Shown here: positions 1-41,746 of the stretch, piece after piece
Layout: the number at the start of each line of letters is the position of its first letter
Position numbering within the stretch: the first letter of the stretch is position 1
Source of the DNA: Magnetococcales bacterium
Lineage (GTDB): Bacteria > Pseudomonadota > Magnetococcia > Magnetococcales > DC0425bin3
Assembly: GCA_015231175.1 (NCBI GenBank)
Contig: JADGBZ010000025.1
Coordinates: 1 to 41,746 of the forward strand
Direction: 5' to 3'
DNA: 41,746 nucleotides
Program-made: the position numbers and the translations under genes
Notes under the pieces: generated by a model
What the model saw: only the letters and a program-made list of their open reading frames with translations
What the model was told of the DNA's origin: nothing
Databases searched by the model: none

Positions 1-1
1 C

Positions 2-184
2 GATTCGAGTTTGGTAGGGCTGTGTGACCGCGATCAACCAAGAAGGGACACTACCCCTTTTTCCCGCGTCGGTTGGTTCATCAACAATGACCCGGATCGT
101 TTTCTGCTGGCCGGCATACCGGCGGGAGAGCCCCGTGATGTGGTACGCATGGCCTTGCAAAGGCTTCTCCCGATAGCTGCCTGA
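2..184 (+). CDS. C-terminal end of an unidentified protein (cut by window edge)
   Basis: An open frame enters from the left edge and runs 60 codons to a TGA at 182-184. No start codon inside the window is credible, so this is read as the tail of a gene lying mostly outside. The tail reads smoothly (for example FINNDPDRFLLAGIPAGEP, then an amphipathic stretch ending in RLLPIAA) and has the codon style of the genes downstream. I do not recognise the family. It lies upstream of, and in the same direction as, the flagellin-glycosylation block, so it may belong to that locus. That is inference from position only. Confidence 0.5.
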   Translation, partial: DSSLVGLCDRDQPRRDTTPFSRVGWFINNDPDRFLLAGIPAGEPRDVVRMALQRLLPIAA

Positions 185-232
185 AGATAACCCTGCCCCC
201 TGGCCCCCGATGCAGTGAACTCCTTTGCCCAT

Positions 233-249
233 GGGTGCTGAATGGTTAC
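233..249. repeat. Solitary GTAAC-family terminal repeat
   Basis: GGGTGCTGAATGGTTAC matches the right-hand terminal repeat of the GTAAC element family found throughout the window (compare 38266-38282). No recognisable element body precedes it, so this looks like a relic end in the 194-bp gap before the MAF gene. Confidence 0.55.
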
Positions 250-378
250 CACGCCTGCATCCTTTCCGATTTGGAATGCCTTCTGCATGGATAGGCACCC
301 TACCCGGGACCGATCCCGGCCCCAGACCCGTTGGCATGGGTGGACATCACCGACCGATTGCAGAGGTTTTGGCACGTC

Positions 379-2898
379 ATGAACACAACGTCGGATCCGT
401 TTGGCCATTTTTTGATCAACCGCTTCGGGGAGCATTATCTCCCTTCGGTCAACCAGGAAATCTTTTCCCTGGTGGGGTCAGAAAATTTTTACCGCAAACA
501 CTATGAAGAGATATTATGGAATGAAGATAAATTTTATGTGATCACCGGCACCGACTCGGGATTGCTGGTCAAGTATATCGTCAAGAAGGGGGCGCCCGGC
601 GGTACCCGCTATTTGTTCGTGGATTTTCCGGAAGTTTTGGAACGTCTCGCCAAAAATAATATTTTGCCTGAGTTGCCATCTTCGGTCCGGCTGACCACAG
701 TGGACGACATGTTGACGACGGCGGCAGAGATGTCGCTGGCCGATTACCTCTATCTGGATGCCCTGGAGCACGTCAAATCGCTGGCTGCCACGGACGCCGC
801 CTATTCGCCCTATCTGGATCTGTTGGATGTGGTCAACAACCACCTGACCCAAAAGCGGTTGCAGGTGACGATGGAGACCGGATCCCGTATTTTCAACATG
901 CGGATCGTGGAGAATCTGCCGGAAAATCGTTGCCCGGCCACACTGTTGAAAGGGTGTTTTGCCGGCAAGACAGCCGTGTTGATGTCCGGCGGTCCCTCCT
1001 TGCTGGAAAATTTGCCCTGGGTGGTGGCCAACCGGGAGCGCCTGGTCGTTCTGGCAGTGTCGCGCCTGGCCGGTCTGATGCACCGCGAGGGCATTGTCCC
1101 GGATGTCATTTTTTCCATCGACCCGCATGACATCCACTTCCACGCCAGCAAGGAGATGCTTCAGCATTTCGGTCCCCAGACCGTTTTTGTCCACATGAAT
1201 CACGCGCACCCGGGTCTTGTCGGGCAGTGGCGTGGCCGCAACGCCTTCATGTGGACCCTGTTTCCCTGGAAAACGGATCTCAACGTCACCAACTATCTGT
1301 TTCCGGGCATCACCGTTTCGCATCAGGCCCTGGGCATGGCCATCGAGATGGGGTTCAAGGATGTCATTTTGCTGGGTTTCGACCTCTGTTTCGACAAGGA
1401 GGGTTACACCCACACCAAAGGAAGCCTCGAAGCGGCCATGGGGCCGTTCGTCGAATTGACCCAGTACATGGTAGAGACCAACGGGGGTTGGCAGGCCGAG
1501 ACGCGGCGGGATTTTTACGCTTCCATTCCCAGCCTGGGTTTGCTGGCCGAAAAGGGGATGGAGCTGGGGTGCCGCATCGTCAATCCATCAGCGGCCTCGG
1601 CCAAAATTCCCTTTGTGGAACACCTCCCCCTGGAGGAGATCACCCCGGTCCCCCTGGAGAGCCCACCCCATGCAACCCTGGTGGCCTGTCTGCCGGAGGA
1701 AAATCGGGAAAATCGGGAAAAACATTACCGCCTGCTGCTGACCGAGCTGGACCGGGTCCGACACATCATCAATCAGATCAAAAAGTTATCCATCGAAGCC
1801 TTGGAGTGCAACAAACGCCTGTTCGGTCGCAAGGGCAAACCGGGAGATTACAAATACAAACTGCGCATGGATGCCATCGAGAAGACCCTCGACACAGAAC
1901 TCTCCGAGGTCTCCATGATGGTGCGCCGCTGGCAACTGCCGGAATTTTTAAAGCTGATTCGACCCGACAAAGAAAAAGAGTGGAGCGATGAGGAGATCGA
2001 AACCGTCGGGCGCCGGTACTATGAAATCTATCGGGATGGCGCCGTGGGGGTCATGAAATGGATGGATGCCACCCGGCAACGTATTCGCTCCCGCATGGAT
2101 GAGGAGTTGGCCACTCCCGATTTCAGAAACATGTTGCGGCAGTGGGAACAGGACAGGCAATACGGGCGGCTCATGCTTTGTCTGGAGCGGCATGGCCTGG
2201 CCCTGGATCGTCCGCCGCAGGCCAAACTTCTCCCCAAATTCCAAAAGATGGCCGAGGCGTTCCAGGAGCAGTTCAAGCAGGAGAGAAACTCCTACACCCT
2301 GTTTGCCCATAACCTGATCAACCCTTTTTCCGTCCGTTCCAAGGTTCAGTCGCTGTTTCGGGCGCAAAATGTGGAAAAGTTGCGTACATTCCGCGATGCC
2401 CTGGCCCTGAGCGAAATGGTGTTCAAGGATGAATTCGTCCTCCTGATCGATGGATACATGGGAGAGTTGGAGGAACAGGCCGAGGCCAGCATCGCCGCCT
2501 ATGAAAAAATCAAGCTCGAATTCCTGTTGGAAGAGGCCATGTCCCGGATCGTTGCCTGGCGCCTGCGGCAGCAGGATCACACGGCAGCCCGGGATGCCCT
2601 GCAACGTCTCGCGGAGTATTTCCCGCCCCGCCGGCCCCAGTACGCCCAGATATTGGCCCTGCTGGGCGACCTGTCTCAGGCCGCCAGCCAGTACGAAGAG
2701 CACCTTCGACATACGCAGCAGGATTTTATCACCATGCTCAAACTCGCCCAGGTCTACCTCAAGATGGGCCAGCTTGCGGCTGCCAAAGACCAGGTTGACA
2801 AAGTATTGGCCGAAGATCCGGACAACCAGGGCGCCATCCACTTTCTCCACACCCTGCAAGAGACTGCATCATCCACAAACGAAAGGGTATCACCATGA
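379..2898 (+). CDS. MAF-type (DUF115, MptE-like) flagellin glycosyltransferase with C-terminal TPRs
   Basis: This 839-residue protein belongs to the motility-associated factor family. Such proteins are thought to transfer nonulosonic-acid-type sugars to flagellin in the cytoplasm. The central DUF115 domain shows the nucleotide-binding signature (MSGGPSLLENLP, about residue 200), FSIDPHD (about 245) and LLGFDLCFDKEGYTHTKGS (about 331-349). The last 120 residues form TPR-like helices (AKDQVDKVLAEDPDNQGA), which could hold the flagellin substrate. I chose ATG 379, preceded by AGAGG at 362-366. A TTG at 331 in the same frame would add 16 residues. The TGA stop overlaps the next ATG (ATGA), so it is translationally coupled to the epimerase. 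The family assignment is strong; the sugar donor cannot be read from the sequence. Confidence 0.87.
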   Translation: MNTTSDPFGHFLINRFGEHYLPSVNQEIFSLVGSENFYRKHYEEILWNEDKFYVITGTDSGLLVKYIVKKGAPGGTRYLFVDFPEVLERLAKNNILPELPSSVRLTTVDDMLTTAAEMSLADYLYLDALEHVKSLAATDAAYSPYLDLLDVVNNHLTQKRLQVTMETGSRIFNMRIVENLPENRCPATLLKGCFAGKTAVLMSGGPSLLENLPWVVANRERLVVLAVSRLAGLMHREGIVPDVIFSIDPHDIHFHASKEMLQHFGPQTVFVHMNHAHPGLVGQWRGRNAFMWTLFPWKTDLNVTNYLFPGITVSHQALGMAIEMGFKDVILLGFDLCFDKEGYTHTKGSLEAAMGPFVELTQYMVETNGGWQAETRRDFYASIPSLGLLAEKGMELGCRIVNPSAASAKIPFVEHLPLEEITPVPLESPPHATLVACLPEENRENREKHYRLLLTELDRVRHIINQIKKLSIEALECNKRLFGRKGKPGDYKYKLRMDAIEKTLDTELSEVSMMVRRWQLPEFLKLIRPDKEKEWSDEEIETVGRRYYEIYRDGAVGVMKWMDATRQRIRSRMDEELATPDFRNMLRQWEQDRQYGRLMLCLERHGLALDRPPQAKLLPKFQKMAEAFQEQFKQERNSYTLFAHNLINPFSVRSKVQSLFRAQNVEKLRTFRDALALSEMVFKDEFVLLIDGYMGELEEQAEASIAAYEKIKLEFLLEEAMSRIVAWRLRQQDHTAARDALQRLAEYFPPRRPQYAQILALLGDLSQAASQYEEHLRHTQQDFITMLKLAQVYLKMGQLAAAKDQVDKVLAEDPDNQGAIHFLHTLQETASSTNERVSP

Positions 2899-3890
2899 AA
2901 TCCATCCTGGTCACCGGCGGAGCCGGCTATGTGGGTTCCATCCTGGTCAGGCGTCTCCTGCAACAGGGTTATCGCGTGGTGTGCCTCGACTCCCTGCGCT
3001 TCGGCGGCGAGGCCCTGTTGGATATTTGGGGCACCCCCGGACTGACTTTCCACAAGGTGGATATCACCGACTTTGCCGCGGTCGATCAGGTGATGCAGCA
3101 GGAGCAGGGTCTCCATGCCGTCGTCCATCTTGCCGCGATCGTCGGCGACCCGGCCTGCCGCCTGGAACCGGAGCTGACCCAACGCACCAACTGGGAAGCC
3201 GCCGTCCATCTGTTGGAGCGGGCCAAGGCGCAACACATACCCCGGTTTATCTTTGCATCGACTTGCAGCAACTACGGCAAGATGGACTCCGCCGAAACCC
3301 ACGTCAGGGAAACGTCCCCTCTGGCGCCGGTTTCGCTCTATGCCGAACTGAAAGTCAAATTTGAAAACCATCTCCTGCACGGAGAGCGGTTGCCCGGTTT
3401 TGCCCCCACCTCTCTGCGCTTTGCCACTGTTTATGGCATCTCCCACCGCATGCGCTTCGACCTGACCGTCAATGAATTTACCAAGGAGCTGGCCCTGGGC
3501 AAACCCCTGGTGGTCTTTGGCGAACAATTCTGGCGTCCGTATTGCCATGTGGCCGATTTTTCCCGGGCCATGCTGACCGTTCTGGAGGCCCCCATGGACC
3601 GGGTCGCCTACGACGTTTTCAACGTGGGCGATACGAGCGAAAATTATACCAAGGGGATGCTGCTGGACCTCCTCCTGAAGGTCTTTCCACAGGCCCAGAT
3701 CAAGCGTGTCGAGACCAAGGAGGATCCACGCGACTATCGCGTCGACTTCACCAAAATCACCCAATCCCTCGGCTTTCGCATCTCCCGCACCGTGCCCCAG
3801 GGGATTCAGGAGATCAAGGACGTGGTCGAGCTGGGGGTCATTCCCGATCCGGAACATCCGAAGTATTACAATACACCACAAAAAAAATAA
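2895..3890 (+). CDS. NAD-dependent epimerase/dehydratase (extended SDR, nucleotide-sugar)
   Basis: A 331-residue extended short-chain dehydrogenase. The Rossmann nucleotide-binding motif GGAGYVGS sits at residues 8-15. The acidic D32 after the second strand (VCLDSL) indicates NAD preference. The active-site region has Ser/Thr in ASTCSNYG (122-128) and Y149-x3-K153 (YAELK). Length and order fit UDP-hexose 4-epimerases and related sugar dehydratases; the exact substrate cannot be called. Its start overlaps the MAF gene stop by 4 nt, and the glycosyltransferase follows after 12 nt. The three genes therefore form one operon, in which this enzyme probably makes an activated sugar for flagellin or surface-glycan modification (inference from context). 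Confidence 0.88.
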   Translation: MKSILVTGGAGYVGSILVRRLLQQGYRVVCLDSLRFGGEALLDIWGTPGLTFHKVDITDFAAVDQVMQQEQGLHAVVHLAAIVGDPACRLEPELTQRTNWEAAVHLLERAKAQHIPRFIFASTCSNYGKMDSAETHVRETSPLAPVSLYAELKVKFENHLLHGERLPGFAPTSLRFATVYGISHRMRFDLTVNEFTKELALGKPLVVFGEQFWRPYCHVADFSRAMLTVLEAPMDRVAYDVFNVGDTSENYTKGMLLDLLLKVFPQAQIKRVETKEDPRDYRVDFTKITQSLGFRISRTVPQGIQEIKDVVELGVIPDPEHPKYYNTPQKK

Positions 3891-3902
3891 GGATGTCGGC
3901 GC

Positions 3903-4994
3903 ATGAACATCCTGTTGCTGGGCAAGCCCTATTTCCTCCTGCCCTTTCGGCAGTTAGGCCATACCGTCAAGTTGGCATGCCGCGTAGGCTTTGGTCTGCA
4001 ACCGGAAGAGATCGACCTGCCGCTGTACAAACTGCCGGTGAGTATCCACGCTATTTTGCAACAATTGCAACCCTGGCAACCCGATGTGATCTTTCTGGGT
4101 GATGAGAGCACCTATCCCCTGTACATCGGGCTGGAGTTTTTGGATCTGCCCTTGCTCTGGTATGCCGTGGACAGCCACATCCATCACCCCTGGCACCGGG
4201 CATACAGCGTCGTTTTCGATCTGATCTTTGTGGCGCAAAAACCCTTCCTCGCCACCTACATGCAGGATCCGGCCCGGCAACAGGTGGTGTGGCTGCCCCT
4301 CTTCAGCAAACCGGAGGAGGACCAGTGGCGCCGTCTGCCTCCCAGCCATGATCTCTCCTTTGTCGGCACGCTGAATCCGCAACTCAATCCGGAACGATTT
4401 CAATTCGTGCAACAAATTCGGGAACGGATCCCCATCCACCTGGCCACCGGGGCGTATGCGGAGGTGTACAACCGTTCCCGCATGGTGCTCAACCAATGCG
4501 TCAATGGTGACCTGAATTTTCGCACCTTCGAGGTCATGGCGTGTGGTTCCCTCCTGTTCATGGAGGATATCGGACCAGAGGCGTTGGGGGGGTTGTTTCA
4601 GCCGGGGCACCACATGGTCACCTACCGCAAGGGGGATGTTGACCAGGTCGTTGAACTCTACCACTATTATCTGGCCCACGAAGAAGAGCGCCGCACCATC
4701 GCCCAACGCGGCTGGCAGGCGGTCCATGACGGCCATACCAGCCTGCATCGGGCGCAGCAAATCCTGACCTCCCTGGCCTCGGATTCCCTCCAGGAGGGTA
4801 TCAGGCGGCGCAGCATGGCCATCATGGAGATCGAACGTTGCCAGGCCGATGTCTTTGCCGAAGCCGGCACACTTTACCACCACTCGGCCACGGTTCAGAC
4901 CCATCCCGCCCAGTCCGAGCTTTTTCGATCTATGGGTGATCAGTATACGTTGCTGGCCAACTCGCTGCGGCAACGGTTTGGAATAAAGGCCTGA
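3903..4994 (+). CDS. CgeB-like glycosyltransferase (GT-B, Glyco_trans_1_2 type)
   Basis: A 363-residue cytoplasmic protein resembling CgeB-type glycosyltransferases. The N-terminal half has the short strand-helix pattern of a GT-B fold (MNILLLGKPYFLLPF; PDVIFLGDEST; DLIFVAQK). The C-terminal nucleotide-sugar part carries the family hallmark YNRSRMVLNQCVNGDLNFR, followed by FEVMACGSLLFMED (residues about 193-226) and a late GWQAVHDGHTSLHRAQQIL. The Shine-Dalgarno AAGGA overlaps the epimerase stop codon, which supports the ATG at 3903 and operon membership. It probably attaches a sugar in the same flagellin or surface-glycan pathway. Acceptor and donor are unknown. Confidence 0.8.
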   Translation: MNILLLGKPYFLLPFRQLGHTVKLACRVGFGLQPEEIDLPLYKLPVSIHAILQQLQPWQPDVIFLGDESTYPLYIGLEFLDLPLLWYAVDSHIHHPWHRAYSVVFDLIFVAQKPFLATYMQDPARQQVVWLPLFSKPEEDQWRRLPPSHDLSFVGTLNPQLNPERFQFVQQIRERIPIHLATGAYAEVYNRSRMVLNQCVNGDLNFRTFEVMACGSLLFMEDIGPEALGGLFQPGHHMVTYRKGDVDQVVELYHYYLAHEEERRTIAQRGWQAVHDGHTSLHRAQQILTSLASDSLQEGIRRRSMAIMEIERCQADVFAEAGTLYHHSATVQTHPAQSELFRSMGDQYTLLANSLRQRFGIKA

Positions 4995-5059
4995 CTGCCG
5001 GGATCCAGGAAAAATGGCTCCCCAAACTCCGATGCTCTACCGGATGCCGAACAGTTGCG

Positions 5060-5204
5060 GTAACTATTTACCACCCGGCAACAAATCGGGGTCCAGGGGG
5101 CTGGCTCCCTGGCAGGGCCTAAGACGGAGTCCAGGTGGGGTTCGCGAAGCCCTGACATAGGCTTTCATGTCCAAGCTTTTCTTACAAGGGTGGTGAATAG
5201 TGAC
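5060..5204 (+). repeat. GTAAC-family MITE-like element, copy 1 (145 bp)
   Basis: The left end GTAACTATTTACCACCC and right end GGGTGGTGAATAGTGAC are near-perfect inverted complements. The body carries the common core (ggggtccagggggctggctccctgg, ending in gacataggctttcatgtcc). The internal CCAGGGC hairpin is decayed. No clear 8-bp target duplication remains (cagttgcg versus gcaattgg). The element sits immediately upstream of the duplicated 5' end of the DUF523 gene. Confidence 0.8.
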
Positions 5205-5210
5205 GCAATT

Positions 5211-5368
5211 GGAAGGATGATCATGATCCCATGCACCCTTGGCGTCATCGTCTGTCCTTTGGGGCAAAAGGTCCGCTACGATGGCAAACGGAAGAATGAC
5301 CATGCTCCCATACACTCTTGGCGTCAGCGCCTGTCTTTTGGGGCAAAAGGTTCGCTACGATGGCCGGC
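5211..5368 (+). repeat. 79-bp imperfect tandem duplication of the DUF523 gene 5' end
   Basis: 5211-5289 and 5290-5368 are two copies of the same segment, with about nine mismatches over the first 73 positions. Each copy holds a Shine-Dalgarno (GGAAGG or GGAAGA), an ATG (5223 or 5302) and the first codons of a DUF523 protein (LGV-x-C-x-LGQKVRYDG). The period of 79 is not a multiple of three. The first copy therefore opens a frame that slips out of phase in the second copy and stops at 5370-5372, overlapping the true start. Confidence 0.88.
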
Positions 5369-5811
5369 ATAAATTTGACCCGACTCTGGAACAGTTGCTG
5401 GGTCGGCAATGTGTTTTTATGCCGATCTGTCCCGAAGTGGAGGTCGGGTTGGGCACGCCGCGTGAACCCATGCGTCTGGAGGGGGATCCGGCCAATCCCA
5501 GAGCGATCACCCTGCACTCGCGCCGAGACCTGACCGATCTTCTGGCCGCTCACGCCCGGAAACGTCTGGACGCCTTGCTCTGCATGCCTGTGCAAGGCTT
5601 CATCCTGACGTGTCGTTCGCCCTCCTGTGGCTTGAGGTCGGTACCGGTGTATGGGGAAGGGGACCGGACAGCCATCGGAAGCGGTATTTTTGCCCGGGCC
5701 TGTGCGGACCGTCTGCCCCAGTTGCCCATGGTGGAGGCTATCCAGTTGCAGCAACCGGAGGTGCGGCATCTGTTTTTGGCAAGCCTGTCAGGAGGTCACT
5801 CTTCGCCCTAG
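5302..5811 (+). CDS. DUF523 family protein
   Basis: A 169-residue cytoplasmic protein of the DUF523 family, whose biochemical role is not established. Conserved features are the N-terminal VSACLLGQKVRYDG, the CPEVEVGLGTPREP motif, and a Cys pair in TCRSPSCG; these cysteines may bind metal or a cluster. The start ATG 5302 is chosen because GGAAGA lies 6 nt upstream and the protein then begins right at the conserved LGVSACLLG. The preceding 79 bp are a diverged tandem copy of this start. It has no operon partner: MITE-like repeats lie on both sides. The C-terminus (HLFLASLSGGHSSP) ends shortly before the next repeat. Confidence 0.82.
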   Translation: MLPYTLGVSACLLGQKVRYDGRHKFDPTLEQLLGRQCVFMPICPEVEVGLGTPREPMRLEGDPANPRAITLHSRRDLTDLLAAHARKRLDALLCMPVQGFILTCRSPSCGLRSVPVYGEGDRTAIGSGIFARACADRLPQLPMVEAIQLQQPEVRHLFLASLSGGHSSP

Positions 5812-5840
5812 TGGCTCAACCGTGTTGATTTGATGTGCAG

Positions 5841-5974
5841 GCAAGCCATGAATCGTGGTCCAGGGGGCTGGCTCCCTGGCTTAGTCCAGGGCAGCGCCCT
5901 GGTGGGGTTCGGGGCGAAGCCCTGACAAAGGCTTTCATTTCCAAGCTTTTCTTGAAAGAGTGCGGAATAGTCAC
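5841..5974 (+). repeat. GTAAC-family MITE-like element, copy 2 (left end shortened)
   Basis: The core sequence, the intact CCAGGGC-agc-GCCCTGG hairpin and the caaaggctttcat segment are present. The right end is GAGTGCGGAATAGTCAC. The left end is reduced to a short form like that of the copy at 22009 (…CCATGAATCG). It separates the DUF523 gene from the convergent arsenic operon. Confidence 0.72.
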
Positions 5975-6014
5975 GAAAAGTGAACACTTCAAATCATGTC
6001 GGTTGGTCCACTAG

Positions 6015-7085
6015 TTACATGCCTCTTTCGTACCACCCCTTGGAACTGTTCACCACCTTGACCACCCCAAGCATCACAGGCACCTCGATGAGCACGCCGA
6101 CGACCGTAGCCAGCGCCGCGCCGGAGGAAAAACCGAACAGGCTGATGGCTGTGGCGACAGCCAACTCAAAAAAATTGGAGGCGCCGATGAGGGCGGATGG
6201 ACCGGCAACGTTGTGGGTTTCGCCGACCACCCGGTTGAGCCCATAGGCCAGGGCCGAATTGAAAAAAACCTGGATCAGGATGGGCACCGCCAACAAACCG
6301 ATCACCAGGGGATGGTGCAGGATGGCGTCGCCCTGAAAGGCGAAAAGAAGCACCAGAGTGACCAGCAGGGCGGACGTTGACCAGGGGCCTATTCTGGTCA
6401 TCATGCTCTCCCAGGCCTCAGCCCCCTTGGCCAGGAGATGTCGTCGCCAGACCTGGGCAAGAATGACTGGAATGACGATGTAGAGGCCGACGGAGACGAC
6501 CAGTGTATCCCATGGCACGGTGATGGCGGAGAGACCGAGGAGCAGACTGACGAGGGGTGCAAAAGCGAAGATCATGATGGTGTCGTTGAGCGCCACCTGG
6601 GAAAGGGTGAACAAAGGATCGCCGTTCGACAGCCGGCTCCAGACGAAAACCATGGCCGTGCAGGGGGCCGCCGCCAGCAGGATGAGCCCGGCAATATAGC
6701 TGTCGAGTTGGTCGGCAGGCAGCCACGCGGCGAAAAGATGACGCACGAACAACCAGCCGAGAAAGGCCATGGAAAAGGGCTTGACCAGCCAGTTCACGAA
6801 GAGCGTGACACCGATGCCCCGAATATGCCGCCTGACCTCGTGCAAGGTGCCGAAATCGATCTTGATCAGCATGGGAATAATCATGACCCAGATCAAAACG
6901 CCGACAGGCAGATTCACCCGGGCCACCTCGATGCCGCCGATGAAACGGAAGACACCCGGGGCGAGTTGCCCCAGGGCAATGCCCGTCCCGATGCAGAGCG
7001 TGACCCAGAGTGTCAGGTAACGGGCAAAGAGATCCAACGGCGGTTCGGCCTGCTTTGGGTCGCTGCATTCGCCTGGCGTTTTCAT
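6015..7085 (-). CDS. acr3: Arsenite efflux transporter, ACR3 family
   Basis: A 356-residue inner-membrane carrier of the BASS/ACR3 superfamily that exports arsenite using the proton gradient. About ten hydrophobic segments run from YLTLWVTLCIGTGIALGQL to the C-terminal VVGVLIEVPVMLGVVKVVN. The diagnostic ACR3 motif AAPCTAMVFVWS contains the conserved membrane cysteine. GASNFFELAVATAISLFG is also characteristic. Its ATG overlaps the stop of the upstream ArsR-ArsC gene by 4 nt, so regulator, reductase and pump are one transcript. The gene ends about 40 bp from a repeat element. Family assignment is very secure. Confidence 0.95.
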   Translation of the reverse strand: MKTPGECSDPKQAEPPLDLFARYLTLWVTLCIGTGIALGQLAPGVFRFIGGIEVARVNLPVGVLIWVMIIPMLIKIDFGTLHEVRRHIRGIGVTLFVNWLVKPFSMAFLGWLFVRHLFAAWLPADQLDSYIAGLILLAAAPCTAMVFVWSRLSNGDPLFTLSQVALNDTIMIFAFAPLVSLLLGLSAITVPWDTLVVSVGLYIVIPVILAQVWRRHLLAKGAEAWESMMTRIGPWSTSALLVTLVLLFAFQGDAILHHPLVIGLLAVPILIQVFFNSALAYGLNRVVGETHNVAGPSALIGASNFFELAVATAISLFGFSSGAALATVVGVLIEVPVMLGVVKVVNSSKGWYERGM

Positions 7086-7879
7086 GGAGTGTCCCTCAGC
7101 CCGAATGCTGCCCGGACGGCAGGGACCAGACGGGCGCGAATTTCGTTGCGGACGCGGATGAAACTTTCCAGCGGTTCGCCATGGGGGTCGTGAAAGGGGA
7201 GATGGATGCGGGGCACGGGACGGGGAAAGAGGGGGCAGCTCTCCCGGGCGTTGTCGCAGACGGTGATGACGAGATCGACAGGTTCATCCATGACGGCCTG
7301 AACATCCTTGGGGTGAAGACCTTCCGTAGGCAGCCCGGCCAACTTGAGGGCCTCGATGGCGCCGTCGGCCACTTTTGGTTGGGGTTTCGTTCCCGCCGAG
7401 AGGGCGCGAACTTCGCCCGCCAATTCATGGTTGACGAGAACCTCGGCCATCTGGGAACGACAGGAGTTGCCGGTGCAAAGGATTAAAACCGTTTTATTGG
7501 CCATCACATTTCCTTCCTTGCGAAAGTTCGTTGTCTGAGCCCTGCCACGGTATTGGGTCACGCCGCCTGATGCGGTGATCACGGGCAGGCAGGCCTTGCC
7601 CTGGCAGCAGTTGTGCGTGAGAAAGGCGAGAAGATCATCCATCACGCCATAGTCGGCTGAATAGAAGATGAAGCGGCTCTCCTGCCTCCCCTTAATCAAA
7701 CCCACCCGGCTCAGGTGGGCCAGGTGAAAAGAGAGGGTCGCCGGAGTCAGGGCCACTTGACCGGCGATGGCGCCGGCATTCATACCCACCGGCCCAGCCT
7801 CGACAAGCAGCCGGAAGACCGAAAGACGGGTTTCATGCCCAAGAGCGGCGAGGAGTTCAGCGGCGTTTAACATTTCCAT
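7082..7879 (-). CDS. ArsR regulator fused to thioredoxin-type arsenate reductase ArsC
   Basis: One 265-residue frame contains two proteins. Residues 1-100 are an ArsR/SmtB winged helix (TPATLSFHLAHLSRVGLI recognition helix) ending in Cys91-Cys92-x4-Cys97, resembling the C-terminal arsenite site of the Acidithiobacillus-type ArsR. Residues 126-265 are a low-molecular-weight-phosphatase-fold arsenate reductase. Its P-loop is CTGNSCRS and it has the relay pair VCDNARESC (C-x6-C) of thioredoxin-coupled ArsC. The linker encodes a perfect Shine-Dalgarno (AAGGAAGGA on the minus strand, plus-strand 7511-7519), 6 nt before an in-frame ATG at 7504. ArsC may therefore also be made separately. It is followed by acr3 with a 4-nt overlap. 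Confidence 0.9.
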   Translation of the reverse strand: MEMLNAAELLAALGHETRLSVFRLLVEAGPVGMNAGAIAGQVALTPATLSFHLAHLSRVGLIKGRQESRFIFYSADYGVMDDLLAFLTHNCCQGKACLPVITASGGVTQYRGRAQTTNFRKEGNVMANKTVLILCTGNSCRSQMAEVLVNHELAGEVRALSAGTKPQPKVADGAIEALKLAGLPTEGLHPKDVQAVMDEPVDLVITVCDNARESCPLFPRPVPRIHLPFHDPHGEPLESFIRVRNEIRARLVPAVRAAFGLRDTP

Positions 7880-7914
7880 ATTTAATTAATTATCAAAATA
7901 TCGGAGGAAGTCAA
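7880..7914 (-). promoter_or_regulatory. Probable ars promoter and ArsR operator
   Basis: Read on the minus strand, TTGACT (plus 7909-7914) is followed after 16 nt by TAATTA (plus 7887-7892). The AT-rich, partly symmetrical stretch ATATTT…AAATAT lies in otherwise GC-rich DNA and fits an autoregulatory ArsR site. The predicted transcript would begin at or within 1-2 nt of the ArsR start codon (7879). No Shine-Dalgarno is visible there, so the message may be leaderless. Confidence 0.45.
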
Positions 7915-7917
7915 GGG

Positions 7918-8063
7918 GTGACTGTTCATCACCCGGTAACGAATCGGGGTCCAGAGGGCTGGCTCCCTGGCAGGGCCTAAGACAGCGTCCTGGTGGGGTT
8001 CGGGGCGAAGCCCTGACAAAGGCTTTCATGTCTAAGCTTTTCCTGAGGGTGCTGGATGGTTAC
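7918..8063 (+). repeat. GTAAC-family MITE-like element, copy 3 (146 bp)
   Basis: The ends are GTGACTGTTCATCACCC and GGGTGCTGGATGGTTAC, a diverged inverted pair. The flanking octamers gtcaaggg (7910-7917) and gtcggggg (8064-8071) match at 6 of 8 positions and may be a decayed target duplication. It separates the divergent ars and arn operons and abuts the ars promoter. Confidence 0.75.
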
Positions 8064-8183
8064 GTCGGGGGGAGCCAGGGGTCTGAGCTGGACAGTGATC
8101 AAAAACGCTTGCAAATCGTCACGAATCGGGCAAGATGGTGCCCCGTCAAGAGGGGGGTGATCGACGTGGCTGGGATGGTTGGC

Positions 8184-9878
8184 ATGGATGCACGGAAGAG
8201 GCGGGTTGAGGGACGACAAGGAGAGGAGACACTCTCAGGTAGCTGGAAACAGTTTCTGCTGCTGTTTCTGCTGGCAGCCCTGGCCTGGTTCGCTCTTCTT
8301 GGCTACCGGGATCTGCGTGACCCGGATGAGGGGCGCTATGCGGAAATTCCCCGGGAGATGGTCGCGACCGGCGACTGGGTGACACCCCGCCTGAATGGGT
8401 TTAAATATTTTGAAAAACCGCCCCTGGATTATTGGGGTACAGCGGTTTTTTATACGCTTTTCGGCACGGGCCAGGGTGTTTCCCGCCTCTGGTGCGCCAC
8501 GACGGGGTTTTTGGGCATTCTCTGGACCTTTTGGTTGGGCCGGCGTCTTTTTGGCCCCCGGGAAGGGTTCTACGCGGCGCTCTTTCTGTCAAGTTCCCTG
8601 CTCTACTTTGCTATGGGGCATATGCACACTGTGGATATGGGAACCGCCGTCTTCATGACTTTTGGTCTCGGATCCCTCCTTCTGGCTCAATCGCGCCGGG
8701 AGGATCCGGGTTTTGTGCGCACCTGGATGTTGCTCGCCTGGGCCGGTCTGGCGGCGGGCACCCTCAGCAAAGGCCCAATGGCTTTGATCCTCCCCGGCGC
8801 GGCGGTGGTCTTGTACACCCTGTGGCAACGGGATTTTGCCCTGTGGCGGCACATGCACCTTGGCAAAGGGTTGCTGCTCTATCTGCTGCTGACGGCTCCC
8901 TGGTTTGTGCTGGTCTCGCTGCGCAATCCGGAATTTCCTGAGTTTTTTTTCATCCGTGAGCATCTGCTGCGTTACACCACCACCATGCACAGCCGCAACG
9001 CGACATCCCTCTATTTTATTCCGGTATTTTTGGCTGGTTCTCTGCCTTTCATGGCGCGGGCCGCAGCTGTTCTGGTCAAGCCGGCCTTTGCCTGGCGCAG
9101 CACCGATGCGGGCGCATTTTCGCCGTTGCGGCTGCTGTGGGTCTATTGTGCGTTCATCTTTCTCTTTTTTTCTCTCTCCCACTCCAAATTGATTCCCTAC
9201 ATTCTGCCGATTTTTCCGGCCCTGGCGCTGCTGGTTGGGCACCACCTGGTCAGGAGGGATCCGGAAAATGTCCGCGCCGATGCCCGGATTTTGATGGGTG
9301 TTCTGGTCCTGTTGGGGGTGGTGGTCCTGATTCCGGGCTATGTCATGGCCAATTCACGCCTCTCCCCGGAGATTGTCGCCCGGTTTCGCTGGTGGCTCCT
9401 GGCCGGAGGGGTCGTCCTGGGAGTGGGTGTGGCCCTGGTGGCCTACTGGCGTTATCAGGGCAGCCGGTGCGTGGTCGCATTGGCCGTGGCGGCCCTGGTG
9501 GCCTTCCAGGTGATTCACGCCGGGTATCAGACCACGAGTCAGGTCTACTCCGCCCGCATGATGGCCGCCGCCATGACTCCGTTTGTGCGGCCCGGCGTTC
9601 CGGTGTACAGCATTGAATGTTTTCACCACTCGCTCCCCTATTACCTGGGACGCCCCGTTGACCTGGTTGGCTACCGGGGGGAGTTGGAGTTTGGCATCGA
9701 TCAGGAGCCGCAGCGTTGGATCGCCGACAAGGAGACCTTTTTTCAACGTTGGCGCGAAACACCGGGCGCTTTGGCTGTGTTCCATCGCCATGATTTTCCC
9801 TACCAGCAGGCGCGCCGGGACTTACCCATGCGCGTCCTTTATGAAGATCCCTACCGCGTTGCCGTGGTACGCCCATGA
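8184..9878 (+). CDS. ArnT-like glycosyltransferase family 39 (lipid-linked sugar to lipid A type)
   Basis: A polytopic inner-membrane protein of about 564 residues in the GT39/ArnT group, which moves a sugar from undecaprenyl phosphate to an acceptor on the periplasmic face. The first periplasmic loop carries the ArnT signature DPDEGRYAEIPREMVATGDW, then LNGFKYFEKPPLDYW. Roughly a dozen hydrophobic segments follow (for example FLLLFLLAALAWFALLGY; LLWVYCAFIFLFFSLS), with a soluble C-terminal part (PVYSIECFHHSLPYYLGRPVDLVGY). The start is uncertain: ATG 8184 or 8175, or GTG 8166, which has the best-placed AAGAGGGGG. The stop overlaps the next gene by ATGA. Gene order supports an Ara4N-like role, but the sugar is not proven. 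Confidence 0.85.
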   Translation: MDARKRRVEGRQGEETLSGSWKQFLLLFLLAALAWFALLGYRDLRDPDEGRYAEIPREMVATGDWVTPRLNGFKYFEKPPLDYWGTAVFYTLFGTGQGVSRLWCATTGFLGILWTFWLGRRLFGPREGFYAALFLSSSLLYFAMGHMHTVDMGTAVFMTFGLGSLLLAQSRREDPGFVRTWMLLAWAGLAAGTLSKGPMALILPGAAVVLYTLWQRDFALWRHMHLGKGLLLYLLLTAPWFVLVSLRNPEFPEFFFIREHLLRYTTTMHSRNATSLYFIPVFLAGSLPFMARAAAVLVKPAFAWRSTDAGAFSPLRLLWVYCAFIFLFFSLSHSKLIPYILPIFPALALLVGHHLVRRDPENVRADARILMGVLVLLGVVVLIPGYVMANSRLSPEIVARFRWWLLAGGVVLGVGVALVAYWRYQGSRCVVALAVAALVAFQVIHAGYQTTSQVYSARMMAAAMTPFVRPGVPVYSIECFHHSLPYYLGRPVDLVGYRGELEFGIDQEPQRWIADKETFFQRWRETPGALAVFHRHDFPYQQARRDLPMRVLYEDPYRVAVVRP

Positions 9879-10882
9879 GTGCATCCGCCGCTGCGCCGGA
9901 CATTTCCGTCGTGATCCCCGTTTACAACGAAGAGTTGGTGTTGCCACGGCTGTTCGAGCGCCTTTACCCGGCTCTTGAGGCCCTGCGGCGCTCCTACGAG
10001 GTGGTGTTCATCGATGATGGCAGCCGGGATGCTTCGGTTGCCTTGTTGCACCGGCAGTTTTTGCATCGCCCGGAGGTGACGCGGGTGGTGGTGCTGAAGA
10101 GCAATTTTGGTCAGCACGCCGCCATCCTGGCCGGATTTGCCCACACCCGAGGCCATTTCGTCATCACCCTGGATGCAGATCTGCAAAATCCCCCCGAAGA
10201 GATCCACAAGCTGGTGGCCAAGCTGGACGAAGGGTACGATTATGTGGGGAGCATCCGGCGGCAGCGGCGGGATCGCCTTTGGCGGCATGTCCTGTCACGG
10301 CTCATGAACCGGTTGCGGGAGAAGATCACCCGCATCCACATGACCGATCAGGGGTGCATGTTGCGGGGGTATGACCGGGCTATCATTGACGTTTTGCGAG
10401 CCTCGCAGGAGGTCACCACCTACATTCCCGCACTGGCCTTCCTCTACGCTGGCAGGCCGACCGAGGTGATGGTGGAGCACGAAGAGCGGGAGTTGGGTCA
10501 ATCCAAATACTCCCTGTTTCGGCTGATCCAACTCAATTTTGACCTCATGACCGGTTTTTCCACCGCTCCGCTGCGCATTTTTTCCCTGGGGGGCATCGTC
10601 ATCTCCTGTGGATCCCTCTTCTTTGTCCTTTATCTGGCCATCCGGCGGCTGATGATTGGACCCGAAGCGGAGGGGGTTTTCACCTTGTTTGCCATCGCCT
10701 ATTTTTTGATCGGCATCACATTGTTTGGCATTGGCTTGATGGGGGAGTATATGGGGCGGATCTACCACCAGACCCTGGCGCGCCCCCGCTACCTGGTGCG
10801 CACGGTTTTGGAACACCCTTCGGCAGCCACGGGCCTCACCCCTGCTGGCGTGAATCCTGACCGGGAGCCAGCGCCTCGATGA
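9875..10882 (+). CDS. ArnC-like undecaprenyl-phosphate glycosyltransferase (GT2)
   Basis: A 335-residue GT2 enzyme that loads a nucleotide sugar onto undecaprenyl phosphate at the cytoplasmic face of the inner membrane. It shows the GT-A motifs VVIPVYNEE, IDDGSRDAS and the metal-binding DAD in LDADLQNPPEE. The GQSKYSLFRLIQLNFDLMTGFS segment is typical of ArnC/DPM1-like enzymes. Two C-terminal membrane helices follow (IFSLGGIVISCGSLFFVLYLAI; LFAIAYFLIGITLFGIGLMGEYMGRIY). Length and motifs match ArnC (4-deoxy-4-formamido-L-arabinose transferase). It overlaps both neighbours by 4 nt, so the three proteins are probably made together. Confidence 0.87.
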   Translation: MSASAAAPDISVVIPVYNEELVLPRLFERLYPALEALRRSYEVVFIDDGSRDASVALLHRQFLHRPEVTRVVVLKSNFGQHAAILAGFAHTRGHFVITLDADLQNPPEEIHKLVAKLDEGYDYVGSIRRQRRDRLWRHVLSRLMNRLREKITRIHMTDQGCMLRGYDRAIIDVLRASQEVTTYIPALAFLYAGRPTEVMVEHEERELGQSKYSLFRLIQLNFDLMTGFSTAPLRIFSLGGIVISCGSLFFVLYLAIRRLMIGPEAEGVFTLFAIAYFLIGITLFGIGLMGEYMGRIYHQTLARPRYLVRTVLEHPSAATGLTPAGVNPDREPAPR

Positions 10883-11826
10883 CGGTACTTACTGCCAAAG
10901 CCGTTGTTTTTGCCTATCACAATGTGGGGGTACGCGGCCTGGCGACCTTGCTGGCGCATGGGTTCACCGTTCCCCTCGTGGTGACGCATCGGGACGATCC
11001 GGGGGAGAATCTTTGGTTTGACAGCGTGGCGGCATGGGCCGCACGGGAGGGAATCCCGACGATTGCCCCCGACTCGCCCAACACGTGCGAGGTGCTCGCT
11101 CAGTGCATCGCCTGCGCACCAGATTTTTTCTTCTCCTTCTATTATCGTCATCTGCTGGGCGCCGAGCTGTTGTCGATCCCGACCCGGGGCGCGTACAACC
11201 TGCACGGATCCTTGTTGCCCCACTATCGTGGGCGGGTTCCGATCAACTGGGCCGTGTTGCACGGGGAGCGGGAGACCGGAGCATCGTTGCATCGGATGGT
11301 GCTCAAGGCCGACGCCGGCGATCTGGTCGATCAGGAGCCGGTCGCCATCCTCGACAACGACACGGCGCACATGGTTTTTCAAAAGGTGGTGTGTGCCGGG
11401 GAGCGGGTTTTGCATCGTGCATTGCCACGCCTGCTGGCAGGCAACGCCATGCACACTCCGCTTGATCTTTCCCGGGGGAGTTGCTTCGGGCGCCGGCGTC
11501 CCGAGAATGGCCGGATCGATTGGCGTTGTTCCGCCTGGACGATACACAATCTGATTCGTGCCGTGGCGCCGCCTTATCCCGGAGCCTTTTTCGACCATGG
11601 CCAGGTGCGGATCCAGGTCTTGGGGAGTCATTACCGGCGGGAGCCCGCCCGCAGACCGGCGACGACCTTGCCATGCCTGTACTGGGAGCATGGCCGTTGT
11701 TACGTGGATTGCGTGGATGGGGTGCGGTTGCTGCTGACGCAGATGATGGTGGGGGATGCGTTGCTGGATGAGACGGGTTTTTGCACCTTGTTCGGGGAGG
11801 CTGACAGCGTGCTGAAAAACGGTTAA
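10879..11826 (+). CDS. ArnA-type formyltransferase (formyltransferase domain only)
   Basis: A 315-residue enzyme of the methionyl-tRNA/UDP-amino-sugar formyltransferase fold. It would transfer a formyl group from N10-formyl-tetrahydrofolate to the amine of UDP-Ara4N or a similar sugar. The catalytic triad of ArnA is present: N107 and H109 in YNLHGSLLPHYRGR, and D145 in LKADAGDLVDQ. The C-terminal OB-like domain is present (RPENGRIDWRCSAWTIHNLIRAVAPPYPGAFF). The NAD-binding decarboxylase half of bifunctional ArnA is absent, so UDP-Ara4N must come from enzymes encoded elsewhere. The start overlaps arnC by ATGA. Confidence 0.87.
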   Translation: MTVLTAKAVVFAYHNVGVRGLATLLAHGFTVPLVVTHRDDPGENLWFDSVAAWAAREGIPTIAPDSPNTCEVLAQCIACAPDFFFSFYYRHLLGAELLSIPTRGAYNLHGSLLPHYRGRVPINWAVLHGERETGASLHRMVLKADAGDLVDQEPVAILDNDTAHMVFQKVVCAGERVLHRALPRLLAGNAMHTPLDLSRGSCFGRRRPENGRIDWRCSAWTIHNLIRAVAPPYPGAFFDHGQVRIQVLGSHYRREPARRPATTLPCLYWEHGRCYVDCVDGVRLLLTQMMVGDALLDETGFCTLFGEADSVLKNG

Positions 11827-11830
11827 AAAA

Positions 11831-11938
11831 ACCGGGATGGTCCAGGAAAGGCCATGCCCTTCCTGGCGAGGTTCTGGGCGAAATCCTGACAAAGGCTTTC
11901 ATGTCCGGACATTTCTGGCGAGGGTACCGAATCGTTAC
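11831..11938 (+). repeat. GTAAC-family element, degenerate copy 4
   Basis: A degenerate body (…cgaggttctgggcgaaatcctgacaaaggctttcatgtcc) ends in GGGTACCGAATCGTTAC at 11938. The left end is not recognisable. The terminal GTTAC overlaps the 3' end of the MNT gene on the other strand and provides its TAA stop. Confidence 0.65.
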
Positions 11939-12339
11939 AAATTTTCCTGCTCATGGGGAGTTTTCCACGCGAGGTCATCCCCATGTCGCCTCACCGACCG
12001 CCTGTCTTCACCTTCCGGTTTGGGTACGCCGTGTTTCTCCTGTTGGTAGATCGTCACTCCCACCCGTCGGATATGTTCCAGCAAGGGTGGATAACGGATG
12101 CCGTCGTAAGCTTTGACATCGAATGTATAGGGCATGGGAAGCTGATCCAGCGCCCCGGCCACAGCCTCGGCCTTGAGTTCATTCGCCACGCCTACCAAGG
12201 CCAAATCCACATCCGATTGGGGCCTGAAGTTGCCCTTGGCCCGGGAACCGAACACGATCACTGCGCGAATCTCCGGCACCCGCCGAAAAACGGCGTGCAG
12301 CAAGGCTATTTCCTGTTGGCTCAAGCCTGTGTCATTCAT
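11935..12339 (-). CDS. MNT nucleotidyltransferase (antitoxin of a HEPN/MNT pair)
   Basis: A 134-residue minimal nucleotidyltransferase with the full GS-x10-D-x-D motif (GSRAKGNFRPQSDVD), which binds Mg-ATP. In studied pairs such proteins silence the HEPN partner by adding AMP to a tyrosine. It starts 8 nt inside the end of the HEPN gene, so the two are translationally coupled. The last 30 or so residues (HGVPKPEGEDRRSVRRHGDDLAW…) look unlike a conserved fold. The stop TAA comes from the terminal GTTAC of the adjoining repeat (11934-11938), so the original C-terminus may have been altered by the insertion. Confidence 0.85.
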   Translation of the reverse strand: MNDTGLSQQEIALLHAVFRRVPEIRAVIVFGSRAKGNFRPQSDVDLALVGVANELKAEAVAGALDQLPMPYTFDVKAYDGIRYPPLLEHIRRVGVTIYQQEKHGVPKPEGEDRRSVRRHGDDLAWKTPHEQENL

Positions 12340-12751
12340 TTTTTACCAAGCGGATCAGGAAAAACTCGTGCAGCCGATCAAAAGCTGCAAAATACTGAGT
12401 GGTTATCTTTTTCAGTGCCTCGTCGAAGGTTCTGAAGTCGTATCGGTGAGACAGCAGATTCCTGTGATCCAACATGTCTATCCAAAGCTGTGCATCATTT
12501 AAAATGCCTGCGGAGAAGGCCGCCTTGATCACCTTGCGGGGCGTTGCCTCCCTGATGACCACTCCCTGTTCTTCCAGGTAATCTTTGAGGGTTTTCCATG
12601 CCAACTCAAAGGCAAACTCGAATCGTTGGACGGCGCCCTCCTTTTCCAGTTGCGAGAGTTGGGCCAGACCCTGTTCTTGTACTTCCCGCAACAGGATGAA
12701 AGTTCGGTCGAAGTTGTCAAAACGTTGTTTCCAACGGATATCGTCCTTCAT
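12332..12751 (-). CDS. HEPN-domain protein, HI0074 / nucleotidyltransferase substrate-binding family (toxin-like)
   Basis: A 139-residue all-helical HEPN protein of the HI0074 family. It carries R97-x4-H102-x-Y104 (RNLLSHRY), the RX4HXY motif of HEPN ribonuclease toxins, with the tyrosine that MNT partners adenylylate. FEFAFELAWKTLKDYLEEQG is the family hallmark. AGAGGAG lies 6 nt before the ATG. It is first in a two-gene operon with MNT. By analogy with characterised HEPN/MNT modules it would cleave RNA unless neutralised; that activity is not shown for most HI0074-type members. The pair is bracketed by two GTAAC elements (11831-11938 and 12810-12957). Confidence 0.88.
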   Translation of the reverse strand: MKDDIRWKQRFDNFDRTFILLREVQEQGLAQLSQLEKEGAVQRFEFAFELAWKTLKDYLEEQGVVIREATPRKVIKAAFSAGILNDAQLWIDMLDHRNLLSHRYDFRTFDEALKKITTQYFAAFDRLHEFFLIRLVKNE

Positions 12752-12809
12752 CGCCGCTCCTCTGGTATCACCGAATTCCCCAGATTTTCCCGAATCGCCC
12801 TTTCCCGCG

Positions 12810-12957
12810 GTAACTGTTCACCACCCGGCCACGAATCGGGGTCCAGGGGGCTGGCTCCCTGGCTTAGTCCAGGGCAGAGCCCTGGTGGGGTTCGGGGCGA
12901 AGCCCTGACAAAGGCTTTCATGTCCAGGCTTTTCTTGCAAGGGTGGTGAATAGTTAC
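12810..12957 (+). mobile_element. GTAAC-family MITE, intact copy with perfect 8-bp target duplication
   Basis: The best-preserved copy, 148 bp. The left end GTAACTGTTCACCACCC and right end GGGTGGTGAATAGTTAC are inverted complements at 16 of 17 positions. The octamer TTCCCGCG occurs directly on both sides (12802-12809 and 12958-12965). This is the signature of transposition. The interior has the perfect hairpin CCAGGGC (12869-12875), loop aga, GCCCTGG (12879-12885). It contains no coding capacity, so it must be moved by a transposase supplied from elsewhere. Confidence 0.88.
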
Positions 12958-12965
12958 TTCCCGCG

Positions 12966-13275
12966 AAAGCGTTCTTTGCGAGCCACTGCGAATCGCCCAT
13001 GGTTCAACGGTTTTCCCGGAAACTGACACTCTACATGGCGCGGATCTTCCTTTCGAGGGGAAACCCCACCCTCCCCAGGGCCAGTGCATGTGTCATGGGC
13101 ATACCCAAGGCCATGTTCGCTTTCCGGCATCGGGATCCAGGGGGCTGGTTTGTGGAACGCCGCTTCCCAATCAGATGATTCAGGGTTACCGTACAAAGGT
13201 TGCGTGACCATTGGGCGCCCGGCAACGAATGGGGGGCTGGGTGGGTGTACTGACAGCTTTTTCCGAGAGATCGGC
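12966..13275. other. Gene-free stretch with fragments of dispersed repeats
   Basis: About 310 bp without a credible gene. 13078-13147 (ccagtgcatgtgtcatgggc…gggatccagggggctgg) matches 38489-38560 and joins a truncated copy of the core repeat. 13206-13232 contains another scrap of the left end (cgcccggcaacgaatgggg). An open frame runs through into the next gene, but its sequence is repeat-derived and it has no family resemblance. Confidence 0.5.
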
Positions 13276-15711
13276 ATGGCAGCTACAATACCTGTTTTTT
13301 CCAACCAACAGAACCGGTCCCGATTCTGGTTGGTGTTGCTGCCCATGTTGTCCGGTTATTGCGGACTCGGTTACGAGGTGTTGTTTGGCCGCGTCCTGGG
13401 CAACCACGCAGGAGATCAATTTGTCGTCAGCGCCGCCATCCTGATCACCTTTTTATGCGGTATCGGCATTGGAGCGGCCTACGCGCATCGTCTTTGGCGT
13501 TGGCTTTGGGCGATCGAGTTGGCGATTGGTTTGAGCGGGGTCGCCTTTGCGTTGGGCGGCGGCTGGATCCATGCTGCTCTCTACGCCCCCCCCCTGGTGC
13601 TGGGAAAGTCGCTCGAAGGGTCAATCCTGTTTCTGATCGCCCTGCTTTCCGGGCCTGCCCTGCTGATCGGGTGTACGCTCCCCCTGATGGCGGGCTATCT
13701 GGAACATCGCCTGGTTGGTCGCCACCCATTTGCCCAGACGTATACGCTCTACAATCTTGGATCCACGATCACGATTTTTTTTGTGGAGTTTTTTCTGGTG
13801 ACGCAGTTCGGACTGCGGGCCGCCCTGCTGTTCCTGGCCTGTGTCAATGTCCTTACGGCCACACTGTTATGGTTTTTCTTCGCCTGGGAGCGGTGCAATC
13901 CCCCTGTCACCCAGACGCGGTTGCCTGTGCCTCGTTACCTGGCGGGCAGTCTGATCCTGGCCAGCATGGCGTCGGCCATTTTTCAACTGGTCGTGGTGAA
14001 ACTGACCGAGTTTGTTTTCGGTCCCTTCCGTGAAAGCTTCGCTCTCGTCTTGATCGTCGTTTTGCTGGGGCTGACGTTGGGCTCCTGGGGGGTGCAACGC
14101 CTGCGCTGGAGTTATGGCGTTGCCCTGTTCGTGGCCATTGTCGGCGTTGCCTGGGTGCTGTTTTCCTTCTCCGAGATAGCCGCTCTTTACGCCGATCACC
14201 ACGCCCTGTTCGCCGCGTGGGGCCAACCGGGCGCGGTTTTCTGGAAGTTTGTGGTTCTCATGTTGCTTGCCGGGGCCGGAGCGACGGGGTTCGGCGCCCT
14301 GATTCCCGCCATGGTGACCACCCATCGCCATCTGGCGCGCGAAGCCGGGGAGTGGCTTTTCATCTCCTCCCTGGCCAATACGGCTGGTTTTCTCCTCATG
14401 GTGTTTGTCCTGCACGCCCATTTGCGCTACGGGGAGATGTTGGTCGTCGTCGGTCTGCTGACCATCATCGCCTGGGGGGTGGATCGCACCACTCCGCCGG
14501 ATGGAAGATCCCTGTTGCTTCCCCTTTCCAGCGTCCTTGTCCTGAGTGCTGTGCTGACGGGCGCTCTTCAATTTTTTTGGCAGGAAAACAACCTTTTTGT
14601 CGGGCATCGTCACTATAACAGCCTTAAAAAACTGGTTCATGCCCGAAAAAATCTTCGTCACGTGGAGAGCTATACCCATGGCCGGGATCTTTTGGCCATC
14701 ATTTGGCTGGAGTGGAAACCTTATTTTTTGATCAATGGTTATATCAGTATCCCACTGGATCTGGCCACCGAAACCCTGGTCGGGGCCTATGCCGCCATGC
14801 ACGCGCCACGCCTTGAAAATGCCCTGGTTCTGGGCGTGGGATCCGGAAAAAGCGCTGGCGCCGTGGCCCGATTGTTTCACCACACCGATGCCGTCGAGAT
14901 CAACCCGGCTGTCCTGGAGCAGTTGCCACGCATGGATCCTTTCAACCAGAATCTGAGCCAGGTGACCCATATCCGCTATATTCTGGATGACGCCATCCAT
15001 TTTACCCAGAGTTGTTCCCAGGCCTATGATCTGGTGGTCAATACGGTCACTTCGCCGCTCTACTTCAGCTCCTCCCGGCTCTATACCGTTGATTTTTTGG
15101 ATGCCATGCTCCGCTGCCTTGCCAAGGATGGCGTCTACATGACCTGGGTGGACAGCCGCGTGGGTGAACAGGGTATACGCATCATGTTGAAAACATTGGA
15201 ATCAAGGTTCAAGTATGCCGGCCTTGCCTTTGTTCGCTCGGGTTATTTCCTGATTTTGGCGTCGCAAGAGCCTGTTCGTGTTCACCACCCTGATCAGGTT
15301 GCACGGGAACCTGTTTTGGCAAATTATTTCGTGCAAAAGCTGACTACACGAGCGGAGTGGCTGCCCTATGGCCTGTTGACGACAAGCCCGTTCGATTATG
15401 TCGCAAAACAGGATATCCCCCTGAATACCCTGGATCGACCTGTGCTGGAATTTGCCATGGCCCGACAAGCAGAACGGGGATATGACCATTTCCAGGCATG
15501 GCTCAAATCCCGGATGCGCCTGGAAGAGGTGCAAGCGGTTTGGAACAATCCCAAGACCTGGAATCCAGCGCACCTGGTGTTGCATGCACGCGCCCTTGGG
15601 AGAGAATCCATGTTTGCCGAACGTTGGGCAGAGTTGGCGGTAGAGAAGGATGACCGTTTTAAGCAACATCTTGCAGCCGGCCAAGCCCTGCTGGAAGAGC
15701 AGCGGCGATAA
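13276..15711 (+). CDS. Membrane protein with C-terminal spermidine-synthase-like domain
   Basis: An 811-residue protein. The N-terminal ~430 residues contain about a dozen hydrophobic segments (ILITFLCGIGIGAAYAHRLW; LLIGCTLPLMAGYLEH; TLYNLGSTITIFFVEFFLV), as in the fused permease/spermidine-synthase-like proteins. From about residue 510 a Rossmann-type methyltransferase-like domain follows (ALVLGVGSGKSAGAVARLF; AVEINPAVLEQL; ILDDAIHFT). The polyamine-synthase motif GGGDG is replaced by GVGSGK. The usual catalytic Asp region is NTVTSPLYFSSSRLYTVDF, so genuine spermidine synthesis is doubtful. ATG 13276 is chosen because it begins just before the first membrane helix, with GAGAG upstream. A lipoprotein phosphoesterase follows in the same direction. 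Confidence 0.78.
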   Translation: MAATIPVFSNQQNRSRFWLVLLPMLSGYCGLGYEVLFGRVLGNHAGDQFVVSAAILITFLCGIGIGAAYAHRLWRWLWAIELAIGLSGVAFALGGGWIHAALYAPPLVLGKSLEGSILFLIALLSGPALLIGCTLPLMAGYLEHRLVGRHPFAQTYTLYNLGSTITIFFVEFFLVTQFGLRAALLFLACVNVLTATLLWFFFAWERCNPPVTQTRLPVPRYLAGSLILASMASAIFQLVVVKLTEFVFGPFRESFALVLIVVLLGLTLGSWGVQRLRWSYGVALFVAIVGVAWVLFSFSEIAALYADHHALFAAWGQPGAVFWKFVVLMLLAGAGATGFGALIPAMVTTHRHLAREAGEWLFISSLANTAGFLLMVFVLHAHLRYGEMLVVVGLLTIIAWGVDRTTPPDGRSLLLPLSSVLVLSAVLTGALQFFWQENNLFVGHRHYNSLKKLVHARKNLRHVESYTHGRDLLAIIWLEWKPYFLINGYISIPLDLATETLVGAYAAMHAPRLENALVLGVGSGKSAGAVARLFHHTDAVEINPAVLEQLPRMDPFNQNLSQVTHIRYILDDAIHFTQSCSQAYDLVVNTVTSPLYFSSSRLYTVDFLDAMLRCLAKDGVYMTWVDSRVGEQGIRIMLKTLESRFKYAGLAFVRSGYFLILASQEPVRVHHPDQVAREPVLANYFVQKLTTRAEWLPYGLLTTSPFDYVAKQDIPLNTLDRPVLEFAMARQAERGYDHFQAWLKSRMRLEEVQAVWNNPKTWNPAHLVLHARALGRESMFAERWAELAVEKDDRFKQHLAAGQALLEEQRR

Positions 15712-15752
15712 GTCAAAATGCGGGCATTTGGCCGGGTCATCGTGTGAGCGCC

Positions 15753-15778
15753 GTAACGATTCGACACTCTTGCGCCCT
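15753..15778 (-). repeat. Solitary GTAAC-family end (reverse orientation)
   Basis: GTAACGATTCGACACTCTTG followed by cgccc resembles the reversed right end of the element family (GTAACGATTCAGCACCC). It has no body and lies between the spermidine-synthase-like gene and the phosphoesterase. Confidence 0.45.
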
Positions 15779-15805
15779 GGGTGTTTTTTTGGAGAGCCTG
15801 GATCC

Positions 15806-16654
15806 ATGTACAAACCATTGTGCATCTTCTTTCTGGTTTTGCTCGTTGGCTGTAGTGGTGGCCAGGTGTTGGTTCAGCCTGTTGTTCTTTTTGCCATAGG
15901 CGATACGGGTCATTGCCAGGTGGAGGGGACGGCACGGGTCTCCGCCGCCGTACATGCCCAACCCGACGTTGCCCGGGTGGTATTGGTGGAGGTGGGTGAT
16001 CTGGCCTACCCGGTGGCGACGCAGGAACGGCTCCTGGCGTGTCATGAACCCTACTGGGGCGATTTCAAGAGGCGTCTGGCTGTGCCCGGCAACCATGAGT
16101 GGCATGACCCGGACGCCGCCGGGTTTTTCTCCGTTTTTCCCGATCCTGTGCCCCGCAAGGTGGGATTGGGTGGTCCGTGGCATGTGTTGTTGCTGGATAG
16201 CAACTTGAAAAAGGAGGCCTGGGATGCCCAGATCAAGTGGCTCGATGCAACCTTGGCGGCGAGCTCCGGGGAGTGCCTGATCGCGGCGTGGCATCATCCG
16301 CGTTGGTCCTCCGGTCGGCACGGCGACAACCCCGCGACTCAGCCCCTGTGGGAACGTTTGCAGGGTAAGGCGGTTTTGACGCTCCATGGTCACGACCACC
16401 ATTTCGAGGCTTTGTCGTCACTGGACAGCCATGGGGAGCCCCATGCCCAGGGGACGCCTTCATTCATTGTCGGCAACGGTGGGGCGCCCTTGTACAAGGC
16501 TGGCCCAAGGATCCGGTCCAAACGTGTTGTCTTTGGTCAGTGGGGTTTTTTGCGCATGGAGCTGGATGGGATGGCGTATCGTTGGCAGGAGATCGACACC
16601 GACGGCACGGTCAGGGAGAGTGGCGAAGGTGTGTGCAGACCGAACCCGACGTGA
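15806..16654 (+). CDS. Lipoprotein metallophosphoesterase
   Basis: A 282-residue secreted calcineurin-like phosphoesterase, related to purple-acid/alkaline phosphatases. The N-terminus is a lipoprotein signal with lipobox (IFFLVLLVGC, Cys about residue 16). The metal-site motifs appear in order: GDTGH, VGDLAY, PGNHEW, AAWHHPRW and LHGHDHHFE, so the active centre looks complete. GGAGAG lies 9 nt before the ATG. It follows the spermidine-synthase-like gene by about 95 bp, on the same strand, and converges on a PilZ gene with only 12 bp between their stops. The substrate is unknown; it is probably anchored to a membrane facing the periplasm. Confidence 0.85.
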   Translation: MYKPLCIFFLVLLVGCSGGQVLVQPVVLFAIGDTGHCQVEGTARVSAAVHAQPDVARVVLVEVGDLAYPVATQERLLACHEPYWGDFKRRLAVPGNHEWHDPDAAGFFSVFPDPVPRKVGLGGPWHVLLLDSNLKKEAWDAQIKWLDATLAASSGECLIAAWHHPRWSSGRHGDNPATQPLWERLQGKAVLTLHGHDHHFEALSSLDSHGEPHAQGTPSFIVGNGGAPLYKAGPRIRSKRVVFGQWGFLRMELDGMAYRWQEIDTDGTVRESGEGVCRPNPT

Positions 16655-16666
16655 CAATGCGCCCGA

Positions 16667-17314
16667 TCAGAAGCCATAAGGCTTGTCGGGTTGTTTTGCA
16701 GAATCTTCCAGCAACTCTTTGTAAAATTCACATCCCACGCACTCGGAAAACTTTCCCTCTTGTGTTCTGACCGCATAATCCCGGCTCAATGTTCCAGGGA
16801 CAAAAGCACAGAACCTGCCCCCGTTTTTTCCTCCCAGGATGCCATCATAATCTTCATTCCGGCCAGCCGGGCAGTGCTTCTCCCTCCCGCACGCCTTGAA
16901 CTCCCAGCAGTTCATTTTGGGTTTTTGGATGGCTTTCCTCTGTTCGACCACGGCTCTGAATTTTCTGGTTGAAACAATTCTATCGATAGTCGATCTTGCT
17001 GATAGGGCATGGATTCTTGAAATGATTTCAAACAGGACGAGGCCACGCTCCAGGAGAAAGACCGCGCCCCGATCATGCCGTAGATGAAGGGTTGCCCGTG
17101 ACCTGATCGTCTCGTCGTTGTCCAGGATAAATTTGATATAAAAGATTCCGTTGTCGATATCTGTTTTGGATGTGTCGTCCATGCTGATGCTGGCAGCCCC
17201 GACATTCAGATCCAGCAAGGTACCGTCGCACACAGGCAACGCCAACCCCCGGTTGATCGTGACTTTGCAACAGTACGGAACGCGAATGTACGCTCTTTTC
17301 TCGTATCCACTCAT
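16667..17314 (-). CDS. PilZ domain protein with C-terminal cysteine-rich domain
   Basis: A 215-residue protein. The N-terminal PilZ-like domain has RxxxR (RAYIR, residues 7-11) and, in place of D/N-x-S-x-x-G, the variant DLNVGAAS, so c-di-GMP binding is likely but not certain. The C-terminal ~80 residues form a cysteine-rich module: CWEFKACGREKHCPAG, then FCAFVPGT, then ECVGCEFYKEL. This CW-type arrangement is seen at the ends of some bacterial signalling proteins and probably binds metal. It is transcribed divergently from a second PilZ gene, with about 256 bp between them and no repeat in that gap. The combination suggests a redox- or metal-responsive c-di-GMP effector (inference). Confidence 0.72.
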   Translation of the reverse strand: MSGYEKRAYIRVPYCCKVTINRGLALPVCDGTLLDLNVGAASISMDDTSKTDIDNGIFYIKFILDNDETIRSRATLHLRHDRGAVFLLERGLVLFEIISRIHALSARSTIDRIVSTRKFRAVVEQRKAIQKPKMNCWEFKACGREKHCPAGRNEDYDGILGGKNGGRFCAFVPGTLSRDYAVRTQEGKFSECVGCEFYKELLEDSAKQPDKPYGF

Positions 17315-17570
17315 GCGACCGGATTCCTTCAGGAAAAAACCCTCTCCCGTTTCAGGGTAGACTCGGTATCATTTCCAAATCAAGAGTGGCAAACCGGAAT
17401 GCCGAAAATATGTGCTTGGCCGTTTGTTTTTCACACTCCGGTCCGACGGGAATATCGGGTGTCTTGCGACTGCCGCAAAAATTTGGCCTGGAAAATGTAT
17501 GGCCTGGGGCAGCCCGTGTTCGTGGGGCATTGGGATGGGTTTCGGGTTGCCAAGCGGGTGGACTTCCGCC

Positions 17571-19328
17571 ATGATTTCCAGCGTGATGAGTGCTCAACAA
17601 AGAAATTTTTTTCGCATGCCCTGTTGGTTGTCGGTGCGCTGGCGTCATCTGGATGGCCAGGCGGAGCAGACGGCGCGGGCGTTTTTTTCCCGCACGGGCA
17701 TGTTGCCTTTCCAGCAGGAGATGGGTCTGGGGGAGGGGGTTGCTTCTCCGTCCGCTGCATCGGGGAGGGTGCAGACCGAGTCCGCCGGGGTTGTGAAAGG
17801 GATGGTGGAGGATGTCCGGGGCGATGTCAGTGGTGGGGGGCTCTCCTTTTTGCTCCATCACGGCGGCTTCAGCCAGGGTGCCGTGTTGGTTTTGCAGTTC
17901 ATGATATTGGGTGCGGAGTTGCCGACACTCACAAGCGTGGCGCGGGTGGTGCGGGTCCGTGCGACGAAGGGCATCGACCGGCGTGGTGACAGGCAGCAGG
18001 TTTTTTGTGAATTCATGATGATCGCTGCCCAGGATCAGGATGCCCTTGTGCAGTACATCACCCAGGCGCAACACGCTTTGCTGCGCTCGCAAAGTGACAA
18101 GCGGGTCTCCTGGGGCGGTTTGACGCAGACACCCCGGGCGGATGCCCGCGATCAGGCGGGGAGCGTCACCGATCCAACACCGGTGACCCGTGAGGCATTC
18201 AGAAGGGCGCCCACGGCGTTGGAAGAGAGGGGTGGGCAGGTCACGCAAAGAATTGTCGGCGTTTTACAGCGCATGGCGCGGATCAGGAATGTTCTCCCCA
18301 GGCCTGGCCAGTTTTTCGGCAAGAAGAGAGCCATTCAACGGGTGTGGCTGCCGGATTGGCGGGAAGAGCACGAGAATGCCGTGACAGAGGCGAAAAAATT
18401 TCCCGACCCCCCCGCCTGGGACGAAGAGAATATTTTCGAGGAGTCCTACACGCCAGGTACCCAGACCGTCGAGGTGACGTTGCCGTTCCATTGGGAGAGC
18501 ATTGCGCCGGGGCTTTTGGCATGGATCAAAGAGTGCATGGTGCGCGATGGAAAATTTCCCGACGATCGCGCCTTGCCGACACGGGTCCAGGCGCGGGAAA
18601 AATTTGTTGCTGATATCAAAGATCTCAATAAGACCGATTCCCGCCTGGCACGCCTCATCGTGGGCTTGCGTTCCCTGCTGGAGGCTGTCAGCTCCCGTAG
18701 CGTCGTGAGTGATGAAGAGGATCCGTTCCAGGCCATCATCAAGCGGATTGACCTGCTGGTGGTGGCCATGGCGGGGCAGGATGTCGAATCGACCACGGCC
18801 TGTTGCAGGGTGTTCCAGAGTTATCTGAAGGTGCTGCAACAGATTCTGGACCCACGCCGCCAGGCCAGGGTCCAGGATGTCGAACAGCACATGCGCATGG
18901 TGCGCAAGGAGTTGGGGACGTGCCTGGCTTTGCAGCGACGCAAGGAGAAAGCCCGGGCGCGCAAGCAGATGCAAAAATTGGGAGACGACCTGGAAGCCCT
19001 GGTCAAATGGGTCATTCGCCAGGATATGGTGACGCTGCTGGGTTACGCCATGACGCCGGTGACGGTCCAAATGGGACCGGGTGAGGGACCGGTCGTCCAT
19101 TTTTTGGTTCCAGCGCCTCCCCCGGTCGTCGATGAAATTCTGCGGTTGCGCTTTGCGGTTCCTGAAGACCCCTGGTATTGGCTCGCCTGTGTCGGCATCG
19201 TCGCTGCGGTCGGAGTGGAGAAGGAAGAGGGCACATGGTACTCGATCTGGTGCCGGGTCACCGTGATTCAGGCCGAAGATCAGGAGCGGTTGTGGCACCT
19301 GGTGTCTGATTGTCTGCCGAGCATATGA
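17571..19328 (+). CDS. Large PilZ domain protein (585 aa)
   Basis: A 585-residue protein without membrane helices. A PilZ domain lies in residues ~10-170. It has an intact RxxxR (QRNFFRMP), an intact D-x-S-x-x-G (DVSGGG, about residues 83-88), and the closing strand-helix VFCEFMMIAAQDQDALVQYITQ. A long helical middle follows (…TDSRLARLIVGLRSLLEAV…; RKEKARARKQMQKLGDDLEALVKW). The C-terminus (LRLRFAVPEDPW … YSIWCRVTVIQAEDQERLWHLV) resembles the second half of another PilZ barrel without RxxxR. ATG 17571 is preceded by GGGTGGA at 8 nt; ATG 17586 is possible. It is probably a c-di-GMP effector. No wider family name is recognised. Confidence 0.7.
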   Translation: MISSVMSAQQRNFFRMPCWLSVRWRHLDGQAEQTARAFFSRTGMLPFQQEMGLGEGVASPSAASGRVQTESAGVVKGMVEDVRGDVSGGGLSFLLHHGGFSQGAVLVLQFMILGAELPTLTSVARVVRVRATKGIDRRGDRQQVFCEFMMIAAQDQDALVQYITQAQHALLRSQSDKRVSWGGLTQTPRADARDQAGSVTDPTPVTREAFRRAPTALEERGGQVTQRIVGVLQRMARIRNVLPRPGQFFGKKRAIQRVWLPDWREEHENAVTEAKKFPDPPAWDEENIFEESYTPGTQTVEVTLPFHWESIAPGLLAWIKECMVRDGKFPDDRALPTRVQAREKFVADIKDLNKTDSRLARLIVGLRSLLEAVSSRSVVSDEEDPFQAIIKRIDLLVVAMAGQDVESTTACCRVFQSYLKVLQQILDPRRQARVQDVEQHMRMVRKELGTCLALQRRKEKARARKQMQKLGDDLEALVKWVIRQDMVTLLGYAMTPVTVQMGPGEGPVVHFLVPAPPPVVDEILRLRFAVPEDPWYWLACVGIVAAVGVEKEEGTWYSIWCRVTVIQAEDQERLWHLVSDCLPSI

Positions 19329-19441
19329 CCAGTCAGGAAGAACTCCCTGTCCCAGGGGATGTGGTCAAGGTGTGTCGAATGGGTTAGGATGCCGACTCTG
19401 GTCACAGGCGATAATCGAACCGCAGTGAGGCGTTGCTTTTC

Positions 19442-20905
19442 ATGAAAATCCTGATCCTCAACCCTCCCGATGAAAACACCGTGGTCGAATACCCGAACGA
19501 AGAGGGGGAGGGGTATCTTGAGGCCGATGATTTTGGGGCATTTCCACCCCTTGGTGCGTTGTATGTCCTGACCTATCTACAGGAACACACCACCGGGCAT
19601 GCGCTTTACTTCAAGGATTGCGTCGGTGAACGGATTTCCCATGCGGAGCTGCCAGGGGTGGTGCGTGCCATTCAGCCCGATGTGGTGGGTATTTCGAGTT
19701 TTACCATCTCTCTGCTCGATGTGATCCAGGTTGCGCGCACGGTGCGTGCCGTGGTTCCCGGCGCTCACCTGTGCATGGGAGGGCATCACCCCATCGCCTT
19801 TCCCTTCGAGGCGGCGCAATTGCCGGAGTTTGACTCCATCATCGTCGGAGAAGGAGAGGTGGCTTTTACGGAACTGGTCAAGGCCCTGGAGGAGGGCAGG
19901 GATTTTACCGGCATTCAGGGGGTCTATACCCGGGATTCCATCCAGGGCTGGCGGGAGCGGGACTTCCACGACAAGCGCTTTCTGGGCAGCCTGGGCGTGA
20001 TGCCCGGGTACATCGAGGAGATCGACTCCCTGCCTTTTCCGGATCGTCGTTTCATCAGCCATATCGACTATCACAGCGTCCTGGGTATCAGCGCCCGTTT
20101 GGCGACCATCATCACCAGCCGGGGATGTCCCTATCAGTGTACCTTCTGTGATGTTCCCTACAAGCGATATCGCCGCCGCTCCACGGTCAGCGTCATGGAT
20201 GAGGTGGAAGCCTGCCTGGCCATGGGGTACGAGGAGATCCACTTCTATGACGATCTGTTCAACGTTTCACCGCGCAAGGTAATCGAGTTTTGTGATGAGG
20301 TGGAGCGGCGTGGGCTGACATTTCACTGGGATTTTCGTGGCCGGGTCAATACGGTCACCCGGGAGTCGCTGCAACGCGCCCGCAGGGCCGGTTGTCGCAT
20401 GATCTCCTTCGGGGTCGAAACCTCCACGGATGCGGGGCTTGCAGCCCTGAAAAAAGGCACGGATGTCTCCCAGATTCAAAAGGTTTTTCAATGGTGTCAT
20501 GAGTTGGGCATCAAGACCGTGGCCGATTTCATGATCGGGCTTCCCTTTGAACGCACCGAGGCGGATATCCAAAACAATCTGGCTTTTGCCCACAGCCTGA
20601 ATCCCGACTACTGCCAAATCTCCGTCCTGAATCTTTATCCCAATACCGCCTTGTATGATCAGGCCAGCCAAAAAGGCTTGATCGATGGTGCACGCTGGCA
20701 ACGCTGGGCGCTGGATCCAAAACCCGGTTTCCATGTGGACCATTGGGAAGAGCATATCCCGGTGCAGCGGCAAATGTATTTGCAACGTCAGGCGTATCGC
20801 CGCTTTTACATGCGCCCGCAATACATACTGCGCAGCCTTCTGGGCATTCGCTCCTGGTTTGAGTTCAAGATTAAATTCAATGGTTTTTTAAAACTCTTCA
20901 GGTAG
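19442..20905 (+). CDS. B12-binding domain radical SAM protein
   Basis: A 487-residue enzyme with an N-terminal cobalamin-binding-type Rossmann domain (ILILNPPDENT; PDVVGISSFTISLLDV; CMGGHHP; IVGEGEVAF) and a radical SAM barrel. The cluster motif C-x3-C-x2-C is RGCPYQCTFCD, followed by YEEIHFYDDLF and ISFGVETST. Enzymes of this layout use a methyl- or deoxyadenosyl-radical on unactivated carbons of lipids, hopanoids, tetrapyrroles or sugars; the substrate cannot be told. ATG 19442 is preferred over TTG 19433 because the protein then starts at the first strand (MKILILNPP). The downstream flippase-like gene begins 57 bp later on the same strand, suggesting a lipid- or surface-related substrate. 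Confidence 0.88.
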   Translation: MKILILNPPDENTVVEYPNEEGEGYLEADDFGAFPPLGALYVLTYLQEHTTGHALYFKDCVGERISHAELPGVVRAIQPDVVGISSFTISLLDVIQVARTVRAVVPGAHLCMGGHHPIAFPFEAAQLPEFDSIIVGEGEVAFTELVKALEEGRDFTGIQGVYTRDSIQGWRERDFHDKRFLGSLGVMPGYIEEIDSLPFPDRRFISHIDYHSVLGISARLATIITSRGCPYQCTFCDVPYKRYRRRSTVSVMDEVEACLAMGYEEIHFYDDLFNVSPRKVIEFCDEVERRGLTFHWDFRGRVNTVTRESLQRARRAGCRMISFGVETSTDAGLAALKKGTDVSQIQKVFQWCHELGIKTVADFMIGLPFERTEADIQNNLAFAHSLNPDYCQISVLNLYPNTALYDQASQKGLIDGARWQRWALDPKPGFHVDHWEEHIPVQRQMYLQRQAYRRFYMRPQYILRSLLGIRSWFEFKIKFNGFLKLFR

Positions 20906-20962
20906 CGGGTTGTCTGGACGCAGCGCCGAAAACAGCACGCATGATTGACAAGGAAAATGGCC

Positions 20963-21991
20963 ATGTCCTGGTTGCGCAAAGCCTTGCCGGTGATCCTCAG
21001 CCTCGCGTTGTTCTACTGGGTTTTTCGTCATGTCGAGACCGATTCGCTGTGGAGCGTCCTGCGATCGACCCGCTTTGAGTGGGTGGCGCTGGTGCCGCTG
21101 CTCGTCGGTTTGGGGCTCTTCTTCAAGGCCTGGCGCTGGCGGGCCTTGTTGACGGCCCTGGACGGTCAGGTCACTTTGTGGACCGTCTTCTCCGGCATGT
21201 CCCTGGGCACCCTGGTGGATCAGGTGATTCCGGGGAAGGTGGGCGAGCTGGTCCGCTCCCATCGGGTGGGACGGAAGATCGGCATCAGCCGGGCGGCTGT
21301 CTTTGGCACGGTGGTGGTGGAACGTCTTTTCGACATGTTTTCGGTCATGACCATTTCAGCCGTGGCCATCCTCGGGCTTGGGTTGCATCACCACTTGTTG
21401 GACAAATCGCTGATTCTGGGCGGTGCGTTGTTGATGGTTCTGGTGGTGGGATTGTTGGTTTTTTTGCAAAGCCGGTCACTCTTGTTGCGGATGGTTGGGG
21501 TGATTTTGCCACGCACCATGGCCGACAAGGTGAGTGCGTTGCTGGAACGTATCACGCAGGGGTTTCAAACACTGGGCCATTGGCGCCATTCGGGGCGGGC
21601 TTTGTTGGGGACATTGCTCATGTGGGGCTGCCTGGTGATCGCCTTCATGCCCCTGCTGTATGCCATGGGCTTTACACCGGCTCCTCCCCTGCACACCGCC
21701 TTTGTGTTGATCTTTTTGACGGCTGTCGGCATTGCCATACCGACGGCGCCGGGGGGTATGGGCATCTATGAATTTGTCGCCTACCTCTCCCTGAGCATCA
21801 CGTTGCCGGCAGGGGCGCTGGAGACGCCGGAGATGGCGGCCCGTACGGCGGTGTTTGGGGTGCTCTACCACATCACATCCCTGGTTCCTGAGCTGTTGGC
21901 CGGTTTTTATTGCCTCAATCGGGAGTTTCCCGGCCTGGGTCTGGAACGCGCCCTGGCCAAACTGCGTCCGGAGGCGCAGGGCAGTGCATGA
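20963..21991 (+). CDS. Flippase-like / LPG-synthase transmembrane family protein (YbhN, UPF0104)
   Basis: A 342-residue polytopic membrane protein of the lysylphosphatidylglycerol-synthetase transmembrane family. It shows the conserved loop LVDQVIPGKVGELVRSHRVGRK, then VVVERLFDMFSV and IPTAPGGMGIYEFVAY. Roughly eight hydrophobic helices are visible. Members are proposed to move or modify lipids across the inner membrane, and the aminoacyl-transferase domain of MprF is absent. ATG 20963 is chosen for AAGGA 8 nt upstream; ATG 20957 would leave only 2 nt. It sits directly behind the radical SAM gene and is followed within 20 bp by a repeat element. Confidence 0.85.
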   Translation: MSWLRKALPVILSLALFYWVFRHVETDSLWSVLRSTRFEWVALVPLLVGLGLFFKAWRWRALLTALDGQVTLWTVFSGMSLGTLVDQVIPGKVGELVRSHRVGRKIGISRAAVFGTVVVERLFDMFSVMTISAVAILGLGLHHHLLDKSLILGGALLMVLVVGLLVFLQSRSLLLRMVGVILPRTMADKVSALLERITQGFQTLGHWRHSGRALLGTLLMWGCLVIAFMPLLYAMGFTPAPPLHTAFVLIFLTAVGIAIPTAPGGMGIYEFVAYLSLSITLPAGALETPEMAARTAVFGVLYHITSLVPELLAGFYCLNREFPGLGLERALAKLRPEAQGSA

Positions 21992-22008
21992 ACAGGCCCT
22001 TCGCTGGG

Positions 22009-22192
22009 GTAACCATGAATCGGGATCCAGGGGGCTGGCTCCCTGGCTTTGTCCAGGGCAGCGCCCTGGTGGGGTTCGGGGCGAAGCCCAGACAAAGGCT
22101 TTCATATCCAGGCTTTTCTGAAGGGTCCAAGGCGAAGTCCCGACAAAGGCTTTTATGTCCAGGCCTTTCTGGAAGGAGTGCCGAGCGGTTAC
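22009..22192 (+). repeat. GTAAC-family MITE-like element, copy with duplicated right portion
   Basis: The left end is a short form (GTAACCATGAATCGG, lacking the ttcaccacccgg segment). The core hairpin CCAGGGC-agc-GCCCTGG is intact. The right part gacaaaggcttt…tccaggc occurs twice (about 22090-22122 and 22142-22167) before GAGTGCCGAGCGGTTAC. The flanking octamers tcgctggg and tctccggg agree at 6 of 8. The element ends 23 bp before the rlmD start. Confidence 0.75.
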
Positions 22193-22214
22193 TCTCCGGG
22201 GGTGGAGGGTGAGT

Positions 22215-23498
22215 GTGTCCGAGGTGGAGCTCACCATCCAGCGGCTGGTTGCCGGTGGTGATGGTCTGGGATTTCAGGCTGGCAGTGCAGTTTTTGTCCC
22301 CTATGCCGCTCCCGGGGAGCGGCTGCGGGTGCGTCTGACCCATGTGGGCCGGCACTACCAGCGGGGAGAGGTGATCGCGGTTTTGGATCCCGGTCCCGAC
22401 AGGATCGACCCACTCTGTCCACTTTATGGTCGCTGCGGTGGCTGTCAGTTGCAGCACATCAACCCGCAAGCGCGCCAGCAGGCCAAGCACGGCTTTGTGC
22501 TGGAGGCGCTGCAACGACTCGGTCGTGTGACAAACGCGGCGGAGTTGACGGGCGCTTTGCGCCCTTCGCCTTGCGAGACGGGTTATCGGCATCGCGCCAG
22601 CTTCAAGGTGCGGTGCATCCAGGGGAACACCCTGTTGGGTTTTTTTGCCCCTGGCTCACACCGTCTGGTGGATGTGCCCCACTGCCCGATCCTGCATCCC
22701 GCTCTGGATGCGTTGCTGACGCCTCTGCGGCAGGTTTTGCAGCAACTTACCGCGCCGGATCGTTTGCCTCAGGTGGATGGGGTGCAGGGCGAAAACGGTA
22801 CGGCGTTGACGCTGCATCACCTGGCCCCCCTCGCCAAAGCTGATCGGGACCGGTTGCGGGGGTTTGCCCGGGAGCAGGGTTTGTTGCAATTTTGGTTGCA
22901 GAGTGGCCGGAAGCACACCCTCTCCCCTCTGCTGCCTGGACCCGACCCACTGTATGCCTTGGCAGGGATGACGCTGCGCTTCCGTCCCGGGGAGTTTACC
23001 CAGGCCAATCTGGTGCAAAACCGGCACCTGGTGGCACAGGCCTTGGCGTGGGCCGGTTCAGGTCATCGGGCGGTGGATCTGTTTTGTGGCATAGGCAACT
23101 TCACCCTTCCCCTGGGACGTTGTTACGCAAGCGTCACAGGTGTGGAGGGGTACGGGCCAGCCAGCGCACGAGGCCAAGAGAATGCACGAGCCAACCAGAT
23201 GGATACACTCAACTTCCGGCAATTGAGTCTCGACGGTCACCACCCCCTCGACATTCCCGAATTGGCGGGGGCGGATTTGTGCCTAGTCAACCCACCCCGC
23301 ACCGGCGCCAGGGCGGTTATGGCCTCGCTCGGTCATGTTCAGGTTGATCGCGTGATCTACGTCTCCTGTGACCCGGCCACCTTCGCCCGCGATGCAGCCC
23401 ACCTCATACACAACGGCTACCGGTTGGAGCACATCCAGCCGTTCGATATGCTCCCCCTGACCCATCACGTCGAAACGGTGGCGCTTTTCAGGAGGTGA
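22215..23498 (+). CDS. rlmD: 23S rRNA (uracil-C5)-methyltransferase, RlmD/TrmA family
   Basis: A 427-residue SAM-dependent enzyme that methylates a 23S rRNA uracil (U1939 in E. coli). The N-terminal TRAM-like domain (ELTIQRLVAGGDGLGF) is followed by the [4Fe-4S] cysteines CPLYGRCGGC and a fourth in VPHCPIL. The SAM site is AVDLFCGIGNFTLPLG. The catalytic cysteine lies in YVSCDPATFARD, and VNPPRTGA precedes it. Length equals typical RlmD. GTG 22215 is chosen because GGAGG (22204-22208) lies 6 nt upstream; GTG 22209 is the alternative. RlmD and RlmC/TrmA-like paralogs are hard to tell apart by motif alone. Confidence 0.87.
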   Translation: MSEVELTIQRLVAGGDGLGFQAGSAVFVPYAAPGERLRVRLTHVGRHYQRGEVIAVLDPGPDRIDPLCPLYGRCGGCQLQHINPQARQQAKHGFVLEALQRLGRVTNAAELTGALRPSPCETGYRHRASFKVRCIQGNTLLGFFAPGSHRLVDVPHCPILHPALDALLTPLRQVLQQLTAPDRLPQVDGVQGENGTALTLHHLAPLAKADRDRLRGFAREQGLLQFWLQSGRKHTLSPLLPGPDPLYALAGMTLRFRPGEFTQANLVQNRHLVAQALAWAGSGHRAVDLFCGIGNFTLPLGRCYASVTGVEGYGPASARGQENARANQMDTLNFRQLSLDGHHPLDIPELAGADLCLVNPPRTGARAVMASLGHVQVDRVIYVSCDPATFARDAAHLIHNGYRLEHIQPFDMLPLTHHVETVALFRR

Positions 23499-23540
23499 AA
23501 GCGCAAGCCGGACTGAAGACCAAACCATTTGGGACACTGC

Positions 23541-23616
23541 CGATGCGTCAGTGACCGGATTGGGCCAACGGGTCGGGGTGTGGCCGGTGCGTCAGTGATC
23601 GGATTGGGCCAACAGG
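23541..23616. repeat. Short direct duplication of the gcvH 3' end
   Basis: 23541-23572 repeats 23585-23616 with 3 mismatches in 32 positions, a 44-bp offset. On the minus strand both read as the last codons of gcvH (LAQSDH-stop in the gene, LAQSGH-stop in the downstream copy), so the outer copy is a vestigial second C-terminus. Confidence 0.75.
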
Positions 23617-23984
23617 GAGCGGTAGGCTTCAGCCGAAAGCAGTTGGTCCATCTGTCCGGGGTCGGCGGGGCGGATACGGACCATCCAGCCGGCGCCGTAG
23701 GGATCCTCGTTGACCTTTTCCGGCGCGGCCAGCAAATCTTCGTTGATGGCGGTGACCGTGCCAGAGACGGGGGCGAAAAGGTCCGAGACGGATTTGACAG
23801 ACTCCACCACCCCGAAGGGGGCCTGAGCGGTGAGTACGGCCCCGATCTTGGGAAGTTCGACAAAGACGACATCGCCAAGTTGCTGGGCGGCGTATTGGGT
23901 GATGCCCACGACCACATCTCCCCCTTCGGCGCGGCCCCACTCGTGTTCCTTGGTGTATTTGAGATCAGGGGGGGTGATTGTCAT
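23592..23984 (-). CDS. gcvH: Glycine cleavage system H protein
   Basis: A 130-residue lipoyl carrier protein that shuttles the aminomethyl group between the P, T and L proteins of the glycine cleavage system. The family start YTKEHEW, ITQYAAQQLGDVVFVELP and the lipoylation site VESVKSVSDL (the Lys carries lipoate) are all present, and EDPYGAGWMVRI closes the fold. ATG 23984 is chosen because AGGA lies about 9 nt upstream and the protein then begins MTITPPDLKYTKEHEW. The frame is open further upstream but unlike the family. No gcvT or gcvP lies nearby, so the gene is isolated here. The stop lies inside a short duplicated segment. Confidence 0.93.
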   Translation of the reverse strand: MTITPPDLKYTKEHEWGRAEGGDVVVGITQYAAQQLGDVVFVELPKIGAVLTAQAPFGVVESVKSVSDLFAPVSGTVTAINEDLLAAPEKVNEDPYGAGWMVRIRPADPGQMDQLLSAEAYRSLLAQSDH

Positions 23985-24066
23985 GCAAGGCATCCTATTC
24001 AGTTGGTGTGGTGAGAAGGCAACGGAGGCTATTTGACCTGTTTTTGCGTACAATTGCAAGCGATAC

Positions 24067-25059
24067 TCAAATTTTCAGGAAGCGGGAGAGAGAGAGGATG
24101 GCGCCGATGAGGCCCAGGCCGATGCCTGTGACCAGGATCAGCCCCAGTTGTGTCAGCGGAAGAAAGTGGAACTCCAGGTACACCCCAAAGGAGGCTCCCA
24201 GATCCTTGATCACCTCCACGGCGCCCAGATGGAGCAGACCCGTCAGGGCGATGGCTGCGGTGGCTCCCAAAACCCCCTGCAACACCCCCTCGTAGATGAA
24301 CGGCGCCTTGATGAAGCCGCTTGTGGCTCCCATGAAGCGCATGACCTCGATTTCATCCTTGCGGGCAATGATGGTCAGTTTGATCGTGTTGGAGACAATC
24401 AATGCCACGGCTGAAAGCAGCAGCAGAGAGAGAATATGCCCCAGATAACGGACCATGCGGATGACGGCGGCCATGCGATCGGCCCATTGCCTGTCATAGG
24501 AGACCGATTCGACTCCGGGCCAAGTGAGGATCTCCCGCGCAACCAAGCCGGTGCGTTGGGCGTTGTTGCGGGTCAATTTGAATTCGATGGTGTGGGGCAG
24601 GGGGTTGTCTTCCAACTGGTCCAGCAGACCCGCTTCGGTGTCCAGCATTTTTTTCAGGCGGGTGATGGCCATGTCCGGGGTGACGATGCGCAAGGTGACC
24701 GGATCCACCAGATTGTTGCCGGCGAGGCGATCATACATCTGGGTTACCTGGGAGACGTTGACGCCGGACTTGGTGAAAACGGTGACCAGGTTGTCACCCT
24801 GCCAACGGTTGAGAAGGGTATCGGCATTGGTCAGCAACAAGGTTAGGGCGCCAAAGATGGTCAGGGAAATGGCGATGATCGTGGCCGTTGTCCAGTGGGA
24901 AAGAGAGCCGGCATGAAAAAGACGCCAGGCACGGCGTATGGCACGCAAGTGAAATCCCCCGGTGACGGGTGGAAGAACGGGAGCTGAGGTGGTCATGCTG
25001 CGTCCTGGATTGCTGGAGCTTTCGGTTGAGGTGGTGCGGCGGCTGACATCGTCACTCAA
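24067..25059 (-). CDS. ftsX: Cell-division ABC transporter permease FtsX
   Basis: The membrane partner of FtsE, about 330 residues. In characterised bacteria FtsEX governs peptidoglycan hydrolase activation at the septum. The order is typical: a cytoplasmic N-terminus, TM1 (TATIIAISLTIFGALTLLLT), a large periplasmic domain (about residues 75-205), then three TM segments ending in LGLILVTGIGLGLIGAILSL. IARKDEIEVMRFMGAT is the conserved FtsX loop. The start shown is a TTG overlapping the ftsE stop, with GAGGTGG 4 nt upstream. ATG 24996, with AGGA 7 nt upstream, is an equally reasonable start that would remove 21 residues. Confidence 0.92.
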   Translation of the reverse strand: MSDDVSRRTTSTESSSNPGRSMTTSAPVLPPVTGGFHLRAIRRAWRLFHAGSLSHWTTATIIAISLTIFGALTLLLTNADTLLNRWQGDNLVTVFTKSGVNVSQVTQMYDRLAGNNLVDPVTLRIVTPDMAITRLKKMLDTEAGLLDQLEDNPLPHTIEFKLTRNNAQRTGLVAREILTWPGVESVSYDRQWADRMAAVIRMVRYLGHILSLLLLSAVALIVSNTIKLTIIARKDEIEVMRFMGATSGFIKAPFIYEGVLQGVLGATAAIALTGLLHLGAVEVIKDLGASFGVYLEFHFLPLTQLGLILVTGIGLGLIGAILSLSRFLKI

Positions 25060-25742
25060 GAGGCCACCTCGGGTTGTGAGGAAGGGGGAAGATGTGTGAT
25101 GCGGCCATTTTCCATCTCGATGCGCGGATGGCCCAACTCATCGGCCAGATCAACGTCGTGGGTCACCACCAGGATGGTGGTGCCCTGCTGATGCAGGGCC
25201 TGGAACAAGGCCAGAATGCGGCGTCCCATGCCCTTGTCAAGATTGCCGGTGGGTTCGTCGGCAATGACCAGGGGCGGACGATTGACGATGGCACGGGCGA
25301 TGGAGACACGTTGCTGCTCACCCCCCGAAAGGGAGATGGGGTTTTGATGCATGCGCTCCTTCAGGCCGACATACTCCAGGGTTCGGGTCACCTGCCCGGG
25401 AATCTTGGCCGGATCCCGTCCTGCCACCTCCATGGCCAGGGCAATGTTTTCGTAGACGGAACGGTCATACAACAGCTTGTAATCCTGAAAGATGACCCCC
25501 ACACTGCGGCGCAGGGCCGGAATCTGCTTTTGTGTCAACCGTTCAACGTTGCGTCCACCCACCACCACCGTACCCTGCGAGGGGAGTTCCGCCCGATAGA
25601 TCAGCTTGAGGATCGATGTTTTTCCGGCGCCGGAATGACCGACGAGAAAGTGGAACGATCCCTTGGCCAGGGCGAAGGAGACATCCTTTAACGCTTCATA
25701 CCCAGTGGGATAGCGCATCGTGACGTTGTGAAACTGAATCAT
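25056..25742 (-). CDS. ftsE: Cell-division ATP-binding protein FtsE
   Basis: A 228-residue ABC ATPase that powers FtsX at the division site. All motifs are present: Walker [11 protein letters not shown]-loop IFQDYKLL, signature [14 protein letters not shown], Walker [13 protein letters not shown] and the switch His in [23 protein letters not shown] is the normal FtsE N-terminus, which is why ATG 25742 is preferred to the in-frame ATG at 25766. It overlaps ftsX and is divergent from the zinc-ribbon gene, with about 230 bp between them. Confidence 0.94.
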
Positions 25743-25973
25743 GTCCAGGACGATCCATGTTGTCATGAGCAGGCCGGGGGCAGGGTGTCCAGGCCCATGG
25801 TAACTCGCCTCGGGACCGATCTCAAGCCGCCATCCTCTTCGGCGGGTATGCCCATGTCAAATGCGATGGCCCTGCTCTCCCGTTGGCACGGCTTTTGATT
25901 ACGTTATGGCGGACCAGGGGATAGTCCATCTCACCAGGGGAGAGTCAGGGATTGACGAGATCGGGAGTCACCA

Positions 25974-27773
25974 GTGATCGTTCAGTGTGAGAACTGTAGC
26001 AGCCGGTTTGATGTCGATGACAGGGTGTTGCTGCCGCTCGGGCGCAAGTTGAGGTGCTCGATGTGCAAGCACGTCTTTTTCCAGATGCCACCGACTCCTG
26101 AAGCCCAACAGTCTGCGGGAGAGATTGATACCAAATCACCTGCGGGCTCCCCTTCGGGGAAAACGCCATCCCCTGCTGCGGCCAGTGCATCGGCAGCCAA
26201 GGCGCCCAAACAATCCGATCCGAAACAAGTTCCCGCCCCCCCCCAGGTGACGACAGCGCCCGCCCCCCCGGCGGAGCCCGCATCAGATGGTGATGTGTCC
26301 GACGTCTCCATCCCTTCCGAGGTGAGTGGAGAGCCTGCTCCAGAGGAGGCCGCTGCCGCAGAGGCTGCCGTTCAGGAAGGTGCCGGGTTGACGGATGAGG
26401 ATCTGGATCTGGATTTGGATCTGGAGCAGGCTGACGATCCAGAGCGAACTCCGCAGGAAGCGGAGGATGCATCCCCTGAATCCGGGCCGGAACCTGGGTC
26501 CGATCCAGATCGCGAGCCTGACATGGAAACGGATCTGGAAGGAAAACCGGATCTGGATGCCAGTGATTTTGATCTGGATAATGTGGATGACCTGCTCCTG
26601 GACGAGGAGGATCAGGCCAGCAACAATAAAAGGGATGGCAGTGAAAAAAGCCTGGAATCCCTGCTCGATGAGATGAACTCCGGGGAGTTGCTGCATGAGG
26701 AGGGGGAGGAAGATGTCGCGACGGTTTTGAGTCAACTCTCCGGCGATCTCCATAAGGGCAAGAGTGGCGCCCCAAGCGAGGAGGAGGACCAGGAACCAGT
26801 CTTCGATGATTTGTCGACCCCGGCAGACTCGGGGGAGGATCTCAAAGAGATCGTGCTGGACGACTTTCCGGACGAAAAGTTTCTGGAAAATGACGGAGTC
26901 GCGAAGGGTTCCATGCTGGATGAGGAGGATCTGTCCCGGTACGAAGAGGTTGACCTGGATGATGACACCCGGGTTTCCGCACGGGCGGAGCGTGATGAAG
27001 CGGAACAGGATGGGGATGCGGATCTGGCTGCACTGGCGCTGCAAGGAAAGCCGTCTGGTGGTCAACCCAACTTTGTTGCCGATGTGGAACCGGAACCGCA
27101 ACCTGACGAAAATTTGGCGGAAGAGGAGGAGGAAGCGCCCCGTTTTCCTTTTGAAACGCCAAAAGTTCGTAAAATTCTTCTCTGGACCTCCCTGTTTCTC
27201 GCCGGGCTTTGGGTTTTTGGTTTGGTGTCAAGCACCGAGTGGTTTGAATACCGCATCTACTCCATGAGCCATGATATTCATTTGGCTGCCGTGGAGAGTC
27301 ACTGGCGCACCACCCGGGATGGAGAGCCCATGCTGCTCCTGGAGGGGAAGTTGCGCAATGCGACCAAAATGGGCCAAAAAGCCCGCAAGGTTCGGGTCTC
27401 CCTGCTCGACAAGGAGAATAAACCTCTCCAGTCGGTCCAGATTGTTCCTGGACGGGTTTTGAAAGAGAGTGATTTTGACATCAGCGACGAGTCGTTGCAT
27501 GTCCTGGTGGGCTTGCAGGCGGACACCCGGCAAGTCAAGACCATACCCACCATCAAGGCTGACAGCGACATCGGTTTCCAGGCCATCTTTCTGAATCCTT
27601 CCGGAAATGCGGTCCGTTTCAAGGTGGACCTCGATGATGCCAAAGAGAGCTCCGACAAGCCCGACAAGAAGGACGCCAAGGACAAGGCTGTGACCGGGGA
27701 GCCGGAGAAAAAGGCAGAAAAAAGTGCGGAGGGCGCGATCCAGGAGAAACAGTCCGGGAAAGCTCGCGATTAG
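25974..27773 (+). CDS. MJ0042-type zinc-ribbon membrane protein with DUF3426 domain
   Basis: A 599-residue single-pass protein. The N-terminal MJ0042 zinc ribbon has C5-x2-C8 and C28-x2-C31. Residues ~45-395 are a long acidic, low-complexity region rich in Asp, Glu, Ser and Pro, probably disordered. One membrane helix (ILLWTSLFLAGLWVFGLV, about 399-416) leads to a C-terminal DUF3426-type domain (about 425-555), then a Lys/Glu-rich tail. GTG is the start, with GGGAG 6 nt upstream. The position opposite ftsE matches the alphaproteobacterial pattern of a zinc-ribbon gene beside ftsEX, hinting at an envelope or division role. The acidic spacer is unusually long. Confidence 0.82.
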   Translation: MIVQCENCSSRFDVDDRVLLPLGRKLRCSMCKHVFFQMPPTPEAQQSAGEIDTKSPAGSPSGKTPSPAAASASAAKAPKQSDPKQVPAPPQVTTAPAPPAEPASDGDVSDVSIPSEVSGEPAPEEAAAAEAAVQEGAGLTDEDLDLDLDLEQADDPERTPQEAEDASPESGPEPGSDPDREPDMETDLEGKPDLDASDFDLDNVDDLLLDEEDQASNNKRDGSEKSLESLLDEMNSGELLHEEGEEDVATVLSQLSGDLHKGKSGAPSEEEDQEPVFDDLSTPADSGEDLKEIVLDDFPDEKFLENDGVAKGSMLDEEDLSRYEEVDLDDDTRVSARAERDEAEQDGDADLAALALQGKPSGGQPNFVADVEPEPQPDENLAEEEEEAPRFPFETPKVRKILLWTSLFLAGLWVFGLVSSTEWFEYRIYSMSHDIHLAAVESHWRTTRDGEPMLLLEGKLRNATKMGQKARKVRVSLLDKENKPLQSVQIVPGRVLKESDFDISDESLHVLVGLQADTRQVKTIPTIKADSDIGFQAIFLNPSGNAVRFKVDLDDAKESSDKPDKKDAKDKAVTGEPEKKAEKSAEGAIQEKQSGKARD

Positions 27774-27777
27774 TCAT

Positions 27778-28782
27778 TTAAAGCCTTTCCTTGCCGCCCC
27801 CATTCGGGTTGTCCCGTACCAGGCGGGGGATGGCGTATCCGGGAAGACGCTCTCGCAGCGAGGCGAGCAGCTCCACGCCACGCTCGGGTGTCACCTGAAA
27901 ATGGGCCGCGCCGGCCACCGGGTCGAGCAGGTGCAGATAGTAGGGGATGATCCCCAGGTCGATCAGAGCGGCGTAGAGTTCCAACAGGGTCGTGGCCGAA
28001 TCATTGACCCCTTGCAGCAGGACGGCCTGTTGGAGGAGTGGAATGCCGTGGTTCGCGAGAGATCTCAATGCGGTGCGGGCGCTTGCTCCCAATTCAGCCG
28101 GATGGTTGACATGGAGAACGACGACCGGTTGCAGACGACTGCCGGTCAACCAGGCTAGCAGGTCGCTGGTGATGCGCTCCGGTAGCGCGACCGGGACACG
28201 GGTGTGAATCCGTAAACGGCGCAAATGGGGTATGTCGGCCAGATGGCGGGTCAGAGCGGCCAACTCCGCGTCGCTGGCCATCAAAGGGTCGCCGCCCGAG
28301 TAGATGACTTCACGAATGCGGGTATCCTGTCGGATGGCCGTGAGAATCGGGCGCCAGTCAGGGGGGATCTTCTCTTCCCGGCGATGGCGGCGGAAACAGA
28401 AGCGGCAATGGATGGCGCAACGGTTGGAGACCAGGAGCAGAACCCGGTCCGGATACTTTTGAATCATGCCCGGCAGGGGGGTGTGTTGCCCCTCCAGGAG
28501 GGGATCGGCGCTGAATCCGGGCACCTCCAGCAACTCCTCGGCGGATGGGTACCCTTGCCGCCACAGGGGGTCCGCAGGATCATGTTGGGCGACATGGGCA
28601 AGAAAGGCACGGGGAAAACGCATGGGGTAGCGTTGGTGGGCTTCCATGACGGCTGTGTCCGGCATGGCTCCATCCCAACTGGCCGGCTCGGCCAAAAATC
28701 CATCGGTCGAGGCGGCATCGGGCATGGAAGGATGCCCTGCATGCGGAAGTGGGTTATACTGCCCCGCCTGATTTGTCGTCAT
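27778..28782 (-). CDS. epmB: EF-P beta-lysylation protein EpmB (lysine 2,3-aminomutase family)
   Basis: A 334-residue radical SAM/PLP enzyme that converts alpha-lysine to beta-lysine for EF-P modification. The cluster motif is NRCAIHCRFCFRR (C-x3-C-x2-C). The family signature GQHTPLPGMIQKYPDRVLLLVSN precedes it, and EVIYSGGDPLM and the conserved VLLQGVND follow. It is divergent from efp, with only 32 bp between the start codons. A later start at ATG 28725 would leave room for a promoter and is compatible with EpmB N-termini. It converges on the zinc-ribbon gene with 4 bp between stops. The partner genes next door make this call firm. Confidence 0.92.
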   Translation of the reverse strand: MTTNQAGQYNPLPHAGHPSMPDAASTDGFLAEPASWDGAMPDTAVMEAHQRYPMRFPRAFLAHVAQHDPADPLWRQGYPSAEELLEVPGFSADPLLEGQHTPLPGMIQKYPDRVLLLVSNRCAIHCRFCFRRHRREEKIPPDWRPILTAIRQDTRIREVIYSGGDPLMASDAELAALTRHLADIPHLRRLRIHTRVPVALPERITSDLLAWLTGSRLQPVVVLHVNHPAELGASARTALRSLANHGIPLLQQAVLLQGVNDSATTLLELYAALIDLGIIPYYLHLLDPVAGAAHFQVTPERGVELLASLRERLPGYAIPRLVRDNPNGGGKERL

Positions 28783-28814
28783 GCCGCTTATAACCTGTTT
28801 TGAAAGAGGATGTC

Positions 28815-29378
28815 ATGCTGACCCACAACCAGTTGCGCATTGGAACCCGCGTGGAGATCGACGGTCAGCCGTGGATCATCGTTTCCGCCCAGTTCGTCAA
28901 ACCCGGCAAAGGGCAGGCCTTCACCAAGATTCGGATTAAAAATCTCATGGATGGCCGGGTGATCGACCGCACCTACAAATCCAGCGAAACCGTCTCCAAG
29001 GCCGATGTGGTTGACAAGGATATGCAGTATCTCTACAAGGACGGCGATCATTGGCACTTCATGGATCCGGCGACTTATGAACAGGTCGCCCTGGGCGCGA
29101 CCGAGGTCTCCGATACGGTCAACTGGCTCAAGGAGCAGGAAACCTACGCCGTCACCCTGTGGCAGGGCAAGGCCATTGCCGTGCAGGCCCCACCTTTTTT
29201 GAATCTGACCATCGTTCATTGCGAACCCGGCATCAAGGGGGACACCGTCTCCGGGGCCACCAAACCGGCTACCTTGGAAACAGGGGTCATTGTCAAGGTG
29301 CCACTCTTTATCAACCAGGAAGAGCGGATCAAGGTCGATACACGGACGGCGGAGTATGTCGAACGGGCGAAGGGTTGA
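28815..29378 (+). CDS. efp: Elongation factor P
   Basis: A 187-residue translation factor that rescues ribosomes stalled at proline runs. The KPGKGQAF loop carries the lysine (K32 here, K34 in E. coli) that EpmA/EpmB beta-lysylate. The three-domain family length and the C-terminal VPLFINQEERIKVDTRTAEYVERA are standard. ATG 28815 follows AGAGGA by 4 nt; an upstream TTG at 28800 is unlikely. epmA follows about 37 bp downstream and epmB lies divergently upstream, so substrate and modifying enzymes are clustered. Confidence 0.96.
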   Translation: MLTHNQLRIGTRVEIDGQPWIIVSAQFVKPGKGQAFTKIRIKNLMDGRVIDRTYKSSETVSKADVVDKDMQYLYKDGDHWHFMDPATYEQVALGATEVSDTVNWLKEQETYAVTLWQGKAIAVQAPPFLNLTIVHCEPGIKGDTVSGATKPATLETGVIVKVPLFINQEERIKVDTRTAEYVERAKG

Positions 29379-29415
29379 TCGACCCCGTGCATCCATGGCT
29401 TGGTGAGGGGTGTTG

Positions 29416-30375
29416 GTGACGTTTGTTCCAGAAGCGGGTGGGGACGGCTTGGCTTGGCGTCCAGTGGCGACCCGGGAAATCCTGGCGGGTCGGGCGCGTA
29501 TTTTGGCGGAGGTGCGGCGTTTTTTTGCCAAGCGGGGGGTTTTGGAGGTGGAGACTCCGCTGCTCTCTCCGGAAGTGGTGCCCGAGGCTCATCTGGAGCC
29601 TCTCCCCTGTGCGGGAGGATTTTTGCACACCTCCCCGGAGGCCACCATGAAACGCCTGGTTGCGGCGGGTTATGGCGCCATCTTCCAGATTTGCCGGGTT
29701 TTTCGTGCGGATGAGGCGGGCCGTTGGCACAATCCGGAGTTTACCATGTTGGAATGGTACAGGCCGGGTTGGCGGCTGGAACAGCTGATGGGGGAGGTGA
29801 CGGAGCTTGTCGGGCACTTCGTGGCACGGTCGGCGCCCCGCACTCTGACGTGGCGGGAGTTGTATCGGCGCCATGCTCTGGTGGATCCCGACGCCGCTAC
29901 CTGGGAAGAGCTTGCTGCCCGGACCACTTCGCCAACGGAGGGGCTGGACAGAGATGGCGTGCTGGATTTGTTGTTCGTCGAGTGGATCGAACCGGCTCTG
30001 GCCCTGGAAAAAGGCATGGTTTTGGTGACCGGATTTCCTGCCAGCAGGGCGGCCATGGCCCAGGTGGATCCCGGACCCCCGCCGGTGGCACGGCGGTGTG
30101 AACTCTATGTCGATGGCGTGGAGTTGGCCAATGGCTACCAGGAGTTGACCGACCCTGCGGAACAGCGGCAAAGATTGGCACGGGTCAACATGCGACGCCA
30201 AGCCCAAGGCCTGTCTCCCCTGCCGGTGGATGCCAAATTTTTGGCCGCCTTGGGGCACGGTTTGCCGGAGTGCGCCGGCGTTGCCCTGGGGGTGGATCGG
30301 TTGGTCATGTTGGCCTTGGGATGTGCGCGCATTCAGGATGTGTTGGCCTTTCCTGCCGATGCACAAGGGTCATGA
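29416..30375 (+). CDS. epmA: EF-P lysine aminoacylase EpmA (PoxA/GenX)
   Basis: A lysyl-tRNA-synthetase-like enzyme of about 319 residues that attaches (R)-beta-lysine to EF-P rather than to tRNA. It has class II synthetase motifs (RVFRADEAGRWHNPEFTMLEW; motif 3 region GVALGVDRLVMLALG) and the EpmA-typical LHTSPEATMKRLVAAGYG. The N-terminal tRNA anticodon-binding domain is missing, as expected for the family. GTG 29416 is chosen because GAGGGG lies 5 nt upstream; GTG 29410 is also in frame. Together with epmB and efp it gives a full beta-lysylation set; the hydroxylase EpmC is not in the window. Confidence 0.93.
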   Translation: MTFVPEAGGDGLAWRPVATREILAGRARILAEVRRFFAKRGVLEVETPLLSPEVVPEAHLEPLPCAGGFLHTSPEATMKRLVAAGYGAIFQICRVFRADEAGRWHNPEFTMLEWYRPGWRLEQLMGEVTELVGHFVARSAPRTLTWRELYRRHALVDPDAATWEELAARTTSPTEGLDRDGVLDLLFVEWIEPALALEKGMVLVTGFPASRAAMAQVDPGPPPVARRCELYVDGVELANGYQELTDPAEQRQRLARVNMRRQAQGLSPLPVDAKFLAALGHGLPECAGVALGVDRLVMLALGCARIQDVLAFPADAQGS

Positions 30376-30391
30376 ACAGTGACGTGTCTTT

Positions 30392-30481
30392 GCAACCATT
30401 CAGCGCCCTTTTACGGAGGTGCTGGTAACGATTCGGCACCTTTTTGGCGCCTTTTCAAGAAAAGCACGGACATGAAATCCT
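30392..30481 (-). repeat. GTAAC-family end fragments (reverse orientation, two tips)
   Basis: GCAACCATTCAGCGCCCTTTT (first 20 positions 30392-30411) and GTAACGATTCGGCACC (30425-30440) are two successive reversed element tips. The second continues into ttttcaagaaaagcacggacatgaaatcc, the reversed inner end segment. No core or opposite end is present. It lies between epmA and the thioredoxin-fold gene. Confidence 0.6.
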
Positions 30482-30525
30482 TGGTATGGATACGTGTCTT
30501 TAAAAATTTTCAAGGAGTGGAAGCC

Positions 30526-31089
30526 GTGGCACTATTACAGACACCGCCGGGAAACTTGGGCTCAGAGGCGCCAGATTTTTTGCTGCCAGGCGTGGATGGA
30601 AGGGATCACTCCCTGCGCGAGTATGGGGGCGCCCCGGCGCTGGTGATCATGTTCATCTGCAACCACTGTCCCTATGTGCAGGCCGTCGAGGATCGTTTGT
30701 TCCGTCTGGCGCGGGAGCTTCAGCCGAGGGGCGTTCAGTTTGTGGCCATCAGCAGCAACGATCCGACCAGCTATCCTCAGGACGATTTTCAGCACATGCG
30801 GCAGCGGGCCACAGAGAAGGCCTATCCGTTTCCCTACCTGTTTGATGAGACGCAACAGGTTGCCATGGCCTATGGCGCTGTCTGCACCCCTGATTTTTTT
30901 GTGTACGACGCCAATCGGCATCTTGCCTATCGTGGTCGCCTGGATGACAGCCCGCGTGATCCCTCTGCCGTGAGTCGCGAGGAGTTGAAGGATGCCATCT
31001 TGCAGATTCTGGATGGGCGCCCTCCAGCCGCAGTCCAAAACCCCTCCATAGGATGCAGCATCAAGTGGAGGGGGGTGGCGCCAAATTGA
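30526..31089 (+). CDS. Thioredoxin-fold (AhpC/TSA-like) protein
   Basis: A 187-residue thioredoxin-superfamily protein. It has a CxxC-type motif in ICNHCPYVQAVEDR (about residues 43-56), a cis-Pro-type segment in GAVCTPDFFVYD, and the family tail PSIGCSIKW. Such proteins are annotated as thioredoxin-family or peroxiredoxin-like; the substrate is not known. GTG 30526 is chosen because AAGGAG (30512-30517) lies 8 nt upstream. The frame continues upstream through repeat-derived sequence that should not be counted. No signal peptide is visible, so it is probably cytoplasmic. Confidence 0.85.
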   Translation: MALLQTPPGNLGSEAPDFLLPGVDGRDHSLREYGGAPALVIMFICNHCPYVQAVEDRLFRLARELQPRGVQFVAISSNDPTSYPQDDFQHMRQRATEKAYPFPYLFDETQQVAMAYGAVCTPDFFVYDANRHLAYRGRLDDSPRDPSAVSREELKDAILQILDGRPPAAVQNPSIGCSIKWRGVAPN

Positions 31090-31094
31090 CACGG

Positions 31095-31300
31095 GGGGGC
31101 GAAGCCCTGGCAAAGTCCGTCTCAAAAAGAACGATTGCAAGACTGGGATGGAGGTCCAGGAGGAAGGGCTGTGCCCTTCCTCCTGGTGGGGTTCGGGGCG
31201 AAGCCCTGATAAAAGCTTTCAAATCCAAGTTTTTTTTGCAAGGGTGGCGAAGCCCTGACAAGGGCTTTCAAATCCAGGTTTTTCTTGCAGGGGCGCAAAG
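31095..31300 (+). repeat. Composite repeat: module B hairpin plus two element tails
   Basis: A 14-bp perfect hairpin CCAGGAGGAAGGGC (31156-31169), loop tgt, GCCCTTCCTCCTGG (31173-31186), is followed by the shared ggggttcggggcgaagccctga block. Two copies of the tail (…gctttcaaatccaag…ttgcaaggg, then gggctttcaaatccagg…ttgcagggg) come next. A partial gcgaagccctggcaaag lies at 31099-31115. It has no GTAAC tips. Confidence 0.75.
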
Positions 31301-31304
31301 CCTG

Positions 31305-31997
31305 TCAGATCAATGTGGGAACGGGAAACCCGACCTCGCGCAGGGCCACCAGGATGATCCGTACCACCCGTTCGGGCTCCAGGAAATCGGTGTTGATGGT
31401 CAGATCGTAATAGGCGCGGGGCGAGGGGTATTTGCGGGCGATTTTTTCCACAAACTTGTCCCGTTCGCGGTTTTTTTCAATGATCATTTTTTCTGCCTTG
31501 CTCTCCTTGATATCCAGGCGCTTGGCGATCCGTTGGGTACATTTTTCCAATGACCCCTCGATGCGAACGCGCAGGGCAGGGCGGTCGACCGGAATGATCA
31601 GGTGCGCTCCACGACCGACAATCACCCCTCCGGAAGAGCAGATACCGAGAATCACCTTGGCCATATAGCGGAAAAAGTCGCTGTTGGCGCCGGCCTGGTT
31701 GATGAAAAATCCGCGAATGATCTCATCCATGGCCGAGTTTGCCCGCTCGTCCAATTGCTCCATGATGTGGGCGTCACCTTTAGCCTCCTTGATCACGGCC
31801 TTGAGCAACTCCCTGTCATAGAGCTGGACGCCCATGGTTTTGGCCAAAAGCTCGGCGATGACGCTGCCATTGGCGCCAAACATGCGCGACATGGTCACCA
31901 GAGGCTTGGCCAGAGTGCTGGTCTCGCTCTTGACCGGGGGGTGATACTGGTTGGCGGTGAGAATGGATTGGATCACATCCAAGGTGAATTTGGCCAC
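31305..31997 (-). CDS. Cytidylate kinase-like family protein
   Basis: A 230-residue P-loop kinase-like protein of the cytidylate-kinase-2 family. Features are VTMSRMFGANGSVIAELLAKTMG (a degenerate P-loop region), YDRELLKAVIKEA, VIVGRGAHLII, and the basic RIAKRLDIKESKAEKMIIEKNRERDKFVEKIA lid-like segment ending in YYDLTINTDFL. The true substrate of this family is unclear, and CMP kinase activity should not be assumed. The start is GTG with GAGGAGA 8 nt upstream. It follows ppk2 on the same strand after about 56 bp, so the two nucleotide/phosphate-related genes are probably co-transcribed. Confidence 0.83.
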   Translation of the reverse strand: MAKFTLDVIQSILTANQYHPPVKSETSTLAKPLVTMSRMFGANGSVIAELLAKTMGVQLYDRELLKAVIKEAKGDAHIMEQLDERANSAMDEIIRGFFINQAGANSDFFRYMAKVILGICSSGGVIVGRGAHLIIPVDRPALRVRIEGSLEKCTQRIAKRLDIKESKAEKMIIEKNRERDKFVEKIARKYPSPRAYYDLTINTDFLEPERVVRIILVALREVGFPVPTLI

Positions 31998-32053
31998 GGG
32001 GCGGTCTCCTCAGAAAGGGCTGGCTGGTTCGGTTGGCGGCGCGTGGGCATGGA

Positions 32054-32905
32054 TCAATCCACACCCGTCTCTTCCTTGACGGTGCGCACGATGCGTCGGT
32101 CGTAGTTCAGGAGCGAGCGAATTTTTCCCGGATAGTCCAGTTGACTCAGAAAATAACGGATACTGTTGATCCTGGCCCTTTTTTTATCATCCGACTTGAT
32201 GATGATCCAGGGAGCCTCCGCTGTTGAAGAGTAGAAAAACATATCTTCCTTGGCCTTGGTATAGGCCTGCCATTTATCCTGGGATTCCCGATCTACCGGG
32301 CTGAGTTTCCATTGTTTGAGGGGGTCCGTCATGCGGCGGTTGAAACGGCGCAACTGCTCCTCTTTGCTGACGGAAAAATAAAATTTGAACAGAACGATGC
32401 CGGAGGCCACCAGCATGCGTTCAAATTCCGGGACGGAGCGGAGGAACTCCCGAACTTCATCCTTGCTGCAAAATCCCATGACCCGTTCGACCCCTGAACG
32501 GTTATACCAACTCCGATCGAAAAAGCAGATCTCCCCGGCTGAGGGGAGGTGGGCGACGTAGCGTTGGAAATACCACTGCGAGCGCTCCTTGTCCGTTGGT
32601 TTGTCCAGGGCGACCACACGGTAGCCGCGTGGGTTCAAATGTTCGATGAAGCGTTTGATGGTCCCACCCTTGCCTGAGGCGTCTCGTCCCTCGAAAAGCG
32701 CCACCACGCGCAGACCTTTTTCCTTGGCCCAGTTTTGCATCTTGAGCAGCTCGATGTGCAGAGGAGCCATGGTTTCTTGGTAATCCTGCACGCCCATCTT
32801 CCGAAGTTTGGGGTGTGGAGCTTCCCGGGAGGCGCGTGGCTTCTCTCCATCCAGCAGGATATCCGGAAGGATGTCGAACTTTTGGGGATCATCGTCTTTG
32901 TGCAT
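32054..32905 (-). CDS. ppk2: Polyphosphate kinase 2
   Basis: A 283-residue PPK2 enzyme that transfers phosphate between polyphosphate and nucleoside diphosphates. It shows Walker A FEGRDASGKGGTIKRF, the lid/Walker B stretch CFFDRSWYNRSGVERVMGF, YVAHLPSAGEI, and the C-terminal WKLSPVDRESQDKW with YTKAKEDMFFYSS. Length and single-domain form fit the class I group. GAGGA lies 10 nt before the ATG. It is the first gene of a likely two-gene transcript with the cytidylate-kinase-like protein. Upstream, 33121-33190 is a truncated repeat and then a broken CHAD gene, a domain family often linked to polyphosphate. Confidence 0.93.
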   Translation of the reverse strand: MHKDDDPQKFDILPDILLDGEKPRASREAPHPKLRKMGVQDYQETMAPLHIELLKMQNWAKEKGLRVVALFEGRDASGKGGTIKRFIEHLNPRGYRVVALDKPTDKERSQWYFQRYVAHLPSAGEICFFDRSWYNRSGVERVMGFCSKDEVREFLRSVPEFERMLVASGIVLFKFYFSVSKEEQLRRFNRRMTDPLKQWKLSPVDRESQDKWQAYTKAKEDMFFYSSTAEAPWIIIKSDDKKRARINSIRYFLSQLDYPGKIRSLLNYDRRIVRTVKEETGVD

Positions 32906-33120
32906 GGCAATTGATTCCTCAGGTGCCGTGGAGTTTGCATCTTAACCCCACATGTGTTCCAGGTACCAGCCAACTTTACAGGTGGGGAGGGCCTCCTCGC
33001 ACACGCCGCCTGGCTATCGTTGCGACCGGGTACAAGGTTGGGAAGCTGGGTTTTGACATTTGGCCCGAAGTGTTCCATCGTGCGGGCGCTCGTACCTCTA
33101 GCGAAAAATGGACCAGACAG

Positions 33121-33190
33121 GTCATGATTCACCACCCGGCAACGCATTGGGGTCCAGGGGGCTGGGCTCCCTGGCAGGGCCTCGAACAGC
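33121..33190 (+). repeat. GTAAC-family element, left half only
   Basis: The left part (gtcatgattcaccacccgg, then the ggggtccagggggctgg…ccctggcagggcct core) is present. The rest of the element is absent: at about 33187 the sequence runs straight into the broken CHAD gene, whose 5' part is missing too. This is most simply a deletion junction. Confidence 0.65.
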
Positions 33191-33806
33191 ATGAAAGGTT
33201 TGTCAGGCCGGGATTTGGCGCTGCATCGATCCGACTCCACCCAGGAGGCTTTCCAACGCATTTTGCGCCATCACTGGTCCAGTGTGCTTTTTTGGGAGGG
33301 CGCTGCCCACGAAGGGGGGGGATCCGGAAGGGGTGCATCAGATGCGCGTTGCCTTGCGGCGGTTGCGTTCGGCCTTGGTGGTGTTCCGCAGAGCAGTTCC
33401 CCGCGAGATCACGGCGTGGCATGGCGAAGAGATGCGTTGGCTGGCCAGTGCGATGGCCCCGGCCCGGGATTGGGATGTCCTATTGACCATCGAACCCTTT
33501 GCCATCGCGGCATTGACGCGGCGTTATGGCAAACTGTTGCGCCAGGGAGAGTCGATCGGGCGCATGTCTTCCGAGGAGTCCCACCAACTGCGTATCGCGT
33601 GCAAAAAATTTCGTTACGCCCTGGAATTTTTTGACACCCTGCCAGGCTGCAAAGGAGTCGGCCACCTTCTCGGCCACCTGAAAAATTTTCAGGAGTGTCT
33701 CGGCATCATCAATGACGCGTCCCTGATCACCCCCTTGTTGACCCGTCTTCTGGTCGGGGTCGAGGACCGGGATACACTCCTCTGCGCCGGCGCCGTCATG
33801 AGATGA
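33191..33806 (+). pseudogene. CHAD domain gene remnant, frameshifted and truncated
   Basis: The start of a CHAD domain (STQEAFQRILRHHWSSVLF…GAAHEGG) lies in the frame of 33191. It continues as DPEGVHQMRVALRRLRSALVV in another frame after a run of eight G at 33314-33321; seven G would restore one frame. CHAD domains bind polyphosphate through conserved His and Arg/Lys residues. The second half (SSEESHQLRIACKKFRYALEFF … LKNFQECLGIINDA) is present, but roughly 60 residues seem to be missing between ARDWDVLLTIE and the RYGKLLRQ segment. No N-terminal CYTH domain precedes it. The 5' end joins a half repeat. It is probably a decaying gene, though an error in the G run cannot be excluded. Confidence 0.75.
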
Positions 33807-33814
33807 CGTGCCTG

Positions 33815-34084
33815 TCAGGGAGCCTTCTTTTGCCTCCAGAAAAGGATCCGGCCACAAACATCACACTTCTTGACGGTCGAGAGAAAATAGATCAAGCCAA
33901 GCGTTGCAAAAAGCGGGATCAGGACGCGACTCGCCGCAATGATCGGCCCCAGACTGACATCTTCTCGAATCACTTCTCCAGGATTATTGGACACCCCAAA
34001 AAGGGTAAACAACATAATGGCAATCGCCCCGACGAAAATAAGAACCATCGGATTTTTGATCAGGGGTTTCTCGTCATGTTTCAT
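33815..34084 (-). CDS. Small two-helix membrane protein with CxxC
   Basis: An 89-residue protein with two hydrophobic helices (VLIFVGAIAIMLFTLFGV and VLIPLFATLGLIYFL) and a C-terminal CDVCGRILFW motif (CxxC) that could bind a metal. GGGAGGG is well placed before the ATG, which supports real translation. I do not recognise a named family. It converges on the CHAD remnant with 8 bp between stops and is followed upstream by a lower-GC stretch. Confidence 0.6.
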   Translation of the reverse strand: MKHDEKPLIKNPMVLIFVGAIAIMLFTLFGVSNNPGEVIREDVSLGPIIAASRVLIPLFATLGLIYFLSTVKKCDVCGRILFWRQKKAP

Positions 34085-34691
34085 GTTTGCCCTCCCGTAA
34101 AGCTGATGAACCCGGTCAACTCTCCATCGAACATGTCTTCATTATAGAGGGGAGGCGTAGGTGCGCAAGGAAATTGTTTTCCTTAAAATACAATATGTTG
34201 CAATAATATTAACCATCATGATCTGCCCATAGAATTTATGAAACATGAGACGAAAACCCTCTGCAAGAGCCTGTTTTTTTGAAAATTTATGAACGATAAA
34301 ATAATATTATCCGTATGTGCCAACGGAAAATTCCTTTTTTCTTCCAGCGGATGGAAAGATGGCCTGGAAAGGGGTCCACAGTGGATCGCCCACAAACTGG
34401 CTTGATCGGCATTCAGTGATCGGGCAATAAACAATTTTATGGCTTGAGCGTAGATGATGGATGGAAGGGAAAAAACGATGGGGGGCAGGGTGTGTAGAAT
34501 CTTACGCATGGCATGGCGAGATATGCCTAGGAATCATGCTGAATTTCAAGGATATTGGCAGAAAGGAGAGGAGGCAAAAGGTCACAGGTAACAATGCGCC
34601 GACAAGGTTCGTAAGGTTCTACGGTTTATGTAGCAAAATAGAAACAGATGACTCCGTCGCGTAGATCTTCGCAAGAAAGGTGACGTTTTTT
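34085..34691. other. AT-richer gene-free stretch
   Basis: About 600 bp with noticeably more A and T than the rest of the window (for example ataatattaaccatcatg and aacgataaaataatatta). Open frames of 97 codons (34216-34509, minus strand) and 67 codons (34461-34664, plus strand) exist. Neither has a good ribosome site or any resemblance I recognise. It may hold promoters for the small membrane protein, or be transferred or decayed DNA. Confidence 0.4.
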
Positions 34692-34817
34692 GTAACGATT
34701 CAGCACCCTTTCAAGAAAAGCCAGGACATGAAAGCCTTTGCCAGGGCTTCGCCCCGAACCCCACCAGGACACCGTCATAGGCCCCGCCAGGGGGCGGGCT
34801 CCCTGGCAGGTGGTGTG
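34692..34817 (-). repeat. GTAAC-family element in reverse orientation
   Basis: It begins GTAACGATTCAGCACCC, followed by tttcaagaaaagccaggacatgaaagcctttgc, the cttcgccccgaaccccaccagg block and the reversed core up to ctccctggcaggtggtg. The far terminal repeat is incomplete. It is the only near-full GTAAC element copy in this orientation and lies upstream of the double CZB gene. Confidence 0.7.
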
Positions 34818-34910
34818 TTTTCCCTGGAAAATTTATATTTCAGTATATAAATTATGCAATGCGGGGGCGATTCAGCCTCCGGTTTGCGCAAGTTTGAGGG
34901 AGTATCGCCC

Positions 34911-35747
34911 ATGCACATGCGTTTGGATCTGGCCATAGCACGCAATGTCCACCTGAATTGGGAACTGAAGCTGGAAAGTCTGGAGCAATCCGGGCAGGGC
35001 GACATCGCCTTGCAGACTCATGAAAATTGCGAGCTGGGCCTCTGGTTGCACAACGTCGGCGTGGAAAAATATGGTTCCGATGACACCATCCACGAGTTGA
35101 TTCGCACCCACAAGCGGTTTCATAAAAGTGCAGAGTCGGTGATTGCCAACCTGAAATCGCCACACCCGGGGCCAAAACTGGCCATGGCAGAGGTGCGCAA
35201 CATGAGCCGGGATATCATCCTTCTGCTCACCCGCATGGAGCTGCGCGCCCTGGAAAACAATCGCTCTTCGGAAGCGTTACCCCCGCCCCCTCCTCTGCGC
35301 AGATTGCTGTCACGACTGTTTGACGGACCTCAGTTCGCCACGCCGGAAGATTATAAAATTCTTGAGATCAGCCATGCCCGCCTGCAACATTTGCGGTGGA
35401 CGCTGGCCATGCCGGATGCCTTTCGCAACTGGGGGCACAACGCCATCCTCGAACCGGCTGAAACCTGCGCCCTCGGCGTCTGGATCCATGCCGTTGGCAT
35501 GCGGCGCCACCAGGATGTCCCGGCCATCGCCACCCTGGATGAGATGCACAAGGCGTTTCACGACAAGGCAACGGCCACCATATTGGCGTTGCGCAAACAC
35601 AACGGCCCCATGGCCGACCAAGCCTACCGCGAGATGTTGGAACTCAGTCGTGAAACCATCTACCTTCTGGCCATGCTCGAATTCCAGCTCCTGGATACCG
35701 ACTCCATAGCCAGGACGGCCAGCATTCTCGATGATGCGAAGCCCTGA
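34911..35747 (+). CDS. Stand-alone protein with two tandem CZB (zinc-binding) domains
   Basis: A 278-residue soluble protein made of two chemoreceptor zinc-binding (CZB) domains. Domain 1 has H14, C40 (CELGLW), H67 and H71 (HKRFH). Domain 2 has H160, C186 (CALGVW), H213 and H217 (HKAFH). Both thus keep the 3-His/1-Cys zinc site. A Pro-rich linker (ALPPPPPLRR, about 122-131) separates them. CZB domains usually sit at the end of chemoreceptors or diguanylate cyclases; here no signalling domain is attached. GAGGGAG lies about 8 nt before the ATG. The stop TGA lies within repeat sequence (gcgaagccctga), so the C-terminus may have been cut by a repeat. Confidence 0.85.
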   Translation: MHMRLDLAIARNVHLNWELKLESLEQSGQGDIALQTHENCELGLWLHNVGVEKYGSDDTIHELIRTHKRFHKSAESVIANLKSPHPGPKLAMAEVRNMSRDIILLLTRMELRALENNRSSEALPPPPPLRRLLSRLFDGPQFATPEDYKILEISHARLQHLRWTLAMPDAFRNWGHNAILEPAETCALGVWIHAVGMRRHQDVPAIATLDEMHKAFHDKATATILALRKHNGPMADQAYREMLELSRETIYLLAMLEFQLLDTDSIARTASILDDAKP

Positions 35748-35802
35748 CAAAGGCTTTCACGGCCAGCATTCTCGATGATGCGAAGCCCTGACAAAGGCTT
35801 TC
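35715..35802. repeat. Perfect 44-bp tandem duplication at the CZB gene 3' end
   Basis: 35715-35758 and 35759-35802 are identical. Each copy contains the end of the CZB gene (…gccagcattctcgatgatgcg) joined to a repeat tail (aagccctgacaaaggctttc). The absence of mismatches indicates a recent event. Confidence 0.92.
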
Positions 35803-35825
35803 CCGGTTGAAAAACCTGCAATACG

Positions 35826-36040
35826 CCCCACACTGGGCGCTGAAAAGCGCGCCCAGTGTGGGGCCATGGCCCGCCCCCTGGGCCTTTTTTGCAAACAGCG
35901 CAAAAAAGGCCTGGGAGAAGGGGGGGCGTACAACAACAAAACGGGGCGCTGCCCCGGTCCCCGCAAGGGCGCTGCCCTTGACCTGCAAGGGCGCTGCCCT
36001 TGACCCGCAAGGGAGCCAGCCCCCTGGACCCCGATTCGTT
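35826..36040 (-). repeat. Module C repeat (reverse copy) with two strong hairpins
   Basis: Two perfect stems stand at the left: CCCCACACTGGGCGC (35826-35840) with its complement at 35849-35863, and GGCCTTTTTTGC (35881-35892) with GCAAAAAAGGCC (35900-35911). The rest, read on the minus strand, is the module C core: ggggtccagggggctggctcccttgcgggtc, a CAAGGGC hairpin present twice, and the ggggaccggggc block. The same module is found in plus orientation at 38535-38671, on the other side of the helicase gene. The first stem could terminate transcription only weakly, as no T-run follows it. Confidence 0.82.
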
Positions 36041-36048
36041 GACGATGA

Positions 36049-38040
36049 TCAACGAAAACCACCCCCGCCCACGCCACGCCTGACCCGTACCCGCAGAGTG
36101 CGGTCCTGCACCACCTCGGCTGGAATCTCCGTCAAAAACCGGGAGGGACGCCCCAAAACCAGCCGGTTGAACAGCCAGCGCCGCCTGGCATAGGTCAGGT
36201 AGAGCTTTTCTCTGGCTCGCGTCATGCCCACATAAGCCAGGCGACGCTCCTCTTCCAACCCGCCGGCACCTTCCTGGGCCAGCTTGTGGGGCAGGAGATC
36301 CTCCTCCACCCCGGCCAGAAAAACCACAGCAAACTCCAGCCCCTTGGCGGCATGCAAGGTTGAGATCAGCACCTTCTCGCCCGTGCCTGGCAGGTCGGCC
36401 TGTTCCATCATGTCGGCTACCAGGGCCGCATCTTCCAAAAATTCGGTCAGGTTTTGGCGGCGTCCCAACTCATTTTTCAACTCCTGGAGATTTTCCAATT
36501 TGTCGGCCCGACGCTCGTCGTTCTCCAGGGCGTCAACATAGCCCGATTGGAGCAGCACATGTTCCAGCATTTTGCTTGGATGGTCGTGTACAAGGCGTTG
36601 GCGGGCAGTCAGGATCAAATCCACGAATGCCTGGAGAGGCTTTTTGGTTCGCGTCGTCAGCGTGCCGCCTTGCTCCAGCAGGTGGATGGCCGCGTCCAAA
36701 CAGGATCCCCCCTGCTCCCTGGCCGCAGCTTGAATGGTCTCCAGGGCAACGCTCCCCAGACCCCGGGGGGGCACATTGAGAATCCGCTCGAAGGCCAGAT
36801 TGTCCCTGCTGGAGTGGACCAGCCGTAAATAGGCCATGGCATCCTTCACCTCGGCCCGATCCATGAAACGCAGCCCCCCGACAATGTGATAGGGGATCGT
36901 GCGCCGCAGCAACGCCTCCTCCATGGCCCGGGTCTGGTGGCTGGTGCGCACCAGAATGGCGTACTGGTTGTACGCCCCGTCCTGTGCCTGACCATGAATT
37001 TCGTCAGCAACGAAACGTGCTTCGTCTTCGCCATCTTCGGCCACATACTTGACCACTTTGGCGCCATCAGCACCGGCTGTCCAAAGGCTTTTGACCATGC
37101 GCCCGCGATTGTTGCCGATCAGGGAAGCGGCAGCCTGCAAGATAAATCCGGTGGAACGATAATTTTGTTCCAGTCGGATGACGCGGGTTTCAGGATAATC
37201 CTCACTGAAGCGCAAAATGTTATCCAGGCGCGCTCCCCGCCAGCTATAGATGGATTGGTCGTCATCACCCACCACGCATAAATTGCGATGTTGGGCGGAC
37301 AACTGCATCAGCCAACGATACTGCACCAGGTTGGTATCCTGGTATTCATCGACCAAAACCTGGCGGAAGCGGGTCTGGTAGGTTTCGAGGATGGTCGGTT
37401 CCCGTTGCCACAACACCAGACAGTTACGCAGCAAATCCCCAAAGTCCATGCAGTTGGTGTTGCGCAGCGCATCCTGGTAGCCCTGAAAAAAAGAACGCAC
37501 CGCATCCCGATCACGCGGATTGCGCACATGTTCTTCGCCGATTTCATCGGGCCCCAGGGCGTCGTCCTTCCAGCGTGAGAATGCATTGGCGAGCCGGTCA
37601 TGGGTCCAATAGCTGCTTTTGTAATCCATCTGTTCCGCCAACGTCTTGATCAGACGTTTCTGGTCCGCCAGGTCCAGGATGGTAAAGTCGCTATTGAACC
37701 CGAGAATTTCAGCATGTTTGCGCAGAATCCGCGCCGACAGGGCATGAAAGGTTCCGATCCACAATCGTCCGCCGTGCAACGGACCCCATTCGGCCAGTAG
37801 TTGCCCCACCCGGTCCCGCATCTGACGGGCCGCTTTGTTGGTAAAGGTGACTGCCAAAATCTCCTCGGGGCGACACGCCCCATCCAGCACCAGCCAGGCA
37901 AGGCGGCGGGTCAACACCCGGGTCTTGCCCGAACCGGCGCCGGCCAAGATCATCAGAGGGCCTTCCCGAACCAGGACCGCCTCGCGTTGGGGTGGGTTGA
38001 GATCGGTCAAGAGAGGGGATTCGGCGAGGGAGTCATTCAT
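36049..38040 (-). CDS. Rep/UvrD-type superfamily 1A DNA helicase
   Basis: A 663-residue ATP-dependent 3'-5' helicase. All SF1A motifs are seen: LNPPQREAV (Q motif), AGAGSGKTRVL (Walker A), AVTFTNKAARQM, VDEYQDTN (Walker B), VVGDDDQSIYSWRGA, VIRLEQNYRST, STLHAAKGLEF and YVGMTRAREKL. The length and GDDDQSIYSWRGA are closest to Rep rather than the longer UvrD; PcrA-like function is possible. ATG 38040 is chosen because AGAGGA lies 7 nt upstream; ATG 38061 is in frame. The short C-terminus (RVRRGVGGGGFR) ends 9 bp from a repeat. Inverted copies of one repeat module flank the gene. Confidence 0.9.
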   Translation of the reverse strand: MNDSLAESPLLTDLNPPQREAVLVREGPLMILAGAGSGKTRVLTRRLAWLVLDGACRPEEILAVTFTNKAARQMRDRVGQLLAEWGPLHGGRLWIGTFHALSARILRKHAEILGFNSDFTILDLADQKRLIKTLAEQMDYKSSYWTHDRLANAFSRWKDDALGPDEIGEEHVRNPRDRDAVRSFFQGYQDALRNTNCMDFGDLLRNCLVLWQREPTILETYQTRFRQVLVDEYQDTNLVQYRWLMQLSAQHRNLCVVGDDDQSIYSWRGARLDNILRFSEDYPETRVIRLEQNYRSTGFILQAAASLIGNNRGRMVKSLWTAGADGAKVVKYVAEDGEDEARFVADEIHGQAQDGAYNQYAILVRTSHQTRAMEEALLRRTIPYHIVGGLRFMDRAEVKDAMAYLRLVHSSRDNLAFERILNVPPRGLGSVALETIQAAAREQGGSCLDAAIHLLEQGGTLTTRTKKPLQAFVDLILTARQRLVHDHPSKMLEHVLLQSGYVDALENDERRADKLENLQELKNELGRRQNLTEFLEDAALVADMMEQADLPGTGEKVLISTLHAAKGLEFAVVFLAGVEEDLLPHKLAQEGAGGLEEERRLAYVGMTRAREKLYLTYARRRWLFNRLVLGRPSRFLTEIPAEVVQDRTLRVRVRRGVGGGGFR

Positions 38041-38070
38041 GCAAGCATCCTCTGAAAGCAAAAATTTTCA

Positions 38071-38282
38071 GGAACTATTCACCACCTGGCAACGAATCGG
38101 GGTCCAGGGGGCTGGCTCCCTGGCTTGGTCCAGGGCAGCGCCCTGGTGGGGTTCGGGGCGAAGCCCTGATAAAGGCTTCCCTATCCAGGCTTTTCTTGAA
38201 AGGGTACTGAAAAGGGTGCTGAAAAGGGTGCTGAATGGTTACCCCAATCCGGGCTTTTCTTGCAAGGGTGCTGAATGGTTAC
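38071..38282 (+). mobile_element. GTAAC-family MITE, 212-bp copy with duplicated right end and target duplication
   Basis: The left end is GGAACTATTCACCACCT and the right end GGGTGCTGAATGGTTAC. Flanking octamers AATTTTCA (38063-38070) and AATTTTCG (38283-38290) match at 7 of 8, as expected for an 8-bp target duplication. The interior has an intact CCAGGGC-agc-GCCCTGG hairpin. The right end occurs twice (ending at 38242 and 38282), with an aaagggt(g/a)ctg triplet run just before the first, so the element has internal end duplications. Confidence 0.85.
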
Positions 38283-38534
38283 AATTTTCGGTCATTGTTC
38301 GGCTTGAAAACCGGGATGGAGGTTCGCTGTGGCGTGGGTCCAGGAACATTTTCTTGCGCGTCAGGTGCAGTAAGGCTGGCCAGCCACCGGGTGGCGAATT
38401 CTTGGAGGGGAGGGGGAGCGACTCCGAACTTTGAACGTGGGACAGTGACACAACAGGCCGCAGGTCGCAAGGTTGAAGGGATTGAGCCAGGGCAAGCGCA
38501 TGTGAAATGGGCATATCCAAAGCCATGATTGTTT
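38283..38534. other. Gene-free spacer, partly repeated elsewhere
   Basis: No gene is credible here. 38489-38534 (…gggcaagcgcatgtgaaatgggcatatccaaagcc) matches 13078-13117 at the edge of another core repeat, so it is part of a second dispersed sequence. Short open frames through it lack family resemblance. Confidence 0.5.
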
Positions 38535-38671
38535 TTTGGAATTGGGGTCCAGAGGGTTGGCTCCCTTGCGGGTCAAGGGCAGCGCCCTTACGGGGTCCGG
38601 GGCGGAGCCCCGTTTTGTTTTTGTACGCCCCCCTTCTCCCAGGCCTTTTTTGCGCTGTTTGCAAAAAAGGC
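38535..38671 (+). repeat. Module C repeat (plus copy)
   Basis: The core (ggggtccagagggttggctccc), the hairpin CAAGGGC-agc-GCCCTT (38574-38589), the ggggtccggggcggagccccg block and the GGCCTTTTTTGC/GCAAAAAAGGCC stem (about 38641-38671) occur in the same order as the reverse copy at 35881-36040. Together they form inverted repeats around the helicase gene. Confidence 0.82.
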
Positions 38672-38749
38672 CCAAGATGCGAACACATTGCAGATTTTGC
38701 GAAAATAATCGTAAAAGATAATGGTCCGTACTTTCCGCTGGCTTTTTTT

Positions 38750-39199
38750 GGGGCGCTGCCCCAAACCCCGCCAGGAGGAAGGGCGCAGCCCTTCCTCCTG
38801 GACCTCCATCCCAGTCTTTTAAACGATTTTTTTTGGGGCGCTGCCCCAAACCCCGCCAGGAGGAAGGGCGCAGCCCTTCCTCCTGGACCTCCATCCCAGT
38901 TTTTTGGACGTTTTTTTGGGGCTCCGCCCCAAACCCCGCCAGGAGGAAGGGCGCAGCCCTTCCTCCTGGACCTCCATCCCAGTTTTTTGGACGTTTTTTT
39001 GGGGCTCCGCCCCAAACCCCGCCAGGAGGAAGGGCGCAGCCCTTCCTCCTGGACCTCCATCCCAGTTTTTTGGACGTTTTTTCGGGGCTCTGCCCCGGAC
39101 CCCGCCAGGAGGAAGGGCGCAGCCCTTCCTCCTGGACCTCCATCCCAGTTTTTTAATCGTTTTTTCGGGGCTCTGCCCTTCCTCCTGAACCTCCATCCC
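38750..39199 (+). repeat. Module B tandem array: five full 83-85 bp units plus a truncated sixth
   Basis: Units begin (gggg-c) at 38750, 38835, 38918, 39001, 39084 and 39167. The first two periods are 85 and 83, the rest exactly 83. Each full unit holds GGGGC…GCCCC, then the 14-bp stem CCAGGAGGAAGGGC/GCCCTTCCTCCTGG with loop gca (first unit 38771-38801), then gacctccatcccag and a T-rich spacer. The sixth unit has lost the hairpin and ends just before the comEC ribosome site. The array has no stop codon in the comEC frame. Confidence 0.93.
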
Positions 39200-39211
39200 G
39201 ACGAGGATCAC

Positions 39212-41521
39212 ATGGGGCTGTTGGTCATGGCAATGATCGGGGGGATCATCCTGTGTACCCACACCCCCCTGGCACAAAATGATCTGCATTGGCTCCAAGT
39301 CCTCATCGGCCTGGCCACCTGGCTGACCTGGCTGGGTTCACCGGCAGGCCGCACCCGCTGGTTGAGGCTCCTCGGCGGGCTTTTTCTGGGGGTCGTGGCG
39401 GCCAACTGGGAAGACTGGCAGGCCTGCAACCCACCCCTGCTGCTGCCCGAAGGGAAAAAAGGCAAGGAATTTACCGCCATGGTGGTCGATCGCAATGACC
39501 GCGACGACTCGATCCAACTGATCCTGGAGGATTTTGTCTGGCAGCCGGAACAAACAGAGTTTGCCGGGCAAATCCAGTTGTCCATTTATGGCCACGACGC
39601 CGACGCCGAACCAGGAGATCGGATCGCCGGCAAGGCCGTGCTCCACCCCGTCGAGGATTATCGGGTGCCAGGCGTATTCTCCTACGCCGACATGCTGCGG
39701 CGGCAAGGGGTGAAGGCCAACGGCTCCGCCCGGGATCCGCCCCAGGTGGTGGAACAAACGTCCCAGTGGCGCATCAATCGTTTGCGCCAACGGATTTCGG
39801 CCTGGGTGCAGCGCCACATCGCGCCCCGGCAGCAGGGCCTGGTTGAAGGGATTCTGGTGGGCAAGCGCGGGCGTATCACGGCGGCCCAAAACGAAAACAT
39901 GCGTAGCGCCGGCCTGATCCACCTGGTGGCCATCTCGGGTTCCAATCTGGGCCTGGTGGCCGGGTGGGCGTTTTTGTTCTTCCGCCGGCTGTTGGTCATG
40001 CTGACGCCGGTTTCACGACGCTGGGATGTGAAACGGTTGGCGGCGTTGGCGGCCATGCTCTTCATGCTGGGCTATGCCTCCCTGGCGGGATGGTCCGTGG
40101 CCACGCAAAGGGCAGCCATCATGATCACCCTGTATCTGCTCTCCGTCGCCGTGGAGCGGGGCAACCAGATGTGGCGCGCCCTGGGCATGTCGGCCATATT
40201 GATTTTATTTTTTCAACCCAATCAATTGTTTCAGGCTGGATTTCAACTCTCGTTTCTCGCCGTGGCCACCCTGATCGCCCTGGGCGACATGGATTTTGCC
40301 CCCGACTGGCGGGGCCGCATGCGGGCCATGTCGCTCTCCACGATCACCATTGGCGTCGTGCTGACCCCGGTGACCGCCTACCATTTTCATCAGGGATCGC
40401 CCTACAGCATTCTGGCCAATATTCCTGCCATTCCCTGGGTGGGCATCGTCTCCGTGCCCCTGGGCATGATCGGCCTCATGGTGTTGCCCTGGTCGGAAAC
40501 ATGGGGTGGCGTCGTTCTCTCCCTCATGGGGTGGAGCCTGGAGATTTTTGATCGATGGGCCGCCTGGATCAGCCATCTGCCGGGGGCTTGGACACGTTTT
40601 CCCGGTCCCACGTTGCCGGGTTTTGCCCTCATGGTGCTGGCGGGGGTGGGATGGCTCGCCTGGCGGCGCTTTTGGCCCCGGGCGGCTTGCCTTTGTGTGG
40701 CCGCCTGTGCCTGGTTCTGGCCCCATCCCGCTCCGCCCCTGGGATATCTGCAACTCTCCGTCCTGGATGTGCGGCAGGGGCAAAGTGTGTTGTTGCACGC
40801 GCCGACGGGGGATTGGTCGGTGATCGATGCGGGGGGGCCGGTCTCCCCTCGTTTCAATATTGGCGAGAGCGTGATTTCGGCCAACCTGTGGTATCAGGGG
40901 GTGGGCAAATTGGCACGCATCGTGTTGAGTCACCCGGACCTGGACCATATCTCCGGCGCTGCACAACTCCTGCGCAATTTTCCCACCGGGGAACTCTGGT
41001 TGGGGTTCTTTCCACAGGAGGAGGAGAGCCATGCCCAGTACAAACAAATCATCGCCATGGCCCAGCGGCAGGGGACGCTCATCCGGCGTTTTCAGGATGG
41101 GACAACGATCCATGCCGAGGGGTTGGATTTTCACATTCTGCCCCCGTTTCCGTTGCGGGGAAAAGAGAATGATCGCTCCCTGGTTTTGGAGGTGACCCAT
41201 GACACCCGGCGTTTTTTATTTCCGGGGGATGTGCAGCGCACCGGGGAGCGTTGGTTGGCCAGGAGCGGTCAATTGGCGCCGGTGACGCTGGTGGTGGCGC
41301 CCCACCATGGCAGTGCTGGTTCCAGCAGCCCGATTTTTGTTCAGGCGCTTCATCCCGAGCATGTGGTTTTCAGCGTAGGGGCGAGGAATCGTTATGGCTT
41401 TCCCAAGCCGGCCAGTGTGGCGCGGTGGGCGGCCAGTGGGGCCAGGTTGTGGCGGACGGACCAGGATGGAACGGTTATGTTTCGTTCCGATGGTCATCAT
41501 CTTGAGCGCGTAGGTGACTGA
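39212..41521 (+). CDS. comEC: ComEC/Rec2 family DNA-uptake channel
   Basis: A 769-residue inner-membrane protein thought to form the pore for single-stranded DNA during natural transformation. The order is complete: N-terminal TMs, a DUF4131-like soluble region (FTAMVVDRNDRDDSIQLILEDF), and the competence core (GLVEGILVGKRGRI; GLIHLVAISGSNLGLVAG; LAGWSVATQRAAIM; FQAGFQLSFLAV). A C-terminal metallo-beta-lactamase domain follows (SVLDVRQGQSVLL; LSHPDLDHISG; FPGDVQ; APHHGS). ATG 39212 is chosen for GAGG 5 nt upstream. The frame stays open for another 705 nt upstream through the repeat array, but that part is repeat translation and should not be annotated. Confidence 0.92.
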   Translation: MGLLVMAMIGGIILCTHTPLAQNDLHWLQVLIGLATWLTWLGSPAGRTRWLRLLGGLFLGVVAANWEDWQACNPPLLLPEGKKGKEFTAMVVDRNDRDDSIQLILEDFVWQPEQTEFAGQIQLSIYGHDADAEPGDRIAGKAVLHPVEDYRVPGVFSYADMLRRQGVKANGSARDPPQVVEQTSQWRINRLRQRISAWVQRHIAPRQQGLVEGILVGKRGRITAAQNENMRSAGLIHLVAISGSNLGLVAGWAFLFFRRLLVMLTPVSRRWDVKRLAALAAMLFMLGYASLAGWSVATQRAAIMITLYLLSVAVERGNQMWRALGMSAILILFFQPNQLFQAGFQLSFLAVATLIALGDMDFAPDWRGRMRAMSLSTITIGVVLTPVTAYHFHQGSPYSILANIPAIPWVGIVSVPLGMIGLMVLPWSETWGGVVLSLMGWSLEIFDRWAAWISHLPGAWTRFPGPTLPGFALMVLAGVGWLAWRRFWPRAACLCVAACAWFWPHPAPPLGYLQLSVLDVRQGQSVLLHAPTGDWSVIDAGGPVSPRFNIGESVISANLWYQGVGKLARIVLSHPDLDHISGAAQLLRNFPTGELWLGFFPQEEESHAQYKQIIAMAQRQGTLIRRFQDGTTIHAEGLDFHILPPFPLRGKENDRSLVLEVTHDTRRFLFPGDVQRTGERWLARSGQLAPVTLVVAPHHGSAGSSSPIFVQALHPEHVVFSVGARNRYGFPKPASVARWAASGARLWRTDQDGTVMFRSDGHHLERVGD

Positions 41522-41746
41522 AGCGAAAAAAAACGATTGAAAAACTGGAATGGAGGTCCAGGAGGAAGGGCTGTGCCCTTCCTCCTGGTGGGTTCGGGGC
41601 GAAGCCCTGACAAAGGCTTTCATATCCAACAAAGGCTTTCATATCCAACAAAGGCTTTCATATCCAAGATTTTCGCGAAATGGGGTCCAGGGGGCTGGCT
41701 CCCTTGCGGGTCAAGGGCAGCGCCCTTGCGGGTCAAGGGCAGCGCC
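41522..41746 (+). repeat. Composite repeat region downstream of comEC
   Basis: It contains a module B hairpin (tccaggaggaagggctgtgcccttcctcctgg), the gttcggggcgaagccctga block, a 19-bp unit (acaaaggctttcatatcca) present three times in tandem at 41610-41666, and a module C core. The perfect hairpin CAAGGGC (41712-41718), loop agc, GCCCTTG (41722-41728) repeats at the window edge. The sequence is cut by the end of the window. Confidence 0.85.

Follow-up and report, generated by a model that had tools for sequence, protein, structure and literature searches.

The 148-bp module A is an IS66-family MITE carrying three tandem hairpins, and hairpins of this type also form GGGT-linked arrays, a modular extragenic repeat with head, middle and end hairpins. 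The arms of these hairpins change in sequence and keep their pairing. With little more than even confidence, we read the sequence patterns as maintenance of the hairpin units through folded single-stranded DNA, the array being carried as cargo of an IS66-type MITE. The window analysed here (41,746 nucleotides) is the entire contig C25 of the 3.81-Mb genome of a Magnetococcales bacterium, assembled in 175 contigs (G000).

The stems quoted for modules A, B and C in a preliminary description were all found at the positions given there. Module A comprises, on the plus strand, the hairpin U1 (CCAGGGGGCTGGCTCCCTGG, 12843-12862), the covarying middle unit U2 (CCAGGGC-AGA-GCCCTGG, 12869-12885) and U3 (CGGGGC-GAA-GCCCTG with one G·T pair, 12893-12907). 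The GC-GAA-GC unit presumably matches an unusually stable DNA mini-hairpin, which we take as a lead only. The module B hairpin has a 14-bp stem (CCAGGAGGAAGGGC-TGT-GCCCTTCCTCCTGG, 31156-31186, plus strand); it is present again at 41558-41588 (plus strand), and an identical stem with the loop GCA (read on the plus strand) is located at 38771-38801. Five tandem 83-bp copies of module B with U3-type hairpins TTGGGGC/GCCCCAA and CGGGGC/GCCCCG occupy 38745-39242 on the minus strand. These five copies lie in frame upstream of a ComEC-like gene (PF03772), so that 38507 is probably too early as the start of the called ORF. For module C, the hairpin CAAGGGC-AGC-GCCCTTG (41712-41728, plus strand) precedes a second C unit, which the contig end truncates. 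The concerted change of both arms described before holds overall but is not absolute, since one terminal pair is broken in the sister C copy CAAGGGC-AGC-GCCCTTA (38574-38590, plus strand). Likewise, the flanking block thought to be common to the modules is present at this sister copy (38574-38612) and absent beside the C unit at 41712-41728. DNA folding gave z-scores of -2.9 for 12841-12905 and -7.3 for 31150-31210; the hairpins of the window are not due to chance.

Module A (12810-12957, plus strand) is bounded by 17-bp terminal inverted repeats (TIRs), GTAACTGTTCACCACCC on the left (12810-12826, plus strand) and GGGTGGTGAATAGTTAC on the right (12941-12957, minus strand), and by an 8-bp target site duplication (TSD), TTCCCGCG, whose copies at 12802-12809 and 12958-12965 are identical in 8/8 positions. 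The preliminary description was right that pairing is kept, but overlooked this transposable nature of module A. The window holds three further copies on the plus strand: a diverged one with TIRs and no longer a TSD (5060-5204), one whose U2 belongs to an imperfect CTAAGAC/GTCCTGG subfamily (7918-8063), and one of 212 bp with a 7/8 TSD (38071-38282). Copies of the MITE measure 147-148 bp, with GTAACTATTCACCACCC and its complement at the ends. In the genome, 407 sites match this 17-mer at two mismatches or fewer, against 0 for its reversed control. A TSD of at least 7/8 was detected in 14 of 38 sampled elements (expected, 0.4). Most of the hairpins of this genome lie within the MITE, and that the array is MITE cargo here explains its roughly 200 dispersed copies. 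At the site of module A, flanking homology to G001 and G002 stops at about position 12765, before the insertion.

In relatives, complete IS66-family elements share the TIRs of module A. A PF03050 transposase lies between GTAACTATTCASCACCY ends in a 1740-bp element of G016 (L263) and in a 1722-bp element of G008 (L264), with 8-bp duplications GAAGCAGA and GTCTTTGC, respectively; IS66 elements with 8-bp repeats have been reported (PMC3281130). The IS66 genes of the window's own genome were rejected as partner of the MITE, as its two PF03050 matches are without matching ends on both sides; at this number of contigs, a full-length partner could be missing as a collapsed copy, and a transposase encoded in the same genome is usual for such a MITE, though not a strict requirement. 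Some further observations concern the surroundings of MITE copies. Directly beside the insertion of module A, a nucleotidyltransferase (PF18765/PF01909) and a substrate-binding partner (PF08780) form an MNT/HI0074-type pair (11935-12751). Right after the copy at 5060-5204, a 79-bp direct duplication with 86% identity is located at an ORF start (5205-5362). A copy 98% identical to that of the window was found in another family of the order (L018, G039:C109:2971-3090), which is either a recent transfer or an assembly binning error.

The hairpin arrays extend beyond the MITE. In relatives, the hairpins are present without MITE ends, and MITEs with the same ends can hold other arrays, a module B-type array in G002 (L250, flanks ATTTTTTC) and a different hairpin array in G011 (L247). 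The units follow a grammar: a GGGT or GGGGT linker precedes each hairpin, and a head U1 is followed by a variable number of U2 and an end U3. Arrays in G020 are composed of U1, 1-4 middle units and a TTG/CTG end unit; in the multi-phylum set, arrays contain 2-6 units. Using a free-loop pattern, the U2-U3 tandem was detected in Magnetococcales records and, among the matches listed, in Acetobacteraceae, Rhodospirillales, Desulfovibrionaceae, Synergistaceae, Nitrosovibrio, Ruminococcus, other Clostridia, Streptomyces, Phytomonospora and Polyangium, so that these are at least the taxa concerned, several of the records being metagenome bins. The stem measures 7 bp in 157 of 246 units. In G020, the loops are purine-purine-A/C (RRA/RRC) in 79/79 pattern units, and RRA and RRC together account for 86 of about 125 loops in other phyla. 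All 79 units of G020 have a C or T directly 3′ of the stem and a T-A pair is completed in none, so the stem is never lengthened there. At four places in G013 (C1: 316989-318213, 442935-443655, 820987-822075 and 4328295-4329372), hairpin units recur every ~350 bp, which suggests longer tandem repeats with one hairpin each.

The covariation test proposed in the preliminary description was strongly positive. The pattern used for this purpose (GGGTNNNGGGCNNNGCCCNNNYGGG) prescribes the linker and inner stem and leaves the three outer pairs and the loop free. It has 291 matches in G020, 86 in the window's genome, 69 in G001, 37 in G036 and 31 in G013; its reversed control matched 0 times in every genome searched, a control which is uninformative for arm pairing, since a palindrome read backwards can pair as well. 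Outside the order, six matches were found in about 250 Pseudomonadota genomes, one with paired and five with unpaired outer arms, which shows that a match to the pattern does not require paired arms. Among 49 distinct units of the order and beyond, chosen by linker and inner stem only, 98.3% of the cells are paired, with a covariation score of 0.415 compared to 0.094 for shuffled and at most 0.112 for slid partners; the shuffles ignore relatedness. Cells changed on both sides number 50, compared to 11.4 after shuffling. In the G020 sample, 77 of 79 units are fully paired despite ten outer-arm types (shuffled mean 18.1, maximum 29), and the arm types each occur with several loops. At one homologous middle position of the G020 arrays we detected TGA/TCA, TAA/TTA, CAA/TTG, TCA/TGA and GTC/GAC. 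For module B, 98.1% of the cells are paired, with four matched double-change types and six G·T wobbles versus one A·C. Hybrid units are rare, with 2/79 in G020 and ~7/~95 in a second set. An example is a G020 unit with a CGA arm, an AAC loop and a TGG arm: in neighbouring copies of its locus, units of the CGA-GGC and CCA-AAC types are adjacent, and this hybrid would be a crossover product of the two, by which recombination may create mismatched stems.

Inside the MITE, the middle stem behaves differently. Over 76 copies of this genome, 85% of its cells are paired versus 76% after shuffling, with 46 mismatched, 33 wobble and 39 compensated cells; 34 of the 39 compensated cells reflect one subfamily difference, GGGC/GCCC versus GGAC/GTCC. 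Furthermore, the imperfect CTAAGAC/GTCCTGG subfamily has multiplied to about 10 copies, and a perfect middle stem is thus not needed for mobility of the MITE. Given this decay and multiplication, the compensation belongs to the array class and not to MITE mobility. Independent mutation of the two arms, named at the outset as evidence against a conserved hairpin, is found in part within the MITE copies of this genome. Module B is better kept than the MITE middle stem. The imperfect middle stems and the imperfect subfamily count against our preferred explanation.

We infer the mechanism that keeps the arms matched as follows. In its single-stranded state, the G-rich strand would fold, probably as DNA and either at the replication fork or within a cruciform. 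A putative factor of the host or of a mobile element would recognise the folded unit, or the fold itself would allow it to persist. Point mutation or recombination of neighbouring units would give rise to units with broken stems, which would rarely multiply, and new arm types would for that reason spread only as matched pairs. Inside the MITE, the middle stem may no longer be needed for mobility and would decay.

Stem covariation is usually taken as a sign of structured RNA; in the present case, it is seen in dispersed DNA repeats that show no transcription bias. A transcribed RNA element selected for base pairing, such as a 3′-end stabiliser, terminator or attenuator, appears quite unlikely to us. 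It would fit the position of arrays near the 3′ ends of genes, as gaps holding arrays are convergent in 86 and divergent in 23 cases, as well as the T tracts into which some U3 units run (e.g. 38591-38620) and the preference of module B for G·T wobbles. However, the orientation to transcription is balanced (88 same, 81 opposite), which weakens the hint at structured RNA in the preliminary description, and in G020 it leans antisense (19 versus 36); arrays ending in TTTT are few, and an Rfam search of the window gave no match at gathering score. Only ~20% of the arrays lie in called ORFs, with 83% of the DNA being coding, fractions that are approximate as the gene calls stem from a simple codon-score caller. 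The intergenic position, the avoidance of divergent gaps and the lack of a consistent strand bias favour a role as folded single-stranded DNA over structured RNA. Likewise, recognition of folded single-stranded DNA fits better than RNA with loops whose class is constant on one strand while transcription bias is absent. The weak replication-strand bias in G020 (49 versus 30 on one replichore) counts against this explanation, as does the fact that we found no factor recognising the folded strand. Template switching at imperfect palindromes, which would copy one arm onto the other at replication without selection for structure, is an unlikely alternative. In E. coli, where template switching is known, inverted repeats become more perfect through quasipalindrome mutations (PMC7202029), and the process accounts for double changes without intermediates and for the absent transcription bias. 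However, it should extend stems past 7 bp and leave loops free, contrary to the T-A pairs never completed and the invariable RRA/RRC loops of G020, and many uncorrected one-armed changes remain in the MITE copies of this genome.

Covariation without any maintenance, as mere inheritance of a few hairpin types which arose independently and were copied around, is very unlikely. Although the arm types in G020 recur in a preferred order (GCA-CGA-CCA-x-end) and our shuffles do not consider relatedness, this reading is opposed by five matched arm types at one position of homologous arrays, by the combination of arm types with several loops and by the rarity of hybrids. We give just as little credence to REP-like elements moved by a RAYT (Y1 HUH transposase). 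The layout of tag plus hairpin resembles REPs, which carry GTAG/GTGG tags (PMC2817692), and Y1 transposases exist in many genomes of the order. However, G002, G004 and G044 (96-100% complete) have related repeats and no Y1 (PF01797) match, whereas such repeats are absent from G023 and G052 despite several Y1 genes in each. The foot tag is GGGT/GGGGT, and the sole Y1 gene of the window's genome sits in an ORF of its own. A RAYT partner was rejected, since presence or absence of Y1 does not track the repeats across genomes. On contig C36 of this genome, a RAYT-like Y1 transposase domain (PF01797) lies in frame within a DUF1156/methyltransferase ORF (L033:6994-10707), with GARASRP peptides resembling translated REP hairpins on its flanks, as if it had been inserted in frame into the gene.

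More broadly, we tentatively propose, at clearly less than even confidence, that the GGGT arrays with matched free outer arms and RRA/RRC triloops may be one widespread, RAYT-independent extragenic class in several phyla, which would be maintained because the folded single DNA strand is recognised, and which IS66-type MITEs would have taken up repeatedly. No matching element was named in publications on stem-loop families, on REP tags or on Magnetofaba, and we found no description of the same unit grammar recurring across phyla in the literature searched, most subscription journals excluded. The arrays offer a natural test system for telling apart two possible causes of matched arms, template switching and selection acting on folded DNA.

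Among known repeat systems, the arrays are close in layout to the BOX elements of Streptococcus pneumoniae (boxA-boxB(n)-boxC; PMC3049150). Both are polar modular repeats with distinct first and last modules and variable middle stem-loops, extragenic and dispersed in many copies; the G020 arrays have end modules of their own and middle modules that vary in number, and arrays overall contain 2-6 units. In contrast to BOX, the arrays, known from DNA alone and compared by layout, have GC-rich 22-bp units, a GGGT linker and covarying arms, and occur in several phyla. With REP/BIME elements they share a short tag followed by a GC-rich hairpin and an extragenic, clustered occurrence, but the tag is GGGT instead of GTAG/GTGG, the units are in tandem in the same orientation and not alternating, and the RAYT association is absent. 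Quasipalindrome template switching as in E. coli would likewise renew both arms at once, but leaves the fixed stem length and the loop class unexplained. Module A agrees with IS66-family MITEs in TIRs starting with GTAA, an 8-bp TSD, a short non-coding body and a TIR shared with full-length IS66-family elements of relatives. It differs from them in that a full-length partner was not found in the assembly of its own genome and in that its body is a hairpin array which is also present outside the MITE.

Follow-up and report, generated by a model that had tools for sequence, protein, structure and literature searches.

A hairpin array upstream of comEC in a Magnetococcales genome: a probable tandem amplification of a dispersed IS66-type MITE core

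The analysis of a 41,746-nucleotide stretch of Magnetococcales DNA (all of it referred to below as the window) revealed an array of hairpins directly upstream of the DNA-uptake gene comEC. This array probably arose by tandem multiplication of the two-hairpin core of a dispersed IS66-type miniature inverted-repeat transposable element (MITE), most likely moved in trans, which landed in front of the gene. What appeared to be a gene-specific regulatory array becomes a case of a genome-wide mobile repeat: a MITE family of the IS66 type that is abundant in this bacterial order and is associated with gene-order breaks, contig ends and spurious gene extensions.

A tandem repeat search of the window located the array at 38743-39178, with a period of 83, 5.2 copies and 96% matches. 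The whole array occupies 38743-39199 and consists of five complete 83-bp units, whose starts are spaced 85, 83, 83 and 83 bp apart, and a truncated sixth (Table 1). Each complete unit contains two hairpins with loops of 3, hairpin A of 8 bp and hairpin B of 14 bp, and the 14-bp stem of the latter, CCAGGAGGAAGGGC/GCCCTTCCTCCTGG, is perfect in all five. The earlier note had placed the array at 38750-39211 and described six unit starts with 14-bp stems at 83-85 bp spacing. The array is present with its true start a few bases earlier, and the description holds for five units; at the sixth start the 14-bp stem is missing: this is a truncated remnant, in which the right half of the large hairpin follows directly on the small one. 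The note's distance of 12 bp between the array and comEC was exact, the final repeat letters being at 39199 and the ATG at 39212. Covariation was analyzed in 31 aligned copies, 30 from the genome of the window (G000) and one from its same-genus relative G002. Among the 30 distinct rows of this alignment the third pair of hairpin A covaries (U-A in 16, C-G in 11), and hairpin B is 98.8% paired. Other tandem repeats of the window are a 79-bp repeat (1.9 copies) at 5211-5364 and 19-bp and 22-bp repeats at 41610-41746, directly beyond the inverted unit after comEC and up to the contig end.

Table 1. Positions in the window of the array, related elements and neighbouring genes
Feature	Position	Strand	Evidence
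Complete 148-bp MITE, same end type, different hairpin core, perfect 8-bp duplication TTCCCGCG	12810..12957	.	end scan
Single unit at another synteny break versus G002	31132..31214	-	covariance model + synteny
UvrD/PcrA-type helicase, divergent comEC neighbour here, not in G001 or G002	36049..38061	-	Pfam + synteny
MITE-like element beside uvrD-type gene, GTAAC-type ends, flanks AATTTTCA/AATTTTCG (7 of 8)	38071..38282	.	end scan
Left module of composite dispersed repeat	38488..38742	+	region comparison
Unit 1 (83 bp + 2): hairpin A, hairpin B, tail	38743..38827	+	tandem repeat + covariance model
Unit 2	38828..38910	+	covariance model
Unit 3, hairpins identical to unit 4	38911..38993	+	covariance model
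Unit 4	38994..39076	+	covariance model
Unit 5	39077..39159	+	covariance model
Truncated sixth unit, without 14-bp stem	39160..39199	+	sequence + BLAST
comEC (Competence PF03772, DUF4131, Lactamase_B)	39212..41521	+	Pfam
Single unit, inverted versus array, 12 bp past comEC stop	41534..41615	-	covariance model

A covariance search of the 3.81-Mb G000 genome produced at least 147 matches to the unit on 73 contigs, and BLAST with the unit produced at least 115 rows on both strands; both numbers are lower bounds because only part of the candidates was scored (the best 150 of 4244 and 40 of 219, respectively). The 147 matches form 94 single, 20 double, two four-unit and one five-unit direct tandem clusters, and the sole cluster of five is the comEC array. 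The two four-unit clusters have periods of 76 and 111. Such differences in array period (76, 83-85, 111 and others) are consistent with local amplification. The model also matched 46 of the 61 genomes searched, G000 included: 46 of the 48 belonging to the same order and none of the 13 from the rest of the phylum.

A stringent pattern of the whole unit found no match in named genomes. The looser left-half pattern GGGGCnnnGCCCCrAACCCCrCCAGG was found at at least 120 loci (L177-L296) in many phyla, the hosts among the matches listed being Clostridia, Synergistaceae, Acetobacteraceae, Puniceicoccales and others, and named Magnetococcales MAGs too. Among the matches listed, none of these loci carries the MITE end motif described below at up to 2 mismatches, and the pattern is therefore a hairpin motif of a general kind that does not point to relatives. 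No paper was found to contain the motif of the unit as a literal string. The literature search likewise yielded no paper joining magnetococci with miniature inverted-repeat elements, or Magnetospirillum with hairpin interspersed repeats, which does not in itself make IS66 MITEs unreported.

The surroundings of the unit were analyzed in 60 stretches around copies together with the window (450 kb), using genes from a home-made codon-usage caller. A fuzzy pattern found 95 copies in these 61 sources, in 77 clusters. Only two clusters overlap with a called gene. Tandem genes flank 38 clusters, convergent genes 19 and divergent genes nine, the comEC array being one of the last, and another nine are without two flanks. 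The tail of the unit is nearer to a gene than its head in 57 of 66 clusters (median 18 versus 142 bp), and it faces a gene 3' end in 41 of 66. This placement could be explained by intrinsic transcription terminators positioned at gene ends. However, a T run directly after either stem was not found, and the terminator scan detected none in the array and three in the region against 3.7 expected; we rejected this explanation as highly improbable. An Rfam RNA family was also rejected as an identity for the repeat, the search of the window having given no match over gathering score.

The complete form of the element has terminal inverted repeats of about 17 bp starting GTAAC (GTAACYATTCAG..) and 8-bp target duplications. 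The end motif occurs at 649 sites in G000 and at one in the reversed control. Adjacent in-facing end pairs 100-300 bp apart were counted, and this count supersedes an earlier scan whose pairs overlap. Ten pairs were obtained in the G002 regions, seven with at least 7 of 8 flank matches and five perfect (none after permutation), and 30 in the G000 regions, 12 with at least 7 of 8 and eight perfect (permuted mean 0.075). Modal element lengths are 147-148 bp in G000 and mostly 154-159 bp in G002. In the earlier scan of overlapping pairs, the ends enclosed the two-hairpin core in 9 of 9 G002 pairs and in 0 of 36 G000 pairs, which enclose other hairpin cores instead. Both ends (at most 4 mismatches) were found around none of the 77 unit clusters in G000; half-elements are present, with a left end within 170 bp in 17 clusters and a right end within 90 bp in five (controls 0 and 0). 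The MITE reading of the 83-bp unit therefore rests on G002 and on the half-elements here. For the composite copy at comEC, a search of the flanks at up to 4 mismatches did not find the terminal end motif. Two other elements of the window have such ends (Table 1). In the one at 38071-38282, the outer pairing passes over a nearer right end at 38242 with a flank match of 2 of 8. A 12-bp tandem repeat, AAAGGGTGCTGA in three copies at 38199-38282, overlaps its right terminal repeat, and there are two candidate ends.

Overall, these elements are non-coding and shorter than about 300 bp, their target duplication has a fixed length of 8 bp, and terminal inverted repeats bound both the G002 elements with the two-hairpin core and a sister core type in G000. 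Insertion is polymorphic between relatives: an ilvN-ilvC-like gap (genes read by eye) is 215 bp long with an element in G002 and 35 bp without it in G000, and the G002 copy has inverted edges GTAACCATTCAG../..CTGAATAGTTGC and flanks GACAAAAA/GACAAATA. Four filled/empty sites were compared, with partial alignments around two besides this one and L334/L102. At the latter (L334 2894-3112, L102 5406-5519), G002 has the two-hairpin unit and G000 another type of hairpin element in one and the same gene gap. This site is thus not empty, and it suggests a reused site or module exchange. Among 12 orthologous-like flanking genes, only one has a copy at the same gene end in G000, and that copy differs in orientation and distance.

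Ends starting GTAAGCG with 8-bp repeats are described for IS66 in one paper (PMC11946415), and another (PMC12888890) gives an end starting GTAACCG for an IS66 element. The elements analyzed here resemble IS66-mobilised MITEs in that they are short and non-coding, have complete forms of modal length 147-158 bp, GTAA-starting inverted ends and 8-bp duplications, and share their ends with a full-length IS66-family element of the order. They differ in having a core of two near-perfect hairpins that can be tandemly amplified, in the loss of most ends around the 83-bp copies in their own genome, and in the end-matched IS, which is a single-gene 1.74-kb element. IS66 transposases are present in 37 of the 61 genomes. 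In two other genomes of the order (L355 and L358) a protein named IS66 family transposase by NCBIfam (NF033517) is encoded between the same ends, in elements of 1737 bp (flanks 7/8) and 1740 bp (flanks 8/8); these are autonomous elements combining the ends with an IS66 transposase. Their close homologues L356 and L357 (80-87% identical) have one end each. Among the 14 IS66 loci inspected, the end motif (at most 2 mismatches) lies beside the gene in only four and on both sides in two. A matching transposase was not found in G000, whose two IS66 genes (on C1 and, as a fragment, on C27) are only 24-31% identical to the end-matched ones, and matched ends with a duplication were not found for either; the gene on C1 was rejected as a partner, as its best end pair is without duplication. 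G002 gave no IS66 match, though it carries complete elements. An IS66 transposase acting in trans is the most likely mover of the element.

We also considered a REP/BIME family of the RAYT type, mobilised by a Y1 transposase, since the palindromic repeats are dispersed and often beside gene 3' ends, and the genome has one Y1_Tnp match. REP/BIME families tagged GTAG or CGTC (PMC3733652, PMC2817692) are similarly dispersed intergenic palindromes lying mainly between unidirectional and convergent genes; the unit here differs in having no conserved tag, no cognate RAYT that we could find, and inverted ends with 8-bp duplications. Only 4 of 94 copies have GTRG or CGTC 8 nt or less from the stem, a different palindrome surrounds the Y1 region, and no cognate RAYT flanked by the repeat was found; such an origin is extremely doubtful and was rejected. 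The Y1 transposase domain itself (L072, contig C36 of G000) has its own palindrome, GGGAGCGCGGGCGTCCCGCCCGC, and is apparently in or beside a long methyltransferase-like frame (by eye). Pneumococcal BOX elements, as described in PMC3049150, are likewise modular dispersed repeats, mostly intergenic, in which one module forms a variable tandem array; they can create open frames and were first noted near competence genes. BOX modules are reported there to have stimulatory or inhibitory effects on adjacent genes. The present repeat differs in module sequences, ends and host, and the likeness, drawn from description, is one of analogy only.

The segment 38488-38919 of the window shares 93% identity with a composite copy on contig C10 (L098 2746-3178), which has two units against five at comEC; 38488-38676 is also 91% identical to L125. 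Unit number thus changes between paralogues, and the hairpin array proposed in the earlier note, with its changeable copy number, is borne out.

The array is absent from the comEC locus of both same-genus relatives, G001 and G002. When 30 comEC loci were searched with the model, only L053, besides the window's own, had full-length matches of the wider class upstream, and L059 had one weak match at a contig end; no conserved comEC leader element was found in the relatives. In G001 and G002 the divergent neighbour of comEC is a small gene; its homologue, together with the upstream DNA, is found at 33.8-34.35 kb of the window, with weaker similarity beyond. A block with a CZB-domain gene and the UvrD-type helicase intervenes between comEC and the small-gene homologue in G000; homologues were located on other contigs, that of the helicase in G002 and that of the CZB-domain gene in G001. 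As this block intervenes only in G000, the array sits at a junction seen only here, which is either a rearrangement or an assembly join. The adjacency of array, comEC and uvrD could in part be an artefact of short-read assembly at repeats, even though the repeat family is real. Consistent with this, a known contig end is at most 30 bp away from 21 of the 147 copies (lengths are unknown for 18 contigs), comEC is parted from its G001/G002 neighbour only in G000, and mapped adjacencies versus G002 are broken in 4 of 4 cases with an element and 1 of 14 without (p 0.0016), a comparison confounded by gap length, with 12 of 30 adjacencies unmapped, in which misassembly at repeats in either genome gives the same pattern. 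However, a real rearrangement predicts that pattern too, the units differ from each other, so that the path is partly resolvable, and the gap includes about 38285-38487, which has no repeat matches in the 60 regions compared. An artefact of this kind is unlikely.

In the mechanism that we favour, a dispersed non-coding MITE-like element would have been mobilised in trans, most likely by an IS66-family transposase. The composite copy (38488-39199) would have come to lie directly upstream of comEC, without its right end, at the junction specific to its own genome, and the core, at first of one or two units, would then have expanded to five and a half, most likely through replication slippage or unequal recombination at the hairpins.

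The earlier note also linked the array specifically to comEC expression. A dedicated array of this kind, with hairpins of the 5' leader attenuating or stabilising the transcript and unit number tuning expression, would be in keeping with its end so close to the start codon and with the RNA fold of the region, which is far stabler than its shuffles (z -13.7). One predicted fold pairs CCTC of the remnant with GAGG before the ATG; as a fold hiding the comEC ribosome site it was unconvincing (z -1.5, and +0.5 in a second stretch). Against the link are the dispersal of the unit, the absence of the array at comEC in the same-genus relatives and its rarity among the 30 loci. A consensus scan of 37900-39400 found no + strand promoter, which is weak evidence either way. 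We consider dedicated regulation very unlikely. Co-option of the MITE core as an expandable comEC leader, in which unit gain and loss would tune DNA uptake between cells, is likewise very unlikely. The repeat is scattered genome-wide and looks like a small mobile-element core, so the array is most likely an accident of landing and no dedicated comEC switch; an effect on comEC is possible and could be accidental, nothing supports a comEC role, and any effect is most likely incidental. The spurious open frame predicted together with the array is real: the reading frame extends uninterrupted from 38507, through comEC, to 41521, and automatic annotation could otherwise extend ComEC by 235 residues of repeat sequence. 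In G002, comEC contains a run of near-identical tandem repeats (L044 1340-1560) within its coding region.
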